From: Rhodococcus tibetensis
Lineage (GTDB): Bacteria > Actinomycetota > Actinomycetes > Mycobacteriales > Mycobacteriaceae
Reading direction: 5' to 3'
NCBI RefSeq assembly: GCF_024438035.1
Contig: NZ_JANFQF010000011.1
Location: 62,001 to 126,000, forward strand
Length of the DNA stretch: 64,000 bases
Position numbers and translations under genes: made by a program
The notes under the pieces: generated by a model
What the model saw: the letters and a program-made list of their open reading frames with translations, nothing else
What the model was told of the DNA's origin: nothing
The model's database searches: none
In this document: in pieces, positions 1 through 64,000 of the stretch
Layout of the letters: each line of letters starts with the position of its first letter
Numbering within the stretch: position 1 is the stretch's first letter

Positions 1-40
1 GCGGGTAGGGCAGCTGGTAGATGGGTGTCTGTCCGGGCAT
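1..40 (-). CDS. Minor tail protein, N-terminal fragment cut by window edge
   Basis: An ATG at 40 preceded by GGGAG at good spacing opens a frame beginning MPGQTPIYQLPYP and leaving the window. This start resembles short minor tail proteins that follow the tape measure block in actinobacteriophages. Only 13 residues are visible, so the call rests on position and the opening peptide. Confidence 0.5.
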   Translation of the reverse strand, partial: MPGQTPIYQLPYP

Positions 41-57
41 TGTCGTTGTCTCCCTTG

Positions 58-1425
58 TCAGTTCGGCGTGTAGATGGTGCCGAGTGTGTTCGGCCAGCGC
101 GTATCGAACCACGACACCGAGCCATCGAACGCCCACGCGGGCGGCGGCGCCGCCCAGGTGATGCCCGTGTGCATCGAATCCCAGATCGGCGGGGTCGTCG
201 CGGACGTGTCGTTGACGGCTTGCAGTTTCGTGGTGACACGCCAGTGCCCGCCGGTGTGCTCGATCGTCCCGCCGATGATGGCGAACACCGGCGGCACCGT
301 CTCGAGCCACGCCGAGAACGCCGAGCCGTTGATGTAGACAACGCCCTGCGTCTCGGCGCCGAGCGTGAGTACCTGCGCCACCTTGATCGACGGGAACCCA
401 CCGTCACGGGCGGTGTCGATGATGGCCGGTGGATGCTGCGGCAGCGATCCCTCGACCTGACCGCGGGCCAGTACCTCGGTCAGCACCGGGTCGATATGCA
501 CACCGTCGTCAATCCACGATGTGAATGTGACTGTGCGCCTGCCGTTCTGGTTGTCGTCGGCGGCGGACAGCACCGAGACCCAATCGCCACCGCCGTTCGG
601 GCGGTCCTTCCACGATGCTTCGACGCGGGTCACGACACCTTGCGGGGAGAGTTGCAGCGGGCCACCGGCGCCAGCCTCGCAACCGAGTATCCCGATACCG
701 GGGTAAGTCACACTGTCGTACACGATGTCTGAGGCTTGGATGTAGATACGGCCACCGCGGACCACCGCCCATATCGCCATACTGTAGCTGCGCCGGTACA
801 GGTGGCGCACGACGTTCTGCTGCGGGTTGTAGCTGAACGTGTCGCCCATGCTCATGTAGAACTCGGCGTTGAGGTCGGCCAGCGAGCGGCCTTTCACGTC
901 GAGCGGCCAGCAGGAGATGTTGACCGAGCCGGGGTAGAAATAGAACTCGTCAATATCGGCCACCACCTGCGCGGCGTCGGCGATTCTGTTGGCGCGCACG
1001 ATCATTGTTTCCGTGGGCCAGGTCTCGGGCGGCAGCATGATATTCCCGAGGTCGGCGTCTTTACCGGCCGCGGTGACCGTGACTATCCAGCCGCCGGCTC
1101 GGGTGCCGGTGGCAGGCTCGGCCTGCGCGTCGGTCACGCGGCCAGCGAAACAACACCAGTTCGTTGCCACGTCGTTGGGATCTTCGGCGTGTAGCGACAG
1201 CCGCCGACCGATGGCGGCGCGTCCCTTGATGCGGGCGGGCCAGTTCCCGGTGCGGTCGTAGAACGACAGGGTGGCGGTGGCCGGTCGGGCGTGCGAGATG
1301 TAATCGTCTCGGCCCCACTCGATCACCACACCGTCGAGGGAGAGCGGTTGACTGTCTGCCTGGTCGGCGCTGCACGCGACGCGGGCACCGTCGAACATCA
1401 CATAGGGGCGCGGGTTGACGGTCAT
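58..1425 (-). CDS. Phage minor tail / virion structural protein
   Basis: A 455-residue protein directly after the tape measure gene, with an ATGA overlap (1422-1425). It is rich in Trp, aromatic and beta-strand-forming residues, for example FDGARVACS near the N-terminus and a C-terminal stretch with WAFDGSVSWFDTRWP. Size, position and composition fit the baseplate-hub or distal tail proteins that follow the tape measure gene in siphophages. No catalytic motif was recognised. The exact role (distal tail, hub or receptor contact) cannot be set from the sequence. Confidence 0.7.
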   Translation of the reverse strand: MTVNPRPYVMFDGARVACSADQADSQPLSLDGVVIEWGRDDYISHARPATATLSFYDRTGNWPARIKGRAAIGRRLSLHAEDPNDVATNWCCFAGRVTDAQAEPATGTRAGGWIVTVTAAGKDADLGNIMLPPETWPTETMIVRANRIADAAQVVADIDEFYFYPGSVNISCWPLDVKGRSLADLNAEFYMSMGDTFSYNPQQNVVRHLYRRSYSMAIWAVVRGGRIYIQASDIVYDSVTYPGIGILGCEAGAGGPLQLSPQGVVTRVEASWKDRPNGGGDWVSVLSAADDNQNGRRTVTFTSWIDDGVHIDPVLTEVLARGQVEGSLPQHPPAIIDTARDGGFPSIKVAQVLTLGAETQGVVYINGSAFSAWLETVPPVFAIIGGTIEHTGGHWRVTTKLQAVNDTSATTPPIWDSMHTGITWAAPPPAWAFDGSVSWFDTRWPNTLGTIYTPN

Positions 1426-3419
1426 CCGAGGGCCACCGCGGCGACGTGTCCCAGCGTCCGATCCCGGCCGCGGAGTAGGTCATTGATCTGACGGGCCGTC
1501 GACTGCGGGTCGACGGCGCCCTGCACGGTGACGGTCACGTTCGTGATACTCACCGGGCCACCACCACGGCCAGCCAGACCGGCAGCCCAGTCGAGCGACG
1601 GGGCCGCGGCGGCGGTCAGCTCGGGGGCCGCGGCACCGAACGGGGTGAACGGGGCCGGGAGGAACCGGAACGCCGGAGCCTCGGGCACACCGAGCAGCTC
1701 GGGCATGGCGCCGCCGAACAGGGAGGTCAGCCAGCCGGGCGGCGACGGCCAGGAAATGCTCGAGATGAACGAGATAAGCGACTGCACCAGGCCGATGATG
1801 GTTTCGATGGGACCGGCCAGCGCACCGAACGCGGCCGAGCCGATCGACCCGGCCACGTCGAACGCGGGGCCGAGCGAACCGAGCAGCCCGGTCAGCAGCG
1901 AGATTGCACCGGCCAGCACACCGGCGACTATCCCGGCCATCGACGCCAGAGCGTCGACCACGCGGATGATGCCGGGGGCGAGCTCGGCCATCAGCGACGC
2001 CAGCGGCGGCAGGATGGCACCGGCCAGCTGCACCAGCGGCGGCAGCAACGGGATCAACGCCAGCATCAGCGACAGAAACGACGTGGCCAGCTGCGGCAGC
2101 ACCGGGGCCAGCGCGTTGATGGCCGTGGTCAGTTGGCCGGCGAACGTCACGGCCACCTGCGCCAGCACCGGGGCCAGCTGCGCGAACGTCGAGGTAATGA
2201 TGGGCAGGATCGGGGCCAGGGCACCGGCCAGCGCCGACGCCACCTGACCGATGGCCGGGGCCAGCTGCGCGAACGTCTGCGCCATCACGGGCAGCACCGG
2301 GGCCAGGGCGCCGGTGAGGGCCTGCACGACGGTCGTCAGTGCCGGGGCCAGCGCCGACACCGCACCGGCCAGCCCACCGGCCAGGGTGGCGGCCAGCTGG
2401 GCGATCAGCGGCAGCAGCGGGGCCGCGGCGGTGAGCAGCTGCGCGAACGCCTCACCGATGGGGCCGATGGCCGGGGCCAGTGCTTGCACCGCGGAGGCCA
2501 GGGCGCCGCCGATCACGGTGGCGATCTGGGTCAGCGGGCCAGTCAGATCGGTCAGTACGCCGCCGAGCGAGGTGAACACCGACCCGAGGACGGGGCCGAT
2601 CACGGCGCCGAGCTGGCCGAGCAGCTGCACGAACGGGCCCAGCAGGTTCGCCACACCGGTCAGCGCCGCGGCGAATCCGTCGAACACCGCGGTCAGGGTG
2701 CCGTTCGCGGCCAGGTTGGAAAGGGCGGTGCCGATGGAGTCGAGCACGTTCCCGAACGCGGCACCGAGCTTGTCGGCCACCGGCAGCACCGCGGCGCCGA
2801 GGTCGAGGAATCCTTGCACCAGCTTGGCCAGGCCGGGGCCGAGTGCCGCGGTGAACTTGGCGGATGCGTCGATCATCGCCTGTAGGGCGCCCAGGCCGGG
2901 GCCGGTGATCTGGTCGACCACGGTCGAGAACACCGACGACACCGCCGACGCCACGCCTTGCATCTGCGGGGTGATGGCGTCGAGCAGCCCGCCGAGCTTG
3001 GCGAACGCCGGGGCCATCTCCCTGGCGAACGTCGAGGACACCGCCGACTTGAGCGCGTCGAACTGCGGTTTGATACTCGACGCCGCTTCCTTGATGCCGT
3101 CGAGACCGAGCATCACCGCGGCCAGCGCCGGGGCCATCGCGGCGCCCAGGGCCAGGGCGCCGAGTCCGACCGAGCCGAGCGCGCCACCGAGCAGCGCGGT
3201 CAGCGTCAACACCTTGGCGATCTTCGATATCAGGTCTTTGAATCCCGATGCTGCGCGGCCGATCCCGGCGGCGATGCGGGCACCGAATCCGGCGCCGGAC
3301 AGCCGTTCGATGCGGCGTTGCAGCCGCTCGACCTCGCGGGCCGTGCGTTGCATGGCGCGGTCGGCGACACCACCGTCGCCGACGATGCGGATGGAAAGTA
3401 TGGCGGTGCGCCCGGCCAT
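1422..3419 (-). CDS. Phage tail tape measure protein
   Basis: A 665-residue, Ala/Leu/Gly-rich protein with a basic N-terminal segment (about residues 1-65, with RIVGDGG and repeated Arg), hydrophobic helices around 70-110, and a long middle with irregular repeats of the type ALAPVLP / QLAPAIGQVA. This is typical of tape measure proteins, which set tail length and occupy the tail lumen. It follows the frameshifted tail chaperone, the canonical order. By the usual rule of about 1.5 angstrom per residue the tail would be near 100 nm (inference). The stop overlaps the next start. Confidence 0.92.
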   Translation of the reverse strand: MAGRTAILSIRIVGDGGVADRAMQRTAREVERLQRRIERLSGAGFGARIAAGIGRAASGFKDLISKIAKVLTLTALLGGALGSVGLGALALGAAMAPALAAVMLGLDGIKEAASSIKPQFDALKSAVSSTFAREMAPAFAKLGGLLDAITPQMQGVASAVSSVFSTVVDQITGPGLGALQAMIDASAKFTAALGPGLAKLVQGFLDLGAAVLPVADKLGAAFGNVLDSIGTALSNLAANGTLTAVFDGFAAALTGVANLLGPFVQLLGQLGAVIGPVLGSVFTSLGGVLTDLTGPLTQIATVIGGALASAVQALAPAIGPIGEAFAQLLTAAAPLLPLIAQLAATLAGGLAGAVSALAPALTTVVQALTGALAPVLPVMAQTFAQLAPAIGQVASALAGALAPILPIITSTFAQLAPVLAQVAVTFAGQLTTAINALAPVLPQLATSFLSLMLALIPLLPPLVQLAGAILPPLASLMAELAPGIIRVVDALASMAGIVAGVLAGAISLLTGLLGSLGPAFDVAGSIGSAAFGALAGPIETIIGLVQSLISFISSISWPSPPGWLTSLFGGAMPELLGVPEAPAFRFLPAPFTPFGAAAPELTAAAAPSLDWAAGLAGRGGGPVSITNVTVTVQGAVDPQSTARQINDLLRGRDRTLGHVAAVALG

Positions 3420-3424
3420 GCGTG

Positions 3425-3852
3425 TCAGCCCTTCTCGGATGCGGTCAGTAGCACGTCGATGGCGGTGGCGATTACCTCATCGGACTCGGCCAGCCACGCG
3501 GCCGGTGTCTGATTCGTCGCCACCGCCAGCTCGACAATCAGTCGCTCGACAGTGCCGGACTCGTAGGGTCCACGATGCGGGCCACCTCGGCCTCGTCGTC
3601 GTCACCGATCTCAGCGACCGCGGCGGCGGCATTGCAGAACGCATCGAACCCACCATCGAACAGGCCGTTGCGGCGCAACGCCGAGAACGCCAGGAAGTTG
3701 GCGAACAGCAGCGGGTCTTCCTGCGGGCCGTCCCACTTGTGCTTACGGCGCGTCGAGCTGTAGGCCATCTGGTCGGCAACGATGGCGGTCACGTTGCGGT
3801 GAACGGTGCCGTCGACCATCTCCACGTCGAACACAAACCTGTTGATACTCAT
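3425..3852 (-). CDS. Tail assembly chaperone, -1 frameshift product (gpGT-like)
   Basis: In the -1 frame the sequence is open from 3601 to a TGA at 3425-3427, six bases before the tape measure start. It encodes a convincing C-terminal domain with ERLIVELAVATNQTP, AAWLAESDEVIATA and IDVLLTASEKG. A slip anywhere between 3601 and 3538 would give a fusion of about 142 residues. The -1 frame has a stop at 3602-3604, which bounds the window upstream. No perfect X-XXY-YYZ heptamer is present; GGACCCT at 3565-3571 is the best candidate because the A-site Pro tRNA can re-pair. Programmed -1 frameshifting here is a known, widely conserved feature of tailed phages. Confidence 0.82.
3538..3852 (-). CDS. 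Tail assembly chaperone, short form (gpG-like)
   Basis: The zero-frame product is 104 residues, starting MSINRFVFDVEM and ending SPALSSD. It lies just upstream of the tape measure gene, where siphophages encode the G/GT chaperones that bind the tape measure protein during assembly. The core with RRKHKWDGPQEDP and a helical middle fits actinobacteriophage gpG-like proteins. The stop at 3538 sits within a window where the -1 frame is open and continues to the tape measure gene, so part of translation is expected to bypass it. Confidence 0.82.
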   Translation of the reverse strand: MSINRFVFDVEMVDGTVHRNVTAIVADQMAYSSTRRKHKWDGPQEDPLLFANFLAFSALRRNGLFDGGFDAFCNAAAAVAEIGDDDEAEVARIVDPTSPALSSD

Positions 3853-3856
3853 AGCT

Positions 3857-4234
3857 TTACGTCCCCTCCACTTGGTCGAGCAGTCGCTCGACGTGTCTCA
3901 TGTATGCGCTCGTCCACGCTGGCTCGGTCGCCTCGGCGGCGTTCAGGATGAACGGTTGCGCGCGGATATTGCGGGCGGGCCAGCCCCAATGGATCGGGCC
4001 TGCATAGGGCACCGACTTCTTCCCGGCGCGCACGATCCCGGCGCGGGCCGTGCCCGCGGCGCGAATCGACTGGTCGAGCCGACCCGATACCCGCGGCACG
4101 CGGGCGCGGCTGGCACCGGCCACCGTGTCGGCCGCGCCGCGGTTGATGGCCTTCAGCTCGTCCATGCCACGACCAGCCGCGCGCAACGTGCGGCGCAGCT
4201 GGTCGGCGCCGACCAGCTCGAATAGGGCGGCCAT
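3857..4234 (-). CDS. HK97 gp10-like tail completion/terminator protein
   Basis: A 125-residue protein with an N-terminal amphipathic segment (LVGADQLRRTLRAAG) and the pattern SRARVPRVSGRLDQSIR followed by YAGPIHWGWPARNIRAQPF. The VSGRL...S and Y...H.GW.AR...PF pattern is characteristic of the HK97 gp10-like family, which works at the head-tail or tail-terminator interface. It lies between the tail tube gene and the chaperone. An ordinary structural gene with no odd features. Confidence 0.75.
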   Translation of the reverse strand: MAALFELVGADQLRRTLRAAGRGMDELKAINRGAADTVAGASRARVPRVSGRLDQSIRAAGTARAGIVRAGKKSVPYAGPIHWGWPARNIRAQPFILNAAEATEPAWTSAYMRHVERLLDQVEGT

Positions 4235-4237
4235 CGG

Positions 4238-4654
4238 TTACGGCGTGGGATCGGTGGCCACCGGCGGGCCGACCAGCGCCCACTCGACCTCGGCAGTCGG
4301 CTTGGTCTTGACGTCGCCACCGATGGCCAGCGGGTCGACGGTGAGGATGCCGGTGAACTCCTGGCCGACCGCGGTCGACGGGGTGAACTTGAACGGCACC
4401 TGCACACCGGCGTTGGTGAGCGACCACAGGTTGATACCGCCCTCGGTCAAGTCCTGCACGATCGTCGCGTTCAGCGACCAGCTGTAGGTGATCTCACCGG
4501 GCAGCACGTCACCGCACAGCGTGGGCAGATCGTCGTCAGCGTTCTTGTCGGGCACCAGCTGGGCGGCGGTGATCTGGCAGGAAATATCGATCACGGTGCC
4601 GACCTCACCGAGCGAGAGCGTGCCCGGTCCCATTTTGTAGCTCTTGACTGGCAT
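4238..4654 (-). CDS. Major tail (tube) protein
   Basis: A 138-residue, beta-rich acidic protein starting MPVKSYKMGPGTLSLGEVG. The Gly-rich opening GPGTLSLG followed by alternating beta-strand segments, such as ITYSWSLNATIVQDL and KTKPTAEVEWALVGP, is typical of siphophage tube proteins, which polymerise in hexameric rings around the tape measure protein. It lies three genes upstream of the tape measure gene, as expected. Confidence 0.78.
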   Translation of the reverse strand: MPVKSYKMGPGTLSLGEVGTVIDISCQITAAQLVPDKNADDDLPTLCGDVLPGEITYSWSLNATIVQDLTEGGINLWSLTNAGVQVPFKFTPSTAVGQEFTGILTVDPLAIGGDVKTKPTAEVEWALVGPPVATDPTP

Positions 4655-4666
4655 AGTCGTTGTCTC

Positions 4667-5026
4667 CTAGCAGGTTTCGTGGTTGACGGTGACCCGGAAT
4701 GCTGGCAGCGGGGCGCCACCGCCGGGGAGTGTGACGGCCTCGGCCAGCGACGTGTCAGTGTCGGGGTCGATCACGGTCAGGGCCTTGTCGAGCAGGGACG
4801 ACAAGGTGCGGAGCGCCTGCGCGGTGCCGGTGTCCGGTGCGATCAGGTACACGTCGACCGCGACGGTGCCGCCACCGCCGAGCAGGTTGTGCGCCATCGT
4901 GCGGGCGGTGACCCACGCGGCCGGTGGGTTGATCTCGGCAGGCTCGACCGTTGCGCGGAGACCGGCCGAGCGCAACGACGCAACAACGTCCTCGGCCGCG
5001 GCGGCAATGTCCAGCGGGCCAGCCAT
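4667..5026 (-). CDS. Phage neck/tail terminator-like protein
   Basis: A 119-residue protein between the head-tail connector and the tail tube gene. It contains AAAAEDVVASLRSAGLRATV, then a beta stretch AVDVYLIAPDT, and ends PAFRVTVNHETC. Size and position match minor capsid or tail-terminator proteins of the head-tail joining module. Its start overlaps the preceding stop at 5026. No decisive motif is seen, so the role is inferred from gene order. Confidence 0.6.
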   Translation of the reverse strand: MAGPLDIAAAAEDVVASLRSAGLRATVEPAEINPPAAWVTARTMAHNLLGGGGTVAVDVYLIAPDTGTAQALRTLSSLLDKALTVIDPDTDTSLAEAVTLPGGGAPLPAFRVTVNHETC

Positions 5027-5355
5027 CAGCCGACCGCCGGTCGCTGGTAGTGGCCGAGTCCGAGCAGCTGCGCAACGTCGGGGTCGTTGCGTTGCACGTA
5101 GATCGGTCCCAGCTCACCGAACGACTCGACACCGCTCGGACTGTTTCGCCGCCGGTAGATGCGGCTGGCCAGCATCACGCCGCCTTGCACGCGCCGAGCT
5201 GGCCACACCGCGGGCACTCCGAACCAATCGACCAGCAGATCGTTCACGGCCGCAACGGCACTGGTCAGGGCCGTTGCGTCGGTCTGGTCGTCCAGGTGCA
5301 AGTAATCGCGCACTGCGTCAGTGGTTACCGGGGTGGCCGGCTCGGGCGTAGTCAT
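5026..5355 (-). CDS. Head-tail connector (gp6-like)
   Basis: A 109-residue protein starting MTTPEPATPVTTDAVRDYLHL. Short helical segments, with ATALTSAVAAVNDLLVDWFG and VMLASRIYRRRNSP, fit the gp6-like / DNA-packaging adaptor family found directly after the major capsid gene: a small all-helical protein that forms the ring below the portal. Start and stop overlap the neighbouring genes by one base, indicating translational coupling. Function is inferred from position and fold-like composition. Confidence 0.65.
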   Translation of the reverse strand: MTTPEPATPVTTDAVRDYLHLDDQTDATALTSAVAAVNDLLVDWFGVPAVWPARRVQGGVMLASRIYRRRNSPSGVESFGELGPIYVQRNDPDVAQLLGLGHYQRPAVG

Positions 5356-6902
5356 CAGGGCGCCGGGGCAATCGTGACCTTGGCGATGCCCTTGGCCGAG
5401 TGCAGCAACGTTGCGTAGTAGCCGAACACGCCACCGTCGCGGCCACCGTTGGCAATGTTCACCGTCTCGACACGGATCGGGGATCCACCGAGCTCGTAGA
5501 ACGTCATCGCGGGCTTGGCGCCGACCACGACGGTGCCAGCGGGCACAAAGTCGGAGTCGGTGAAGTTCTCCGGCCGGATGCCGAGCAGGTCGAGGAACGC
5601 GGGCACGTCGAACGCGGTCACCTCGAGCAGCGCCTCGAGGTCGATCGGGTTGACCAGTGCGAACGTGGCCGGGGTGCGGGCCGCGCTCTTGACGGTGCGG
5701 GCGCCCTTGGCCACGGCCTTGAGCAGATCGGTCGCGGACCCGGCCGCGGTGGCCGCGGCGGCGACGGCGGCGGCGGCACGCTCGTCGGATTGGTAGGCGT
5801 AGCTCTCGGTCATCGCCCGGAAATACGAGTTGATGAACTCCGTGTCGTTGAAGTCCCAGAACTTACGGTCGAGGTCGTGGGCACCGGCGAGCCGCTTCGC
5901 TTCGACGGGCACCGACTCGGTGGTGGGCGCGTTGCTGGGTACCGCGGTCTTGTCGCCGGTGTAGTCGTCGACCTCGGGGGCCACGACCCAGCGCCAGCCG
6001 GTGAGCTTCCAGTGGGTCAGGGTGCCGGGGTTGAGCAGCGGCACGATCTGACGTTCGTAGGCGACACCGGACCACAGCTCACCGACCCAGCCATCAGGCG
6101 AGACCCACGGGTTAGCCGAGCGGGTGATGTCCGCCAGCGCCGCGTGCAGCGTGTCGGACGTGCCACCGTAGTACGCGGCCTGTAGGGCCTCGGTGACCTC
6201 GGCCAGCGACCGGGGCCGGGGTGTGGCGGTGGTCAGTGCGATACCGGCCGGGACAGCCGCCGGTGCCGCGGCGGTCAGCACGGCCGCGGGTGCGGCGGGC
6301 GCGGTCGCCGCGGTGCCCGAGTCGGCGGGTGCGGGTGCGGGCGCGGCCGGGGCAGCCGGGGCCGTGGTGACCGGCGCGGCACCGGCGGCGGGGGTGGCGG
6401 GGGTGACGGTCATGGTGGTGACTCCTGTTGGTTGGTCTGGCTGGGCTTGGGCGACAACGCTCGACACGCGGGCGTCAGCGAATGCGGGAATGGCGACCAG
6501 GGCCACGGCGTCGAGCTGGGCCGACACCACGCGCTTGCCATCGGGGGACAGCTGCACACCGGACAGCTCGACCGACAGGGCGTCGCGGATGCCCTCGGTG
6601 GCGTCGGACAGGGCCAGGTCACCATCGGGACCGGCGCCGACCTTGAACCCGAGAATCATTCCGTCGGGTGTCTGGTCGACGCGGGCCAGGTAACCGACCG
6701 GGGTGCCCTCGGGCCGGTGGTCGCGGAGCAGCTTCACGCGCTTGAGGTCTGGCGGCAGCGACACCGCACCGGCGTCGACCGACACCAGCCCGCGGCTGGT
6801 GCGGCCTGGCACGTTGTAGGGCAGGGCCAGGCCGGTGATGGTGCGCCGCTCGGCGTCGGCCGACAGGTCGGCCGGGGCGGTGGCGAACTCGGTGGTCGTC
6901 AT
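5355..6902 (-). CDS. Prohead protease-major capsid protein fusion
   Basis: A 515-residue protein joining two head genes. Residues 1-160 are a U35-type prohead protease: ITGLALPYN, the His-containing LLRDHRPEGTPVGYL and the Ser-containing DALSVELSG. An Ala/Pro linker follows (about 165-225). The C-terminal part, from about residue 230, looks like an HK97-type major capsid protein, with SYAYQSDERAAAA and DVPAFLDLLGIRPENF. Most phages encode these separately. An in-frame ATG at 6413 with its own AGGAG could give a 352-residue linker-plus-capsid product, providing capsid subunits in excess of protease. Confidence 0.85.
   Translation of the reverse strand: MTTTEFATAPADLSADAERRTITGLALPYNVPGRTSRGLVSVDAGAVSLPPDLKRVKLLRDHRPEGTPVGYLARVDQTPDGMILGFKVGAGPDGDLALSDATEGIRDALSVELSGVQLSPDGKRVVSAQLDAVALVAIPAFADARVSSVVAQAQPDQPTGVTTMTVTPATPAAGAAPVTTAPAAPAAPAPAPADSGTAATAPAAPAAVLTAAAPAAVPAGIALTTATPRPRSLAEVTEALQAAYYGGTSDTLHAALADITRSANPWVSPDGWVGELWSGVAYERQIVPLLNPGTLTHWKLTGWRWVVAPEVDDYTGDKTAVPSNAPTTESVPVEAKRLAGAHDLDRKFWDFNDTEFINSYFRAMTESYAYQSDERAAAAVAAAATAAGSATDLLKAVAKGARTVKSAARTPATFALVNPIDLEALLEVTAFDVPAFLDLLGIRPENFTDSDFVPAGTVVVGAKPAMTFYELGGSPIRVETVNIANGGRDGGVFGYYATLLHSAKGIAKVTIAPAP
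6411..6426 (-). promoter_or_regulatory. Internal ribosome binding site and start for capsid part
   Basis: On the minus strand AGGAG (6422-6426) lies 8 bases before an in-frame ATG (6411-6413) inside the protease-capsid gene, at the start of the Ala/Pro linker (MTVTPATPAAG). Spacing and strength match a normal start site. Confidence 0.6.
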
Positions 6903-7201
6903 GCTGCGGGGGTGTCCCTTCTGTGTCGGCCGGGGACGGCCGGGGGGGCCGCGGCCAGGATCGGCACGTAGTGGCGTAGCGCGGCCTCCACCACCGGCGA
7001 TGCGAGCAGCCGCGAGACACCGGCGTTACCGAGCAGGACGGCGAATACCAGCACGGTGACCGTGGTGGTACCGAGCGTGTCGGCCAGGATCGGCACCACC
7101 GGCGCCAGGGCGACGATGGTGGCCACCGTCGAGCGACCGGCCGAGCGGGCCGGGTGCGAGCACTGGGTGGGCTGTTCCTCGGTCGGAACCGGGGCCATCA
7201 T
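6899..7201 (-). CDS. Small membrane protein, candidate holin
   Basis: A 100-residue protein with two hydrophobic segments, around residues 26-47 (VATIVALAPVVPILAD) and 48-62 (TVTVLVFAVLLGNAGV), followed by a basic tail ending RHRRDTPAA. It lies directly after the endolysin and a one-TM protein and overlaps both neighbours. Small two-TM proteins next to a lysin are usually holins that release the lysin or depolarise the membrane. ATG codons at 7201 and 7198 are both possible starts, which could give the dual-start holin/antiholin arrangement, but this is inference. Confidence 0.6.
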   Translation of the reverse strand: MMAPVPTEEQPTQCSHPARSAGRSTVATIVALAPVVPILADTLGTTTVTVLVFAVLLGNAGVSRLLASPVVEAALRHYVPILAAAPPAVPGRHRRDTPAA

Positions 7202-7347
7202 CAGGACTTCTCCTCGAGGGTGTCGGACTCGGGTTGTAATGCGTCAGCGATGCGGGCCAGGTAGATCACGGCCAGGGCGCCAGCGACCAGCACACCGACC
7301 GTGATGCCGACCACCAGCACCACCAGCGCCACCAGCACCGTGCTCAC
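7201..7347 (-). CDS. One-TM microprotein (48 aa) in lysis module
   Basis: A GTG start at 7347 overlaps the endolysin stop (GTGA) and the TGA overlaps the next ATG. The product is a 48-residue protein with one strong membrane segment (VALVVLVVGITVGVLVAG) and an acidic tail ending LEEKS. Coupling on both sides argues that it is translated. It may be a second holin, antiholin or membrane anchor in lysis. Confidence 0.6.
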   Translation of the reverse strand: MSTVLVALVVLVVGITVGVLVAGALAVIYLARIADALQPESDTLEEKS

Positions 7348-8018
7348 TCCTGCCCGCGCAGCTCGGCAACGTCGTGGCGCAGCTGGGCCACGGCGTCGAC
7401 CAGCGTCAAGTCCTGCCCTTTCGCGTTCTTCCCGAGCTGCGACCAGGGGCCGAGCTGTTCGGCCACGTAGCGCAGCAAGCGATCCTGTTCGGGTGTCATA
7501 TCGGGAACCTCCGGTGTCGGTCGGGTGTCGGTCTGGTCGGGGCCGTAGATGCCCAGGTGACCGGCGCTGAGCCGGTCGGCGAACGCCTGCACGCGGCGGT
7601 CACCCTCGGGGTAGCCGATCTGGTAGTGCATCTCGTCGGCGCGAGACCACCGGGCACCCCAATAAACCGTTCCCTCGAATAAGTCGAGGCCACGGTTCAC
7701 GCGGTCGATCAGCACGCGGGGCATGGTTCGAGCGCCCCACGGATACTTCGGTGCGTTGATGTCAAATGCGGTGCCGGACAGGTGATTACTGTTCGGGACG
7801 GCGTTGTCGCGGGACCACCCCCACACCTGCGACGTGACCGGCTCGACGTTGCGGTGATACCAGAGCAGCCACGCATTGAGGATGGTCGCGGCGGCGCCCG
7901 ACCGGACCGGGGCACCGGGCGAGGCCGGAACCAACTTGACGGTCACGGTTTCGTTGTGGTCGCACATGCGCCAGCCGTTCTCGCTGTGCGTGTTTCCGTA
8001 GGCGATGCGGAACGTCAT
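7344..8018 (-). CDS. Endolysin, M15 family peptidoglycan peptidase
   Basis: A 224-residue protein. Residues 1-60 hold an opening domain (YGNTHSENGWRMCD). Zn-ligand motifs of the M15 D-Ala-D-Ala carboxypeptidase/endopeptidase family are visible: SNHLSGTAFD at 77-86 (His79, Asp86) and EMHY at 129-132 (His131). The C-terminal 60 residues (MTPEQDRLLRYVAEQL) are helical and may bind the cell wall. It should cut the peptide crosslinks of host peptidoglycan at lysis. It sits inside the head module, between portal and capsid genes, and overlaps the portal stop (ATGA), an unusual place for a lysin. Confidence 0.85.
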   Translation of the reverse strand: MTFRIAYGNTHSENGWRMCDHNETVTVKLVPASPGAPVRSGAAATILNAWLLWYHRNVEPVTSQVWGWSRDNAVPNSNHLSGTAFDINAPKYPWGARTMPRVLIDRVNRGLDLFEGTVYWGARWSRADEMHYQIGYPEGDRRVQAFADRLSAGHLGIYGPDQTDTRPTPEVPDMTPEQDRLLRYVAEQLGPWSQLGKNAKGQDLTLVDAVAQLRHDVAELRGQE

Positions 8019-9148
8019 CGGTCGTTCTCCTGTCGCGTGGAACCGGCGCCGACCGGCAGGGAGGCGGGGCCACCAGTCGGCGCCGGGGATCGTGGGCCAC
8101 CGTCGTCGGGGGTGCCGACCTCGAGGGTGGTACCGACAAAGTCGGTCGGGTCGAACGCCAGCCGAACACCGGACGGCACAACGTCGTCCATGCCGAGCCG
8201 CGCCGACACCGCGGCCAGGAACGGGGCCAGGCCGTAGTCGATGAACTCGGCGTTACGGCCTGCGGTGGTCTCGTAGGTCAGGGTCGAGGCGATGCCGGTG
8301 GCGTCGAGCAGCGAGGCGGGGATGCCGGTGGCGCGGGCCACGTCCACGGCGCTGGCGTTGCGTCCTTCGATCAGCAGGTGTTCGGCGGCGGCGCCATGCT
8401 CTTTCACTTCGATGGCGGCGTTGGTGTACGCGACGCCGCCGTTCTTCCCGCGCCGCGCCTCGGCCCACTGGGTGACCAGCTTGCCGATGGCCTCGTCGGT
8501 CATCGGCACGTCGTTGGTCTGGTGCAGCTCGAGCTGCGCCGATGGCGTTTCGGCGGCGCGGTCGGCGGCGGTAATCAGGTGCGAGGCATGGCGGATGGTG
8601 CGGGCGGCGAACGTCAGCAATCCCTCGTCCAGACCGGGAATCAGAATCACCGATTCGTTGGCGGCCAGCTTCTCGTCGACCAGTACCCGACCTTCGGCGT
8701 CGAACTCCCACCGCTCCCACAGCACGCGGTCGGCCGCGGTCAGCTGGCCATCGGCGTCGCGGGCCACTGACCACAACGACCAGCCGTAGAACATCAGGTC
8801 GTCAATCGTCCACAGCATCCGGTGGAACGGGGACAGCACACCGGCGGTCGAGTCCAGCCACCGCGGCTGTACGGGCAGCGGCGTGTCCGACTCTCCGGCG
8901 TAGGCGCGCAACGGGATACGCGCCGCAGTGCCAGCCAGCAGCCGCCGAGCGCGCGCAATTGCGGGCACTGCCATCGCTTCGACGCGGGTCATCGGCAGCC
9001 AGTCGGCACCGAGCAGGTCGGGCCACACCACCTGGTTGAGATGGTTCGGCGTCGACGCGAACGGGCTAGCTGCCTGCGGCACCGGCGTCCGGGTGGCGAG
9101 CAGCGTCGGCAGCGAGGCCGCCAGCCGTACCGAGTCCAGGAATCCCAT
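8015..9148 (-). CDS. Phage portal protein
   Basis: A 377-residue protein from the ATG at 9148 (MGFLDSVRL); a longer frame reaches 9205 but opens with untypical sequence. Portal-family features are VEAMAVPAIARARRLLAG near the N-terminus, the IDDLMFYGWSLWSV segment, and a helical C-terminal half with GRNASAVDVARATGIPASLLDATG. The portal forms the dodecameric DNA channel at one head vertex and docks the terminase. It follows the terminase and overlaps the downstream lysin gene. Confidence 0.87.
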   Translation of the reverse strand: MGFLDSVRLAASLPTLLATRTPVPQAASPFASTPNHLNQVVWPDLLGADWLPMTRVEAMAVPAIARARRLLAGTAARIPLRAYAGESDTPLPVQPRWLDSTAGVLSPFHRMLWTIDDLMFYGWSLWSVARDADGQLTAADRVLWERWEFDAEGRVLVDEKLAANESVILIPGLDEGLLTFAARTIRHASHLITAADRAAETPSAQLELHQTNDVPMTDEAIGKLVTQWAEARRGKNGGVAYTNAAIEVKEHGAAAEHLLIEGRNASAVDVARATGIPASLLDATGIASTLTYETTAGRNAEFIDYGLAPFLAAVSARLGMDDVVPSGVRLAFDPTDFVGTTLEVGTPDDGGPRSPAPTGGPASLPVGAGSTRQENDR

Positions 9149-9365
9149 AGAGAGAATTATTGTGAGGTGGCATACGTTGCCGAAATGTTGCAGCTCGCGC
9201 GGCATTTCGAGCGCGCTTCACGGCGGCCGGATCGGGGTGGACGCGCTCGATATGCACGGCGATGGCGCGGCCGACCTCGGCGTGTGTGGCGCCCAGGAAA
9301 CGCCATCCGCACTCGCACGCGGCCACGGCACTGAAAGCTGTTCTGTCCCTGCGAATGTTGGCCAT
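9066..9365 (-). CDS. Small zinc-finger-like phage protein
   Basis: A 99-residue protein starting 3 bases after the terminase stop. Residues 17-45 contain CECGWRFLGATHAEVG followed by HIERVH, a CxC...H...H...H arrangement that could bind zinc. The last 25-30 codons overlap the portal start in another frame. Its position, immediate start after terminase and Cys/His spacing support a real gene. Function unknown; DNA or protein binding is possible. Confidence 0.55.
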   Translation of the reverse strand: MANIRRDRTAFSAVAACECGWRFLGATHAEVGRAIAVHIERVHPDPAAVKRARNAARAATFRQRMPPHNNSLYGIPGLGTAGGLAADAARHPDAGAAGS

Positions 9366-9367
9366 GC

Positions 9368-10792
9368 CTATCCCGTCCAGATCATCGGGGCCGCGGGTGC
9401 GACCGGTTGGTGCTCAAGGGCGCGGAATGCCAGAGTGACGGCCTCGAGGGCGGCGATGGAGCCGACCGAGCCGGATCGGGACCACGCCCAGCCGTCACCG
9501 ACCGAGCGTTTCGTGGCGATCCCTGCGGCGGTCGACAGCGCCGGATGCGGGCGGATGAACACCGGGTCGCGTCTGCCCTCGAGGGAGTCGAGCAGGTTCG
9601 CGCACGCGGTGGTCACGTCCCGCAAGTTGCAGGGCAGCAGGTCGACACCGGCCAGCTCGAGGGCGTCGGCCAGCGTCGAGGACGGGCCACCGCGGTCGAC
9701 CAGTAGACCGGCGTTCTGGTGGCGGCCGACCAGCTCGGCGCACCGGGCCGCGCCCCATCCGGTGCCGGGGCGGCACTCGACCAGCTCGGCGACAGGGACC
9801 AGGCGGCCATTCACGCTTGCCCAGGCGGCGGCGGCGATGGCCGTTTCGGATCGGTCGAGGGCCACCGCGGCACCGAACGCTGGCCGCGCCGAGTCCGGTA
9901 TGGCCGTGGTGGTCTGGTGATCTTCCCAGTCCGACAGGGCTATCACGCGCTCGGCCGCGCCGGTGCGGCGGTTGCCGTAGGCGCGGGCGAACTCACCGGG
10001 CGGCAGCTGGGCGGCGGCACGCTCGAGCGCCTGCATGTCGATGGTGTAGCCGTAGGCTGGATGCGCCGCGGCCACGGCCTCGAGGTCTGTCGGGTCCACG
10101 TCGTCGGCTATCGAGTACTCGACATAGCAGATGCCAGGCTCACCGGCTCGGCCGCGCTCGACCAGATCGTGGAACCACACCGATTCGCTGGTGCCCATCG
10201 TGGACAGGATGATGGTCTGCGCGCCGGGGCGGGTGGCCTGCGTCGGGACGATGGCCTGCATGAGATTGGCGCCCTCGGCCTCGGTGAACGACCAGCCCTC
10301 GTCAATGTCGTTGAGGTCGGACTGTTCACCGTGCAGCGCGTCGATGGTCGGTGGGTGCGGGCGTAGCTGCGAGCCGTTGACGAACACCAGCTTGGAATCA
10401 CCGGCGCCGCGTTTGATGGTGGCCAGCGGCGCCAGCGGTGACCCTGCGAACGCCTCGGCCATCTCGAGCCACTTCGTGCGCGCGTCCTGGCCGGTCTGCG
10501 CGGTGTGCCAGACCTTGCGTTTCGGCCTGGCCAGGCAGCGATGCACACCGTTGGCCAGGACAAGGGTGGTCTTACCTGCCTGGCGCGGCACCGAGATCAC
10601 GACCAGCGGATACCGATACCGCCCGGACGGGTCGACTTCGCCCATGACATCGGCGGTCTCGGTCTGCCAGGGCATAAGCGGCGTGCCCAGCGCACCGGCC
10701 ACGGTGCCGACCTGCGGGCCGAACGTCGCGAAGCGATCATCCCGCGGGGTGATGAACCGGGGCCGAGCTGGCCGTGGGGGTGCCGAGTGCAT
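9368..10792 (-). CDS. Terminase large subunit
   Basis: A 474-residue packaging motor. The N-terminal ATPase shows a Walker A at residues 69-76 (PRQAGKTT) and a Walker B around 161-165 (NDIDE, acidic pair 164-165). The C-terminal RNase H-like nuclease domain begins with AVALDRSETAIAAAAW, and a later LVDRGGPSS supplies a second acidic residue. It packages phage DNA through the portal and cuts concatemers. The start overlaps the small-subunit candidate by 56 bases. Confidence 0.92.
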   Translation of the reverse strand: MHSAPPRPARPRFITPRDDRFATFGPQVGTVAGALGTPLMPWQTETADVMGEVDPSGRYRYPLVVISVPRQAGKTTLVLANGVHRCLARPKRKVWHTAQTGQDARTKWLEMAEAFAGSPLAPLATIKRGAGDSKLVFVNGSQLRPHPPTIDALHGEQSDLNDIDEGWSFTEAEGANLMQAIVPTQATRPGAQTIILSTMGTSESVWFHDLVERGRAGEPGICYVEYSIADDVDPTDLEAVAAAHPAYGYTIDMQALERAAAQLPPGEFARAYGNRRTGAAERVIALSDWEDHQTTTAIPDSARPAFGAAVALDRSETAIAAAAWASVNGRLVPVAELVECRPGTGWGAARCAELVGRHQNAGLLVDRGGPSSTLADALELAGVDLLPCNLRDVTTACANLLDSLEGRRDPVFIRPHPALSTAAGIATKRSVGDGWAWSRSGSVGSIAALEAVTLAFRALEHQPVAPAAPMIWTG

Positions 10793-11135
10793 CGAGCAGA
10801 CCTTTCAGGTTGTCATCGGTTTCGGTGGCACGGGAATCGGGCGTCAGCCGCGCCTCGCGCAACGCTTCGATGTACGGGGTCAGCAGCTTGGAGGGGCCGT
10901 AGGGCTTGTTCTCGGCCTCGAACGTGTCGAGCGCCCAGGCACCGGCGCGCACAGCAACTAGCAGCGCCTCGTCTACGTCCTCGACCATGTGCCGACGCTC
11001 GGCCGCGGCCAGGGCGCGCTCGACCGCCTCGGAGTGCCGGCCTTTGGGCGGCGGCGCGGGTTTGGGTGCGGCGAACAGTCCGGCGTCGTCGTCGCTCATG
11101 TGCTCGTAGGTGCGGGGGCGTCCGGGCTTTGCCAT
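10737..11135 (-). CDS. Putative terminase small subunit
   Basis: A 132-residue charged, helical protein directly upstream of the large terminase. It starts MAKPGRPRTYEHMSDDD and contains EAVERALAAAERRHMVEDVD and LLTPYIEALREARLTPD. The Lys/Pro/Arg-rich N-terminus and helical middle fit small terminases, which recognise the packaging site. The assignment rests on position more than on a diagnostic motif. Confidence 0.65.
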   Translation of the reverse strand: MAKPGRPRTYEHMSDDDAGLFAAPKPAPPPKGRHSEAVERALAAAERRHMVEDVDEALLVAVRAGAWALDTFEAENKPYGPSKLLTPYIEALREARLTPDSRATETDDNLKGLLDALGTPTASSAPVHHPAG

Positions 11136-11295
11136 GTTTGACCTGCGCTTTCGTTGTTAATCGACCCCACGGTTCGCGGGGTCTCTGGAGAAAATGGGAG
11201 ATGGGCGCGGGGCTTCCGAGCGGCCTCGGCTCAAAGGATTCGCCCAGGTCAGGGCATGTTTTCCGCATTTGTGCAGGTCAGCGCGTTTCACCTGG

Positions 11296-11562
11296 TCACC
11301 ACTGCCTACTCGGTGGCACGACGGCCGCGGCGTAGCGCCTGGTGGCGAACCACTCGGCCAGCAACATCGCGCCGCGGGCACTGTTGCAGCTGCGATGCGC
11401 GGGCCGGAGATTGGCCAGCACGTTCAGCCCGCCGTGCTTGCGGGGGATCACGTGGTCGGCGGTGGTGGCGCCGGGGCCACCGCACAGGTGACAGACGGTG
11501 CCGTAGGTCTCGAGGGTCAGGCGGGTCAGTGTCTGCGCCTCGCGGCCGGACCAGCTGGTCAC
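11296..11562 (-). CDS. HNH endonuclease (packaging-associated)
   Basis: An 88-residue HNH nuclease: a zinc-binding CHLCGG, the catalytic DHVIPRKHGG and a second Cys/His segment LRPAHRSCNSARG. In HK97-like phages a small HNH protein encoded beside the terminase is needed for efficient cos cleavage. The GTG start at 11562 overlaps the preceding TGA (GTGA), so it is co-translated with the microprotein upstream. Confidence 0.88.
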   Translation of the reverse strand: MTSWSGREAQTLTRLTLETYGTVCHLCGGPGATTADHVIPRKHGGLNVLANLRPAHRSCNSARGAMLLAEWFATRRYAAAVVPPSRQW

Positions 11563-11657
11563 GACTCCAGCTCTTCACGTGCTTGGTCGGCCAGGTACAT
11601 GACAGCCCAGGCCAGCATCCCGACCAGCTCGAGACCGGCCACCGCGGCGCGCCTCAT
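11559..11657 (-). CDS. 32-aa membrane-like phage microprotein
   Basis: ATG at 11657 overlaps the preceding stop (ATGA), and its TGA overlaps the GTG start of the HNH gene. The peptide is MRRAAVAGLELVGMLAW followed by AVMYLADQAREELES: a short hydrophobic segment with an acidic tail. Four-base overlaps on both sides are strong evidence of translation. Function unknown. Confidence 0.55.
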   Translation of the reverse strand: MRRAAVAGLELVGMLAWAVMYLADQAREELES

Positions 11658-12268
11658 GTCAGCGGGGTGTCGGCGGTCGCTGGCAGGCCGACCGGGGCGG
11701 TGCGGTGTTCGGATGTACTTCCGAACACCTGCGGGCGAGGGCGGGCCGAGACCGGCGGGGCCGGGGCCAGCGGCGGGGCGGTCGCGGTGGCCGGTGGTGG
11801 GCCAGCATTCGGGTTGGTGAACCGGGCCAGCTGGTCGCGGTCGACGGCCACGGCCTCGGTCGAGCGCATGGCCAGGGCGCGCGGGCGGTTCGCTCGACGT
11901 AGCTTCTCCCACTCGGCCGGGGTGCTGGGCGGTGCGCTCGCGTGCAGGGTGCCGTCGTCGTCGGTGATTGGTTCGTGCATCGCGTCGATGCGGCGCCAGT
12001 CGGTCGGATCGGACTCGGGTATCCCGGTCTGCGCCACCGCGGTCAGCAGCACGTCGGCGGCGCGCTCGGCCGCGGCGCGGGCCAGTGCCAGGTGCGGCAC
12101 GGCGTCGAGTCCTGCCGTGCCCTCGGGCGTGCCCAGGTGTCGGGCGGTCAGTCCTCGCGCGGCCAGTTCGTGCGTGGCGATCCGTTGCACCAGCTCGGCG
12201 GCAGCGAATGCCAGGCAGTCAAGGTCAGCGGGTGCGGTGGCGGTGGGGATTTCGCGGTCCGTATTCAT
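11654..12268 (-). CDS. Phage protein of unknown function
   Basis: A 204-residue protein at the head of the HNH-terminase transcription unit. The N-terminal half is Ala-rich and helical (LDCLAFAAAELVQRIATHEL and ALARAAAERAADVLLTAVA); the C-terminal third is a Pro/Ala-rich tail. No motif recognised. It overlaps the next microprotein by four bases. The distribution of helices suggests a small DNA-associated or assembly factor, but that is speculation. Confidence 0.5.
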   Translation of the reverse strand: MNTDREIPTATAPADLDCLAFAAAELVQRIATHELAARGLTARHLGTPEGTAGLDAVPHLALARAAAERAADVLLTAVAQTGIPESDPTDWRRIDAMHEPITDDDGTLHASAPPSTPAEWEKLRRANRPRALAMRSTEAVAVDRDQLARFTNPNAGPPPATATAPPLAPAPPVSARPRPQVFGSTSEHRTAPVGLPATADTPLT

Positions 12269-12334
12269 AGCCTCTACCTATCGTGATTGTGTTGGGTACC
12301 AAGGGAATAGACGGAGTGAACGCCTTTGCTTGGG

Positions 12335-12356
12335 GACCTCCCAAGCGACCTCCCAA
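12335..12356. repeat. Tandem 10-bp direct repeat, candidate operator
   Basis: GACCTCCCAA occurs twice with a 12-bp period, near one helical turn. It lies upstream of the leftward structural operon, so a regulator-binding role is plausible but untested. Confidence 0.4.
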
Positions 12357-12391
12357 ATTTCCGACCACCGTTTGTCCGCGCCAACGCCTGT

Positions 12392-12419
12392 AGCCTCACG
12401 CCCTTGTGGGCGTAAGGCT
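12392..12419. terminator. Hairpin, candidate terminator
   Basis: A 12-bp stem (AGCCTCACGCCC pairing with GGGCGTAAGGCT, one mismatch) around a TTGT loop. A short T run follows on the plus strand. It could end leftward transcription of the small early genes at 12.6-13.1 kb. Confidence 0.45.
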
Positions 12420-12572
12420 TTCAGGTATTACCGGCGACCCACTGATCAGGCGGGCAGTCGGTCCCGGCCGCTAGTTCGGCCGAGCTTCGTAAGTGGTCAC
12501 ATGACTAGAGCGGTCGGTTTACGTCGGACTCACCAGATAGCGACGCACAGCGGTTTCAGTGGGACGTGCAGA

Positions 12573-12821
12573 TCACCTCTCGGGTTGTTCGGGATCGAAG
12601 AGCGTCGGAGGGAGTGCGGCAGCCTCGGCAACCGCACGGGCGTCCCGGCAGTCGGCACAGACACGATCGACGGGAACCCACGCTTTGGGACTGAACGGGC
12701 GGTCGCAGTCGACGCACTTCACGCGAGGCTCGTCGATGGGACGGCCCTTGCGCCAACGGACCTTGCTGGCATCGACACGGTTAGGTTGCGGCTTCCACGG
12801 CCCGCGGATCAGCTCACCCAT
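12573..12821 (-). CDS. Small zinc-ribbon phage protein
   Basis: An 82-residue protein from ATG 12821 (MGELIRGPWKPQPNR). Residues about 36-60 hold VKCVDCDRPFSP and VDRVCADCRDAR, a CxxC...CxxC zinc ribbon. The N-terminal part is basic. It overlaps the 32-aa membrane peptide upstream. Such proteins are common in the early region of actinobacteriophages; the role may be transcriptional or in nuclease regulation, but no specific function is known. A longer frame upstream has unlikely composition. Confidence 0.6.
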   Translation of the reverse strand: MGELIRGPWKPQPNRVDASKVRWRKGRPIDEPRVKCVDCDRPFSPKAWVPVDRVCADCRDARAVAEAAALPPTLFDPEQPER

Positions 12822-12907
12822 GCTGGCGCCGACGCGTAGAACAACACCACGCTCAGCGCCAGGCCGAGCAGAATGCACAGCGCCCAATCGGCGCGGGTGG
12901 CCTTCAC
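12809..12907 (-). CDS. 32-aa one-TM phage microprotein
   Basis: GTG at 12907 overlaps the TGA of the HTH gene (GTGA). The peptide VKATRADWALCILLGLAL plus SVVLFYASAPAWVS is a single membrane segment with a basic start. It overlaps the start of the zinc-ribbon gene. The coupling supports expression. It might be a superinfection-exclusion or membrane-signalling peptide (inference). Confidence 0.5.
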   Translation of the reverse strand: MKATRADWALCILLGLALSVVLFYASAPAWVS

Positions 12908-13086
12908 GTGTGCGCACCACGCTCAGCGACCAGGGCCTCGATGTCGGCCGGGTCGAACAGGAATGCGCCACGGAGACCGGGGCCTCTGACAACCGGGGTC
13001 AGGTCGCCGGACTCCACGAGTCGGGTCACGGTCTTACGTGACACACGTAGCTCACGAGCAACATCCGCGGATGAAACAAGGTTCAT
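12904..13086 (-). CDS. Cro/excisionase-like HTH protein
   Basis: A 60-residue winged-HTH protein from ATG 13086 (MNLVSSADVARELRVS). The pattern DVARELRVSRKTVTRLVESGDL followed by RGAFLFDPADIEALVAE is that of MerR/excisionase-type phage regulators. It is divergent from the immunity repressor across a 124-bp control region, the place of cro or xis. It probably represses the repressor promoter and/or directs excision. Confidence 0.72.
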   Translation of the reverse strand: MNLVSSADVARELRVSRKTVTRLVESGDLTPVVRGPGLRGAFLFDPADIEALVAERGAHT

Positions 13087-13210
13087 GACGTGAAGATTTA
13101 CACATATGACTAACAAGTGGCAACCGTGGAACTACGCCCATGTCATTTCGGGGGCACGCCAGAATGATGGGTTATTGCCGTTGCGCTGCAAATTGACTAA
13201 AGTTCGTCAT
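13087..13210. promoter_or_regulatory. Divergent prophage control region
   Basis: The 124 bp between the leftward Cro/Xis-like gene and the rightward repressor. Two copies of CATATGAC are seen: within CACATATGAC near 13100 and in the perfect palindrome GTCATATGAC at 13206-13215, which overlaps the repressor ATG. They are candidate operators for the repressor or Cro. TTGCCG near 13172 and TGACTA near 13194 could form the -35/-10 of a nearly leaderless repressor transcript. Confidence 0.5.
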
Positions 13211-13507
13211 ATGACAACTTCGTATGGCGTTGGGCGTGTTCCCGCCATCGACCTACCTATTCGACTGCGGGTTGCGCGTGAGTCCGCGGAGATGAGTCAG
13301 GCCGACTTGGCGAAGGCGATCGGCGCGTCGCGCGCAACGATCGCGAACTATGAGCAGCGCAAGACACCCAAGCGTTCGACCGTGATGGCGTGGGCGATGG
13401 CCACGGGCGTCGACGCGAGGTGGCTTCTCACGGGAGAAGCCCCGTCACCAGATGGTGACGGGGCTTCCAGTGTGCGCCCGAAGGGATTCGAACCCCTAAC
13501 CTCTTGA
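13211..13507 (+). CDS. Immunity repressor, XRE family, ending inside tRNA-Arg
   Basis: A 98-residue protein from ATG 13211 (MTTSYGVGRVPAIDLP); an upstream ATG at 13106 is in frame but lies in the control region. HTH: LRVARESAEMSQADLAKAIGASR and ATIANYEQR; then WAMATGVDARWLLTGEAP, typical of actinobacteriophage immunity repressors. The last 11 residues (VRPKGFEPLTS) are encoded by antisense tRNA-Arg sequence, so the coding 3' end lies at the attachment site. In BPs/Brujita-type phages attP lies within the repressor gene, and integration swaps a C-terminal degradation tag for a short stable end; this gene has the prophage form expected of such a switch. Confidence 0.75.
   Translation: MTTSYGVGRVPAIDLPIRLRVARESAEMSQADLAKAIGASRATIANYEQRKTPKRSTVMAWAMATGVDARWLLTGEAPSPDGDGASSVRPKGFEPLTS
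13436..13467. repeat. Near-perfect 32-bp palindrome at repressor/tRNA junction
   Basis: A 15-bp arm (GAAGCCCCGTCACCA) is exactly complementary across a 2-base centre. It lies in the repressor coding end and 6 bases beyond the tRNA-Arg 3' end. No T run follows on either strand. It may terminate or shape tRNA readthrough transcripts, or be a recombinase/regulator site. Confidence 0.6.
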
Positions 13508-13545
13508 TCCGTAGTCAAGTGCTCTATCCGTTGAGCTACGGGCGC
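13473..13545 (-). tRNA. tRNA-Arg(ACG); prophage attachment site
   Basis: The minus strand folds as a 73-nt tRNA with acceptor GCGCCCG/CGGGCGC, anticodon stem CTTGA/TCAAG around loop CTACGGA (anticodon ACG) and T-arm sequence GGTTCGAATCC. The prophage lies on its 3' side and the tRNA remains intact. Confidence 0.95.
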
Positions 13546-13589
13546 GTGTCTTCAGTTATAGCTGTACCGGCCAACTAGCACCGGCGTGG

Positions 13590-13679
13590 CGGAGGCGAGA
13601 GGATTTGAACCTCCGGTCCCTCGTAAAAGGGACAACTCATTAGCAGTGAGTCCCATTCGGCCGCTCTGGCACGCCTCCC
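13590..13679 (-). tRNA. tRNA-Ser(GCT)
   Basis: A 90-nt class II tRNA with acceptor GGAGGCG/CGCCTCC, a long variable arm, anticodon stem ACTCA/TGAGT and loop CTGCTAA (anticodon GCT). It lies 44 bp from tRNA-Arg on the chromosomal side. Confidence 0.95.
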
Positions 13680-13771
13680 TGGGGTGGTTCCGATCCCTTC
13701 GGACCGCCGGAGCGAAAGATTACACACCTTTCCACGACAAGACAAAACGGCTGGTCAGAGCCGCAGTCCCG

Positions 13772-14497
13772 TTATCTCAGGTTGCTGTCGAACCAGTCGA
13801 AAATCCTGCGTTGCGCGTCGACGATGCTTGCGACTCCGGGAGCGTCGTCCTGCCCGTCCGGCACCTCGAGCGGTTCGTCCGCCCGGTGCGCGAGTCCTGC
13901 ATAGCTGACGACGAGCGCCGCAACCGATGCTGTGCCGGTGGCATCCCGCAACCGCTCGACGTGCTCCGGCGGGGTGGACGGGTCGTCCTCGCCGTACAGA
14001 CCGAGCCACGGAGCCTGCAGCAACGGTGCCGCATCGATCAGCGCCGGGGCGTCGTCCGACAACGGCTCGACTATTCCCCGTGCGGCGACACTGACAGCGG
14101 CGCCGATCGGCCGATTGGTGGCAACGAGCAGCGCGGCGGTTCCTGCGTCGTCGAAGCCGAGCACCCCGACGCAATCGGAGTAGACACCGCGGCTCGTCAG
14201 CCAGTGCACGGTGGCGTCGAAGTCGGCGAAGAGTGACTCGCCGAAGACTTCGCTCGCGCTGTGCGCGGGGCGACCGTGGAAGAGGTGCGGGGCCGCCGCC
14301 ACCCACCCTTCCGCTGCGAGTGAGCGCATCAAGTCGAGGAGCGACTCACTGAACACGCGCGACTCGTGCAGGACCACGATCGCGCCGCGCGCAGGGCCGT
14401 CCGGTTCCGCCACGGTGAGTGGAACTCGCGTCTGCGGATCGGCCGGTGCGTCGCCGACCGTCTGCAGGACTGCACTGTCCCTGAAGATTCCCGACAT
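13772..14497 (-). CDS. Dienelactone hydrolase-family alpha/beta hydrolase
   Basis: A 241-residue protein from ATG 14497 (MSGIFRDSAVLQTVGD). The fold is recognisable by ARGAIVVLHESRVFSESLLD, the nucleophile-elbow region CVGVLGFDDAGTAALL and a late His in YAGLAHRADE. In the family the elbow normally reads GxCxGG (or Ser), but here it reads GFDDAG, so an Asp stands at the nucleophile position. The enzyme may use Asp, or be inactive. It is divergent from the aminotransferase gene; the upstream continuation of its frame is antisense to that gene and was rejected. Confidence 0.72.
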   Translation of the reverse strand: MSGIFRDSAVLQTVGDAPADPQTRVPLTVAEPDGPARGAIVVLHESRVFSESLLDLMRSLAAEGWVAAAPHLFHGRPAHSASEVFGESLFADFDATVHWLTSRGVYSDCVGVLGFDDAGTAALLVATNRPIGAAVSVAARGIVEPLSDDAPALIDAAPLLQAPWLGLYGEDDPSTPPEHVERLRDATGTASVAALVVSYAGLAHRADEPLEVPDGQDDAPGVASIVDAQRRIFDWFDSNLR

Positions 14498-14557
14498 GCC
14501 CCCACCTTGGCACGGACTGGCCGTCGACGCACCGAATCGGAGGCGCATAATCGCCTG

Positions 14558-15634
14558 GTGACTCCGCGAACAAGGGCAGACCTCGACACGATCCCGGCCT
14601 ACGTACCCGGCAAGAACTTTCCGGGTGCGATCAAGCTGGCGAGCAACGAGACCACGCTCGGTCCGCTGCCGAGTGTCCGAGACGCCATCGCGAAAGCAGT
14701 GAGCAACGCCAACAGGTATCCGGACAACGGTCACGTGGCACTGATCCAGGCGCTGGCAGGCCACCTGGGTGTTCCCACCGAGAACATCGCCGCAGGCAAT
14801 GGTTCCGTCAGTCTGTGCCAGGAACTGGTCCAGGTCACGTGCCAGGACGGCGACGAGGTGATCTTCGCGTGGCGCTCCTTCGAGGCGTACCCCGTGGTGA
14901 CACAGGTCGCCGGCGCCGTTCCCGTGCGGGTTCCGCTGACCGCCGACTTCGGTCACGACCTCGACGCCATGGCCGCCGCCGTCACCGACCGCACACGGCT
15001 GATCTTCGTCTGCAACCCGAACAATCCGACGGGCAACGCCCTCACGAAGGCCGAACTCGAACGCTTTCTCGACGCCGTACCCGATCGTGTCGTGGTGGCT
15101 CTCGACGAGGCCTACTTCGAGTACAGCAGCTCCGACGCCGACGGCATCGAGCTGCTTCGCGGACGCCCCAACGTCGTCGTGCTGCGCACGTTCTCGAAGG
15201 CGTACGGGCTGGCGGGTATCCGCGTGGGATACGCCGCGGGCGATCCATCGATCATCACGGCGCTCGGCAAGGTTCACATCGCTTTTGCCGTCAACGCCGT
15301 GGCCCAGGCTGCCGCTATCGCCTCACTGGCCGCCGCCGACGAATTGCTGGCCCGCACGGACAGCGTCGTCGCCGAACGGAACCGGGTCCGCGATGCCCTC
15401 CTCGCCGCCGGATACGACGTACCGGAGTCGGCGGCCAACTTCGTCTACCTCCCGCTGGGAACCGCTTCGGGACCCTTCGGGGCAGCGAGCGCAGAAGCCG
15501 GTGTGCTGCTGCGTCCCTACGGTGACGACGGGGTGCGGATCACGATCGGCGACCCCCACGAGAACGACGTATTCCTCACCTTCGCGACGAGCGCCGAGGC
15601 TAGGTCGATCGCGAAGGTCGCGGTTCGCGCGTGA
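14558..15634 (+). CDS. HisC-family aminotransferase (aromatic/histidinol-phosphate)
   Basis: A 358-residue fold-type I PLP enzyme from GTG 14558. Visible motifs are IKLASNETTLGPLPSVRDA at the N-terminus, the PLP-contact CNPNNPTGN, the aspartate DEAYFEY, the Schiff-base lysine in TFSKAYGLAGIRVGY, and the substrate arginine in YGDDGVRITIG near the C-terminus. In actinobacteria this type (HisC2/Pat) acts in phenylalanine or histidine synthesis. The gene stands alone, divergent from the hydrolase, and not in a his operon, which favours a Pat/HisC2 role. Confidence 0.88.
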   Translation: MTPRTRADLDTIPAYVPGKNFPGAIKLASNETTLGPLPSVRDAIAKAVSNANRYPDNGHVALIQALAGHLGVPTENIAAGNGSVSLCQELVQVTCQDGDEVIFAWRSFEAYPVVTQVAGAVPVRVPLTADFGHDLDAMAAAVTDRTRLIFVCNPNNPTGNALTKAELERFLDAVPDRVVVALDEAYFEYSSSDADGIELLRGRPNVVVLRTFSKAYGLAGIRVGYAAGDPSIITALGKVHIAFAVNAVAQAAAIASLAAADELLARTDSVVAERNRVRDALLAAGYDVPESAANFVYLPLGTASGPFGAASAEAGVLLRPYGDDGVRITIGDPHENDVFLTFATSAEARSIAKVAVRA

Positions 15635-15724
15635 CTCCCGAGATATAAACGTTACATGCAGGTATAACTCCCGTGATGCCCCGTTGGCAGACTCAGTGCG
15701 GTTTGCCGAAGGGAGCCGCCCACA

Positions 15725-17416
15725 ATGCGTCGTCGCGTCGCGGTCCGCAGCGCTGTCGCTGTCGTCGCACTGTCGTTGACGCTGGTCACCCCCGTAGTCG
15801 TCGGTCCTCCCGACGCGCAGGCGCAGGAGCCGCCGGTGTCGGTACGGTTCCTCGCCATCAACGACCTGCATGGCAGTCTCGCGCCTCCGCTCGGCGTTCG
15901 CAGCGAGGTGAAGCAGGCGGACGGTTCGCGGGTGCAGGCTGGTGGAGCCCCTTATCTCGCGGCCTACGTCGATCAACTCCGCGGTCAAGCCGCACACTCA
16001 TTGCTGTACTCGGTGGGCGACAACTGGGGATCGTCGGCTCTGGAATCAGCTGTCTTTCACGACGAACCGACGGTGACGCTGCTCAACCGGATGGGCGTCG
16101 ACGCGTCTGCCATCGGCAATCACGAGCTCGACGAGGGATTCGCCGAGTTCCTGCGACTTCAGCACGGCGGCTGCCACCCCGTGGACGGTTGCCGTTTCGA
16201 CGACACATTCGACGGCGCCGACTTCCCACTTCTGGCCGCCAACCTGCAGTTCGAGGACGGGTCCCCCGCCACGCTCCCGTTCGCGGTGAACTACGTCGAA
16301 GGGATCCCGATCGGGGTGATCGCGACGATGCCGGCCGACACCGCACGCATGGTCACGTCCGACGACTCGGACGGGCTGCAGTTCACGGACGAGCTCGCCG
16401 CCGTGAACCGCACTGCAGATGTGCTCGACTTCTTCGGTGTGCGGGCCATTGCCCTTCTCATGCACCGAGAGACGAAAGGTGACCAAGACAGCGGGCCGGA
16501 CGCGTGCGAAGTGGAATCCCGGCCCACCCGCGACGTTGCCTTGCAGGTCTCCCCGAAGGTGGACGTCATATTCACGGCCGACGGTTACCAGCAGTACAAC
16601 TGCACCCTGCCCGACCCGCTCGGAAACCCGCGGGTGATGATGCAAGGCGCCTCCCACGGCCGTATCGTCTCCGTGGCGGACGTGGCGATCGATCGCACCA
16701 GCCGCGACCTCTTGCGGGATCGCACATCATCGTTCAATCAGATTGTCACGCACGACATACTCCCCGACCCCGGGGCTCAGTTGCTCGCCGACAGGGCGGG
16801 GGAACGGGCAGGCGAGGTCAGCCGAACGCGCGTGGCGTCGCTGACGGAAGACCTCACCCGGGAGGCCACACAGAGCGGGGAATCTCCGCTGGGGAACGCC
16901 GTCGCAGATGCTCAGCTGGCGGCCGGGCGGGCGTTCGGGGCCCAGATTGCGCTCACCAATCCCGGCGGGCTTCGTGCCGACCTCGTCGGAGACGACATCA
17001 CCTACGGCCAGGCGTATGCGGTCCAGCCCTTCAGCAACGCCCTCGAAGTTCTGACCCTCACGGGCTCCACTCTTCGCAGCGTGCTCGAGCAACAGTTCCA
17101 ACCCCGCGGGGACGGCACGGTCACCGAGCGAATCCTGTCGCCGTCGAGTTCGCTGACGTACACGATGGACCGGTCGGCGACTGTCGGCGACCGCATTGCG
17201 GACCTCCGCGTGAACGGAGAACCGGTGTCGCCCGAAGGGGTCTACCGGGTCGCGGTCAACAAGTTCCTCGCCGACGGCGGAGACGGGTTCGACGCCTTTC
17301 GAACCCACGCCGAGGCTCTTCACGCGGGTTGCGATCTCGACGCCTTCACCGCCTACCTCGGCGCGGGCTCGCCCCTGTCGCCTCCGAGAACCGATCGGAT
17401 TAGGGTTGTCGGCTAG
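15725..17416 (+). CDS. Secreted 5'-nucleotidase/metallophosphatase-like protein
   Basis: A 563-residue exported protein with signal peptide at residues 1-34 (RRRVAVRSAVAVVALSL, then AQAQ). The calcineurin-like domain has AINDLHG, SVGDNWG, AIGNHELDEG and LLMHRE; the C-terminal nucleotidase domain has LGNAVADAQLAAGR, TNPGGLRADL and VNKFLADGGDGFDAF. It would dephosphorylate extracellular nucleotides. Oddly, the usual GH-x-H/Q metal-ligand motif reads FTADGYQQYNC, with no His, so one metal site may be altered or lost. Confidence 0.85.
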   Translation: MRRRVAVRSAVAVVALSLTLVTPVVVGPPDAQAQEPPVSVRFLAINDLHGSLAPPLGVRSEVKQADGSRVQAGGAPYLAAYVDQLRGQAAHSLLYSVGDNWGSSALESAVFHDEPTVTLLNRMGVDASAIGNHELDEGFAEFLRLQHGGCHPVDGCRFDDTFDGADFPLLAANLQFEDGSPATLPFAVNYVEGIPIGVIATMPADTARMVTSDDSDGLQFTDELAAVNRTADVLDFFGVRAIALLMHRETKGDQDSGPDACEVESRPTRDVALQVSPKVDVIFTADGYQQYNCTLPDPLGNPRVMMQGASHGRIVSVADVAIDRTSRDLLRDRTSSFNQIVTHDILPDPGAQLLADRAGERAGEVSRTRVASLTEDLTREATQSGESPLGNAVADAQLAAGRAFGAQIALTNPGGLRADLVGDDITYGQAYAVQPFSNALEVLTLTGSTLRSVLEQQFQPRGDGTVTERILSPSSSLTYTMDRSATVGDRIADLRVNGEPVSPEGVYRVAVNKFLADGGDGFDAFRTHAEALHAGCDLDAFTAYLGAGSPLSPPRTDRIRVVG

Positions 17417-17425
17417 CCGAGGAGA

Positions 17426-18433
17426 TCAGACTCCGAGCGCACTCCTCAGAACCGGCCACGACGTGCGCAGCTCGTCCTGCCAGTACGGCCACGAATGCGT
17501 GCCGGAATTGCGGTAGACGAAGGTCGCGGGAATGGCCAGAACGTTCAACCGTTGCTGGAACGTCTGTGTGCAGAGGTTCGCGGCCGCCTCGAGGGGGCCG
17601 CCGACCGCGATGGTGGACGCCAGGTCTCCCCCGGTCGCCATCTCGTACGGGCCCGGAAGGCCGTTCCCCGTCGAGATGTAGATCTGCTTGCCGCGCAGGG
17701 CTTCGGCATTGACCGTCGGGTCGTGAGCTGTCCAGGCGGGGTCGAAGTCCGGTCCCCACATGTTGGCCGGGTTCCCGCCCTTGAACGCGACCGTGCCACG
17801 GACCGAATCACGCGAACTGGGCTGGGTGTTGTCGAGGCAACCGCTGTATGCGGCCAGACCACGGTAGAGGTGGGGATGGCGGGTCATGAGGTTGGCCGCA
17901 CCCATGGCACCCATCGACACGCCGGCGACTGCGTTGACCCCGTTGCCGCCGAACTGGGCATCGATGATCGGTGGCAGCTCGTCCGCGAGGAAGGTCTCCC
18001 ACTTGTTCACGCCGAGGGTGGGGTCGGGCAGGTGCCAGTCGGTGTAATAGCTTGCGGTGCCACCCACGGGCAGGACCACGTTCACCTTCTTGTCAGCGAA
18101 GAACTCGACCACGTCCGTCTTCTGCGTCCAGGTGCTCTCGCGGAAGTCCGATTCGGCGCCCGCACTGACCCCGTCGAGCAGATACAGCGACGGGCGCGCA
18201 CCGCCACCTGCCGGATGCAGCACCTGCACCTGAATGACCCGATTCATGGCGGGCGAGTTCACGAAGACGGCACTGCGGGTAGGGGTGATCTTCACGATCT
18301 TGTCGACACTCGCAGCACTGCTCGTCCGAGGCGCCGCCGGGGGAGGCGTCGGTTCGGCTGTGGCAGTGAACGCCGGCCCCAACAGGGTCAGTGACACTGT
18401 CACTCCGACAGCAGCGAATGCTAGGCGACGCAT
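17426..18433 (-). CDS. Secreted mycolyltransferase (Ag85 family)
   Basis: A 335-residue exported protein with signal peptide at residues 1-26 (MRRLAFAAVGVTVSLTL). Ag85/corynomycolyltransferase features are YLLDGVSAGAESDFRESTW, the nucleophile elbow VAGVSMGAMGAANL, and the late catalytic His in GTHSWPYWQDEL. These enzymes move mycolic acids from trehalose monomycolate to arabinogalactan or another trehalose monomycolate in the cell envelope. The gene converges on the nucleotidase gene with 9 bp between the two. Its presence places the organism among mycolate-containing Actinobacteria. Confidence 0.9.
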   Translation of the reverse strand: MRRLAFAAVGVTVSLTLLGPAFTATAEPTPPPAAPRTSSAASVDKIVKITPTRSAVFVNSPAMNRVIQVQVLHPAGGGARPSLYLLDGVSAGAESDFRESTWTQKTDVVEFFADKKVNVVLPVGGTASYYTDWHLPDPTLGVNKWETFLADELPPIIDAQFGGNGVNAVAGVSMGAMGAANLMTRHPHLYRGLAAYSGCLDNTQPSSRDSVRGTVAFKGGNPANMWGPDFDPAWTAHDPTVNAEALRGKQIYISTGNGLPGPYEMATGGDLASTIAVGGPLEAAANLCTQTFQQRLNVLAIPATFVYRNSGTHSWPYWQDELRTSWPVLRSALGV

Positions 18434-18663
18434 AAAAGAAATCCCTCTTCCCGGACCGTGTGAATTCCGATTGCACAGTACAAAGTGCGGCCGGTCAACC
18501 AGAGCTTAAAGGTTTTGTGACTGCTGTGTGATTCGGGCCCGCGCGCTTGTGGCCATACCGATATACCCGAGGAGGGAACCGAATGCGGGACTGCTGCGTC
18601 CAACCCGGTGACAGGCAACTACGCCGAGCAGGGATGCCCGGCAGACCGCATGGGAGGAACTCG

Positions 18664-19125
18664 ATGGTCGACCCGGCCGCGCGCGACGAACTGCGCGCAC
18701 GCAACGAAGCATTTCGTCATCAGCTCGATTCGATGCTCGACACGCTGCGACGGCAAGCCGACAGCCTCGTCCGGGCCCGCGCCGAGGTCGCGAGTGCGAC
18801 AGGCTCGGGTACGTCGAGCGACGGACTCGTCCGGATCGGCGTCGATGCTGCCGGAATCGTGACGGCCGTCGATCTGTCCGCGGATACGTTTCGGCGCACC
18901 AGCCCCGAACGACTGGGGTCCTCGATTGCAGAGGCGGCCCGTGGGGCCGTGGCCGATGTGCGCCTGCGAACCGCCGACGCCCTGGCGCCCGTCCTCGAGG
19001 CCCGCCGCGACCTGCCGGACCTCTCCGAGCTGGTTCCCGATGCTCCGCGCCTGGGTGACCTGCAGCCGTGTTCCGCCGAAGAACCAGGATGGGACGTCTC
19101 GGTCCTGCGCAGGGCAGACCGATGA
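18664..19125 (+). CDS. YbaB/EbfC-family protein of a type VII-like cluster
   Basis: A 153-residue protein from ATG 18664, preceded by GGGAGGAA. The N-terminal coiled coil (ELRARNEAFRHQLDSMLDTL) is followed by a YbaB-like beta domain (GLVRIGVDAAGIVTAVDLS), then an acidic tail. In actinobacteria YbaB-like proteins often precede WXG100-type genes. It overlaps the next gene by four bases (ATGA). The role is unknown; DNA binding or assistance to secretion substrates are options. Confidence 0.68.
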   Translation: MVDPAARDELRARNEAFRHQLDSMLDTLRRQADSLVRARAEVASATGSGTSSDGLVRIGVDAAGIVTAVDLSADTFRRTSPERLGSSIAEAARGAVADVRLRTADALAPVLEARRDLPDLSELVPDAPRLGDLQPCSAEEPGWDVSVLRRADR

Positions 19126-19436
19126 GCGCAACACTGTGGGTCGACCCGAACCATTTCCGCACCGTTGCGCCACGGTTCGGCGGGCTCGCGGACACGGCAG
19201 ACGCTCTGATTGCCGAGCTGACGAGCGCGCTCGACGCCGAAGGCGCTGCCTGGGGTTCCGACGAGGGTGGAACGGCATTCGCGGGGCACTACATTCCCGG
19301 AGCGGAGTCAGCGGTGCACGCCGTCGCGTCCCTCGTCGCGCTCTTCTCCGCGATCGGCGACGGGATGCGAGCCACTGCCGAGTCCTTCGAAGCAACGGAA
19401 ACGCGGTTCTCTCAGGAACTGGGCGGGGCGTTCTGA
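19122..19436 (+). CDS. WXG100/ESX-like small helical protein
   Basis: A 104-residue protein from ATG 19122 (MSATLWVDPNHFRTVAP). Two long helices are expected, with GAAWGSDEGGTAFAGHY between them; the W-G-S/D turn is like the WXG hairpin of type VII secretion partners. It ends SQELGGAF and overlaps the next start. It probably pairs with the following larger protein for secretion or as a chaperone. Confidence 0.7.
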   Translation: MSATLWVDPNHFRTVAPRFGGLADTADALIAELTSALDAEGAAWGSDEGGTAFAGHYIPGAESAVHAVASLVALFSAIGDGMRATAESFEATETRFSQELGGAF

Positions 19437-20125
19437 TGGGCATCGAACTTCCCGAGGTCGTGAAGCCGGTGGCGTGGCTCGCGTCCGGTTCCGACTGGCC
19501 CGCGACCGACGAGACGTCGCTGCGCCGGCTCGCCGATGCGTGGGGCATCGCGTCCACGGGGCTGATGAACCTGGCAGAGGAGGGCGACGCCGCAATGCGC
19601 GACGCGTTGTGTGCCGTCGAGGGCGACGTCGCCACGGCGATGTCCCAGCACTGGCAGAAGTTCGGCGGAGACACCGGCGCCCTCCGCGATCTCGCGGCAC
19701 ACTGCGAAACCCTGTCCGCGACGTGCGAGTCGACCGCGACCGAAGTCGAATACGCGAAACTGTCGATCATTGCGGCGCTGGCGATTCTGCTGGCGGAACT
19801 CGGGGCGATGGCAGCTGCAGCAGTACCGACGCTCGGCGCGAGCACAGCTGGTGCGGTTGCGGCGGAAGCAGCCACTCAGGTCACGATTCGGATGATCATT
19901 CGGGACCTGATCGTGTCGGTCATCGAACATGCCGCAGTCGCGGCAGCCCAGAGCGTCGCCCTCGACGGCGGAATCCAGGCACTGCAGATCGTGACCGGTG
20001 GCCGGAACGGGTTCGACGCCGACATGCTGAAGAACTCCCTGATCGGCGGAGCAACCGACGGTGCCATCAGCGCACTGTTCGGCGAATCCTGGGTCGACGC
20101 CTACGGCGCCGCGTCCCGCCGGTAG
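19436..20125 (+). CDS. WXG100-type N-terminal domain protein, toxin domain absent
   Basis: A 229-residue protein from ATG 19436 (MGIELPEVVKPVAWLASGSDWPATDE). The opening up to about residue 110 (SDWPATDETSLRRLADAW) matches the N-terminal trafficking domain of actinobacterial polymorphic toxins (CpnT-like). A hydrophobic segment follows (IIAALAILLAELGAMAAAAV), then LKNSLIGGATDGAISALFG. Polymorphic toxins of this build usually continue into a C-terminal toxin, but this one stops at residue 229, so it may be a truncated toxin or an orphan carrier. No immunity gene is obvious. Confidence 0.65.
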   Translation: MGIELPEVVKPVAWLASGSDWPATDETSLRRLADAWGIASTGLMNLAEEGDAAMRDALCAVEGDVATAMSQHWQKFGGDTGALRDLAAHCETLSATCESTATEVEYAKLSIIAALAILLAELGAMAAAAVPTLGASTAGAVAAEAATQVTIRMIIRDLIVSVIEHAAVAAAQSVALDGGIQALQIVTGGRNGFDADMLKNSLIGGATDGAISALFGESWVDAYGAASRR

Positions 20126-20174
20126 CGCGGTCGGCCCGATGACGACATCCGCGCGTTCGACCCATTGCACAACG

Positions 20175-20192
20175 CGTTAGCCGGGACTAACG
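20175..20192. promoter_or_regulatory. Palindromic operator upstream of arsR-like gene
   Basis: A perfect 6-bp inverted repeat CGTTAG-CCGGGA-CTAACG lies 8 bases before the preferred GTG start of the ArsR-type gene, a typical place for an autoregulatory operator. Confidence 0.6.
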
Positions 20193-20200
20193 TATTGGAC

Positions 20201-20515
20201 GTGCTCGACCAGTTGGAAGTTGCAGCCGAGCCAACCCGGAGACGCTTGATGCACCTGCTGACATCTGGTGAACAGACCGTCAACATGCTCGCGGCGCACT
20301 TTTCTGCGAGCCGGTCGGCCATTTCTCAACATCTCCGAGTACTCACGGACGCGGGGCTGGTCACCGCACGTAAAGACGGACGTTTCAGGTACTACCGGCT
20401 CGATCCACAGGGCCTTGCCCAACTCCGCACGCTGTTCGATTCGTTCTGGATCGATGAACTCGATCGGCTCGTCGCGGACGCCACCGAGGAAGCAGCTTCC
20501 AGAGGAGACCGCTGA
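20201..20515 (+). CDS. ArsR-family transcriptional regulator
   Basis: A 104-residue winged-HTH protein, preferred start GTG 20201 (a TTG at 20165 is possible but would overlap the operator). It contains AAEPTRRRLMHLLTSGEQTV, the recognition helix region FSASRSAISQHLRVLTDAGL and the wing RKDGRFRYYRL. No metal-binding Cys pair is seen, so it belongs to the non-metal ArsR group often paired with SRPBCC proteins. It is translationally coupled (TGATG) to the downstream AHSA1 gene and likely controls that operon. Confidence 0.87.
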   Translation: MLDQLEVAAEPTRRRLMHLLTSGEQTVNMLAAHFSASRSAISQHLRVLTDAGLVTARKDGRFRYYRLDPQGLAQLRTLFDSFWIDELDRLVADATEEAASRGDR

Positions 20516-21495
20516 TGCCTTTCGACAAGACCGTCGTCGTCCCACTCGACCCGGACGCCACCTTCGCGCTCGTGACGGAACCCGAACGGTTGCGCCGGTG
20601 GCAAACGGTCGCGGCGCGTGTCGATTTGCGAACGGGGGGCGGGTACCGCTGGACCGTCGTGCCCGGACACTCCGCCGCGGGAACCTTCCAGGAAATCGTT
20701 CCCGGTCGGCGGATCGTGTTCACGTGGGGTTGGGAAGAAGGTACAGATCTGCCGCCCGGCGCCTCGACCGTCACCGTGACGCTCACCCCCACCGCGAACG
20801 GAACCGAGGTGCGATTGGTCCACGAAGGGCTGAACGACGAACAGGCAGCCCGCCACGCCGAGGGCTGGAACCACTACCTCGATCGCCTCGCCGCGGCCGC
20901 AGTCGCGGGAGACGCCGGCCCCGACGAATGGGCGGCTCTATCGCAACCACTGGACGAGCTGGCAAGCGCAGAAGCAACTTTGGCGGTCGTGCAGCGAGTA
21001 CTCCGCGACCTCACCGCCGACGACATGTCCGAGCAGACGGCGTGCACCGAATTCACTGTCGCGCAGCTCGCCGACCACCTCGCCGGATCGATCACCACCA
21101 TCGGCGCCGCCGCCGGCCCGAAAATAGAGGACGATCCCGCGAAACCCGTCGAAGCCAGGATCGCCGACGCAGCCCAGCAAGCACTGGAAGCGTGGCGGCG
21201 CCGCGGACTGGACGGGACCGTCACCATCGGGGGCAACACAATCCCCGCCCCTCTTGCCGCGGGAATACTGTCTATCGAATTTCTGGTACACGCCTGGGAT
21301 TTCGCGGCAGCCGTGAACCGGACAGTCACCGTCGAGCCCGCGCTGTCCGAGTACGTACTCGACCTGGCGCACACCATCATCCGGCCGGAAGCCCGTGGTG
21401 CCGTCGGGTTCGCCGATCCGGTTCCCGCGGAGCTCACTGCCCATCCCTTCGAGCGTTTGATCGCCTTCACCGGTCGCCCACTCACGACGGCCTGA
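20515..21495 (+). CDS. SRPBCC (AHSA1) - maleylpyruvate isomerase-like fusion
   Basis: A 326-residue two-domain protein. Residues 1-135 are an AHSA1/START-like domain (KTVVVPLDPDATFALVTEPE, VFTWGWEEGT, LVHEGLNDEQAARHAEGW). Residues 145-326 resemble the DinB-like mycothiol-dependent maleylpyruvate isomerase N-terminal/TIGR03086 fold (CTEFTVAQLADHLAGS, LSIEFLVHAWDFAAAV). ArsR-AHSA1 pairs are common; the fusion to a DinB-like domain suggests mycothiol-linked detoxification. Start overlaps the arsR stop. Confidence 0.8.
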   Translation: MPFDKTVVVPLDPDATFALVTEPERLRRWQTVAARVDLRTGGGYRWTVVPGHSAAGTFQEIVPGRRIVFTWGWEEGTDLPPGASTVTVTLTPTANGTEVRLVHEGLNDEQAARHAEGWNHYLDRLAAAAVAGDAGPDEWAALSQPLDELASAEATLAVVQRVLRDLTADDMSEQTACTEFTVAQLADHLAGSITTIGAAAGPKIEDDPAKPVEARIADAAQQALEAWRRRGLDGTVTIGGNTIPAPLAAGILSIEFLVHAWDFAAAVNRTVTVEPALSEYVLDLAHTIIRPEARGAVGFADPVPAELTAHPFERLIAFTGRPLTTA

Positions 21496-21518
21496 CCCAC
21501 TCACCGAAAGGAACCGTC

Positions 21519-22310
21519 ATGCCGATCAAAACGAAATACCCCCAGGGAACACCGAACTGGGTGGATATACGAACCAACGACCAGGCCGCCGCGAAAGAGT
21601 TCTACTCCGCGTTGCTCGGATGGGAATACGACGACCTGCCCACCCCGGACGGCTCCGTTTATTCGATGGCGACGGTGCGGGGGCAGAACGTGGCAGCGAT
21701 AGCGCCGCAGCCGCCCGGCGCCGGGCAGGCGGGAGGGCCGCCGACGTGGAATACGTATATCTCGGTCGATGACGTCGACGAGACCATCGGCAAGGTCGCA
21801 GAGGCCGGGGGCCAGGTGCTGATGCCCCCGTTCGACGTGATGGAAGCCGGCAGAATGGCATTCGTCGCAGACCCGACCGGTGCCAGCGTGGCACTGTGGC
21901 AAGCGAAACAGCACATCGGCGCGAGCCTCGTCGGAGACCCGGGTGCCTGCCTCTGGAACGAGTTGAACAGCAACGACGTCGACACGGCGGTCAGCTTCTA
22001 CAACAGCGTCCTCGGGACCACCACCACGCAGATGTCGATGGGACCCGAGTACACCTACACCCTGTTCCAGGTCGGTGACGAGCAGGTCGGCGGCGCCGGT
22101 GCAACGCTGAACCCGGACACGCCAAACCACTGGCGCGTGTATTTCGCGGTCGAGGACGTCGACGCCAGCGCTGCGAAAGTGGTCGAACTCGGCGGCAGGA
22201 TCGTCGAAGAGGCCATGGACATTCCCACGGTCGGGCGGATGGCCGGAGTCGCCGATCCGCAGGGCGCCGTCTTCAGTATCATGACCCCCGAAGAGCGCCC
22301 GGAGCAGTAG
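21519..22310 (+). CDS. VOC-family protein, two glyoxalase domains
   Basis: A 263-residue protein from ATG 21519, preceded by GAAAGGAA. Two tandem VOC (glyoxalase/bleomycin resistance) modules: residues 10-125 (NWVDIRTNDQAAAKEFYSAL, FVADPTGASVALW) and 140-260 (CLWNELNSNDVDTAVSFYNS, GVADPQGAVFSIM). Two-module proteins of this type bind or modify small hydrophobic or hydroxylated compounds and are frequent in actinomycetes. It lies 23 bp after the AHSA1-DinB gene, so it is probably in the ArsR operon. Confidence 0.85.
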   Translation: MPIKTKYPQGTPNWVDIRTNDQAAAKEFYSALLGWEYDDLPTPDGSVYSMATVRGQNVAAIAPQPPGAGQAGGPPTWNTYISVDDVDETIGKVAEAGGQVLMPPFDVMEAGRMAFVADPTGASVALWQAKQHIGASLVGDPGACLWNELNSNDVDTAVSFYNSVLGTTTTQMSMGPEYTYTLFQVGDEQVGGAGATLNPDTPNHWRVYFAVEDVDASAAKVVELGGRIVEEAMDIPTVGRMAGVADPQGAVFSIMTPEERPEQ

Positions 22311-22336
22311 GTTCGAGCGCTGCGAAAGGATTCGCC

Positions 22337-22714
22337 ATGCAGATGCCCCGGCCTACGGAAGCGGACAAGGAGTTCTTCCGTTCACTGATTCCCGACGCCC
22401 CCGGTGTTCACGTGAAGCCGATGTTCGGCAACCTCGGCGCCTTCGTCAACGGGAACATGTTCGCGGGGCTTCTCGGACCGAGCGTCGGGGTCCGGCTCCT
22501 CAGTAAGCAGGCAAACGACGAGCTGTCGTCTGCGGACGGCGTCGGCCCGTTCGGTCCCGGTGAAAAGCCGATGCGCGAATACCTCGCCCTACCGGACCGA
22601 TGGCGTGACACCCCGGATCAGGCCAGGCGGTGGCTCGAACGCGCGCTCGCGGAGGTAGCGGAACTGCCGCCGAAGGCGCCCAAAGCGCGGAAGACTGCAC
22701 GCCCCCGCGTGTAG
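22337..22714 (+). CDS. TfoX N-terminal domain protein
   Basis: A 125-residue protein from ATG 22337 with a good AAAGGA ribosome site. The TfoX-N pattern is visible: VHVKPMFGNLGAFVNGNMFAGL, SVGVRLLSKQ and REYLALPDRWRD. The basic Lys/Arg/Pro tail is common in actinobacterial members. The domain relates to the competence regulator TfoX/Sxy, but stand-alone actinobacterial copies have no known role. It lies 26 bp after the VOC gene and may be in the same operon. Confidence 0.82.
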   Translation: MQMPRPTEADKEFFRSLIPDAPGVHVKPMFGNLGAFVNGNMFAGLLGPSVGVRLLSKQANDELSSADGVGPFGPGEKPMREYLALPDRWRDTPDQARRWLERALAEVAELPPKAPKARKTARPRV

Positions 22715-22723
22715 AGGAATGAG

Positions 22724-22755
22724 AAACGGCCCCGACCCGGCACGTGTGGTGCCGG
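22724..22755. repeat. Repeat copy A of a terminator-like sequence
   Basis: A 32-bp stretch opening AAACGGCCCCGACCCGG is repeated with one difference at 23690-23721. Here the hairpin is imperfect and runs into a GCCGGT triplication. It follows the TfoX-like gene and precedes integrase remnant 1. Confidence 0.6.
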
Positions 22756-22870
22756 TGCCGGTGCCGCTTTCGAACACCCCACCAACGTCAATTTTTATTG
22801 AACTTTGACTCCGGGCCCGCATGGAAACGAAAGTGCACCTGAAGTCAAACTTCTTCATACTTTGACATTG

Positions 22871-23030
22871 GACAGTTGCGAGTCGGCGGCGTTTGCCGTG
22901 TCGGACGGAGTCAACGTGAAGGCGCTACAGAGGATGCTCGGTCACGCGTCGGCAGCGATGACGCTGGACTCGTACGCGGACCTGTTCGACGACGATTCCG
23001 AGGCCGTGGGAAGCGCCCTCGAAAAGCGCA
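22871..23030 (+). pseudogene. Integrase remnant 1 (C-terminal fragment)
   Basis: The reading DSCESAAFAVSDGVNVKALQ, then RMLGHASAAMTLDSYADLF, aligns with the last 65 residues of the intact integrase at 32,680-33,816. The active-site Arg and neighbouring His of HDLRHTAAS are lost (C-E in their place), while the LGH and Tyr segments survive. There is no N-terminal part. It is the decayed 3' end of an older integrase. A terminator hairpin (GCCCCTC...GAGGGGC, about 23038-23067) follows. Confidence 0.85.
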
Positions 23031-23151
23031 TAGAAAAGCCCCTCACCTGCGGCAACAGGCGAGGGGCCTTCGGCGGAATTGACAGGGCCCGCTATCCGGG
23101 CGAACCATTGATTCGGGTCGGGGTGACCGGTGATCGACGAGAGGATCCCCC

Positions 23152-23268
23152 ATGTACCCGTCTCCGCTGACCACTCCGCTGTTCTATCTGCTCGGTGATA
23201 CGTACTGGTATACGGCGTATCCGCTGGAAACGCTCTTTCATCAGATCTCGGCTGACCACCATGGATAA
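23152..23268 (+). CDS. Aromatic micro-ORF 1 (38 aa)
   Basis: ATG 23152 with GAGAGGA 7 bases upstream. The peptide is MYPSPLTTPLFYLLGDTYW then YTAYPLETLFHQISADHHG. It is rich in Tyr, Leu and Phe. Its TAA lies within the start of micro-ORF 2 (8-base overlap), so the two are coupled. Function unknown. Confidence 0.45.
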   Translation: MYPSPLTTPLFYLLGDTYWYTAYPLETLFHQISADHHG

Positions 23269-23344
23269 CTGGTGGTTGTACTACAGCCCGTTTCCGCAGC
23301 CCGTCCGCGAGTGGCTGTGGATGGTGGTTCAACAAATCTGGTAG
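23261..23344 (+). CDS. Aromatic micro-ORF 2 (27 aa)
   Basis: ATG 23261 overlaps the end of micro-ORF 1. The peptide is MDNWWLYYSPFPQPVREWL then WMVVQQIW: 6 Trp in 27 residues. It shares the pattern W-x-Y-x-P-x-P...RE with micro-ORF 3. It may be a membrane-active or signalling peptide (speculative). Confidence 0.45.
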   Translation: MDNWWLYYSPFPQPVREWLWMVVQQIW

Positions 23345-23373
23345 ACCCACATCATTGAACGGATCGACCCCCG

Positions 23374-23454
23374 ATGCTCAGCTGGTTCATGTACGTCCCG
23401 ATTCCAGGATTCCGCGAGTTCTACGCGTCTGTGATCGCCCCACTACTCGGCTAA
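23374..23454 (+). CDS. Aromatic micro-ORF 3 (26 aa)
   Basis: ATG 23374. The peptide is MLSWFMYVPIPGFREFY then ASVIAPLLG, similar in layout to micro-ORF 2 (W..Y.P.P...RE). The leader GGATCGACCCCCG resembles that of micro-ORF 1 (GATCGACGAGAGGATCCCCC), suggesting tandem duplication. Confidence 0.45.
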   Translation: MLSWFMYVPIPGFREFYASVIAPLLG

Positions 23455-23509
23455 CAGCAGAACGGAGTGACCGAAACCGGTGGCAGACCCGGGAAGAGCG
23501 GCCGGGCCA

Positions 23510-23660
23510 GGCGTGAATGTGAAGGCACTTCAGCGGATGCTTGGACACGCGTCCGCCGCGATGACTCTCGACCACCTACGCGGACCTGTTCGACAGCGAC
23601 CTGGACGCGATCGGCACCGCCCTGGATAACGCCAGATCCGCCACAAGGGTGGGCAGAGCC
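23510..23660 (+). pseudogene. Integrase remnant 2 (C-terminal fragment, frameshifted)
   Basis: GVNVKALQRMLGHASAAMTL is read from 23511; an extra C in CTCGACCACC (about 23571) breaks the frame, after which the DNA still matches the intact integrase end (ALF/DLDAIGTALDNARSAT in the shifted frame). It is closer to the intact copy than remnant 1, so it is probably younger. It is followed by repeat copy B (terminator) and then the left att repeat. Confidence 0.85.
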
Positions 23661-23689
23661 GCCAGCGGGCAGCTAGCTCGGAAACAAGA

Positions 23690-23732
23690 AAACGGCCCCG
23701 ACCCGGCACGTGTAGTGCCGGGCCGGGGCCGT
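23690..23732. terminator. Repeat copy B, strong hairpin terminator
   Basis: ACGGCCCC-GA-CCCGGCAC-GTGTA-GTGCCGGG-CC-GGGGCCGT forms a long stem. The first 32 bp repeat copy A at 22,724. It terminates integrase remnant 2, as the hairpin at 33,841 does for the intact integrase. Confidence 0.75.
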
Positions 23733-23739
23733 TAATTCG

Positions 23740-23763
23740 GCGGAAGCGGAGGGATTTGAACCC
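23740..23763. repeat. attL, 24-bp direct repeat
   Basis: GCGGAAGCGGAGGGATTT plus GAACCC, identical to the 3' end of tRNA-Ser(TGA) at 33889-33912. Only the tRNA 3' end is present here, with no rest of a tRNA. Confidence 0.92.
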
Positions 23764-23882
23764 TTCTGAGCCCCCAGTCCAGGAGGGCAAAAGCGGCCCT
23801 ACCAGCGAATTCGCATCACGCTCAATACCCCAGAATCACGCCGATTCGTGGGCAAGTGTGGGCAAAGTGTGGGCACGAAACA

Positions 23883-24122
23883 TCAGGCCTTGGCGGCCTC
23901 GGCATCACCGACGGCGTCCTCGAAATAGACGTCGGTCCAATTGCCAGCGGAGTACGCGGCCAATGAGCCGGTCTGTCCCTTGACTGTGAGCACCCCTTCG
24001 GGGCTGATGTCGAAGCGCTTCACATCTGGGTAGCGGTGGTAGGTGATGCTTCGGCTGGCGGACTTATGGAAGTTCACGCGGAGTGTGGTCATGCCCGGAA
24101 GACTATCGATCGTCCCCGACAC
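23883..24122 (-). CDS. Small protein downstream of the toxin gene
   Basis: A 79-residue protein (GTG 24122; ATG 24092 giving MTTLRVNFHKSASRS is an alternative). The sequence has a beta-rich build: SRSITYHRYPDVKRFDISPEG and VLTVKGQTGSLAAYSAGNW. It starts 6 bases after the PemK-like stop, so it is probably in the same operon. No family recognised; it may be a third component or unrelated cargo. Confidence 0.55.
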   Translation of the reverse strand: MSGTIDSLPGMTTLRVNFHKSASRSITYHRYPDVKRFDISPEGVLTVKGQTGSLAAYSAGNWTDVYFEDAVGDAEAAKA

Positions 24123-24127
24123 CGTGG

Positions 24128-24487
24128 TCAGTACAGCCCGACGTGCTCGATGTACTTAGCCATGATGTCCTGGTACAGGTTGGGAGGCAGATCGCCGATC
24201 TTCTCCACGAGGTGGGTCTTCAGTACCGGCTGGAAGGCATGGACACGAGCCCATGATTTCTTGCCGCAAACGCTCTTCGGGATCTCGACGTCGTACTCAG
24301 TCACGTAATTCGGTGACGTCGACAACGGGCACCCGCTCACCACTACCCAACTGTCGTCGGTGCACACCTTCTGTTCGCTCAGAACCACGAAGGGGCGACG
24401 GTTGTGCATCACGCGCTCATTGTTCGGCGGCAGCGTCAGCTGGCCATCAGGCACGTAGTAAACGCCGCGCCACACGGTTAGCCCCAT
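24128..24487 (-). CDS. PemK/MazF-like toxin
   Basis: A 119-residue beta-rich protein opening MGLTVWRGVYYVPDGQLTLP. RRPFVVLSEQKV is followed by DDSWVVVSGCPLSTSP, the strand-plus-PLxTS arrangement of the PemK/MazF fold (growth-stopping endoribonucleases). The C-terminal part (VHAFQPVLKTHLVEKIGDLP) also fits, with an 'EKIGxL'-type helix. It begins one base after the stop of the Panacea-domain gene, antitoxin first. Enzyme activity is inferred; the family is diverged and a VapC-like or other fold cannot be fully excluded. Confidence 0.68.
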   Translation of the reverse strand: MGLTVWRGVYYVPDGQLTLPPNNERVMHNRRPFVVLSEQKVCTDDSWVVVSGCPLSTSPNYVTEYDVEIPKSVCGKKSWARVHAFQPVLKTHLVEKIGDLPPNLYQDIMAKYIEHVGLY

Positions 24488-25114
24488 CTACGACAGGATT
24501 TCCGCGTTTGCCTGCCTACGCAGTTCGGCCATTTCTTCATGCTCGCGCGCCATCTCGGACATATCCCCTGAATCCTTGCGCGAGCCCATCTCGTCGCGCC
24601 GGGCCCTCAGACCCCCGAGCACAGAGGCAAGACGACTGGACGCCGAGTTGGGGCCGACCGCCGCCAGAACAGTCGAGAAATACGCCCGCATCACGTCGTC
24701 AGGGATCGGGATTTCCTTCTCATCCTCGACATAAGTGTTTCGCCAGGGCGACTCGTCGTGCGTCATCTCCCGGAGATCCCATGCCGAGTAATGGCCATAC
24801 TCCGACCACACATCCTCAAGCACGCCTTGGACATGTGCAGGTAGGCCAGCCGAGACCTCATCGGTGCGCGCGCTCAGTTCGATCGGACGGTTCCGGTAGC
24901 TCGAAAACATTCGGTAGGCCTCGGGCGCTACAGGGCCGTGGTCCCATGCCTGCACTGGCTCCGGGAGCAGGGGTCGACCGACGCGCGCGAGCGTGAAGCC
25001 ATGGGCGTAATACATGAGCTTCTGCAGCTTCATGTGCGTGAGAGGTTGACCGGACTCCGATGCCTTCGCAGCGAACCACTTCGCTACTGCTAGAGAGTTG
25101 CGAACCTCAGCCAC
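24488..25114 (-). CDS. Panacea-domain (SocA/GepA, DUF4065) antitoxin
   Basis: A 208-residue protein from ATG 25114 (MAEVRNSLAVAKWFAAKA). The Panacea signature is clear: LTHMKLQKLMYYAHGFTLA at about 25-43 and AWDHGPVAPEAYRMFSSY at 56-73. A helical, charged C-terminal extension follows (MAREHEEMAELRRQANAEI). Panacea domains act as broadly adaptable antitoxins that bind and neutralise unrelated toxins. Here it is immediately followed by a PemK-like gene, a full toxin-antitoxin operon. It may stabilise the island or act in phage defence by abortive infection. Confidence 0.85.
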   Translation of the reverse strand: MAEVRNSLAVAKWFAAKASESGQPLTHMKLQKLMYYAHGFTLARVGRPLLPEPVQAWDHGPVAPEAYRMFSSYRNRPIELSARTDEVSAGLPAHVQGVLEDVWSEYGHYSAWDLREMTHDESPWRNTYVEDEKEIPIPDDVMRAYFSTVLAAVGPNSASSRLASVLGGLRARRDEMGSRKDSGDMSEMAREHEEMAELRRQANAEILS

Positions 25115-25367
25115 TCATCTCACCACCCATCAACACGTCTCTTTTACTCACAGGTTCTACACAAATCAACGACTAGCTATCCCCACATGTTCCACAGGCT
25201 GACTTGACTGTACCGACAATCTATGCGATCTCCGGGGATCTCACAGCATCGGGGTGGATTACCTGCAGTCATACTAAGGAGTACCACCGACAACTCCAGG
25301 TGGTCTTTCGCTCACGACTGTATCCGCGTTACGCACGCTCCCCACAGTTTCCACACGTGACGGGCTG
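25115..25367. promoter_or_regulatory. Upstream region of the toxin-antitoxin operon
   Basis: The 253 bp between the HTH gene and the antitoxin hold no gene. An 18-bp imperfect repeat is present twice: CCCCACATGTTCCACAGG (25181-25198) and CCCCACAGTTTCCACACG (25340-25357), 15 of 18 identical. The motifs resemble degenerate DnaA boxes (TTxTCCACA) and could be protein-binding sites. The antitoxin promoter must lie here. Confidence 0.5.
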
Positions 25368-25565
25368 TCAGTTCCGCGATGTGCGGCAACGTCGCGAGCG
25401 CAGCCATTCGTGGACGTCATCGGACGAGATGCGGATGTACCGGCCCGAGCGGCCGATGCGGACGTACGCGAGTTCGCCGGATCGGTACATCCGGCGCACC
25501 GTCTTCTCTGAGACGCTGAGCAACCTTGCGGTATCCCCTACAGTCAGAAGTATGGGGAGACTCAT
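25368..25565 (-). CDS. HTH DNA-binding (excisionase/MerR-like) protein
   Basis: A 65-residue protein: LTVGDTARLLSVSEKTVRRMYR, then VRIGRSGRYIRISSDDVHEWL. This is the small MerR-like/excisionase fold of recombination directionality factors and BldC-like regulators. It is the second of two consecutive HTH proteins upstream of the toxin-antitoxin operon. It probably regulates neighbouring promoters; an Xis role is possible but it is far from the integrase. Confidence 0.78.
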   Translation of the reverse strand: MSLPILLTVGDTARLLSVSEKTVRRMYRSGELAYVRIGRSGRYIRISSDDVHEWLRSRRCRTSRN

Positions 25566-25633
25566 CGTGGAGATGATGCTCGGTGACGAGCGGGTCCGGA
25601 CCTTTTTCGTGCCTCACGAACGCAGGTGCCGAG

Positions 25634-25855
25634 TCACCCAGCTCGCTCGCATCGATACCGCGCGGCGATGAACGCTCGTAGGTCCGCTGGCACGATCCGG
25701 TGCTTACGTGGTGAGAGGACGACACGCGGAAGGTCGCCGCGGCGCGTCATGTTCGCGACGACTTTCGCCGAGACGCCGAGCCGTTCACCTGCCTGCTCGT
25801 AGGTCAGCAGTGGCTCGTCGGTCGTTGGCGCGTTGTATGGGCGCAGGTGCGTCAT
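25634..25855 (-). CDS. HTH DNA-binding (excisionase-like) protein
   Basis: A 73-residue protein from ATG 25855 (MTHLRPYNAPTTDEPLLTYEQ). AGERLGVSAKVVANMTRRGDL and RKHRIVPADLRAFIAARY form an excisionase/MerR-type winged helix. It lies 68 bp upstream of a similar protein (25368-25565), with limited identity. Tandem small HTH proteins suggest layered control of the left part of the island. Confidence 0.75.
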   Translation of the reverse strand: MTHLRPYNAPTTDEPLLTYEQAGERLGVSAKVVANMTRRGDLPRVVLSPRKHRIVPADLRAFIAARYRCERAG

Positions 25856-25866
25856 TCCGCTGAGCA

Positions 25867-26202
25867 TTACAGTCCGGCGCGCCACTCGCTCGGCGATGCG
25901 GGCAACCGTCGGATGCCCTGCCGCGGCCGGTCGGGATCGGCCGGAGTGAACACGCCGTACACGCCGCGGTCATCGCCTGCGAGGTACTGCTCGTGCTGCT
26001 GCTGGGCACGTGTGGCGAGCAGCTCCTCTCGAGCAAGCGCCTTCTGACGCGCCTCTGCCCGTCGCCGCCACCACGCCCGCGCAGCGAGGATTGCAGCGTA
26101 GGCCAGGACCCCGAAAGCAACGGTGACGAGGATCAGCTTCCAGTGCCGCAGGACCAGGGCGAGCACGAGGAGCGCGACAGCAACGGTGACGACGTTCTTC
26201 AT
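25867..26202 (-). CDS. Membrane-anchored small protein
   Basis: A 111-residue protein with two hydrophobic segments, residues 4-19 (VVTVAVALLVLALVL) and 23-42 (LILVTVAFGVLAYAAIL), then a basic coiled stretch (RRRAEARQKALAREELL) and a tail with GVYGVFTPADPD. It resembles small membrane proteins of integrative elements in actinomycetes. The cytoplasmic basic part may bind DNA or phage proteins. No function assigned. Confidence 0.6.
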   Translation of the reverse strand: MKNVVTVAVALLVLALVLRHWKLILVTVAFGVLAYAAILAARAWWRRRAEARQKALAREELLATRAQQQHEQYLAGDDRGVYGVFTPADPDRPRQGIRRLPASPSEWRAGL

Positions 26203-26265
26203 GGGCGACGCCTCCTGGAGCGAGGGGTGTACGCAGTATTTACACCCTTGCGGTGACGGCTTCGC

Positions 26266-26469
26266 TTAAATCTTGCTCTCGTCCCACGGTTCGTCCGGTG
26301 TCGAGGCGGCGAGTTCGATCCACCACCCGTCCGTGATCTCCTCGGGGATCACGTTTCCCGCGGCCTGCCACTCGTCCAGGGCCAAGCGCCACTCCGCGAG
26401 GCTCGGCCAGGACTTCGGGTCGAGGAGTTCAGCGGGGACACTGCCGGGAATCTTGACCCGGCGCTTCAC
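26266..26469 (-). CDS. Small protein following terminase small subunit
   Basis: A 67-residue acidic protein (MKRRVKIPGSVPAELLDPKS) with many Trp residues (WPSLAEWRLALDEWQAAG, DGWWIEL). The start overlaps the terS stop by four bases, so the two are translated together. Unknown family. Its coupling suggests a role in packaging or in redirecting it. Confidence 0.6.
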   Translation of the reverse strand: MKRRVKIPGSVPAELLDPKSWPSLAEWRLALDEWQAAGNVIPEEITDGWWIELAASTPDEPWDESKI

Positions 26470-26822
26470 GACACTGCCCCCGTGATCCCGTACACGCCCC
26501 GTGGCGCGCGGCGCGGTTGCTTCGGCGCCGAGTCTTCCTGCACGCCGCTTTCGAGCCCCAGCGCGGCCACGAGGCGGGCGAAAGCGATTCTCTGCTGCCG
26601 CAGCTCGGGCAGCGCCGGGTGTACCCGCGTGCCCTGAGACGATTCGTTCAGCACGCCGTCTCGCTCGAGTACCTTCTGCAGCGCGTCGAGGGCGTCGGCG
26701 GTGCGGCAGGCCTGCAGGAGTAAGCCACGCTCATGTTCGGCGAGCTCGAACTCATCGGTCGTCGACGACCACAGCCGCTTCCCGGCCGCGCGCAGTCCGG
26801 CCGGCGTCCTCGTCTGGCTCAT
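26466..26822 (-). CDS. P27-family terminase small subunit
   Basis: A 118-residue protein with the P27 layout: GLRAAGKRLWSSTTDEFEL, HERGLLLQACRTADALDAL, VHPALPELRQQRIAFARLVA and a basic end RRAPRGVYGITG. P27-type small terminases pick the DNA to be packaged. No large terminase or capsid gene lies in the island. A stand-alone terS is a mark of phage satellites, which use it to divert a helper phage's packaging machine to satellite DNA. It is not similar to the prophage small-terminase candidate at 10,737-11,135. Confidence 0.82.
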   Translation of the reverse strand: MSQTRTPAGLRAAGKRLWSSTTDEFELAEHERGLLLQACRTADALDALQKVLERDGVLNESSQGTRVHPALPELRQQRIAFARLVAALGLESGVQEDSAPKQPRRAPRGVYGITGAVS

Positions 26823-27153
26823 CTGGCTTCCTTAGGGTCGATGTGATTCGGGTGCTGTGGATGCAAGACCGCCTATGCCGTGAGAGGCGGGGGAGAGGCG
26901 GTCGGGGGTGCCTCCCCCTGGGTTTGCATAACCGCAGGTCAGGGCGTTGCGCTTCTGCGCCCTTCCGCAGGCTGAGGCCGACGGCCGACTCGCGCCCGCA
27001 GTCCCCCGGTGAGGACTGCGGGCGCTGCGACGCTGGTGGGATCTTCGGCTGCAAAGGATCAGTCCTCCCCCACCATCCATTCCTCGGGCCCGGCCGTTCT
27101 CAGTCGAGCGAGGTGAGGTTGACGTCGCGGTCTCCATTGCACGGTCAGCGCGA
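26823..27153. other. Non-coding gap with strong hairpin
   Basis: No convincing frame: the open readings here have the composition of out-of-frame sequence. A 12-bp perfect stem is present at 26993-27024. The gap could hold the terS promoter, a packaging (pac/cos) site or a small RNA. Confidence 0.4.
26993..27024. terminator. Perfect 12-bp hairpin
   Basis: CGCCCGCAGTCC pairs exactly with GGACTGCGGGCG across an 8-base loop (CCCGGTGA). It lies between the 258-aa gene and terS on the minus strand. No T run is seen, so it may be a terminator of the Rho-assisted type or a structural site. Confidence 0.5.
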
Positions 27154-27930
27154 CTAAGCGTGACTGTGGGCCTTGTCGCGTTCTTGCCACTCTTCCCGGA
27201 CTCGCTCGCACCGCTCCCGGAACTCGTCGGGGGTTGCGAGCGACAGCGGGAAGCCATGCAGCACTGCACCGAGCACGGCAGAGTCCAGATCGCGCGGCGT
27301 GGGGATCCTGTCGAGCTGGTCGGCGGTGAGATCGGCGATAACCAGTGGGCGCATGTCGTTCTGCACCCCAATGTTGGGGTGAGTGAGCATCGCGATCATG
27401 GCCCACAGTGGAACCAGGGTTCGGATGCGTTCTGCCGCGTCGTACGCCCTACCCCACAACGTCATGTGCGTTGCGGTCACGCTACTGAGCCCTTCACGAC
27501 TGGACAGGTCCAATGCGGGGATCTTGGTACGGGCTTCCTCGATGGTTTCGGCGGCGACGACAAACGCTCTGTGGAGTTCATCGAGGAGGTCATCGGAGTG
27601 TTCAACGATGACCTGACGCCGAAGGAGTTCCACGTGGTCTCGCACCATTCCCGGAACACCAGCCTCCGAGAGTTGCTTGCGGACGAGCAGCTCCCGGACG
27701 GTCTTGTCGTCGGCAATGTCGCTGCCGCTTGCGACGGCGGCGATCACGGCTGCCGACAGGTCACGGCGCCACGTCGGGTCTGCAGGGTCGACGACCTGGC
27801 CGGTGATGTCGTACGTCTCGGTCAGTTTGTCGAGTGCTGCGGTGAAGGCGGCGGGGATGGTTGCGCCGACATGCGGGAAGTTCTGACGCATCATGCGCAC
27901 GATGAACTGGGGGCGGTCAATGTTGTGCAT
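27154..27930 (-). CDS. Island protein of unknown function (258 aa)
   Basis: A 258-residue helical protein (MHNIDRPQFIVRMMRQNFP). Segments include ITGQVVDPADPTWRRDLSAA, LLDELHRAFVVAAETIEEAR, and AYDAAERIRTLVPLWAMIAM as a hydrophobic helix; it ends with charged REEWQERDKAHSHA. No family recognised. It is the largest unknown in the island's minus-strand operon and is separated by 3 bp from the gene upstream, so it is co-transcribed. A structural, DNA-metabolism or phage-interference role is possible. Confidence 0.55.
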   Translation of the reverse strand: MHNIDRPQFIVRMMRQNFPHVGATIPAAFTAALDKLTETYDITGQVVDPADPTWRRDLSAAVIAAVASGSDIADDKTVRELLVRKQLSEAGVPGMVRDHVELLRRQVIVEHSDDLLDELHRAFVVAAETIEEARTKIPALDLSSREGLSSVTATHMTLWGRAYDAAERIRTLVPLWAMIAMLTHPNIGVQNDMRPLVIADLTADQLDRIPTPRDLDSAVLGAVLHGFPLSLATPDEFRERCERVREEWQERDKAHSHA

Positions 27931-27933
27931 GTG

Positions 27934-28083
27934 TCAGTCCTCACTGTCGGTGGAGAAGATGTTGCGGGTGAACGCCCTCATCGCTTCCCCGGTGTCTCGG
28001 GCCTCGGTTATCAGCCGGGTCAGTTCGTCCTCGCTGAGCGCTGCCAGGTAGTCGGCGATCGCTCGTCGGTCAGGTGGGGTCAT
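27934..28083 (-). CDS. Small acidic helical protein (49 aa)
   Basis: From ATG 28083 (MTPPDRRAIADYLAALSEDE): 49 residues with LTRLITEARDTGEAMRAFTR. It overlaps the preceding stop (ATGA at 28080-28083). The pattern is that of short helical regulatory proteins of actinobacterial elements. Unknown function. Confidence 0.55.
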   Translation of the reverse strand: MTPPDRRAIADYLAALSEDELTRLITEARDTGEAMRAFTRNIFSTDSED

Positions 28084-28460
28084 GCTGCCTTCCGTCCTTC
28101 GAGATGTTCGGTGACGGCCTGGTGGTCGAGCATCCATCGGCCGGCGTGGAGTTGGCCCCCGAGTGCCGGCGCTTTGCGTCGGGCCTGACGGTTACTGCAT
28201 CCGAGCATCTTCGCCGCCTCCTCGGTCGTTATCCATCGCGTGGTCTGTGAACGAGTGTTGCTGTTCACCAGCGCTTTCGCGTCCGTCTGTCCGCCTGCGG
28301 CCAGTTCTGCTGCGATTACGGCGAGATGCGCGGGGACGGGCAGTCCGTTGCGGCGGCGCGCAGCGAGCGCGACGGCGACGGCGAACCGCACCGCCTCGAC
28401 CGCAGGGCCGGTGAGCAGGACGACGTCGGGCGCGAGCCGCTGTACGAGAGGTCTGCTCAT
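28080..28460 (-). CDS. HTH-containing island protein
   Basis: A 126-residue protein. The N-terminal half is a hydrophobic helical domain (VVLLTGPAVEAVRFAVAVAL). The C-terminal half is an HTH: RWITTEEAAKMLGCSNRQARRK, then HAGRWMLDHQAVTEHLEG. It overlaps neighbours by four bases at both ends. It is probably a DNA-binding protein in replication or regulation of the island. Confidence 0.65.
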   Translation of the reverse strand: MSRPLVQRLAPDVVLLTGPAVEAVRFAVAVALAARRRNGLPVPAHLAVIAAELAAGGQTDAKALVNSNTRSQTTRWITTEEAAKMLGCSNRQARRKAPALGGQLHAGRWMLDHQAVTEHLEGRKAA

Positions 28461-28621
28461 CGTGCGGACCTCTCAGCAGCGTCGTGAAGATCGTCGGCCA
28501 GGGCGCGAGCCTCACTGGCGGTCATGGCGATCAGCAACCCTGCGAACCGCAGAGTGATGGACCGAGTGGCTGCGTGGTCCACAACGATCCTGGCGGCCAG
28601 ATTGCGCGCGTGGAGCCTCAT
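28457..28621 (-). CDS. Small protein (54 aa) in island operon
   Basis: From ATG 28621 (MRLHARNLAARIVVDHAATR), 54 residues ending TASEARALADDLHDAAERSAR. Both ends overlap adjacent genes by four bases, strongly suggesting translation. Unknown function. Confidence 0.55.
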   Translation of the reverse strand: MRLHARNLAARIVVDHAATRSITLRFAGLLIAMTASEARALADDLHDAAERSAR

Positions 28622-29319
28622 GAGTTCTCGTCCGGACCTATGCGCGGTGAGACATCCGCGGCGGCGGTGAGCTTGTCGACCAAGGCGACAGTGCCGCGAG
28701 CGACGGGGATGTGGCCGGGCACCGGCTGTGGGTTGGCTGTGTCTCGTCGTGCGGGTAAGCCGCCCGATGCAGGGACGCCATACACCAACGAGAGCGCGTC
28801 CGGCAGCGATCGAGGCGGTTCCAGACCGAAGTGAGGAACCCACAACTCAGTGATACGTGCGCGTTCGGCTCGATACTCGGGGAATGTCGCACCGGTAAGC
28901 GGATCGACATAACTGGTATCGAGGAAAATGACCCCGGAAAGGTCGACCCGACCGATTACGGGCACCAGGTGAGGGCGTTCGCGACGAACCTGCAGGTCAA
29001 ACCTGAGCGCTCGCTGGACGGTAACCCGGAACTGTTGGTCAGTATCAGCGTGAATTCCACAGCCACAATCAGCTTGGGGCGCCCTGTGCTCCTGCAGGTC
29101 GCAGACAGCGTGCAACGAGGCACCGATCCAGCCTGGACCGCTTCGCTCGGTGTTCCGGCTCTGCATGTACGGCGATCGAAGGAGTGTGTCGGTCGACGTG
29201 TCGACGCTCCAAAGTCGCCAGCCCAGGATTGTGGGTGCCGGGAAAATATGGTGGGCAGCAGCTGAAGCGATTCCATTCGTGGGTGCGTTGCTGGGCGGCG
29301 GGGAACCAGGCGTGATCAT
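28618..29319 (-). CDS. Cys/His-rich island protein of unknown function
   Basis: A 233-residue protein from ATG 29319, preceded by AAAGGA at 9-base spacing. A conserved-looking block runs TILGWRLWSVDTSTDTLLRSP, then HAVCDLQEHRAPQADC and GCGIHAD: Cys and His residues that may bind metal. The block is familiar from actinobacterial phages and elements but has no defined role as far as I recall. It overlaps the end of the WhiB-like gene by about 250 bases in another frame. Confidence 0.6.
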   Translation of the reverse strand: MITPGSPPPSNAPTNGIASAAAHHIFPAPTILGWRLWSVDTSTDTLLRSPYMQSRNTERSGPGWIGASLHAVCDLQEHRAPQADCGCGIHADTDQQFRVTVQRALRFDLQVRRERPHLVPVIGRVDLSGVIFLDTSYVDPLTGATFPEYRAERARITELWVPHFGLEPPRSLPDALSLVYGVPASGGLPARRDTANPQPVPGHIPVARGTVALVDKLTAAADVSPRIGPDENS

Positions 29320-29860
29320 GACGCGCGATCCTTTCGTGGACGGCCGACCTGCCAGCCTGGGGAGTGGTGTTCTGGAGCTGACCCGCCCACACGCCCTCGA
29401 TGTGCCGGGAGTGCTCGGCGGCGACGTCGCGGCAGGCGGTGCGGACCGGGCACCGAGCGCAGATGCGTGCAGCGGCGGCATGCCTTGCGGCGCGGTCCGA
29501 TTCCTGCTCGTTCTCGTGCCGGTCGTCGAACAACTCGTGGCGACCGACGCATGCCGCACCGCGTAGGCGCGGATCGATGAGTCCGACGAGCACCTCGATC
29601 GTCTTTCGCTGCCGAACGCGCTCGTCGAGCGCCGAGACGGCCTTACGCTTCGGCGTCGCCGACGCATCGCTGTTCCTCGGTGTCAGACCGGCTCTCGCCT
29701 TCCGGGCGTTGAGCGCCGCCCGCAGCCGGTCCGTGCTCGCACCGCGGTCAGCTTCGCGCAGCGACCGCTGAGCCTCCGCACGGGAGGCCGTCACGGGCAC
29801 GCCCAGGCGCTCGAGTTCGGCGATCGTCTCGGTGACTTGCTCGTCGGTCGGTGACGGCAT
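29069..29860 (-). CDS. WhiB-like Fe-S regulator
   Basis: A 263-residue protein from ATG 29860 (MPSPTDEQVTETIAELERLG; GAGGA upstream). A helical N-terminal region of about 90 residues is followed by a WhiB-like domain: CVGRHELFDD, then RICARCPVRTACRDVA and GVWAGQ, so four Cys for a 4Fe-4S cluster and the G-V-W turn. WhiB proteins bind sigma factor region 4 and alter transcription; phage WhiBs can change host gene expression. The C-terminal 100 residues look atypical and overlap the next gene, so the functional protein may be shorter. Confidence 0.75.
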   Translation of the reverse strand: MPSPTDEQVTETIAELERLGVPVTASRAEAQRSLREADRGASTDRLRAALNARKARAGLTPRNSDASATPKRKAVSALDERVRQRKTIEVLVGLIDPRLRGAACVGRHELFDDRHENEQESDRAARHAAAARICARCPVRTACRDVAAEHSRHIEGVWAGQLQNTTPQAGRSAVHERIARHDHAWFPAAQQRTHEWNRFSCCPPYFPGTHNPGLATLERRHVDRHTPSIAVHAEPEHRAKRSRLDRCLVARCLRPAGAQGAPS

Positions 29861-29877
29861 CGCCGTCCTCACTGGGC

Positions 29878-30057
29878 TCAACGCTTCGAGCAATCGTTGA
29901 CGTCAGCCGTGCGCGCCAAGTGCGGACGGCACTGCAGGCATGGCACGGGCCGACCGTCGAGGTCTTCGCCGAGCCAGCCGCTACGGCAGTCGGGGTGGTG
30001 GGGTGCTGTCGGAGCGGGAGTGCTGTCGACGCGTTCTCCCGTGCGGTCGTGTGTCAT
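29878..30057 (-). CDS. Small zinc-binding-like protein (59 aa)
   Basis: From ATG 30057 (MTHDRTGERVDSTPAPTAPH): HHPDCRSGWLGEDLDGRPVP, then CLQCRPHL. The H-x3-C...C-x2-C-x2-H spacing fits a single zinc finger of the type seen in actinobacteriophage genomes. It overlaps the replication gene stop by four bases. Confidence 0.62.
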   Translation of the reverse strand: MTHDRTGERVDSTPAPTAPHHPDCRSGWLGEDLDGRPVPCLQCRPHLARTADVNDCSKR

Positions 30058-30926
30058 GCGCCCTCCTGGGCTCGGTTCTCGTCGATGCGGGTGTGTGCCC
30101 GACGTAGGCCGCCTTGCCTCGGCCGGGCGTGGCGGTCGTTGAGAATTGCGTATCGAACAGAGCCGTAGTCGCATCCTGAGGCGAGGAGGTCTCGAGCCCT
30201 CCCTCGCTCCCCCGTCCAGAATCCCCCGGGAAGCTCCTGATCGATCCACCCGAGAGGGTTCAGCGCGGGGTCGAGTTCGGGCCCGATGGTGGCGAGCGCG
30301 GGAGTGCTCGGCGGCGGCTCGGTCTCGCGTGGCGCTCCCTCGAACAACTCGGCGAAGCCGGTGGGGGCGGTCGGTCCCTCCGCGACGATTTCGGTTTCGA
30401 TCTCTTGCGGCTTTTCATCCCCAGCCCCGCGCGCGCTCGCGCCCGCGTTGCTCAGGTGAGACGAACCCTGATCCAATTCCCTGGTGTAAGGCCCTGGTAG
30501 TTCTTTCTGGTGGGGGGTAAGTGAGTTACCCCCTTCAAAGGGTGCCGATTTACCCCCTTCCGAAAATGGCTTACCCCCTTCCTGAAAATCATTTACCCCC
30601 TTCGGTGAGCCGGAAGGGGCTAACTCAGTTACCCCCTTGGGGATAAGCAACGCGTACACATTTGCCTTGCCCTTCCAGTGCGCGTTACCCCCTGGATCTG
30701 TGAGCACGAGCCACCCCTTCTCGGTGAGGTTGCGTAGGGCCTTCTTCGCGGTCGGGAGTGAAACGCCGGCCGCTTCGCACAGTCGTGGAAGGCCGGGATG
30801 CGCGTTCGTCAGGTCGCCGTTTGCGAATGTGCTCAGGTTCACCAACACGCGGTACTCAGCGTGCGTGAGATCGGCACCTCGCAGAGCCTCGTAGAAGGCA
30901 AATTTGTTCAGCGACTGACGGGGCAT
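30054..30926 (-). CDS. Replication initiator-like protein (lambda O-like layout)
   Basis: A 290-residue protein. Residues 1-100 form a winged-HTH DNA-binding domain (GADLTHAEYRVLVNLSTFA, HPGLPRLCEAAGVSLPTAKK, ALRNLTEKGWLVL). Residues 100-145 are a repetitive linker (PKGV, EGGKPF, SEGGKSA, FEGGNSLTP) encoded by the iteron array. The C-terminal part (LGWIDQELPGGFWTGERGRA) is likely to contact a helicase or loader. An origin inside the initiator gene, between DNA-binding and partner domains, is the layout of phage lambda O. It heads the long minus-strand operon. Confidence 0.75.
   Translation of the reverse strand: MPRQSLNKFAFYEALRGADLTHAEYRVLVNLSTFANGDLTNAHPGLPRLCEAAGVSLPTAKKALRNLTEKGWLVLTDPGGNAHWKGKANVYALLIPKGVTELAPSGSPKGVNDFQEGGKPFSEGGKSAPFEGGNSLTPHQKELPGPYTRELDQGSSHLSNAGASARGAGDEKPQEIETEIVAEGPTAPTGFAELFEGAPRETEPPPSTPALATIGPELDPALNPLGWIDQELPGGFWTGERGRARDLLASGCDYGSVRYAILNDRHARPRQGGLRRAHTRIDENRAQEGA
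30511..30640. repeat. Iteron array inside rep gene, candidate origin
   Basis: TTACCCCCTT(C) occurs five times on the plus strand: 30526, 30550, 30571, 30593 and 30629 (steps of 24, 21, 22 and 36). An inverted copy GGGGGGTAAG lies at 30511-30520 and a near-copy GGAAGGGGCTAA at 30612. Roughly two-helical-turn spacing suggests initiator binding on one DNA face. Some intervals are A+T rich (CCGAAAATGG, CTGAAAATCATT), suited to unwinding. Confidence 0.75.
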
Positions 30927-30929
30927 GGT

Positions 30930-30998
30930 TCACCGGCCACCTGGGAGGTCGGGACGATGTGACCCACTGCCTTCTCGGCTAACCTGTGTCTCAGGCAT
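30930..30998 (-). CDS. Possible 22-aa leader peptide of rep
   Basis: ATG 30998 with AAAGG upstream opens MPETQVSREGSGSHRPDLPG + GR, ending 3 bases before the rep ATG. It may be a short leader coupled to rep translation. Weak evidence. Confidence 0.25.
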   Translation of the reverse strand: MPETQVSREGSGSHRPDLPGGR

Positions 30999-31113
30999 GA
31001 CGGGCCTTTCTGGTGATGGATCGGGGCGCGAGCGACTGGGGCTCGTGCCCCGATTGCTTTCCAACGGGGAACGTTTGCGTCGGGCCTTCGCTGGAAATAC
31101 GTTGCTGCTCAGA

Positions 31114-31203
31114 TCAATTCGGCCACCTTCGATAGTCGACCAGAATCCATGCGATCGACCGCGAGAACAGAAGTCTGGCTAGCACCGCCTCGACGACACT
31201 CAT
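31114..31203 (-). CDS. Possible 29-aa microprotein
   Basis: ATG 31203 overlaps the preceding TGA (ATGA) and opens MSVVEAVLARLLFSRSIAWI + LVDYRRWPN. The hydrophobic helix and overlap suggest it may be translated. No other support. Confidence 0.35.
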   Translation of the reverse strand: MSVVEAVLARLLFSRSIAWILVDYRRWPN

Positions 31204-31388
31204 GGCCGAACCTCGTCGCCCTGGGCCTCACCGAGCACCGCCGCCAGCTCGGTCACCAAGTGCGTGGCCTCATCGAGGGCGAGCGAGAGATGACCGTTGA
31301 GGCCGAACACAATGCGGATCGTCTTGTTCTCGACGACATGCTTCACCGTGGGCAGCTCGTCCATCACGACGTCGGCGATCAGATACAT
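31200..31388 (-). CDS. Small island protein (62 aa)
   Basis: From ATG 31388 (MYLIADVVMDELPTVKHVVE); 62 residues with IRIVFGLNGHLSLALDEATH and LVTELAAVLGEAQGD. The start overlaps the preceding stop by one base (TGATG). The mixed alpha/beta composition looks globular. Unknown family. Confidence 0.55.
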   Translation of the reverse strand: MYLIADVVMDELPTVKHVVENKTIRIVFGLNGHLSLALDEATHLVTELAAVLGEAQGDEVRP

Positions 31389-31789
31389 CACGCAACCTCC
31401 TTGCGGGAGAGCGCCGGGCACTGGGCCGCGCAAGCGGTCTGGAACGCGGCCCAAGGGTCTGCGACGACGGAGACGATCGTTGTCCAGCAGTTGCCCGTCT
31501 CGTGTTCGAAGAATCCCCATCCGGTGGCCTCGGTCGGCTCCTCGCCGCGCCAGACCTCAGCGGCGGTCCCGCGAAGCACTCCGAGCATGCGCTCGTCCGC
31601 TCCGACGAACGGGACGATCGAAATCTCGCCCGACGTGCGGACGTAGACCCTGCCGACATCGGCCCAGTCGAGTCCATCCGCCTGCCAATGCGTCATCTGG
31701 CCGCATGGCTCAGCTACCCGGATTCCGAAGACCTCGACTGCGGCGTCCGAGCTGACCGGCTCGGTGCGGTACGTGAACTGTGGGATCAT
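31388..31789 (-). CDS. Island protein of unknown function (133 aa)
   Basis: A 133-residue protein (MIPQFTYRTEPVSSDAAVEV). It has a beta-rich middle (VYVRTSGEISIVPFVGADER) and an aromatic segment EATGWGFFEHETGNCWTTIV. It is coupled to the 62-aa gene downstream. It lies directly after the AlpA/Xis-like gene. No family recognised. Confidence 0.55.
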   Translation of the reverse strand: MIPQFTYRTEPVSSDAAVEVFGIRVAEPCGQMTHWQADGLDWADVGRVYVRTSGEISIVPFVGADERMLGVLRGTAAEVWRGEEPTEATGWGFFEHETGNCWTTIVSVVADPWAAFQTACAAQCPALSRKEVA

Positions 31790-31889
31790 GGCCGTGACTC
31801 CTGCTCATATGCGTGGGTTGGGTCCGTATTGCCCTCGAGCCGGTTGCCGCCGGCCTCGGGGGCGTTCTCGTTGATGGGCGCGGGAAACA

Positions 31890-32096
31890 TCAGACAGCCA
31901 GCGGACGATCGTCAGTGCGCTGGTATGTGTTCGCGTCCACGTAGGCGCGCAAGTCATCCCAGCGATAGAGCACACGACGACCGTGCTTAACGAAACGCGG
32001 CCCCGTCCCTTGGTATCGATCCTGCGCGAGCCGCTGGGTAGTGGTGCGGAGAAACTCGGCTGCCTCGTCGGCGGTGGCGAGCGGGGAGGGTGACAT
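31890..32096 (-). CDS. AlpA/excisionase-like HTH protein
   Basis: A 68-residue protein from ATG 32096 (MSPSPLATADEAAEFLRTTT), with QRLAQDRYQGTGPRFVKHGR and VLYRWDDLRAYVDANTY. This is the classic AlpA/MerR-like excisionase fold. It is divergent from the XRE repressor and nearest of the three HTH proteins to the integrase, so it is the best candidate for the recombination directionality factor and first gene of the induced operon. Confidence 0.78.
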   Translation of the reverse strand: MSPSPLATADEAAEFLRTTTQRLAQDRYQGTGPRFVKHGRRVLYRWDDLRAYVDANTYQRTDDRPLAV

Positions 32097-32197
32097 ATCG
32101 TCGCTCCTAGTCTGCGAGTTATGAACATCTGGGCGGATCATGCTTATTCATACTAGATCGATTGGCATGCTGCAAGCTCTGAACTAAAATCTGCAAA
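32097..32197. promoter_or_regulatory. Divergent control region of the island
   Basis: About 100 bp between the AlpA-like gene (leftward) and the XRE repressor (rightward). It is markedly A+T-richer than its surroundings (CATGCTTATTCATACTAGATCG, shown in part). Both promoters and the repressor operators are expected here. Confidence 0.5.
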
Positions 32198-32680
32198 ATG
32201 GCGACAAGGCGAGTTGAGACCGGACTGACCGGCAACACCGTGCGGGAGAACATCGCGAGGGTGCGCAAAGAGCAACGATTGACGCTGCGCGATCTCGCGG
32301 AGCGACTGAGCGAGCGCGGGCGACCCATGGCGCATAACACCCTCAGCGAGATCGAGCGCGGGGCCCGCCGTGTCGACGTTGACGATTTGGTCGCAATCGC
32401 TGTGGCCCTTGATATTTCGCCATCCACCTTGCTAGTGCCCGATGCGAAGACGGCGGACGATCTCGTCCAGATGACGGCTACAGAAGAAATTCCAGCCATC
32501 AATGCCTGGCGCTTCTTGACCGCCGAGGGAGCAGCTCGACGCGCATTTGTCGTGAACTGGTCCATGAGGGCGAAACCGGATTGGGTAATAGCGCACGAGG
32601 AGAGCAGGAACCGAGCGAACGAGGACCGGTTCCAGACCGCGGTCGCGAAGGCCCTCAACATCGATCTCGGTGACGCGTAA
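32198..32680 (+). CDS. XRE-family repressor of the island
   Basis: A 160-residue protein (MATRRVETGLTGNTVRENIA). HTH: RVRKEQRLTLRDLAERLSER, then PMAHNTLSEIERGARRVDVD, followed by ALDISPSTLLVP. The C-terminal 75 residues (AINAWRFLTAEGAARRAFVV) are a probable oligomerisation or sensor domain. It is divergent from the AlpA-like gene and overlaps the integrase start (TAATGG), like the master repressor of phage-inducible islands. Confidence 0.82.
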   Translation: MATRRVETGLTGNTVRENIARVRKEQRLTLRDLAERLSERGRPMAHNTLSEIERGARRVDVDDLVAIAVALDISPSTLLVPDAKTADDLVQMTATEEIPAINAWRFLTAEGAARRAFVVNWSMRAKPDWVIAHEESRNRANEDRFQTAVAKALNIDLGDA

Positions 32681-33816
32681 TGGCCACCATCGAAAGCTAT
32701 GAGACGAAAGCCGGCAAGCGCTGGCGCGTCCGATACCGAACACCCGACCGCCGGCAGACCGACAAGCGCGGCTTCACCAGCAAACGCCAGGCCCAGGACT
32801 TCGCCGCCACGGTCGAGGTCGAGAAGATGCGGGGCGAGTACGTCCCGCCGAAGCTCGGACACATCACCGTGGGCGAGATCGGGCCCGCGTGGCTTGAGCG
32901 GAAAGAGTCAGATCTGAAGCCATCGGCGTACAAATCGCTCGAGACGTCGTGGCGCATCCATGTCGAGCCGCGGTGGGGCGCTGTGCGACTGGCCGACATC
33001 GACCTGGATTCCGTTGAGCGCTGGATTGCGGACCTGGGCCGGACGAAGACCGTCGACGGCGAGAAGGTGAAGGGCAAGGGCGCGACGGTCGTCATCCGGG
33101 CCTATGGCGTGCTGGCTGGCGTCCTCGACAGCGCGGTGAAGGCGAAGCGGCTCGCGAAGAATCCGGCCCGAGGAGTCGAGAACCTGCCACGCAAACAGCG
33201 CAAGGCGCGCGTCTACCTCACTCACGGACAGGTCGACGCACTCGCGGCGGCGGCCGGTGAGCGGAGCACGCTCGTCTACGTACTCGCCTACACGGGCGTC
33301 CGATGGGGCGAAGCGATCGGCCTGCGAGTGAAGCACCTCGATCTCCTGCGGAAGCGTCTGACGGTGATCGAGAACGCCGTCCAGGTGAACATGGAGATGC
33401 ACGTCGGCACGCCGAAGAACCGCAAGAGTCGGTCGGTGCCAATCCCCGACTTCCTCGTCGTCGAGCTGGCGCGGCAGTGCGAGGGCAAGGACCGCGATGA
33501 CCTGGTGTTCCCGGGCCGCGATGGCGAGTACCTGCGGCGCTCGGTGAGCTTCACTGGGTGGTTCACGAAGGCAGTCGAGAAGGCCGGCGTCCCGCGGGTC
33601 ACTCCGCACGACCTGCGACACACGGCGGCAAGCCTGGCCGTGTCGGCCGGCGTCAACGTGAAGGCACTCCAGCGGATGCTTGGACACGCCTCGGCGGCGA
33701 TGACGCTCGACACCTATGCGGAGCTGTTCGACGACGATCTCGACGCCGTGGGCAGCGCGCTCGATCAGGCCCGATCTGCGGCAAGTGTGGGCAAAATGTG
33801 GGCACAGGCTGATTGA
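32680..33816 (+). CDS. int: Tyrosine recombinase integrase
   Basis: A 378-residue phage-type integrase. N-terminal arm-binding region (WRVRYRTPDRRQTDKRGF), core-binding domain (about 60-170, KPSAYKSLETSWRIHVEPRW) and catalytic domain with Arg208 (TGVRWGEAIGL), His310-x2-Arg313 (HDLRHTAAS), His336 (LGHASAAM) and nucleophile Tyr346 (TLDTYAELF). It lies beside attR in tRNA-Ser and is overlapped by the repressor stop. It catalyses island insertion and excision. Two decayed 3' ends of related integrases lie left of attL. Confidence 0.95.
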   Translation: MATIESYETKAGKRWRVRYRTPDRRQTDKRGFTSKRQAQDFAATVEVEKMRGEYVPPKLGHITVGEIGPAWLERKESDLKPSAYKSLETSWRIHVEPRWGAVRLADIDLDSVERWIADLGRTKTVDGEKVKGKGATVVIRAYGVLAGVLDSAVKAKRLAKNPARGVENLPRKQRKARVYLTHGQVDALAAAAGERSTLVYVLAYTGVRWGEAIGLRVKHLDLLRKRLTVIENAVQVNMEMHVGTPKNRKSRSVPIPDFLVVELARQCEGKDRDDLVFPGRDGEYLRRSVSFTGWFTKAVEKAGVPRVTPHDLRHTAASLAVSAGVNVKALQRMLGHASAAMTLDTYAELFDDDLDAVGSALDQARSAASVGKMWAQAD

Positions 33817-33840
33817 CCCTCTCCAATGAGAGCAACAAAA

Positions 33841-33881
33841 AAAGGCTCTGACCTGGCAACTATCGCCAGATCAGAGCCTTT
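33841..33881. terminator. Bidirectional terminator after integrase
   Basis: AAAGGCTCTGA...TCAGAGCCTTT with inner CTGGC/GCCAG stem and flanking A and T runs: a strong intrinsic terminator between the integrase and tRNA-Ser. Confidence 0.9.
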
Positions 33882-33888
33882 TCTCTCT

Positions 33889-33912
33889 GCGGAAGCGGAG
33901 GGATTTGAACCC
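33889..33912. repeat. attR, 24-bp direct repeat in tRNA-Ser
   Basis: Identical to 23740-23763. It covers the 3' acceptor and T-arm sequence of tRNA-Ser(TGA). Confidence 0.92.
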
Positions 33913-33976
33913 CCGGTGGGTTTAACGCCACGCTCGCTTTCAAGGCGAGTGCATTCGGCCGCTCTGCCACGCTTCC
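33890..33976 (-). tRNA. tRNA-Ser(TGA); island attachment site
   Basis: The minus strand gives an 87-nt class II tRNA: acceptor GGAAGCG/CGCTTCC, anticodon stem CTCGC/GCGAG, loop CTTGAAA (anticodon TGA), long variable arm. It is intact, as the island supplies the 3' end. Confidence 0.95.
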
Positions 33977-34018
33977 GTGCGCGATCCTATCGGTAACGGT
34001 GTCGGCGGCTGCAACCGG

Positions 34019-34501
34019 TCAGCGGTCGCCGATGGCTTTGTCTACCCGCTCGAACACCTCGGCGAGTACCTTGAGCTGCGATTTGGTGAGCTGATCGACG
34101 AGGTTGCGCCGGACCCCGGCTACGTGGGTGGGTGCCGCCTCGGCCAGTCGCGCGCGACCTTCAGCCGTGATGACGGCGAGAACACCCCGGCCGTCCTCCA
34201 GGCAGGTGTCCCGGGTGACCATGCCTTGCGCCTCCATGCGCCGGATCTGATGCGTGAGGCGGCTGCGCGAGGACAGCACCCCGTCGGCGAGATCGGACAT
34301 GCGTAGCGACCCGTCGGGTGATTCGGACAGCAGCACGAGAATTCGGTAATCGGCGAGCGACAGATCGTGCTTTTCCTGCAGATCCCTGTTGAGGACGTCC
34401 ATGAGCCGCTGGTTGCCGTCCATATAGCCGCGCCATGCGCGCATCTCGGCCGGGGTCAACCAATTGGTCTCGACATCGGCGTCGGAGGTTTCTGCTGTCA
34501 C
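34019..34501 (-). CDS. MarR-family transcriptional regulator
   Basis: A 160-residue protein (MTAETSDADVETNWLTPAEM). Winged-HTH: LSLADYRILVLLSESPDGSL, LADGVLSSRSRLTHQIRRME and the wing CLEDGRGVLAVITAEGRA. N- and C-terminal helices (VFERVDKAIGDR) form the dimer interface. No adjacent target gene is apparent: the tRNA-Ser lies downstream and an insertion element upstream, so the target may have been displaced. Confidence 0.88.
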   Translation of the reverse strand: MTAETSDADVETNWLTPAEMRAWRGYMDGNQRLMDVLNRDLQEKHDLSLADYRILVLLSESPDGSLRMSDLADGVLSSRSRLTHQIRRMEAQGMVTRDTCLEDGRGVLAVITAEGRARLAEAAPTHVAGVRRNLVDQLTKSQLKVLAEVFERVDKAIGDR

Positions 34502-34522
34502 AGGTTCATATTCTAGTAGCGT

Positions 34523-34862
34523 CTACGTGCCTCTCATATTTTCTGCCACTGATGTGGCAGAGGTGGGGGAATTACGTACTTCACGGCTACCCGTGACACC
34601 GTGGGATGTGGCGGGTTTGACCGTGTCCCACACCGACGCTCGAGGTGCAGGAACGATTCTTATGTGATTCACCCCCGCCTCGGGTGTCGCGGTGGGAACA
34701 CTGCGGCGGACCCGGCGATGCCGCGGGCGGCTCGGGGTGGGACTGGTCTTGTCGCGGCACTGCCGGACCGGTGCATGTTCGGTGTTCCGGATTTCCGGGT
34801 TCTGTCCGCGTTTGCGAATAACTCTGCTGCGCCCCAGGAGTGCACGTTTAGCGAGGTTCACC
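34523..34862 (-). pseudogene. Displaced C-terminal tail of TnpB
   Basis: After a six-G tract (34861-34866) the neighbouring frame continues with GVNLAKRALLGRSRVIRKRG, the sequence normally following NRDHxA in TnpB (D-x-x-A-x-x-N-I/L-A). It then runs as an Arg/Pro-rich tail to a stop at 34523. The omega RNA and right end of the element are expected to overlap this region. Confidence 0.7.
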
Positions 34863-36335
34863 CCCCGCCACGTGGTCACGATTGCCGCCGACCTTGCACT
34901 GTGCGCACCATGCCCGGTGGTAGCCGCCCGGGCGGGAGAGGGTGTCGTTGCAGCCCGGGCACAACGCCGACGTCCCGCGGGCCGGCACGGACACCACCGT
35001 CACGCCGACCCCTGCGGCGGTGTGTGCGAGAGCGTCGACGGCTTTGCGGCGGGCGGACTGCGCGGCCCGGTTGTTGTTCACCCGGCCGTGACCCCGCGTT
35101 TCGAGGGTGGTGAGGTCTTCCACCCCGATCACCTTCGCGCCCGCCGCGGCGGCGTAGTCGACGATGTGACGGGCGAAGTGGAAGGCGAGTTCCCGGTTGA
35201 TCTTGCCCCGTTTGACACCGACCGCGGCGCGGTGGGCGTCGAGGACCGCGATCTGCTGTTCCAGGTTGACGCGCACCTCGGGTGGCGCGGTGGCGGCGAG
35301 CCGCGTCAGGCGTGCGGCTTTGCGGTGCAGGTGTTGGCCTTCCGCTTGCAGGCGGGCCAGCCTGATTTCCAGGCCCCGGTCGTCGTAGGTGAAGCCCCGG
35401 TAGTCCGAGACCAGTCCGTCGGGGCGTTCGGTGACGATGGCGGCTGCTCCGAGGGTGGACGGTGACCAATCCACCCCCACCGCCGTCGATCCCGACGTCA
35501 GATCGGGCGCCCGAACAGATTCGGTGGCAGCGCAGCGCAGCAGCAGGCCACGGTGGTCGAGGACGAGAGTCGGCAGATGCCAATCCGTAACTGCTCTGGT
35601 GTGCAGGTGTGGTGGGATCGCGGCGATCAGGCGGACCCGCCGCCAGTGCGCCCGACCTGTCGGGGCCTCATGCGTGGGCAGTTTCACCGTCAGCACCATG
35701 ACACCGTCTGCGACGGTGATCTGCGAGAGTTGTCGATCGGCGGCGGAAAGCCTGGCCATCATCGATGTCCGCGGCGGTGTCTGCAGATCGGTGATCCGCA
35801 GCCGTTCATAGCTCGCACTCCCGGCCCGGCGGAAGCACGCGCTGAGCTGGCGTACGACTGCGCGGGTGAAACCGGCCGGCACGTACTCACCAGCGGTGGT
35901 GGGCGGCGCGATCCGTCCGGTGACGGGATCGAACCTGGCCGACAGCGAACCGATGGCGGTGTCCCGATACGCCAAGGTACGCAGAGTACCGACCGCCTGC
36001 GAGGTGACCACTCGGGTCACGCGCGAGGGCACGTACACGCCGGTGGGGTAGGACGGGTTCCACCCCAGACGTGCGGCAGTGACATGCCCCTGCATCGGGA
36101 GCTTGCGGCCTTGACTGTCGCGTCCGGCGGCGAGGGCATCGAAGGTAGCCGGCTGCCACAGCCTCGTCACCAACTCCGATTGCGCGGCGCCGATCAGGTC
36201 GAGCAGCCACCGAACACGAAGATCGATGGTATCGAGCCCGATCGGGGCGCCGGTAGCGTCGTCGACCGCCGCGTACGGGCGGGTCGTGTACGAGAACTGG
36301 CGCGGCACGGTACATCCGGCCTCGGCAACGGTCAT
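34848..36335 (-). CDS. tnpB: TnpB RNA-guided nuclease, frame lost near C-terminus
   Basis: A 495-residue TnpB-type protein. RuvC-like catalytic residues are in place: Asp289 in VGVDWSPS, Glu406 in VIGVEDLTTL, and Asp487 in GGNRDHVA; the zinc ribbon has Cys459/462 and Cys477/480. The N-terminal half is a WED/REC-like basic region. TnpB is an omega-RNA-guided DNase that favours element retention. The frame ends GGEPR just after Asp487 because of one extra G in a G6 tract, so the last helix is lost, but all catalytic positions precede the shift. Confidence 0.85.
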   Translation of the reverse strand: MTVAEAGCTVPRQFSYTTRPYAAVDDATGAPIGLDTIDLRVRWLLDLIGAAQSELVTRLWQPATFDALAAGRDSQGRKLPMQGHVTAARLGWNPSYPTGVYVPSRVTRVVTSQAVGTLRTLAYRDTAIGSLSARFDPVTGRIAPPTTAGEYVPAGFTRAVVRQLSACFRRAGSASYERLRITDLQTPPRTSMMARLSAADRQLSQITVADGVMVLTVKLPTHEAPTGRAHWRRVRLIAAIPPHLHTRAVTDWHLPTLVLDHRGLLLRCAATESVRAPDLTSGSTAVGVDWSPSTLGAAAIVTERPDGLVSDYRGFTYDDRGLEIRLARLQAEGQHLHRKAARLTRLAATAPPEVRVNLEQQIAVLDAHRAAVGVKRGKINRELAFHFARHIVDYAAAAGAKVIGVEDLTTLETRGHGRVNNNRAAQSARRKAVDALAHTAAGVGVTVVSVPARGTSALCPGCNDTLSRPGGYHRAWCAQCKVGGNRDHVAGGEPR

Positions 36336-36460
36336 CTCGCCTCACCAGCCACGACAGTGAACGCCACGTGCGGGATCTCGTCCTTCGGCACCCGCCACAC
36401 TGCGCGATCGGCGCGGGACAACTCTTGTCGTGAAGCCGTCCGCGCGTCCGCCGTCTTCAT
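36332..36460 (-). CDS. 42-aa ORF between tnpA and tnpB
   Basis: ATG 36460 lies 4 bp after the tnpA stop, and its TGA overlaps the tnpB ATG (ATGA). The peptide is MKTADARTASRQELSRADRA, then VWRVPKDEIPHVAFTVVAGEAR. The coupling suggests it is translated to bring ribosomes to tnpB or acts with it. Unknown family. Confidence 0.5.
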   Translation of the reverse strand: MKTADARTASRQELSRADRAVWRVPKDEIPHVAFTVVAGEAR

Positions 36461-36463
36461 CGG

Positions 36464-37078
36464 TTACCCCTCCTGCAGCCGTGCTGCCGCGTCGTCGAGA
36501 AGTCGGCGTTGATTCTGCTTCGACCGCAACCGATACAACCGGCCCGGAAACGACTCCAGCAACGCCATGAAGTCATCCATCAAGCTCCTCCACCAGCGTT
36601 GTGTTGCCATGCTTCCGCAGGGCTTCGACCGTAACCCCGACCACCGACATCTAGTCTCGGAGGGAGTCCGCAGGCGGGCCAACCGATCCCGCCACACCAC
36701 CCACACCACCGTGAAGGGACCCTCGGCGGCATCGTCGAGCATCGCGTCCAACCCGGCCCCGCGTTTCCGCACACCCGAACCGCGACCCGTTGCACATCCG
36801 ATACACGACCCCACAGGCGCTCGCGCGCACCATCTTCTCCTAAGCGACGAGCGAGGAATATGCCCGGTCGAACCGGACACCCAGTACTAAAACGCTTCCA
36901 CCCCGTCAGCCGGATCATTGTCAGGGGCGGGTCGGCCGAGGCAGGCCTCGAGGTCCGCGCGGTCGAAGACCCGTTGACCAGAACCTCGACGCCGAGAGGG
37001 CAACCGGCCTTCCGACGCGGTTTTACGGACGACCACAACCGACATGTTCAGGTATACCGCGGCATCGCCGATCCGCAC
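36464..37078 (-). pseudogene. IS607 TnpA serine transposase, frameshifted
   Basis: The N-terminal part (37078 down to 36887) reads MRIGDAAVYLNMSVVVVRKT with SRRRGSGQRVFDRADLEACL, the MerR-type HTH of IS607 TnpA. The resolvase domain continues in other frames: RAGLDAMLDDAAEGPFTVVW, VWRDRLARL, and the end LMDDFMALLESFPGRLYRLRS with KQNQRRLLDDAAARL. At least two frameshifts and an early stop make it non-functional. Confidence 0.82.
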
Positions 37079-37241
37079 GAAAGGAGAGTCGGAGAAGGCA
37101 TCAGGAAGTATCAGGGATTACGTCAACTGTTGCGAGCCTGACGTTACTTTCCAGTAGCGTCGGGGCCCCAATCCCTCGATGTGACAAGCGGGATCGCTCG
37201 CAGGGACCGTGCGTCGCCTCGATTCGCTAACGTCGTCCTTC

Positions 37242-38237
37242 ATGTATGCGATCACGATCGATCAGCCGGGTGGTCCGGAAGTCATGCGATGGGCGGAGCA
37301 GCCCGATCCCGAACTGCTACCCGGCCACGTTCTCATCGATGTGGCGGCCACTGCCGTCAACCGCGCAGACTTGACCCAACGTCAGGGGTTCTATCCGCCG
37401 CCGCCCGGTGCCAGCGACATCCTCGGACTCGAATGTTCCGGAATCGTCGCCGAACTCGGCGAAGGCGTCTCGGAGTGGTCCGTTGGCGATCACGTGTGCG
37501 CGCTCCTCGCCGGTGGTGGTTACGCAGAACGTGTGGTCGTTCCCGCAACCCAGCTGCTGCCGGTACCGAAGGGGGTCGATCTCCTCGTCGCCGCGTCCCT
37601 ACCCGAGGTTGCGTGCACGGTGTGGTCGAACGTGGTGATGCGCGCCGGGTTGTCGCGGGGTGACGTCCTGCTCGTTCACGGCGGTGGCGGCGGTATCGGC
37701 ACCCATGCCATCCAGGTGGGTGTCGCGTTGGGTGCACGGGTGGCCGTCACGGCGGGCTCGCAGGAAAAACTGGAACGCTGCCGAGAGCTGGGCGCCGACA
37801 TCCTCGTCAATTACCGCGAAGCCGACTTCGCCGAAGAAGTGAAGAAGGCGACGGACGGCCATGGCGCCGATGTGATTCTCGACAACATGGGTGGCTCCTA
37901 CCTCGGCCGCAACATCGACGCGCTGGCATCGGACGGACGGCTCGTCATCATCGGCTTCCAGGGTGGACGCAAAGGTGAGCTCGACCTCACCCGACTGTTC
38001 GCGAAGCGGGGCAACATCACTGCAACGGGGCTGCGCGGCCGTCCCGAGAACGGGCGCGAGAGCAAGGCGGAGATCGTCGCCGACGTCCGCAAACGCCTGT
38101 GGCCACTGATCACCGAAGGCGCGGTACAACCTGTCGTGGCGGCCGAACTGCCGATTACCGAAGCGCCCCGCGGCCACGAACTGCTCGACTCTCCGGAGAC
38201 TGTCGGCAAAGTGATTCTCACCATTCCGCGTCGCTGA
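37242..38237 (+). CDS. NAD(P)H:quinone oxidoreductase (zinc-free MDR family)
   Basis: A 331-residue protein from ATG 37242 (MYAITIDQPGGPEVMRWAEQ). It is a PIG3/QOR-type medium-chain dehydrogenase: ILGLECSGIVAELGEGVSEW, the NADPH-binding LLVHGGGGGIGTHAIQVG, and NYREADFAEEV. No catalytic zinc Cys/His set is present. It probably reduces quinones or enones one or two electrons at a time. It converges on the class-V aminotransferase gene, an arrangement also known in mycobacteria. Confidence 0.9.
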   Translation: MYAITIDQPGGPEVMRWAEQPDPELLPGHVLIDVAATAVNRADLTQRQGFYPPPPGASDILGLECSGIVAELGEGVSEWSVGDHVCALLAGGGYAERVVVPATQLLPVPKGVDLLVAASLPEVACTVWSNVVMRAGLSRGDVLLVHGGGGGIGTHAIQVGVALGARVAVTAGSQEKLERCRELGADILVNYREADFAEEVKKATDGHGADVILDNMGGSYLGRNIDALASDGRLVIIGFQGGRKGELDLTRLFAKRGNITATGLRGRPENGRESKAEIVADVRKRLWPLITEGAVQPVVAAELPITEAPRGHELLDSPETVGKVILTIPRR

Positions 38238-38279
38238 GGTCGCGGCAGAGAGCAGGTCGGGCGAGGGGCAGGGCGTATG

Positions 38280-39482
38280 TCACCCCAGTGCAGCGAGTTC
38301 GCCGACGAGCTGGTCGATCTCGTAGCGGGTGGTGTAGGGGGCGAGACCGATGGTGACTGCGCCGCCTTCGTCGTTGACGCCGAGTGCGTCGAGGAGGCGG
38401 GACCCACCGTGGACGCCGCTGACTGTGGCGATGCGTTTGTCGGCCAGGTGTGACGCCACTTTGTCGGCGGAGACTCCGGCGACGGTGAAGCTGAGGGTGG
38501 GGACCCGGCTGGGTGACCGGCCGATGACCATGATCTGCGGGAGTCTCTTGAGGGACGCCATGAGGTGGTCGAAGAGACTGTCCTGGTAGTTCTGCAACGA
38601 GCTGATGGACGTTTCGAGCTTTTGGCGGCGCGACCCGCTGGCGGATTCGTCCAGGCCGGCGAGGAAGTCGATGGACGTGGTGAGTCCGGCGAGCAGGGCG
38701 AACTGGTGTCCCCCGACCTCGAGCCGTTCGACGCCGCGCGCGTAGGGGTTGAGCGATACCGCAGGGATACGGTCGAGGAGCGTGGGGTCGCGGAAGACGA
38801 GGGCGCCGACCTGCGGGCCACCCCAGGAGGTGGCTCCGACGGCGACGACGTCGGCTCCGAGTTCGTTGATGTCGACGTGGGCGTAGGGGGCGGCGCCGAT
38901 GGCGTCGACAACCATGAGGCCACCCACCTCGTGAACGCGGTCGGCGGCGACACGGACGTCGGGCGCGGAGCCGACGATCGGGGATGCCGCGGTGAGGGCG
39001 ACGAGTCGGGTGGTGGTGGTGATGAGGTCCTGGAACTGCCAGCTGGGGAGTTCGCAGGTCTCGATTTCGACCTCGGCCCACCGGACCTGCGCGCCATAAC
39101 GGCTTGCGACGCGGAGCCAGGGCGCCACGTTCGCTTCTTCGTCGAGACGGGAGAGAACCAGCCCTGTTCCGAGTCCGAGCCGCGTGCTCAGCGACTCGGC
39201 CAGCCAGGCGAGGAGGACGGCGCGGTCGGGGCCGAGCACGACCCCGGCAGGGTCACCCCCGACGAGGTCGGCGACGGCTGCGCGGGCGGCGTCGAGCACT
39301 GCAGCGCTGCGCCGGCTGGATACGTGACGGCCGGTCGACGAGGACGCGGACGCGCGGAAAGCTGTGGAAACGGTGCGCGACACGGCGTCCGGAATCTGCA
39401 TGCCGGCCTGTGGATCGAGGTGGATCCAACCGTCGCCGAGTGACGGGATCAGTCCCCGTACGCGGGCAACGTCGTAAGCCAT
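38280..39482 (-). CDS. Cysteine desulfurase-like class V aminotransferase, Lys-less
   Basis: A 400-residue protein from ATG 39482 ([20 protein letters not shown]). Class-V aminotransferase fold: [50 protein letters not shown]. Where the PLP lysine should follow, the sequence reads [18 protein letters not shown], with Trp and no Lys. Mycobacterial relatives (Rv3778c type, from memory) have the same feature. It may be a non-catalytic or differently working member. It lies next to the quinone oxidoreductase and divergent from bpa. Confidence 0.82.
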
Positions 39483-39615
39483 GCCCGACACTCTAAGACC
39501 CTGAGTCAATACGGTCGAAGTCAGCCGCCTGTTGTTGTGGTGTGCAACAAACCGTGTGTGTGGAGAAATCGGACGCACCCGCGCATGCCCGAGCGCGAAC
39601 AGACAAGATGGAGTC

Positions 39616-40197
39616 ATGACGAACTCGGAGAATGAACACGTCCTCGTGATCGGCCCCGACGGTCAGCCGGTGGCCATACCCGTCGAAGAGGCCGCGAAGC
39701 GATCCGCCGACGGCGAAGCCGGCGCCGACGACAACGCGAAATCCGAATCGGTAGCCGACATGGTCGAGCAGCCCGCCAAGGTCATGCGGATCGGGACGAT
39801 GATCAAGCAGCTCCTGGAGGAGGTACGGGCCGCCCCTCTCGACGACGCCAGCCGGACGCGGCTGAAGGACATCCACAAGTCGTCGATCAGCGAGCTCGAG
39901 CAGGGGCTGGCCCCGGAGTTGCGGGACGAGCTCGAGCGTCTCACTTTGCCCTTCACCGACGACACCGTCCCGTCGGATGCGGAGCTCCGCATCGCGCAGG
40001 CGCAGCTGGTCGGCTGGCTGGAAGGCTTGTTCCACGGCATCCAGACAGCGCTGTTCGCCCAGCAGATGGCGGCGCGCTCGCAGCTGGAGATAATGCGTCA
40101 GGGCGCACTCCCGCCGGGCATCAGTATCGGCAACCCGCACCCCCCGCAGAACCACGGTGAGGGACCGCAGTCGAGCGGTACCGGCCAGTACCTGTAG
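39616..40197 (+). CDS. bpa: Bacterial proteasome activator (Bpa/PafE)
   Basis: A 193-residue protein from ATG 39616 ([20 protein letters not shown]). The helical core ([60 protein letters not shown]) and the C-terminal GQYL match Bpa/PafE, the ATP-independent ring activator that docks this motif into 20S proteasome pockets and opens the gate. It feeds unfolded proteins to the proteasome independently of Pup. It stands beside envelope-export genes, as in mycobacteria. Confidence 0.92.
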
Positions 40198-40239
40198 CAA
40201 CGGGCGGCACAGCGTGGAAGTCGACTCCCGGTAGGCTCG

Positions 40240-41118
40240 GTGCCCGTGTCAGCATCCGCTATCGAATCCGAGGCCGCAGGCGGCCCGCTCCCGGCGTCCG
40301 ACTCGCAGACTTTCCGTCGTGCGTTCAAGGACCTCAGGGACGGCTTCGCTCAGCGCGAGCTGTGGCTGAGCCTCGGCTGGCAGGACATCAAGCAGCGGTA
40401 CCGCCGGTCGGTGATCGGTCCGTTCTGGATCACGATCGCCACCGGAGTACAGGCTGCGGCCATCGGAATCCTGTACGCCGCGCTCCTCGAGATTCCGCTG
40501 CCGGAGTTCCTGCCGTACGTCACGGTGGGCCTGATCGTCTGGAATCTGATCAGCGCCAGCATCCTCGAGGGCTCCGAGGTCTTCATCGCGAATGAGGGCC
40601 TGATCAAGCAGTTGCCGTCGGCGTTGAGTGTGCACGTGTATCGGCTGGTGTGGCGACAGCTGCTGCTGTTCGTCCACAACCTGTTGATCTACGTGATCAT
40701 GCTGGTGGCGTTCGGGGTGTGGCGCGACCTGACGTGGACGTCGCTGGCCGCGATCCCGGCGCTGGGACTGATCGTCCTGAACGCGGCGTGGGTGTCGATC
40801 ATGTTCGGCATTTTCTCCACTCGTTACCGGGACATCGCGCCGATTCTCTCCAGCCTGACGCTGTTGCTGTTCGTGCTGACCCCGATCATGTGGACCACCC
40901 AAAGCCTCGAGGCGCAGGGTGGTCAGGCCGCCGAGCGGGTCAAGCTCGCCGAACTGAACCCGTTGTTCCACTATCTCGACATCGTCCGGGCGCCGATGAT
41001 CGGTCAGGACCAGCAGGCCTATCACTGGTACATCGTCTTGGCCATCACCGTCGTGGGGTGGACTGCCGCCATCCTCGCGCTTCGCAAGTACCGGGCCCGC
41101 GTGCCCTACTGGGTTTAG
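40240..41118 (+). CDS. wzm: ABC exporter permease (Wzm-type, galactan export)
   Basis: A 292-residue polytopic protein; start GTG 40240 (alternative GTG 40246). The ABC-2 family entry motif is visible: LWLSLGWQDIKQRYRRSVIG and FWITIATGVQAAAIGIL, followed by about six TM segments (FLPYVTVGLIVWNLISAS, LLIYVIMLVAFGV, ILSSLTLLLFVLTPIM, VLAITVVGWTAAILAL). With the ATPase encoded 11 bp downstream it should flip lipid-linked galactan across the membrane for arabinogalactan assembly. Confidence 0.9.
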   Translation: MPVSASAIESEAAGGPLPASDSQTFRRAFKDLRDGFAQRELWLSLGWQDIKQRYRRSVIGPFWITIATGVQAAAIGILYAALLEIPLPEFLPYVTVGLIVWNLISASILEGSEVFIANEGLIKQLPSALSVHVYRLVWRQLLLFVHNLLIYVIMLVAFGVWRDLTWTSLAAIPALGLIVLNAAWVSIMFGIFSTRYRDIAPILSSLTLLLFVLTPIMWTTQSLEAQGGQAAERVKLAELNPLFHYLDIVRAPMIGQDQQAYHWYIVLAITVVGWTAAILALRKYRARVPYWV

Positions 41119-41129
41119 GGGTTCCCGCA

Positions 41130-42035
41130 ATGACAGAACATGTGAGTATCGAGACGCGGGACGCCTGCGTCGACTTCCCGATCTTCGACGCCAAGTCGCG
41201 ATCGTTGAAGAAGGCGTTCCTCGGTAAGGCCGGCGGTTCCATCGGCCGCAACAGTTCCGACGTGGTGGTGGTCGAGGCTCTGCGCGACATCACGTTGTCG
41301 CTGAAGGAGGGCGACCGGATCGGGCTGGTCGGCCACAACGGCGCCGGCAAGTCGACGTTGCTGCGACTGCTGTCGGGCATCTACGAGCCGACGCGCGGCA
41401 GTGCCAGCATCCGCGGCCGCGTGGCCCCGGTCTTCGACCTCGGTGTCGGTATGGACCCCGAGATCTCCGGATATGAGAACATCATCATCCGCGGATTGTT
41501 CCTCGGTCAGACCCGTAAGCAGATGCTCGCGAAGATGGACGAGATCGCCGAGTTCACGGAGCTGGGCGAGTACCTGTCGATGCCGCTGCGCACCTACTCC
41601 ACCGGCATGCGGGTGCGTGTCGCGATGGGAGTGGTGACCAGCATCGACCCCGAGATCCTTCTGCTCGACGAGGGTATCGGCGCTGTCGACGCGGAGTTCA
41701 TGAAGAAGGCCCGGGTGCGGTTGCAGGCGCTGGTCGAACGCTCCGGAATTCTGGTGTTCGCCAGCCACTCCAACGAGTTCCTCGCGCAGCTCTGCGACAC
41801 CGCGATGTGGATCGACCACGGCCGCATTCGCCAGCAGGGCAGCATCGAGGACGTCGTCCGGGCGTACGAAGGGGACGACGCGGCCGATCACGTCCGGCAC
41901 GTCATCTACGAGTTGGAACGGGAGAAGTCCGGATTGGCTACTCCCCCGCGTTCGCACGAACGGGACGCCCGTAGCGACAGATCGAACGAACGTCCCGTTC
42001 GTACAGCCGCGGAAGCCGAGGCGGAGTCCGCGTGA
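41130..42035 (+). CDS. wzt: ABC exporter ATPase (Wzt-type, galactan export)
   Basis: A 301-residue ATPase from ATG 41130 (MTEHVSIETRDACVDFPIFD). Walker A GHNGAGKST, Q/D-loop region VFDLGVGMDPEISGYENI, signature YSTGMRVRVAMG, Walker B ILLLDEGIGAVD and switch His in FASHSNEF. The GxxMDPEISGYEN element is typical of polysaccharide exporters. The C-terminal tail is charged and lacks a carbohydrate-binding domain. Its last four bases overlap glfT1. Confidence 0.92.
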   Translation: MTEHVSIETRDACVDFPIFDAKSRSLKKAFLGKAGGSIGRNSSDVVVVEALRDITLSLKEGDRIGLVGHNGAGKSTLLRLLSGIYEPTRGSASIRGRVAPVFDLGVGMDPEISGYENIIIRGLFLGQTRKQMLAKMDEIAEFTELGEYLSMPLRTYSTGMRVRVAMGVVTSIDPEILLLDEGIGAVDAEFMKKARVRLQALVERSGILVFASHSNEFLAQLCDTAMWIDHGRIRQQGSIEDVVRAYEGDDAADHVRHVIYELEREKSGLATPPRSHERDARSDRSNERPVRTAAEAEAESA

Positions 42036-42943
42036 GCGTTCCCGACGAGCGGATCATCGGCGTCGTCGTCACCCACAAGCGCCGGGAACTGCTCGCGCAG
42101 TCGCTGAAGGTCCTGGCCTCGCAGACGCGGCCACTGGATCATCTGGTGGTCGTCGACAATGCCGCCGAGGACGACGTGCGTGAGCTCGTCGAATCGTCGG
42201 GGATTCCCACCAGCTACCTCGGGTCGCAGCACAACCTGGGCGGGGCGGGCGGCTTCGCACTCGGGATCCTCTACGCGTTGTCGCTGGGCGCCGACTGGGT
42301 GTGGCTCGCCGACGACGACGGCCGACCCGAGGGAGACAAGGTTCTCGGAACGCTGCTCGACTGCGCGAACCGGCACGGGCTGGCCGAGGTGTCGCCCGTG
42401 GTGTGCGACATCGACGACCCCGACCGCCTGGCATTTCCGCTGCGTCGCGGGGTGGAGTGGCGGCGGCTTCGTTCGGAGCTGTTCGAGGACGGCGACGACT
42501 CCGCCGATCTGCTCCCGGGCATCGCCTCCCTGTTCAACGGCGCACTGTTCCGTGCGTCCACGATCGACGCGGTCGGTGTCCCGGATCTGCGCCTGTTCGT
42601 TCGCGGTGACGAGGTGGAGGTGCATCGCCGACTGGTGCGGTCCGGTCTGCCCTTCGGAACGTGCCTGCAGACGGCGTACGTGCACCCGAACGGCGCGGAG
42701 GAGTTCAAGCCGATCCTCGGGGGCCGGATGCACACCCAGTACCCGGACAACGAGGTCAAGCGCTACTTCACCTATAGAAATCGCGGCTACCTGCTGTCCC
42801 AACCGGGAATGCGGAAGCTGATTCCGCAGGAATGGGTGCGGTTCGGGTGGTACTTCCTCGTCACCCGGCGTGACGTGCAGGGACTCCGCGAATGGATGCG
42901 ACTGCGGAAGCTGGGACGCCGGGAGCGTTTCGAGCGACCGTAA
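42032..42943 (+). CDS. glfT1: Galactofuranosyltransferase GlfT1
   Basis: A 303-residue GT2-family enzyme from GTG 42032 (overlap GTGA). Donor-binding start IIGVVVTHKRRELLAQSLKV, the metal-binding DDD in WLADDDGRP, and RGDEVEVHRRLVRSGLP. It adds the first galactofuranose residues to the decaprenyl-linked rhamnose-GlcNAc linker. It is coupled with the galactan exporter, so synthesis initiation and export are encoded together. Confidence 0.9.
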   Translation: MSVPDERIIGVVVTHKRRELLAQSLKVLASQTRPLDHLVVVDNAAEDDVRELVESSGIPTSYLGSQHNLGGAGGFALGILYALSLGADWVWLADDDGRPEGDKVLGTLLDCANRHGLAEVSPVVCDIDDPDRLAFPLRRGVEWRRLRSELFEDGDDSADLLPGIASLFNGALFRASTIDAVGVPDLRLFVRGDEVEVHRRLVRSGLPFGTCLQTAYVHPNGAEEFKPILGGRMHTQYPDNEVKRYFTYRNRGYLLSQPGMRKLIPQEWVRFGWYFLVTRRDVQGLREWMRLRKLGRRERFERP

Positions 42944-42978
42944 ATCAGTTGCCTCACATTCGGTCGGGTGGGATTCTT

Positions 42979-43080
42979 ATGTCCGAACGGTTCCGGAAAG
43001 TGTCGCGAAGGAGTGAATGTCCGATGATTGTCTCGTCGGTCGACGCCACGTGCGTCCACACTCCCCTCTCCTTCGCCTGA
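42979..43080 (+). CDS. Possible 33-aa ORF upstream of rsgA
   Basis: ATG 42979 opens MSERFRKVSRRSECPMIVSS + VDATCVHTPLSFA, in the 194-bp gap before rsgA. It contains Cys-rich VDATCVHTP. It might be a leader peptide; no other support. Confidence 0.25.
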   Translation: MSERFRKVSRRSECPMIVSSVDATCVHTPLSFA

Positions 43081-43137
43081 CCGAACCTTCGATCGTGGTC
43101 CGGTCGGCACTTCACCGACCCGAGGATTCCACTCATC

Positions 43138-44187
43138 ATGTTCAACCCTGCACAATTTCTGCCTGGACAACTCCTGGCTTACGGATGGAATGACACCCTT
43201 CCCTTCGACCATTACGTGACCGAGGGTTCCGAACCCGGGCGCGTGATCCGCGTCGACCGCGGACGTTGCGACGTCGCAACATCTTCGGACATCGTCCGTG
43301 CCGAGAACGGCGAGCATGCGCTCTGCACCGGTGACTGGATCACCGTCCGCACGAGCAGTGACCCGATCGCTGTCGCTGCACTGCTCCCGCGGCGCACCGC
43401 CATTGTCCGGTCCGCCGCCTCGGGCAGATCCGACGGCCACGTTCTCGCCGCGAACGTCGACACGGTGGTGATCGCCTCCGCTCTCGATACCGATGTCGAT
43501 CTCGGGCGCATCGAACGACTGTTGGCATTGGCCTGGGAGAGCGGCGCTACGCCGGTGGTCGCGCTCACGAAAGCAGATGCTGCCGAGGATGTTTCCACCG
43601 CGGTCGCTGCCGTGACCGCTGTGTCGCCCGGTTCGGTGGTAGTTGCGGTGAGCGCCGAGACCGGCGACGGCGTCGACACCCTGGCCGCGATGATCGAGGG
43701 CACCGTCGCCTTGATCGGCCCATCCGGTGCGGGCAAGTCGACGCTCGCCAACGCATTGCTCGGCGCGGATCTGCTGGCCACGGGCCGTGTTCGCGAAGGT
43801 GATCACAAAGGCAGGCACACCACGTCGCACCGGGAACTGCTGCCACTCCCGCAGGGCGGCGCCCTCATCGATACGCCGGGCCTGCGCGGCGTGGGCATGT
43901 GGGACGCGGCGGACGGCATCGACATGACGTTCCCGGAGATCGACGACCGGGCGGCGCAGTGCCGGTTCCGGGACTGCTCACACGAGACGGAACCGGGCTG
44001 TGCGGTGCTGGCCGCTGTCGAGCGCGGCGACCTTCCCGAACGAAGACTTGCCAGCTACCGCAAGCTGATTCGCGAGAACGGCTGGATCGCGTCGCGGTCC
44101 GATGCCCGGCTCCGCGCAGAGCGGGAACGGGAGTGGAAGATCATCGCCCGCGGACATCGCCAGATGTACCGAACGCGCGGTCACTGA
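43138..44187 (+). CDS. rsgA: Ribosome small subunit GTPase RsgA
   Basis: A 349-residue circularly permuted GTPase. Order G4-G1-G3: VVALTKADAAED, then IGPSGAGKSTLANALLG, then IDTPGLRGVGMW; OB-fold N-terminal region (CTGDWITVRTSSDPIAVAAL) and a C-terminal zinc motif CRFRDCSHETEPGCAV. RsgA checks 30S subunit maturation and releases assembly factors. Ordinary member. Confidence 0.93.
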   Translation: MFNPAQFLPGQLLAYGWNDTLPFDHYVTEGSEPGRVIRVDRGRCDVATSSDIVRAENGEHALCTGDWITVRTSSDPIAVAALLPRRTAIVRSAASGRSDGHVLAANVDTVVIASALDTDVDLGRIERLLALAWESGATPVVALTKADAAEDVSTAVAAVTAVSPGSVVVAVSAETGDGVDTLAAMIEGTVALIGPSGAGKSTLANALLGADLLATGRVREGDHKGRHTTSHRELLPLPQGGALIDTPGLRGVGMWDAADGIDMTFPEIDDRAAQCRFRDCSHETEPGCAVLAAVERGDLPERRLASYRKLIRENGWIASRSDARLRAEREREWKIIARGHRQMYRTRGH

Positions 44188-44250
44188 CACCTCGCCAACT
44201 CGCATCCCGGTTCGGCCCTGAGCCGGGATGCGACCTGGCAGCATGGATAC

Positions 44251-45123
44251 ATGTTCGAGGGATTTCGGCGGAAGGCCAGACTCAAGCTGCAGCGCGCCGT
44301 GTACGAGGTGGTGGCCGAATCAGATCGGCGTTCTCGCGAACTCCACGAGAATCAGCACGATCAGACTCTCGCCGAGTTGTCCGCGACCAATCAGGAACTC
44401 TCGCGCGTCCTGTCGGAACTGTCGGATGCGCGGATGGAAGTTTCCGACGTTCAGCAACGACTCGGCGAACTGGAACAGCAGGTGCGCCGCGACATCACTC
44501 AGGCCCTCGATGTCGGAGCCACCAACCAATCGGCGACGTTCGTGCTCGAGCACATGCCGAAAGCTCCCGTGTTCTGGAATCCCCACGACACCCTGCGCTA
44601 CGGACTGTCCCAGGTGGAGCTTGCGGGGATGGCACTCGAGTTCGGAGTCGCGTCGGGAACCACCCTGCGGATCATCGTCGAGCAGCTCAAGGATGCCCAG
44701 CACGAGGTTTTCGGTTTCGACGTGTTCTCAGGGTTGCCGCAGACGTGGCGCACCGGCTTCCCCGCGGGAGAGTTCGCCCAGGAGAAGATGCCTCAGGTGC
44801 CCGGCGCCCAGCTGATCCCCGGACTCTTCGAGGACACGCTGACCGATTTCCTCGACAAGCACCCGGAGCCTGTGGCATTCGTGCACCTCGACGCCGACCT
44901 CTATTCGTCGACCAAGACGGTGCTGGATCGGATCGGCTCACGACTGGTCGCCGGAACGGTGATCGTCTTCGACGAGTTCTTCAACTATCCCGGCTGGCAG
45001 GAACACGAATACCGCGCGTGGAAGGAATTCGTCGACCGGACGGGAATCGGTTTCGAGTACCTGGGTTACACCGCCAACCACGAGCAGGTGGTCGTGCGGA
45101 TCACCGAACCGACGTCACGATGA
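44251..45123 (+). CDS. TylF-like SAM methyltransferase with coiled coil
   Basis: A 290-residue protein from ATG 44251. Residues 25-90 form a coiled coil (ESDRRSRELHENQHDQTLAE, SDVQQRLGELEQQVRRDI). The methyltransferase domain has LEFGVASGTTLRIIVEQL (SAM site), FGFDVFSGLPQTW and the metal-binding AFVHLDADLYSSTKTVLD. TylF-type enzymes O-methylate sugars. It converges on glfT2 with a 9-base overlap. A role in envelope polysaccharide or glycolipid methylation is inferred from context. Confidence 0.82.
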   Translation: MFEGFRRKARLKLQRAVYEVVAESDRRSRELHENQHDQTLAELSATNQELSRVLSELSDARMEVSDVQQRLGELEQQVRRDITQALDVGATNQSATFVLEHMPKAPVFWNPHDTLRYGLSQVELAGMALEFGVASGTTLRIIVEQLKDAQHEVFGFDVFSGLPQTWRTGFPAGEFAQEKMPQVPGAQLIPGLFEDTLTDFLDKHPEPVAFVHLDADLYSSTKTVLDRIGSRLVAGTVIVFDEFFNYPGWQEHEYRAWKEFVDRTGIGFEYLGYTANHEQVVVRITEPTSR

Positions 45124-46992
45124 GGATTCGTTCATCTGCTCGTAGAGGCGGGTCCAGTTCTCGCGGCTGGTGAGAGTCGGCATCCCGGCACGGAACGCCT
45201 CCGCGACGGCGGGTGCTTCCACCCGGAACCGTTTCATCACTCCGGCGAGGCGGCCACCCATCTCGGCGGCGAGCTGCTTGTCGTACTTGCGTTCGCGCAC
45301 ACCGGCTTGCGACGCGTCCGTGACATACACGTGGTCGAAGCGTCCTACATGCCACCACCGCGCGTCCTCGTAGGAGATTGCGACGGGCCCGCGCTCGAGG
45401 CGTCCGCGAAGATGGCCGGCCACCCGCTTGGCGAGCACGAGGTCTTCCCAGCCGGCCTTCGGCGGCGGATCTGCTCGACGGAACTTCACCCCCGTCGGCA
45501 GCTCGGACACCGGCTTGGCGACGGTCTCGGGGAACCGTCTGCGCTCCTGGTTGATCATGGCGAGAGCCGCCTGCCCACCATCGGCGAGGGCGTCCGGACC
45601 TTCGAGGAATCCTTCGATGGCACGCAGTTGCGTGTGCGCGAGACCGTACTGCAGGCCCACGATCGAATGACTGATTTCCCGGCTGAGCTGCTTGGCCAGG
45701 GACGTCGGTGCGAATCCGGGGTCGAGGGCCGCTGTGATCAGGCCGTTGCGGGTGCTGAAGTAGTGCGCGAAGCCGTCGACATCCTTCCAGTAGAAGTCGG
45801 CGTGCCACACCCCGGTGGACGGCAGGGTGATCGTCGGGATGCCCGCCCGCCCGGCCCTCAGGCTGTATTCGACGTCGTCCCACTGGAAGAAGACGGGCAA
45901 CGGCATGCCGATCTGCCGGACCACTTCGGCCGGGATCAGGCACGACCACCAGCCGTTGTATTCGGCATCAATTCTTCGCTCGGGCAGTTTCTTCAGGACG
46001 TTGGCGTTGCGGACCCCGAACTTGTCGGTGGGTAGTCCACGCTGCAGCGTTGTGAGATCGGCGCGTTCGCCGGACGCCAGCAGATAGTTGGGGTTGTACA
46101 GGAACAGCATCTGGGCGCCGATCAACGCCGGCTCGGTGGTCATGTTCGCGAAGGCGCTGAGGCGCAACACGCTCTCCGGCTCACACAGAACGTCGTCATC
46201 CATCAGCAGGACATCGGCATGCGGGCCTGCGGCGGACGCCTCGTAGAGCCCTCGGCTGAATCCGCCGGCGCCCCCGAGGTTGGCCTGGCGCAGGTAGTGC
46301 AGTCGGTCGCCGAACTTGTGCGCGACCTGCTGGAACAGTTCGCGAGACTCCACCGGATCGGTGCCCTGGTCGACGACGTACACCGCGTCGAGGGAAGACG
46401 ACACCCGCTCGTCGGACGCGAGAGCAGCGACGGTGTTGGCGCAGTCGTCGGCCCGGTTGAAGGTACAGATCGCGATGGCCACCGGTCGGACGGTCTCGGG
46501 TGAGGCCACCGTCCACTCGATGTCGGCGACGGTGACGCCGCCCTCGAGCGCATCGAACTGCAGCCACAGCGCGCCGCCGTCGGCGAACTTGTCGAGTTTC
46601 GCGGTGAGGGTGACCGTGCCGGAGCCGGTGATCACCTCGGCGGCGATGATCCGGCGGTGTCCGCCGATGTCGGAGGCCAGCAGCTGCGCCCGGCAGTGGT
46701 CCGCGGCGTCGATCCGCGCTGTGGCGGTGACCTCGGTAGCACTCGTCCACCGCTGCCAGTAGCTGGCCGGGAACCGACCGAAGAAGGTGTTGGTGTGGAC
46801 GGTGGCACCGGAATGCAGATGCAATGCGAATCGTGTGCGGGTGGACCCGCCGCGCTTGACCACCGCGTACAAGTCGTCGTTGACGATCGGTGAGGTGCCC
46901 GTGAACGGTCCTCGCTGCGCGACGAGCCGATCGGACACCGCCCGGTGCTCGGTCAGCTCGACGTCGGAAACGGAGGCGTTCGCTGTATCCAC
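45115..46992 (-). CDS. glfT2: Bifunctional galactofuranosyltransferase GlfT2
   Basis: A 625-residue protein from GTG 46992 (close to the 637 aa I recall for the M. tuberculosis enzyme). An N-terminal beta-barrel (TRTRFALHLHSGATVHTNTF) precedes the GT-A domain (AIAICTFNRADDCANTVAAL), the DDD at 265-267 (LLMDDDVL), WDDVEYSLRAGRAGIPT and the later catalytic-region WHADFYWKD. GlfT2 polymerises galactan with alternating beta-1,5 and beta-1,6 bonds. Open sequence continues upstream in frame to 47736 but is antisense to the regulator and was rejected. Confidence 0.94.
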   Translation of the reverse strand: MDTANASVSDVELTEHRAVSDRLVAQRGPFTGTSPIVNDDLYAVVKRGGSTRTRFALHLHSGATVHTNTFFGRFPASYWQRWTSATEVTATARIDAADHCRAQLLASDIGGHRRIIAAEVITGSGTVTLTAKLDKFADGGALWLQFDALEGGVTVADIEWTVASPETVRPVAIAICTFNRADDCANTVAALASDERVSSSLDAVYVVDQGTDPVESRELFQQVAHKFGDRLHYLRQANLGGAGGFSRGLYEASAAGPHADVLLMDDDVLCEPESVLRLSAFANMTTEPALIGAQMLFLYNPNYLLASGERADLTTLQRGLPTDKFGVRNANVLKKLPERRIDAEYNGWWSCLIPAEVVRQIGMPLPVFFQWDDVEYSLRAGRAGIPTITLPSTGVWHADFYWKDVDGFAHYFSTRNGLITAALDPGFAPTSLAKQLSREISHSIVGLQYGLAHTQLRAIEGFLEGPDALADGGQAALAMINQERRRFPETVAKPVSELPTGVKFRRADPPPKAGWEDLVLAKRVAGHLRGRLERGPVAISYEDARWWHVGRFDHVYVTDASQAGVRERKYDKQLAAEMGGRLAGVMKRFRVEAPAVAEAFRAGMPTLTSRENWTRLYEQMNESSS

Positions 46993-47093
46993 ATGCGCAG
47001 GGTATCGCGATCGTGACCGCCGCCGCGGCTCAGCCTGCCCTCCGGGCAGGGAACCTCTACCGGCCGGGGTGATGCTTTCCGGTCGTGTCGCTG

Positions 47094-47699
47094 TCAGGGA
47101 GCCGCATCCCCGGCGGGGCGGGCTCGTACGTGGGCCCGCTCCCCCTGCGGCCCGAACAGGCTCAGGATTTCGACCGGCTCGGGGCCAGGATTGCCGAACC
47201 AGTGCGGCACGTGGGTGTCGAACTCGGCTACCTCGCCCGCGGTGAGGATCACGTCGTGTTCCCCGAGCAGCAGGCGGAGCCGGCCGGAGAGGACGTACAG
47301 CCATTCGTACCCCTCGTGGACTTGCCGCTGCGGCTCGCCTGCCGTGGGCTTCGACGCCGGGATGACATGCTTGAACGCCTGGATTCCGCCCGGCCTGCGG
47401 GTGAGGGGAACGATCTTCGAGCCGTTCCGCTCGATCGGCCGCAGGTGGACCCGTGGGTCGCCGGTGGCCGGCGCGTCGACGAGCTCGTCGAGTGGGAGCT
47501 GATGGGCCCGCGCGAGGAGGAGGATCAGTTCGAGTGTGGGTTTGCGCTGACCGGACTCGAGGCGGGAAAGAGTACTCACCGATATTCCGGTGGCGCCCGA
47601 CAGCTGCGCCAGGGTCGCGCCGCGCTGCTGACGCAATGCCTTCAACCGAGGACCCACCGCGTCGAGGACGCCGTCGAGGTCGGGAATGTCTTCGCTCAC
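47094..47699 (-). CDS. XRE-cupin transcriptional regulator
   Basis: A 201-residue protein, preferred start GTG 47699 (ATG 47723 possible). HTH: LKALRQQRGATLAQLSGATG and ISVSTLSRLESGQRKPTLEL; C-terminal cupin: EGYEWLYVLSGRLRLLLGEH and AEFDTHVPHWFGNPG. Such regulators sense small ligands through the cupin. It is divergent from the flavoprotein gene with a ~90-bp gap, so it probably controls it. Confidence 0.88.
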   Translation of the reverse strand: MSEDIPDLDGVLDAVGPRLKALRQQRGATLAQLSGATGISVSTLSRLESGQRKPTLELILLLARAHQLPLDELVDAPATGDPRVHLRPIERNGSKIVPLTRRPGGIQAFKHVIPASKPTAGEPQRQVHEGYEWLYVLSGRLRLLLGEHDVILTAGEVAEFDTHVPHWFGNPGPEPVEILSLFGPQGERAHVRARPAGDAAP

Positions 47700-47791
47700 C
47701 CTTCCATCTTGCCACTCCGGCAAAGAAGTTTGTCACTTTTGCACGTAGTGCTGGACGGTGTAGTCACGAAGCCCAAACGAAGGAGAATGCG

Positions 47792-48748
47792 GTGAAAGAC
47801 AACTACGAGGTAGTAATCGTCGGTGGTGGCGCAGCAGGGCTGAGCGGTGCGCTGGCCCTGTCCCGGGCACGGCGGTCGGTGCTGGTGATCGATGCGGGCG
47901 CCCCCCGCAACGCGCCGGCCGGGCACATCCACAACTACTTGGGCCGCGAGGGGACTCCTCCGGCCGAACTGCTCAGCGTCGGCCGGGACGAGGTCGCCTC
48001 CTACGGAGGCGAGGTGGTGAGCGGCACCGTCGCCTCCGCCGAGACCGCCGCGGACGACGGCTTCCGGGTCACCCTCGCCGACGGACAAGTGGTCCGGGCG
48101 CGGCGACTGCTCGTGACGACCGGGTTGGTGGACGAGCTGCCCGACGTTCCGGGAGTGTCCGAACGCTGGGGCCGCGACGTGCTCCACTGCCCGTACTGCC
48201 ACGGGTGGGAAGTCCGGGACCAGCCGATCGGCGTCCTGACGAGCAGCCCCTTCTCGATTCATCAGGCACTGATGTGGCGGCAATGGACCGACAAGGTGAC
48301 ACTGTTCCTCAACGACGCGATCGAGCCGACCGCGCAGGAGTACGAGCAACTTGCCGCCCGCGACATCTGCGTGGTCGACGGGAAGCTGTCGGGCCTGACG
48401 GTGGTCGAGGATCGCCTCACCGGTGTCCGGTTGCACTCCGGTGAGGAATTCGCCTGCACCGCAGTGGTGGTCGCACCTGTCTTCACCGCGCGCGCCGACG
48501 TGCTGACCACACTCGGGCTCGAGCCCGTAGAGCAGCAGATGGGCGGACACGTGATGGGCACCTACGTCGAGTCGGATGCCATGGGCGCCACGGCGGTTCC
48601 AGGCGTATGGGTAGCGGGGAACGTGGCAGACCTCAAGGGGCAGGTGATCGGGTCGGCCGCGGCGGGACTCAATGCTGCGGCCGCGCTCAATGCCGATCTG
48701 ATCGCGGAGGACACCCGCCTCGCCGTCGCAGCGAGAGCTGGGCAGTAG
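47792..48748 (+). CDS. Thioredoxin reductase-like flavoprotein
   Basis: A 318-residue FAD/NAD(P) oxidoreductase from GTG 47792 with AAGGAGA. FAD motif VVIVGGGAAGLSGALAL, redox CPYCHG (CxxC) at about 130-135, and the C-terminal VWVAGNVADLKGQVIGSAA. The NADPH GxGxxA motif is changed (IGVLTSSPFSIHQALM), so cofactor use may differ from standard TrxB. It is often paired with an XRE-cupin regulator, as here. A role in redox defence is likely. Confidence 0.85.
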   Translation: MKDNYEVVIVGGGAAGLSGALALSRARRSVLVIDAGAPRNAPAGHIHNYLGREGTPPAELLSVGRDEVASYGGEVVSGTVASAETAADDGFRVTLADGQVVRARRLLVTTGLVDELPDVPGVSERWGRDVLHCPYCHGWEVRDQPIGVLTSSPFSIHQALMWRQWTDKVTLFLNDAIEPTAQEYEQLAARDICVVDGKLSGLTVVEDRLTGVRLHSGEEFACTAVVVAPVFTARADVLTTLGLEPVEQQMGGHVMGTYVESDAMGATAVPGVWVAGNVADLKGQVIGSAAAGLNAAAALNADLIAEDTRLAVAARAGQ

Positions 48749-48811
48749 CCGGGCCGCACATCGTCACTCGTGAGACAGGGCTTCCGCCCGGCGGATGTCG
48801 TGAGCGAAGGA

Positions 48812-50755
<1,944 letters not shown>

Positions 50756-50756
50756 C

Positions 50757-51347
50757 GTGGAATATCGGGAGCTGAAGATCGCCGGGGCTTGGGAGATCAC
50801 TCCCCGCCAGTTCGGTGACGACCGAGGCGTGTTCCTCGAGTGGTTCAAGGGCTCGGAGTTCCAGGCCGCCGTCGGGCACGAACTCGAGCTCGCGCAGGCC
50901 AACTGCTCGGTGTCCGCCGCCGGCGTCCTGCGCGGCATCCACTTCACCGACACCCCGCCGGGTCAGGCGAAGTACGTCACCTGCGTCAGGGGTGCGTTCC
51001 TCGACGTCATCGTCGACGTGCGCGTGGGCTCCCCCACCTTCGGGCAGTGGGATTCCGTGGTGATCGACGATGTGGACCGCCGCGCCGTGTACCTCCCCGC
51101 AGGTCTGGGCCACGCCATCCTGTCGCTCGAAGACGCGTCCACGGTGATGTACCTGTGCTCCCTCGAGTACACCCCCGAACTCGACCACGACGTGCATCCC
51201 CTCGACCCCGACCTCGCCATCGACTGGCCCACCGTCGGGCGTGACGGTTCGCCGCTGACCTTCCAGCTGTCCGGGAAGGACTCGACTGCGCCGTCCCTGA
51301 CCCATGCAGCCGATGCCGGGCTCCTGCCTGTGTATTCGGGCGCCTGA
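50757..51347 (+). CDS. rmlC: dTDP-4-dehydrorhamnose 3,5-epimerase RmlC
   Basis: A 196-residue cupin enzyme from GTG 50757 (VEYRELKIAGAWEITPRQFG). Conserved NCSVSAAGVLRGIHFTDTPP, the catalytic His in RGIHF, KYVTCVRGAFLDVIVDVRVG, and YLPAGLGHAILSL. It epimerises the keto-sugar from RmlB. With RmlA and RmlB it leaves only RmlD to be encoded elsewhere. Confidence 0.94.
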   Translation: MEYRELKIAGAWEITPRQFGDDRGVFLEWFKGSEFQAAVGHELELAQANCSVSAAGVLRGIHFTDTPPGQAKYVTCVRGAFLDVIVDVRVGSPTFGQWDSVVIDDVDRRAVYLPAGLGHAILSLEDASTVMYLCSLEYTPELDHDVHPLDPDLAIDWPTVGRDGSPLTFQLSGKDSTAPSLTHAADAGLLPVYSGA

Positions 51348-51428
51348 GTCGGTCTTTTCTCTCGCAGCGGCATCACCCAGGTGAAGCGGAGTAGGCGCGG
51401 CACCGTCCGTGGGTGGGAGGATGCCGGA

Positions 51429-51938
51429 ATGACGAGCGACACGAACGAGACCACTGCGCCGCGGGAACGACTCGAAGTTCAGCGGGCGATTGCGGCCGAG
51501 CCGGCGGAGATCTTCGGCGTGCTGTGCGACCCGAACGGGCACGTGGCGATCGACAGTTCCGGCATGTTGATGTCCGCCGAGGGAGAACCCGTGACTGCGG
51601 CAGGTGACAGCTTCGTCGTCCACATGGACCGCGACGCGCTCCACGACATCGATCTCGGCCTGTACGACGTGACCGTGACGATCGAGACCTTCGTACTCGA
51701 CCGAGAGATCTCCTGGAAGGTCCTCGGCCGGATCCGCCCTCAGATCGGCCACGTGTACGGCTACCGGCTCGCGCCGATCAGCGAGGGCACGATGGTCACC
51801 TCGTATTGCGACTGGTCGTCCATCGACCCCGTCTGGCGGGACGCCGGAATCTTCCCGGTCATTTCCGACACCGCTCTGCGCGCCACGCTGGGCATCCTCG
51901 CCCGCACCGTCGCGCCTGGTTTGCCCCGGCCGCTGTAA
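51429..51938 (+). CDS. SRPBCC-family protein
   Basis: A 169-residue protein from ATG 51429 (MTSDTNETTAPRERLEVQRA). START-like fold: IAAEPAEIFGVLCDPNGHVA, a beta-rich middle (LYDVTVTIETFVLDREISW), and a final long helix. The ligand is unknown. It stands alone after rmlC. Confidence 0.78.
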   Translation: MTSDTNETTAPRERLEVQRAIAAEPAEIFGVLCDPNGHVAIDSSGMLMSAEGEPVTAAGDSFVVHMDRDALHDIDLGLYDVTVTIETFVLDREISWKVLGRIRPQIGHVYGYRLAPISEGTMVTSYCDWSSIDPVWRDAGIFPVISDTALRATLGILARTVAPGLPRPL

Positions 51939-51962
51939 TCGGAGTTCGGGTGGGCGGCGAAG

Positions 51963-52247
51963 TTACTCCTGCGGACGCCGGCGATTCTCCCGGCGTTGCT
52001 CCTCGGCACGTTCCCTGCACCGGCGCACGAACTCGGCCTCCTCCGGATCTTCGGGCAGACGTTCGCCGGGATACTTCTGCGGCCGCCCTGCCACCAGCCA
52101 CAGGATCGAGCCGACGATCGGCAGGAGCAACACCACAACCAGCCAGCCGTCCTTCGACAGGTTCCTGACCTCGTCTTCGTCGGTGGTGATGGCATCGGCG
52201 AAACACAGAACCCACAGGACGAATCCGAACAGCGCAACGTACAGCAT
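51963..52247 (-). CDS. Two-TM PLDc_N-type membrane protein
   Basis: A 94-residue protein from ATG 52247. Two TM helices (LYVALFGFVLWVLCFADAI and WLVVVLLLPIVGSILWLVAG) joined by a charged loop, then a highly charged tail (RRCRERAEEQRRENRRR). The region resembles the N-terminal membrane part of PLD nucleases, found alone in many actinobacteria. It lies 85 bp downstream of the reverse transcriptase on the same strand. Some retrons use two-TM effectors, so a link is possible though unproven. Confidence 0.72.
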   Translation of the reverse strand: MLYVALFGFVLWVLCFADAITTDEDEVRNLSKDGWLVVVLLLPIVGSILWLVAGRPQKYPGERLPEDPEEAEFVRRCRERAEEQRRENRRRPQE

Positions 52248-52332
52248 CAGCGTTCTCCTCGCCCGGCACACCCGAACACATGGTGCGCCTGACTCCATCG
52301 AACAACTGCCGCGGTGTCGCCGCAAGGGGTAG

Positions 52333-53580
52333 TCAGCTCATCTCCGACCACTCGATACGGTCGGCGAGGGCGAGCAGCGCACGCTTCCTGTTCGGGTTGG
52401 ATTCACCGATCCAGGCGATACGCCCGTACACGTGCTCGCGGAAGTACGGCCTCCCGTCGCGGTTCTGCAGTTCTGGGCCAGTGCGTATGCAGTTGAAGAG
52501 CAACGCACGCAGTTGGTCGTACTCGGTGCGTGCGGCCCCCGGGTGCGCGTTGACCACGAGTCCCGCCAGATGCTGCCGTCGGTGCGCTCGCATGATCCGC
52601 GTCTTGCCCTGGTGCACCGAGAAGCCTTCGTCCGCCGCGATCCGGCCGACGGCGTGGATCAGTCGGTCCACCGCGAGGTCGGCGCCGGAGAACGCGAGAT
52701 CGTCGGCGTACCGGGTGTATTCGGCTCGGGAAGACCGCGCCAGACCGGTCAGCCGCCGATCGAGCCGATGCGCGACGAGATTCGCGAGGGCAGGCGAAGT
52801 CGGCGCGCCCTGCGGTAGATGCGAACCCCGCAATCGACTTGCCCCGTCGAACGGGAGCCTCGCGAGGACGTCCGGTGGGGTGGAAGTCGTGCACAACCCT
52901 GTCAGCACACGCGACACCCGTGGCCGATACCCGAACGAGTCGAATACCGCCCGCACCCGCGTCCGGGAAATCGACGGAAAGAAGGCGCGCAGATCGATTC
53001 GCACCACGACGTCTTCACCTGCATGCGGAGCCGCGAACATGTGAACGCTGCGCCCAGGAACGAATCCGTGCGCAGCGGCATGCGGAGGTACTCGGTCGAG
53101 CACGGACCGCAGAATCCGGCGCTGCACCTCGCGGAGACGTTCCTTGGGCGCTTCCAGCAAGCGATGGTCAGATCGGATCCGGTAGCGGTAGTGCTGCAGG
53201 GTGGGCGCCTTCTTCCGCAGCCACTCGCCCGGATCGGCGAACCAGTCCAGTTCCGCCGGTGTGAGACCGATCGCCTGCGCGACCGCGACAGTGTGGGTCC
53301 ACTTCGGAACGTCGAATTTCCACTCGTGGTCGGGTTTCTCGACCACCGGAGTCGGCTCGTCGATGTTCGGCAGCTCCGACAGCAGCCGGTACACGCTGTC
53401 GACCCCCTCGACCGGAGGGGTGGGCAGAAGGTCGAACAATCGTGTTGCGATCCGGCCGGCGTCCGGGATGCCGATCTCCTCGAACCGCTGGGCGATCGCC
53501 GCCCGCGTCCACGAACCCGATACGGCTCCGGCGGCGAGACGATGTGCCACTGCCGGGGACAGGGCGCGACGCCTTGTCAT
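52333..53580 (-). CDS. Retron-type reverse transcriptase
   Basis: A 415-residue RT from ATG 53580, only 2 bases after the candidate RNA repeat a2. Residues 1-140 form an extension containing LRKKAPTLQHYRYRI. RT motifs: HGFVPGRSVHMFAAPHAG (171-188), VVRIDLRAFFPSIS, LPQGAPTSPALANLVAH (255-271), catalytic YTRYADDLAFSG (YADD 291-294), and the retron-type block HLAGLVVN followed by EYDQLRALLFNC. This is retron rather than group II intron or DGR layout: no maturase or endonuclease domain. Retrons make RNA-linked DNA and serve in phage defence with an effector. Confidence 0.9.
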   Translation of the reverse strand: MTRRRALSPAVAHRLAAGAVSGSWTRAAIAQRFEEIGIPDAGRIATRLFDLLPTPPVEGVDSVYRLLSELPNIDEPTPVVEKPDHEWKFDVPKWTHTVAVAQAIGLTPAELDWFADPGEWLRKKAPTLQHYRYRIRSDHRLLEAPKERLREVQRRILRSVLDRVPPHAAAHGFVPGRSVHMFAAPHAGEDVVVRIDLRAFFPSISRTRVRAVFDSFGYRPRVSRVLTGLCTTSTPPDVLARLPFDGASRLRGSHLPQGAPTSPALANLVAHRLDRRLTGLARSSRAEYTRYADDLAFSGADLAVDRLIHAVGRIAADEGFSVHQGKTRIMRAHRRQHLAGLVVNAHPGAARTEYDQLRALLFNCIRTGPELQNRDGRPYFREHVYGRIAWIGESNPNRKRALLALADRIEWSEMS

Positions 53581-53582
53581 GC

Positions 53583-53756
53583 GTGCGACGGTGAGAGGCG
53601 ACCGATACCTGTCGTCTGCGGCGCGCCGAAGCACGCGGAGCGTGCGGCCGTGCGTCGGACGGTGCCTCCCGTGAACAATGCCGAGCCAGGGGTTACCCCT
53701 GACGTGGTCGCAGCCGGCGTACCGGCTACCCCACTCTCACCCCTGCACCGTCGCAC
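53583..53756 (-). ncRNA. Candidate retron msr-msd RNA
   Basis: An 11-bp perfect inverted repeat GTGCGACGGTG (53583-53593) / CACCGTCGCAC (53746-53756) brackets 174 nt directly upstream of the RT start, as a1/a2 repeats do. The match extends with CTCTCAC/GTGAGAG across a 5-base bulge. Between them, on the minus strand, are stem-loops AGCCGG-TACG-CCGGCT (about 53712-53727), CAGGGG-TAA-CCCCTG (about 53688-53702) and GCACGC-TCC-GCGTGC (about 53632-53646). Size and placement fit a retron non-coding RNA. The branching G and exact msd borders were not determined. Confidence 0.68.
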
Positions 53757-53841
53757 CTCGTGAGAATGCCATAAAGTCAGCCGCTTTCGGAGGGTTCCGG
53801 GCCGACGGCGTCGCCGGCGCCTTCGCACGGGTGAGAGCACG

Positions 53842-55029
53842 TCAGACCGATGCGGTCACCGGCTTCCTGTCGGTGCGGGCGAACCGCTGGTAGCCGGCGT
53901 GGGTGAGCCATTCGAGGGGACCACGTTCGAACCGCCTTAGCCACAGCCGCGACACCACGACGAGGGTTGCCGACACCATGATGAACAATGCCACCGTGGC
54001 CGGAACGATGGTGCTGCCGTCCAGCCGCGCCGCCAGACCGAAACCCCACCCGTAGCAGACGACGGAACAGAGAACGTTCTGCAGCACATAGCAACTGAGT
54101 GCCGTCCGGCCGATCGGGGAGACCGCACGGCCTACGGTGCCCGGTTCTCGGCCGTCGGCGTAGCGGTGCGCGATCGCAGCGAGGAGACCGAGGGCCACGA
54201 CAGGCGCGGTCCCGTACCTGCCGAGCACCAGGCCGGCGTCTCCACCGAACAGTCCGAGTGCGAAATCCAACGGCAGTGCGAGCACCAGACCGACAAGCAT
54301 GAGCCGACGCCGCAGGGGTCCGCGATCCGGATCGAGGATGCGCGCGCCGAACAGATGGGCGCCGGCCAGGAAGAGAGCGATCGACAGCGGCAGAATGAAG
54401 ATGACTTCGAGGCGGAAGAACACGAGGTTGTCGAGGCGGAAGAACACGAGATCCACGAAGCTGCCCTCGGCGTAGGGATTCGGCGACAACGATTGTGGTT
54501 GTCTCGCGGACGCCGAGGACAAGGCCAGGGAGATCAGCGCGAGCATCGCCGCGTGGACCACCGCGGCACACCACATCCACACCCGTTGCGCGCGGACGCC
54601 GGTGGTGAGCACGAACGCGACGATCAGACCGGTCAACGCGTAACCGGTGAGCACGTCGAATTCGGTGAAAAGGAAAAAGTGCACCGCTCCGTCGAACATG
54701 AGAATTGCAGCTCGCCAGGAATAGCCACCCGGCCACGGCAGTCCGCGGCGCTGAGCGGAACGCTGCTGGATGGCGAGACCGATACCGAACATGATCGTGA
54801 GCAGGCCGAGGAACTTTCCCTGCGTGCACTGTTGGAGGACCGCCTGCACCGGCGCCCACCCGCCGGTGGCCAGTCCCGTGCCGTTGACGTAGCCGACCAA
54901 GCCCTCGACGCCCGTGAAGATCCAGATGTTGGTGCCGAGCGTGCCCAGGATCGCAATCCCGCGCATGACATCGAGCGCAGCGTAGCGGCGGGAACCCGGT
55001 TGATCTGCGGCCATCCTCAACCCCTCCAA
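53842..55029 (-). CDS. DUF418-family membrane protein
   Basis: A 395-residue polytopic protein (MEGLRMAADQPGSRRYAALD; start at 55029 or ATG 55014). DUF418 features: ALDVMRGIAILGTLGTNIWI, a middle with several TM helices, and the C-terminal GRTALSCYVLQNVLCSVVCY with RRFERGPLEWLTHAGYQRF. Members are thought to be transporters or acyltransferase-like. It is divergent from a TetR gene with a shared 60-bp region holding a palindrome, so it is probably the TetR target. Confidence 0.85.
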   Translation of the reverse strand: MEGLRMAADQPGSRRYAALDVMRGIAILGTLGTNIWIFTGVEGLVGYVNGTGLATGGWAPVQAVLQQCTQGKFLGLLTIMFGIGLAIQQRSAQRRGLPWPGGYSWRAAILMFDGAVHFFLFTEFDVLTGYALTGLIVAFVLTTGVRAQRVWMWCAAVVHAAMLALISLALSSASARQPQSLSPNPYAEGSFVDLVFFRLDNLVFFRLEVIFILPLSIALFLAGAHLFGARILDPDRGPLRRRLMLVGLVLALPLDFALGLFGGDAGLVLGRYGTAPVVALGLLAAIAHRYADGREPGTVGRAVSPIGRTALSCYVLQNVLCSVVCYGWGFGLAARLDGSTIVPATVALFIMVSATLVVVSRLWLRRFERGPLEWLTHAGYQRFARTDRKPVTASV

Positions 55030-55060
55030 TTTGGTGGCACATCTGTGTCAACAAAATTCA

Positions 55061-55082
55061 TGCTAACACAATCGTGTTAACA
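55061..55082. promoter_or_regulatory. TetR-type operator palindrome
   Basis: TAACAC-AATC-GTGTTA (55064-55079) with outer TG/CA, in the 60 bp between the divergent DUF418 and TetR genes. It is well placed to repress both. Confidence 0.75.
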
Positions 55083-55089
55083 TAGCGGG

Positions 55090-55674
55090 GTGCCTAAACT
55101 CATCGACCACGACCAACGGCAGCAGAAGATCGCCGAGGCCGTGTGGCGGGTGATCCAGCGCGACGGAATAGGCGCCGTTTCCGTACGGGACGTGGCCGCC
55201 GAAGCGGGTGTCTCCACGGGTTCTCTGCGACACGTCTTTGCAAGCAAGGCTGAACTCCTCGCCTACTCGATGCAATTGGTGCAGCGACGAGTGCGCGAGC
55301 GGGCGCGCGAGCATTCCTCGATCAGCGATCCGTGGACGCGGGCACTGGCAATTCTGGACGAGATGCTGCCGCTCGACGACCGCCGCCGGTGTGAGATGGA
55401 GGTCAACCTCGCGCTGGTAGCCGAGGGCCCTGCCCATCCGAAGGTGCGAGAGATCGCCCGGGACGCCCAGCATGAACTGCGCGCCGGATGCGCATCGATC
55501 CTGGCCGGGCTTGCCGCGCACGGGTACGTCGCACCGGAGCGCGACATCGATGCCGAGGCGATGCGACTGCACGCACTCGTCGACGGGGCCGCGATGCACG
55601 CCCTGCTCGGCGAAACCGATACCGCGGAAACGGCGCAGCGCATGATCGCCGAACACCTCCGCGGTCTGGCGTGA
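55090..55674 (+). CDS. TetR-family regulator
   Basis: A 194-residue protein from GTG 55090. HTH: AVWRVIQRDGIGAVSVRDVA, then AEAGVSTGSLRHVFASKAEL, close to the BetI-like group. A helical ligand domain ends AETAQRMIAEHLRGLA. It very likely represses the divergent DUF418 gene and itself through the palindrome between them. Confidence 0.9.
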   Translation: MPKLIDHDQRQQKIAEAVWRVIQRDGIGAVSVRDVAAEAGVSTGSLRHVFASKAELLAYSMQLVQRRVRERAREHSSISDPWTRALAILDEMLPLDDRRRCEMEVNLALVAEGPAHPKVREIARDAQHELRAGCASILAGLAAHGYVAPERDIDAEAMRLHALVDGAAMHALLGETDTAETAQRMIAEHLRGLA

Positions 55675-55730
55675 GCCGCGATCAGGCCCCGAGGTGCGCC
55701 GCGCCCGCGAGGAAGCTTCGCGGAAGGTCG

Positions 55731-56819
55731 TTATCTCGCAAAGCGGCCGGCGAATCCGCGCAGTGGCATGTCGGCACTTGTTCTGATCCCTGGCGCCGCC
55801 GCGACGACACTCCGGAGGGAGTTCAATGCCGGCAGTCCGGTAACGGTCATTCCGATGGATGCAAAGTCTTCCGGGTTGTCGAGGCGTACACCGGGTTTGG
55901 GGAAGATCATGTGCTTGCTGTAGATGTTCGGGTCGCCGGTGATCTGGGTGATGTAGCAGCCCTTGATGTTCCAGCTCGGATCTGTGTGGGGTGTCATCTG
56001 CCACTCGAGGTGGGACTCGATGCGGGGTACACCGTCGACCATGCCCTGGTACTTGATGTAGTTGGCACCCAGAGATCCTTTGGGCATGCGATACCAGCCC
56101 AGGTCGACGTCTTTCGTGCAGGCGCCGAGCTCGTAGGTGAACGCCACCTCGTCGAGCTCGAGGTCGAAACAGTCAGCCATCATGTACACGCTGTCGGAGA
56201 ACACACGGGTGTACTTCTCCAGTGATCCCGGGATGCTGGGGTCGTCGATCGGTTTGCCGTAACCGACCTCCTTCCACGTTTCGACCGAGTGGTGACAGGA
56301 CACATCTACCGACTCGATCACGGTGACGTTCTCGATCTCGGCCACATCCGCGGAGTGGACAACTCCGAGGATCTGACAGAGTCCCGGATTCATTCCGGTG
56401 CCGTAAAAGGTGGACCCGCCACGCTGACAGGCTGCCTCGAGAACCTCGGTGACCTTCCTCCCTGACGGGTGTGGATGGTTTCTGTCGCGATGATGCCCGG
56501 TGATGAAATCTGCGGTGGTGACGATATTGATGCCCGCCTCCAGGACACGTTCGTAGAGCGCCTCGTCGGGAAACACTCCATGGAAGGTCAGCACATCGGG
56601 TTGTGCGGCGATGATCTCCTCGATCGTTCCGGTCGCCGTCACCCCGATCGGCTCGAGTCCGGCGATCTCGCCGGCGTCCCGGCCGATCTTCTCGGGCGAA
56701 TAGCAGTGCAAGCCTACGAGTTCCAGATCTCGGTAGGCGCTGATTCGTTTGATCATCTCCGAACCTACGTTGCCGCTCGCGACCTGGAAGACGCGGATCG
56801 GTGCGTGTGTCGTGCTCAT
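55731..56819 (-). CDS. NAD(P)-dependent amine dehydrogenase-like protein
   Basis: A 362-residue Rossmann protein from ATG 56819 (MSTTHAPIRVFQVASGNVGS). The dihydrodipicolinate-reductase-like N-terminal motif VFQVASGNVGSEMIKRI, GINIVTTADFITGHH and FYGTGMNPGLCQILGV, then a large C-terminal domain. The family includes 2,4-diaminopentanoate dehydrogenase relatives and many hydrophobic-compound catabolic genes of unknown substrate. It lies next to a KshA-like oxygenase and is probably co-regulated. Confidence 0.72.
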   Translation of the reverse strand: MSTTHAPIRVFQVASGNVGSEMIKRISAYRDLELVGLHCYSPEKIGRDAGEIAGLEPIGVTATGTIEEIIAAQPDVLTFHGVFPDEALYERVLEAGINIVTTADFITGHHRDRNHPHPSGRKVTEVLEAACQRGGSTFYGTGMNPGLCQILGVVHSADVAEIENVTVIESVDVSCHHSVETWKEVGYGKPIDDPSIPGSLEKYTRVFSDSVYMMADCFDLELDEVAFTYELGACTKDVDLGWYRMPKGSLGANYIKYQGMVDGVPRIESHLEWQMTPHTDPSWNIKGCYITQITGDPNIYSKHMIFPKPGVRLDNPEDFASIGMTVTGLPALNSLRSVVAAAPGIRTSADMPLRGFAGRFAR

Positions 56820-56894
56820 TGGCGGGAAAGTGCCTTTCTGGAATCTCACGAACGGAACTGGTGCCACTGGCTGACGTGATCGGAGTGACTCGCA

Positions 56895-57905
56895 TCACCG
56901 AACTGCAGTGGCGGCCTTCGATTCGACATCGGCGGGATAGAACTGGTTGGCCCACTTGCGAAGCGCGGTAAAGCCCTCGAATTCCGAACGCGACAAGGCA
57001 GGAGGATCGGAGTAGCGCTGGTGTTTCCAGATATGGATGTCGTTTTGAAACTGCTCGATGACTCCCTGTGCGTGCTTGCGGGCCCGGGGAGGGGGTTCGG
57101 CGCACCCGTCACCGGGGTGACGACCGATCCACACGGTGAATCGGACATCGGAGGTCGATTCGTCGATCGGGGTAACCGCGGTCAACGTCCGGTTGTCGAT
57201 CATCCCCCAACTCTTCGTAGCGGCAACTCCGACTCCGCTGTTGATCGCTTGCACACCGCTGTTGACCTCGTCGGCCGGTACGTCGTCGAACGCGATGGTG
57301 AAGTCGACGTAGGACACCGGCTGGTCGAAGTCGTGGCGGGTGAACTCGGGAATGAGCGGCGTGTTGTGCACGTACTTGAAATGCGCAAAGTCCACGCCGT
57401 TCTCCATCACGTACTGCGGATGGATCTCCAGGCCGGTCTCGAACAGGGTGCTGTAGCCGTACGCAGGGTAGTAGTCGGCGCCGCTGTGCCCGTCGTCGAA
57501 CCCGGAGAGGGCGTCGGTGACGTCGAAGTACGGCGCGCGCCGGTCCACGTCGTGCCAGATGAAGACCGATTCACTGTGTTCGGTGACGGGGTACGTGCGG
57601 ATTCGCCGGCCCTTGTTCGGCTGCTTCTCGTAAGGGATACATACGTTGCGCCCCTGCATGTTCCATTCCCAACCATGGAAGGGGCACCGCAGAATTTCGC
57701 CATCGACGGTGCCGCCGTAGCCCAGGTGCGCACCCAGGTGTTCGCAGTAGGCGTCCATGACGGTGACCTGCCCCGACGTGGACCGCCACGCAATCATCTC
57801 GGTGCCGAAGTACTTCATCCGAACGACTTCCCCGGCGCCGATCTCGGCGGACCACGCGACCTGGAACCATCCAGTCGGCTTCATCGGCAGAGGTGTCTTC
57901 GCCAT
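56895..57905 (-). CDS. Rieske oxygenase, KshA-like
   Basis: A 336-residue protein from ATG 57905 (MAKTPLPMKPTGWFQVAWSA). Rieske 2Fe-2S ligands Cys54, His56 (CEHLGAH), Cys74, His77 (CPFHGWEW); mononuclear iron set Asp172, His175, His180 (VDFAHFKYVHN). This is the 3-ketosteroid 9-alpha-hydroxylase oxygenase (KshA) type. It needs a reductase; a 2Fe-2S reductase is encoded at 61,946. The substrate may be a steroid or another alicyclic ketone. Confidence 0.87.
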   Translation of the reverse strand: MAKTPLPMKPTGWFQVAWSAEIGAGEVVRMKYFGTEMIAWRSTSGQVTVMDAYCEHLGAHLGYGGTVDGEILRCPFHGWEWNMQGRNVCIPYEKQPNKGRRIRTYPVTEHSESVFIWHDVDRRAPYFDVTDALSGFDDGHSGADYYPAYGYSTLFETGLEIHPQYVMENGVDFAHFKYVHNTPLIPEFTRHDFDQPVSYVDFTIAFDDVPADEVNSGVQAINSGVGVAATKSWGMIDNRTLTAVTPIDESTSDVRFTVWIGRHPGDGCAEPPPRARKHAQGVIEQFQNDIHIWKHQRYSDPPALSRSEFEGFTALRKWANQFYPADVESKAATAVR

Positions 57906-57945
57906 TCGGAACCCCTCTTCTACGATTCGACCCTCGACGAAATCA

Positions 57946-57979
57946 TAGAGGGTTCTACGACTGTTTGGTAGAGGGTTCT
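57946..57979. promoter_or_regulatory. Direct repeat operator upstream of KshA-like gene
   Basis: TAGAGGGTTCT occurs at 57946-57956 and 57969-57979 (23-bp step), with a partial inverse (CCCTC at 57931) nearby. It lies between the KshA-like gene and its divergent TetR, so it is a likely binding site. Confidence 0.6.
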
Positions 57980-58028
57980 GTGAATTCACGCGAGTGGAGT
58001 CGTTCGGCGCATCGCCCGTGCTACTACC

Positions 58029-58655
58029 ATGGACGAGGTGACAGAAACGGGCGTGGCAGGCAGGCGCAGCAACAAGCGTGGCTTGGCAACCCGCGAGAGC
58101 ATGCTCGATGCCGCCGTACGGTCGCTGGCGTCCGGTGATCCGGGCGCGGTCTCGGGCAACCGCATCGCCAAGGACATCGGCGCAACCTGGGGGACAGTCA
58201 AGTACCAGTTCGGCGACATCGACGGGTTGTGGGCCGCAGTGCTGCGCCACACCGCCGAGCGTCGGGGTGACATGCCCGCGAGTGCGCCGGCCACTGCCCC
58301 ACTGCGAGAACGGGTACGGGCCATTATCGACAACATGTACGACGGGCTCGCCGGCAGCGATTCACGGGCGATCGAAACCCTCCGCGCCGCCTTGCCGCAC
58401 GATCGCGAAGAGTTCGAACGGTTGTATCCGTCGACCGCAGCCGAGTTCGCGTCCTGGAGACAGGCCTGGCTCGACACCTGTCATCGCGCTTTCGCCGGTC
58501 TCGACGTGAATCCGGACCGCGTGACCGAGGTGGCTGCATTCATTCCCGGCGCGATGCGCGGCATCACCTCGGAGAAACAACTCGGCACGTACACCGATCT
58601 GGACCTTGCCAGGCGCGGGCTCACCAACGCGATAGTCGCCTACCTCGAGCCCTGA
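58029..58655 (+). CDS. TetR-family regulator (KshA-like locus)
   Basis: A 208-residue protein from ATG 58029 (MDEVTETGVAGRRSNKRGLA). HTH: DAAVRSLASGDPGAVSGNRI, then AKDIGATWGTVKYQFGDIDG; the C-terminal domain is helical. It is divergent from the Rieske oxygenase gene, with paired direct repeats between, and converges on another TetR gene. Confidence 0.88.
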   Translation: MDEVTETGVAGRRSNKRGLATRESMLDAAVRSLASGDPGAVSGNRIAKDIGATWGTVKYQFGDIDGLWAAVLRHTAERRGDMPASAPATAPLRERVRAIIDNMYDGLAGSDSRAIETLRAALPHDREEFERLYPSTAAEFASWRQAWLDTCHRAFAGLDVNPDRVTEVAAFIPGAMRGITSEKQLGTYTDLDLARRGLTNAIVAYLEP

Positions 58656-58666
58656 TGCTGCTCGAA

Positions 58667-59338
58667 CTACGGTGACCGTTCACCGGCTTCGAGCGGAGTG
58701 CTGTCGACATTGATCTGAGCCTCGATCACGAGCGAGACGTGCTCGACTATGCGCCGCTTGGAGATTCGCGAGCTTCCGGTGAGCCAGTGCTGGTACAGGA
58801 ACGCCAGCGCACCGAAGATCGCGATCGAGTTGAGCGCAATGGTGAGGGAATCAGGTTCGGCGCTGTCGCTCAATATTTCCAGCGACGCGGCGATCGGGGC
58901 GGTGAACTCCTTGACCAGCTGCTCGCCGCGCTGAGCGAGTTCGGGGACGCTCTGGGACTCGACGAACATGATTCTTCCGCGGCGCCGATCGGTTGCGACG
59001 TAGTCGGTGAAGGACCGCACGACGTGCCTGATCAGCTCCCGCGGCTCCGCCGGAGCTGTCCCCAGCGCGGCGATCAAGGTGTCGCGGGCGCCGAGGACGA
59101 CCCGATCCAGAACGGCGATCAGCAGTTCGTCCCTGTTCTTGAAGCTCTCGTAGAAGTACCTCTCGGTGAGACCCGCGCGGCGGCAGGTGGCGCGCATCGT
59201 CGTCGCGGCCGCACCCTCCGTGCCCATGATGTCCAGACCGGCCTCGATCAGCTGCTCATGACGTGCCGCACGGCGATCCTCGGGCTCCCGGCCCCGCCAC
59301 TTCCGGGGCGCGCCGCGGGAGGTCTCGGTCTCGGTCAT
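58667..59338 (-). CDS. TetR-family regulator (BVMO operon)
   Basis: A 223-residue protein (MTETETSRGAPRKWRGREPE). HTH: HEQLIEAGLDIMGTEGAAAT, then CRRAGLTERYFYESFKNRDE. The ligand domain has a hydrophobic helix ALNSIAIFGALAFLYQHWLT. It is divergent from the monooxygenase operon, with a large palindrome between them. Confidence 0.9.
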   Translation of the reverse strand: MTETETSRGAPRKWRGREPEDRRAARHEQLIEAGLDIMGTEGAAATTMRATCRRAGLTERYFYESFKNRDELLIAVLDRVVLGARDTLIAALGTAPAEPRELIRHVVRSFTDYVATDRRRGRIMFVESQSVPELAQRGEQLVKEFTAPIAASLEILSDSAEPDSLTIALNSIAIFGALAFLYQHWLTGSSRISKRRIVEHVSLVIEAQINVDSTPLEAGERSP

Positions 59339-59401
59339 ACCTACATCGTCTCATTGTCGTGCCTGCGCGACCCTCCGACAGAACACTGCAGGGCCTAATG
59401 T

Positions 59402-59435
59402 TGACATCATACGCTGTTGACATTGACTGATGTCA
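59402..59435. promoter_or_regulatory. TetR-type operator with nested repeats
   Basis: TGACATCA (59402-59409) and TGATGTCA (59428-59435) are exact inverse copies, 18 bp apart. GTTGACAT also appears twice as a direct repeat (59400 and 59416). It lies between the TetR gene and the BVMO operon. Confidence 0.7.
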
Positions 59436-59483
59436 CTTCTAGTGTCAGGCCATACGGCGGCATCGACGAGGAGGACGCCCCAC

Positions 59484-61019
59484 ATGGTCAGCGCTACACA
59501 ACCGGTTGAATGTCCGGTCCACGACAGTCGCGAGAAGGTGCATGTACTCGTCATCGGCGCCGGGTTCGGCGGGCTCGGAACGGCGATGCAGCTGAAACAA
59601 GCCGGCATCGACGATTTCGTCGTGCTCGATCGGGCGAGTGAGGTTGGTGGAACCTGGCAGGTCAACACCTACCCCGGGGCCCAGTGCGATATCCCGTCGA
59701 TCCTGTACTCGTTTTCGTTCGCGCCGAATCCGAACTGGACGAGGTTGTACCCGCTGCAGCCTGAAATCCACGACTATCTGCGCGCCTGCGCCGAGGACTT
59801 CGGGATAGTGCCGCATCTGCGTCTGAATTGCGAGGTGCAGGACGCGACCTGGGACGACGCCGCGCAGGTCTGGCACGTGACGACCGATCAGGGGAGCTGG
59901 GAAGCCAGAATTCTCGTGGGGGCCATGGGGCCCTTCAGTGAACCGGCAGTCCCGGACCTACCCGGACTCGACAGCTTCGAGGGCACGGTCTTCCACTCCG
60001 CGGCGTGGAATCACGAGCACGATCTGTCCGGTGACAGAGTTGCCGTCGTCGGAACCGGCGCGTCGGCAGTGCAGATCATTCCGCGAATCCAGCCGATCGC
60101 CGGATCGTTGACGGTGTTCCAGCGGACTCCGACGTGGATACTCCCCCATCCCGACCAGCCGATGACCGGATGGCCCCGGACACTGTTCGAGCGGATACCC
60201 CTCGTCCAACGGCTCGCACGGACCGGACTCGATCTGGTGCAGGAGGCGATGGTCCCGGGGTTCGTGTATCGGCCCGCACTGCTGAAAGGCCTCGCGAGCC
60301 TCGGCCGCGCGCACCTCAAACGGCAGATCCGAGACCCGGAACTGCGACGCAAGCTCACTCCCACGTATGCCTTCGGGTGTAAGCGTCCTACGTTCTCCAA
60401 CGCCTACTATCCGGCACTGGCACAACCGAACGCCGCGGTGGTCACCGAGGGAATACGGGAAGTGCGACCGAACGGGATCGTGACCGTCGACGGCACTCTG
60501 CACGAACTCGACACGATCGTGATGGGCACCGGCTTCAGGCTGACCGACAATCCGGCGTTCGACGTGGTGCGCGGGCGGGACGGCCGCACGTTGGCCGAGG
60601 CCTGGAACGGCAATGCCCGGGCCTATCTCGGCACGACGATCAGCGGCTTTCCCAACTTCTTCATGCTGCTCGGCCCCAATTCCGTCACCTACACCTCCCA
60701 GGTGGTGACGATCGAGGCCCAGGTGAAATACATCCTGAGCGCTCTGCAGCAGATGGAAGCGCAGGGAATGGCAAGCATCGACGTCCGCCCGGAGGTGCAG
60801 CAGGCGTTCGTGGACGACGTGGACGAGCGTTTGCAGAAATCGGTGTGGAACGCCGGCGGCTGTGCCAGTTACTACCTGAGCGGTGAAGGCCGCAACTTCA
60901 CCTTCTACCCGGGTTTCAACCGGAGTTTCCGTGCACGCACCCGGCGGGCGGACCTCGCCAAATACGTCACCCGACGAGCGGGAATCTCGTCTCAACCGAC
61001 AGTGAGGACAGCAGGATGA
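59484..61019 (+). CDS. Baeyer-Villiger-type flavin monooxygenase
   Basis: A 511-residue protein from ATG 59484 (MVSATQPVECPVHDSREKVH). FAD motif VLVIGAGFGGLGTAMQL (25-30 GxGxxG), VGGTWQVNTYPGAQCDIPS, the BVMO fingerprint FEGTVFHSAAWNHEHD, and the NADPH motif VAVVGTGASAVQIIP. It inserts oxygen next to ketones to form esters or lactones. First gene of an operon for ketone catabolism; the next gene overlaps by four bases. Confidence 0.9.
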   Translation: MVSATQPVECPVHDSREKVHVLVIGAGFGGLGTAMQLKQAGIDDFVVLDRASEVGGTWQVNTYPGAQCDIPSILYSFSFAPNPNWTRLYPLQPEIHDYLRACAEDFGIVPHLRLNCEVQDATWDDAAQVWHVTTDQGSWEARILVGAMGPFSEPAVPDLPGLDSFEGTVFHSAAWNHEHDLSGDRVAVVGTGASAVQIIPRIQPIAGSLTVFQRTPTWILPHPDQPMTGWPRTLFERIPLVQRLARTGLDLVQEAMVPGFVYRPALLKGLASLGRAHLKRQIRDPELRRKLTPTYAFGCKRPTFSNAYYPALAQPNAAVVTEGIREVRPNGIVTVDGTLHELDTIVMGTGFRLTDNPAFDVVRGRDGRTLAEAWNGNARAYLGTTISGFPNFFMLLGPNSVTYTSQVVTIEAQVKYILSALQQMEAQGMASIDVRPEVQQAFVDDVDERLQKSVWNAGGCASYYLSGEGRNFTFYPGFNRSFRARTRRADLAKYVTRRAGISSQPTVRTAG

Positions 61020-61930
61020 TGACCTTCCCCCGCATCGGACGGAAACCGGTGGTCGACCCCGCAGGCGCGCGCCGGTACACGGACGAATCCCACGCAATCA
61101 CGGCTCGTGACGTCGAGTTCAGCTGGGAAGGAGTGCCTTTGCACTACATTCCCGGAGAGCCGATGGCAACGCACGTCATCAACTTCATGCACCTGGTCCT
61201 TCCCGAAGGGGAGCGTGCAATGTCCGCGACCCTGGCCGAGGCACTGCCCCTGATCGAGGACGAACGACTCCACGAGGAAGTAGTGGGCTTCGTCGGCCAG
61301 GAGGCGACCCACGCCGCCTCGCACAAGGGGGCACGCGAGCATCTCGCGGAGCTCGGCATGGACATTACGCCGATGTCGCGCAAGATGGACTGGCTCGTCG
61401 ACCGGATCCTGGGTGATCGCGGGTTGTCGGGCCGCGCCAAACGGGCCTGGCTGTGCGAACGGTTGGGCCTGTTCGCCGCCATGGAGCACTACACCGCTGT
61501 CGTCGGCGAGTGGTTGCTGACCGACCCGGCCCTCGAGAAGGCGGGCATGCACCCGGTCATGCTCGACATGGTCCGGTGGCACGGCGCCGAAGAGGTCGAG
61601 CACCGCAATGTCGCTTTCGACGCCTTCATGTACGTGGACGGCAGCTATGCACGGCGGGTGCGCACGGCTCTGATCGCCAGTTTTACCCTCATCCTCCTGT
61701 TCCTGTCGTCGATGAACTACTTGTTCCGAGCGGACCCGTCCACCGAGAAGGGGCGCTTCTGGCCGCTGCAGTTGATCAGCGCGATCCGGCGCGGATTGGT
61801 GCCGAACCTCAAATTCTTGGTGACCGAGATTCCGCCATACCTGCGCCCCAGCTTCCACCCGTCGCAGATCGGCGACATGGATATCGCGATGCGCTACCTC
61901 GCACAGTCCCCCGCAGTCAACCGCTCCTAG
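61016..61930 (+). CDS. Metal-dependent hydrolase (PF10118-like, diiron-type)
   Basis: A 304-residue protein (MMTFPRIGRKPVVDPAGARR). The helical domain carries metal-binding patterns FVGQEATHAASH, FAAMEHYTAVVGEWL and HGAEEVEHRNVAFDAFMYV (EEVEH), as in ferritin-like metal hydrolase/oxygenase proteins; a hydrophobic segment ALIASFTLILLFLSSM suggests membrane association. It likely acts on a hydrophobic substrate in the same pathway. Coupled to the BVMO stop. Confidence 0.82.
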   Translation: MMTFPRIGRKPVVDPAGARRYTDESHAITARDVEFSWEGVPLHYIPGEPMATHVINFMHLVLPEGERAMSATLAEALPLIEDERLHEEVVGFVGQEATHAASHKGAREHLAELGMDITPMSRKMDWLVDRILGDRGLSGRAKRAWLCERLGLFAAMEHYTAVVGEWLLTDPALEKAGMHPVMLDMVRWHGAEEVEHRNVAFDAFMYVDGSYARRVRTALIASFTLILLFLSSMNYLFRADPSTEKGRFWPLQLISAIRRGLVPNLKFLVTEIPPYLRPSFHPSQIGDMDIAMRYLAQSPAVNRS

Positions 61931-61945
61931 CGAGAGAGACCACTC

Positions 61946-63046
61946 ATGATGACGACCCACTCGGACGGGATCGACGACCCCGCCTCCGACCGAACTGAGT
62001 TCGAGCCCACTCGGGCGCTCCGGTTGGCGGCGCAGGCAACGGTCGCGTACCGGCACGTCTTCGCGGCGAGCCGTGCCGCATCGTGGCTGTCACGCCCGAA
62101 TCCAGTACGCAACAACGGATTCGGCATGACCCTCACCATCGACGAGGTGAGGCAGGAGGCGGAGGACGTGGTCAGCCTCACCTTGACGTCGCCGGACGGA
62201 GGCACGTTGCCGTCCTGGATTCCGGGTGCTCACCTCGACGTCTTCCTGCCGTCGGGCCGGCAGCGTCAGTACTCGTTGTGCGGTGACCCCGACGATCTGT
62301 CGTCGTACCGCATCGCCGTCCGCCGCATCAACGGCGGCCTGGGCGGTTCGAAGGAGATCCACGAGACGCTCGAAGCCGGGGACCGCGTGCGCATACGCGG
62401 TCCGCGCAATGCCTTTCCGTTGGTGACTGCCGACTCGTATCTGTTCATCGCCGGCGGTATCGGAATCACACCGATCCTGCCGATGGTGAGAAAGTGTCAC
62501 GAGCGGGGACAATCCTGGCGACTCGTGTATCTCGGCCGCTCGCGCACCACCATGCCGTTCCTCGACGAACTCGCGCGATACACCGGCCGTGTCGAAGTGA
62601 GACCGGACGACGAATCCGGCCCACCCGACATCACCGAGATCCTCACCACCGCGGAACCGGGTGCAGCCGTGTACCTGTGTGGACCGACACCGCTGATGAC
62701 CCCTGCACGCGGTGTCATGCACACGCTCAACCCGACCGGCTCCCTGCACACCGAACGGTTTTCGGCATTGCCGGTGGTCGATGGGCACCGGTTCGACGTA
62801 CGCCTCGCGAAACAGGGAACTACCGTATCGGTGGCCGAGGACGAAACCGCGCTGGCCGCGATACGCCGTGAAATCCCAGGGGTCGCCTACTCGTGTCAGC
62901 AGGGCTTCTGTGGCACCTGTCGAGTGCGGGTCCTCGCCGGAGACGTCGAACACCGCGACCGCATCCTGACGGACGCCGAGCGACAGGACTCGATGTTGAT
63001 CTGCCTTTCTCGCTCAGCCGGCGGACCTCTGGTGATCGACCTATGA
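61946..63046 (+). CDS. Ferredoxin-NAD(P)H oxidoreductase (PDR/VanB type)
   Basis: A 366-residue protein. FAD/FMN domain with RQRQYSLCGDPDDLSSYRIA, NAD domain YLFIAGGIGITPILPMV, and C-terminal 2Fe-2S ferredoxin CQQGFCGTCRVRVLAGDVEH ending LICLSRS. The order flavin-NAD-ferredoxin is that of phthalate dioxygenase reductases. It may supply electrons to the diiron protein encoded before it or the KshA-like oxygenase. It ends in an ATGA overlap. Confidence 0.9.
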   Translation: MMTTHSDGIDDPASDRTEFEPTRALRLAAQATVAYRHVFAASRAASWLSRPNPVRNNGFGMTLTIDEVRQEAEDVVSLTLTSPDGGTLPSWIPGAHLDVFLPSGRQRQYSLCGDPDDLSSYRIAVRRINGGLGGSKEIHETLEAGDRVRIRGPRNAFPLVTADSYLFIAGGIGITPILPMVRKCHERGQSWRLVYLGRSRTTMPFLDELARYTGRVEVRPDDESGPPDITEILTTAEPGAAVYLCGPTPLMTPARGVMHTLNPTGSLHTERFSALPVVDGHRFDVRLAKQGTTVSVAEDETALAAIRREIPGVAYSCQQGFCGTCRVRVLAGDVEHRDRILTDAERQDSMLICLSRSAGGPLVIDL

Positions 63047-63555
63047 CGCGCTGGTACCCGCTCGCGGCCGCAGACGACGAGTTCCTGAAGACCGCCAGAT
63101 TCCGAATCGTGCACGTCGTCTACTTGTCGACGGACCCTGCACACGTGTGGAGTGTTCTCACCGCCCACGACGCATTGGTGTCCTGGTCGTCGCTCATCAC
63201 CGCAAGCGACTGGACTTCACCTCGACCCTTCGGCATCGGCACCACAAGGACGGTGACACTCGGTCACGGTGCAGCGGCCCTGCGGGAACGCTTCTACCGC
63301 TGGGAAGAGGGCAGGCAGATCACCTTCACCGCCGAAAGCGCGTCCAGGCCCGGCTTCCGTCGGTTCGCCGAAGACATCACCCTCGACCCGCACCCGGACG
63401 GCACTCGGCTCACGTGGACTTTCGCGATGGAGACCACGCCCATGCTCACCCCGTTGATCGCGTGGTCCCAGCCGGTCCTCCGCCGCGTGACGCGTGGATG
63501 GGCGCGCGGCCTCGCCCACAAGGCACTCGACCATCCGAAGGGTGCATCTCGATGA
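63043..63555 (+). CDS. SRPBCC-family protein in BVMO operon
   Basis: A 170-residue START-like protein from ATG 63043 (MTRWYPLAAADDEFLKTARF). Segments IVHVVYLSTDPAHVWSVLTA, ASDWTSPRPFGIGTTRTVTL and DPHPDGTRLTWTFAMETTPM are typical. It may bind or carry hydrophobic intermediates. It overlaps both neighbours by four bases. Confidence 0.82.
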   Translation: MTRWYPLAAADDEFLKTARFRIVHVVYLSTDPAHVWSVLTAHDALVSWSSLITASDWTSPRPFGIGTTRTVTLGHGAAALRERFYRWEEGRQITFTAESASRPGFRRFAEDITLDPHPDGTRLTWTFAMETTPMLTPLIAWSQPVLRRVTRGWARGLAHKALDHPKGASR

Positions 63556-64000
63556 CCACCACCACGGCTGCAGATTCCACCTTCGATGTGATCAGTCCGG
63601 CAACGGGACGGGTTGTCGCCGTTCACCCCCTCGGTTCGGCACGCGACGTCGATGACGCCGTAGCCCGTGCGCGTGACGCCGCCGACTGGTGGACCTCACT
63701 GGGATTCGACGAACGGGCCCACAGGCTCGATGCCTGGCGTGGCATCATCGCCCGGCGGGCAACGGAACTCGCGGACCTCGTCCACATGGAAATGGGGAAG
63801 CCACGCGCAGACGCGATGCTCGAGATCGCGATGGCCTTGGAACACCTCGCGTGGGCGGCGAAGAACGCCGGCAAGGTACTTCGCCGGCGCACTGTCCGCT
63901 CGAGCGCGCTCACCCTCAACCAATCGGCCAGTGTCGAATACCTCCCCCTCGGGGTGGTCGGTGTGATCGGGCCGTGGAACTACCCGATCTTCACTCCGCT
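63552..64000 (+). CDS. Aldehyde dehydrogenase, N-terminal part (cut by window)
   Basis: ATG 63552 overlaps the previous stop and the frame stays open to the window end (149 codons). FDVISPATGRVVAVHPLGSA, WRGIIARRATELADLVHMEM and PLGVVGVIGPWNYPIFTP are the ALDH N-terminal hallmarks. It should oxidise an aldehyde released downstream of lactone hydrolysis in the operon. The catalytic Cys and Glu lie beyond the window. Confidence 0.9.
   Translation, partial: MTTTTAADSTFDVISPATGRVVAVHPLGSARDVDDAVARARDAADWWTSLGFDERAHRLDAWRGIIARRATELADLVHMEMGKPRADAMLEIAMALEHLAWAAKNAGKVLRRRTVRSSALTLNQSASVEYLPLGVVGVIGPWNYPIFTP

Follow-up and report, generated by a model that had tools for sequence, protein, structure and literature searches.

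A reverse transcriptase and its upstream template RNA in Rhodococcus tibetensis look like a two-component, untyped retron

Organization of the locus

The window, a stretch of 64,000 nucleotides of Rhodococcus tibetensis DNA, carries on its minus strand a retron reverse transcriptase (RT) preceded by a template RNA that is bounded by two inverted repeats, a1 and a2 (Table 1). Direct reading bears out the arrangement described in an earlier note made from the sequence alone: the repeats pair exactly, 152 bases separate them, and a2 is followed by two bases and then the ATG of the RT, in which the three reported sequence blocks can be read. In the MFE structure the a1/a2 stem comprises 19 pairs with one bulged C, eight of the pairs lying inside the bulge, and the three stem-loops that the note had placed between the repeats correspond to two msr-like hairpins and an msd stem-loop. 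The RNA region folds on the minus strand with −98.9 kcal/mol (z −3.34), and 1 of 200 dinucleotide shuffles folds equally well.

Table 1 Features of the retron locus in the window
Feature	Position	Strand	Basis and remarks
-10-like hexamer CATTCT	53768-53763	minus	just 5′ of a1; CAnnnT variant, not strict TAnnnT
a1 repeat GTGCGACGGTG	53756-53746	minus	direct reading, MFE; putative 5′ end of template RNA
Bulged C	53745	minus	between a1 and its inner extension
Inner extension, a1 arm AGGGGTGA	53744-53737	minus	pairs with 53601-53594 (MFE)
Candidate branching guanosine	53736	minus	first base past the stem; assigned by position
msr-like hairpin 1	53734-53704	minus	MFE; basal helix 3
msr-like hairpin 2 (GTCAGGGGTAACCCCTGGC)	53703-53685	minus	MFE; helix 4; best-paired element
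Putative msd template, at most 83 nt	53684-53602	minus	stretch from hairpin 2 to the a2 arm
msd stem-loop	53661-53613	minus	helices 5-7
Inner extension, a2 arm TCGCCTCT	53601-53594	minus	MFE and covariation
a2 repeat CACCGTCGCAC	53593-53583	minus	direct reading, MFE; exact pairing with a1
Retron reverse transcriptase, 415 aa	52333-53580	minus	ATG at 53580; QGAPTSP, YADD, GLVVN
RT N-terminal extension, residues 1-82	53335-53580	minus	predicted four-helix bundle

The RNA itself has no entry in Rfam: a search of positions 51000-55000 returns a single match at E<=5, which is far below its cut-off and lies outside the template RNA. The statement of the earlier note that the RNA resembles nothing recognised holds in this sense, and fails in another, as kin of the RNA are widespread in relatives. 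PADLOC already includes the protein family; Rfam has no entry for the template RNA.

The protein is a retron reverse transcriptase

Profile comparison places the window RT inside the retron RTs. Its best PADLOC model is RT_other (PDLC02949), which scores 578 bits and aligns residues 4-413 with model positions 64-472 of 481; RT_outgroup (PDLC03740) reaches 541 bits, and every one of the 25 PADLOC families among the matches listed (of 62) bears the name of a retron RT. With 308 bits for RT_XIII against 578 for RT_other, the protein is not a type XIII RT in PADLOC terms. The predicted fold is closest to those of known retron RTs, and retron structures head the list of structural matches. A group II intron or DRT enzyme was rejected because its profile scores, at 52 bits for group II and 30 for Drt2, are far below those of retron models (159 bits for retron St85). 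Retron RTs carry the signature motifs NAxxH and VTG. These are partly kept in the window RT, where, in the alignment to Ec86, NATPH reads FAAPH and VTGLV reads LAGLV.

Covariation of the template RNA

Inverted repeats that differ in sequence and are similar in span were located by script 5′ of the RT in most of 30 loci fetched from the window's own genome and 100 relatives. Alignment A2 contains 29 of these RNAs, and its consensus is the predicted structure plus helix 5 (3 pairs, added by hand); L019 was omitted as the script left its arms unplaced, and its genome, G032, still matches the covariance model. Two-sided changes occur at 27 of the 43 pairs of A2, and the share of paired cells is 94.6%, compared with 82.1% on average after shuffling (0 of 500 shuffles as high), while controls with slid partners pair 32.6-50.3% of cells. 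The 11-bp a1/a2 pairing (helix 1), whose conservation in homologues had been left open by the earlier note, is indeed conserved, with two-sided change at 8 of 11 pairs. The remaining elements follow: the inner extensions of the arms (helix 2) show such change at 4 of 6 pairs, the base of msr-like hairpin 1 (helix 3) at 4 of 4, and the msd stem-loop (helices 5-7) at 8 of 14, and in msr-like hairpin 2 (helix 4) 99.6% of cells are paired. The retron layout that had been claimed, an msr-msd RNA followed by the RT, is thus upheld by retron profiles, fold and covariation.

A second alignment, A5, was built from 21 chosen non-actinobacterial RNAs with boundaries taken from the covariance-model search; it was thus aligned and folded independently of A2, though its members were not found independently. 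Its architecture matches that of A2, and 20 of its 36 pairs show two-sided changes. The order of stem, G, hairpin and msd stem-loop is kept in these distant phyla, and a hairpin like msr-like hairpin 2 is present in the RNAs from other phyla.

The G directly past the stem (column 37) is found in 28 of the 29 A2 RNAs and is invariant in A5. By this position, the conserved G at 53736 is a candidate for the branch point. The motif at this place in A2 is GAGA in 23 of 29 RNAs, the window included, GAGC in 3 and GAGG in 2; the context in A5 is CAAGC in 19 of 21, TAAGC in 1 and GAAGA in 1. For comparison, the known retron branch motifs given in PMC6868368 are TAGC (common), CAGA, CAGC, GAGC and ACGC, with GAGC known from Mx65.

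Among the features that count against the retron reading are the GAGA motif in place of the common TAGC, the altered NAxxH and VTG motifs, and the lack of a linked effector in the searches made. The last two would also suit a different enzyme, a group II-like or DRT reverse transcriptase whose inverted repeat forms a leader or attenuator hairpin. We regard this as very improbable, since the retron profiles score far ahead and since the stem, the G, the hairpin and the msd stem-loop are conserved as far as distant phyla.

Sequence 5′ of a1 points to a start of transcription at the repeat. Of 118 loci, some of which are not independent of one another, 77 have a TAnnnT hexamer whose first base lies 20 to 9 bases 5′ of a1, with a peak at −13/−12 over a background of 0.0017 per position. 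Because the hexamer lies at a fixed distance before a1, the RNA transcript probably starts at a1.

Co-occurrence of the RNA and the RT

Among the 101 genomes examined (the window's own and 100 relatives), an RT match is present in 41 and was not found in 60. The covariance model finds the RNA in 39 of the 101, every one of them an RT carrier, and the RNA without the RT in none. Two genomes have an RT match without the RNA: G064, where the RT match is partial, and G066, where it is weak. G064 does yield a weak RNA match, L178, in an extended RNA search that covered 100 loci.

The pairing extends beyond the relatives. A wider scan found 576 loci, the best 80 of which, from many phyla, were named. 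Of these best 80 named loci, 78 have the RNA 5′ of the RT when E<=0.05 is allowed, and 73 still do with the threshold at 0.01. The 78 matches consist of 73 placed by script and five, at loci that have no N-terminal extension, read from the table; five of the 78 have E between 0.01 and 0.05, and the match at L090 is partial. The RNA model finds no match at two of the best 80, L082 and L109. At L034 (G476), one of the further loci searched, a strong RT_other match is accompanied in the stretch searched by only a 13.9-bit scrap of the RNA, which is diverged, moved or lost there.

Two myxobacterial genomes contain, besides a window-type copy, five further and different retron RTs (L183-L187). The RNA model matches none of these five loci.

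Lineage and genomic setting

The lineage, which the earlier note took to be actinobacterial, is not confined to that phylum. RT_other is also the best model for relatives from Burkholderia, Planctomycetes, Gammaproteobacteria, Arthrobacter and myxobacteria, with 474-549 bits. In a quick tree with a midpoint root, 99 window-type rows split from five XIII-like rows with an SH-aLRT of 99, and the rows come from Actinomycetota, Pseudomonadota, Acidobacteriota, Planctomycetota, Myxococcota, Verrucomicrobiota and Gemmatimonadota, several of these phyla being represented by metagenome bins alone. The label 'Cyanobacteriota' on two Rhodococcus rows stems from a name clash. Within the phylum, RT_other matches occur in 59 of 396 genomes at E<=0.001; only 5 of them exceed 490 bits, and the remaining matches are weaker and partial.

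Within the genus, the RT is present in 17 of 28 genomes, in one of which (G026) it is split between contigs. The RT frame is broken at three different places in L007 (G023), L009 (G019) and L020 (G014), all of which keep the RNA; these breaks are either decay or sequencing error. Among phage records, none of the five that match covers 80% of the query, and among plasmid records 2 of the 33 that match do so. Relatives on plasmids of Tsukamurella (NZ_LR134447.1, 93% of the query) and Dietzia (NZ_CP046569.1, 76%) indicate that the lineage travels on plasmids too.

One genomic position recurs. In 13 of 120 loci (L065, L066 and L157 being near-identical), the retron has dnaE2 upstream of it in the same orientation, and in several folD lies downstream. 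In the four copies tested, the upstream gene is dnaE2 by NCBIfam NF004225 (error-prone DNA polymerase). The distance from the dnaE2 stop codon to the start of a1 is 9 bp in L165 and 22 bp in L164. A LexA-like box, matched to a consensus without shuffled controls, lies ahead of dnaE2 in 6 of the 10 copies scanned (three of them near-identical), and LexA-like matches 5′ of a1 itself are weak (2-3 mismatches) and occur in 5 of 29. None of the papers searched mentions both retrons and dnaE2.

The position directly behind an SOS polymerase gene in part of the Actinomycetota, from which gene the retron may be read through, raises the idea that the element serves the host in DNA damage and not in defence. 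The close spacing to dnaE2 and the boxes before that gene speak for this reading. Common descent accounts for the shared location, though; the window copy and most other copies are not at dnaE2, the RNA has a promoter-like hexamer of its own, the LexA-like matches before a1 are weak, and the RT was not found in 60 of 101 genomes. We therefore hold a DNA-damage function to be improbable, and interpret the dnaE2-linked position as a shared location of long standing, perhaps of regulatory significance.

Some loci carry labels that call for care. In L065, labelled Kitasatospora arboriphila, and L066, labelled Williamsia muralis, dnaE2 is 99% identical to the L157 gene and the retron arms are the same as in L157; L065 may be mislabelled or reflect a recent transfer. 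The contig of L117, labelled Vibrio cholerae 35D, has an Arthrobacter-like retron and neighbours common to L127 and L134, and is probably a contaminant.

Neighbouring genes and the N-terminal extension

We searched the surroundings for a partner gene using all ORFs of at least 70 codons, a set that is not one of curated genes and in which a small or fast-evolving partner could be missed. No steadily linked gene was found across the 120 loci; the largest cluster of near neighbours takes in 14 loci from 7 synteny groups, with neither position nor strand kept constant. Leaving the RT aside, only L142, an 89% identical sister, shares at least three neighbours with the window copy. Of the ORFs around it, two that lie 5.8-8.5 kb away are matched distantly in L070/L159, there on the other side, and one has a 24% match in L123.

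Two neighbours in the window, a DUF418 and a PLDc_N gene, were considered individually, and neither has a PADLOC match. DUF418 was rejected as a partner: its DNA matches, some very short, occur in 14 of 28 genus genomes, including the RT-less G002, G005, G020 and G027, and there is no match in G013, the closest RT carrier. PLDc_N was likewise set aside, as it adjoins the retron in the window genome and G013 only and lies on another contig or megabases away in carriers of close copies, such as G001, G006, G016, G019, G023 and G024. A linked effector gene or a recognised fused effector domain, the feature of the 13 typed tripartite retrons, was not encountered. With no steadily linked gene found, the locus looks like a two-component, untyped retron.

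The N-terminal extension of the RT is shorter than the earlier note had estimated. Because the alignment of most retron RTs begins only at model residue 81-98, the extra part comprises residues 1 to about 82 and not some 140. When residues 1-96 are predicted alone, helices are formed by residues 9-20, 26-36, 41-51 and 60-69 (mean pLDDT 75.8). Searches of PDB and Pfam reveal no significant relative of this domain, with no Pfam family above cut-off; the full-length PADLOC RT_other match takes the extension in. Nothing found bears out the suggestion that the extension houses an effector. L104 carries the N-terminal domain and the RT core in different ORFs, through a frame break or a split gene.

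Five loci of the Pseudonocardiaceae keep the RNA and the RT without the extension: L071, L074, L075 and L077 of Amycolatopsis and L095 of Kutzneria. Their RTs start at or near the core, the loss at L077 and L095 being deduced from the end of the RNA relative to the RT match, and the flanks examined contain no separate N-terminal ORF. L071, L074 and L075 sit among extension-bearing Pseudonocardiaceae in the tree, which indicates that the domain was probably lost there. The domain is thus not essential in every member, and the five copies are natural deletion variants.

A competing explanation is that the effector is encoded elsewhere or has been lost, so that the RNA and the RT are half of a tripartite system, or a remnant of one, and the N-terminal domain has only a structural or docking role. 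The five extension-less loci and the broken RT frames in 3 of 17 genus carriers favour this explanation, as does what PMC12548924 says of effectors in its account of Bth1 and Sda1: most described retrons have one, Bth1 stands alone without an obvious one, and that of Sda1 has been replaced. A remnant, on the other hand, would hardly be so long-lived, given that the unit of RT and RNA is kept across several phyla without a steadily linked gene. We consider a missing effector possible, if rather unlikely.

Proposed mechanism

We favour a two-component retron that acts as RNA and RT, with a probability of roughly 80%. A promoter just 5′ of a1 would begin transcription at that repeat and give an RNA at least about 180 nt long, in which the a1 and a2 arms would pair to form a long stem. 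The RT would then bind the RNA, use the 2′-OH of guanosine 53736 as primer and reverse transcribe an msd stretch of no more than 83 nt into RNA-linked DNA, which would yield an RT-msDNA particle. Priming from a G that follows a stem, and copying of the msd, are features of the known retrons treated in PMC6868368; the RNA start, the branch point and the production of msDNA proposed here are inferences, the last of them a strong one.

What the particle does can be put forward more tentatively. By analogy with the defence role that PMC12548924 and PMC12262390 describe for typed retrons, it might serve in phage defence, and the N-terminal four-helix domain, as a candidate partner, might do or recruit the job that falls to the separate effector of typed retrons. 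The patchy presence in the genus (17 of 28 genomes), together with the broken frames in 3 of the 17, fits an accessory gene, for instance a defence gene. Against defence stands the fixed position of the retron at one chromosomal place in several actinobacteria, which is unusual for defence genes.

Comparison with known systems

The closest counterparts of the window RT are the PADLOC families RT_other and RT_outgroup, which match it over its full length; these are protein models, and their names carry neither a type nor a partner. The type XIII-like RTs of the myxobacterial loci L184, L185 and L187 share with it the presence of sequence before the RT core and occur in genomes that also have a window-type copy. 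They differ in that their best model is RT_XIII, with 376-509 bits (308 for the window RT), and in that they stand separate in the tree. L187 is, we presume, kin of Mx162.

Retron-Eco1 (Ec86) is the solved structure closest to the window RT both by sequence and by fold. The elements of Ec86 follow the order a1, branch G, msr, msd, a2 and RT, an order matched in the window with the candidate G at 53736, and its branch site is TAGC. Ec86 differs in that it works with an effector, as the title of 7v9x states, and in that nothing in it aligns to residues 1 to about 82 of the window RT.

For actinobacteria, a literature search by title, the main retron classification lying outside its coverage, found no characterised retron of this kind; in Rhodococcus ruber Chol-4, a retron-type RT/polymerase is marked in a figure legend, as annotation only (PMC6498646). 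If it makes msDNA, the native RNA-RT pair described here could serve for DNA production in Rhodococcus.

Most described retrons are tripartite, with an RT, an RNA and a toxic effector, and lone ones have been noted singly. Retron-Bth1, as portrayed in PMC12548924, resembles the window element in having a retron RT and an RNA with no obvious effector, but is an isolated example that a group II intron interrupts and an extrachromosomal element carries. The lineage of the window, by comparison, pairs the RT with an RNA not in Rfam across many phyla, and the neighbour search found no effector steadily linked to them. If msDNA is made and the pair acts alone, this lineage would show what the core of a retron does by itself.
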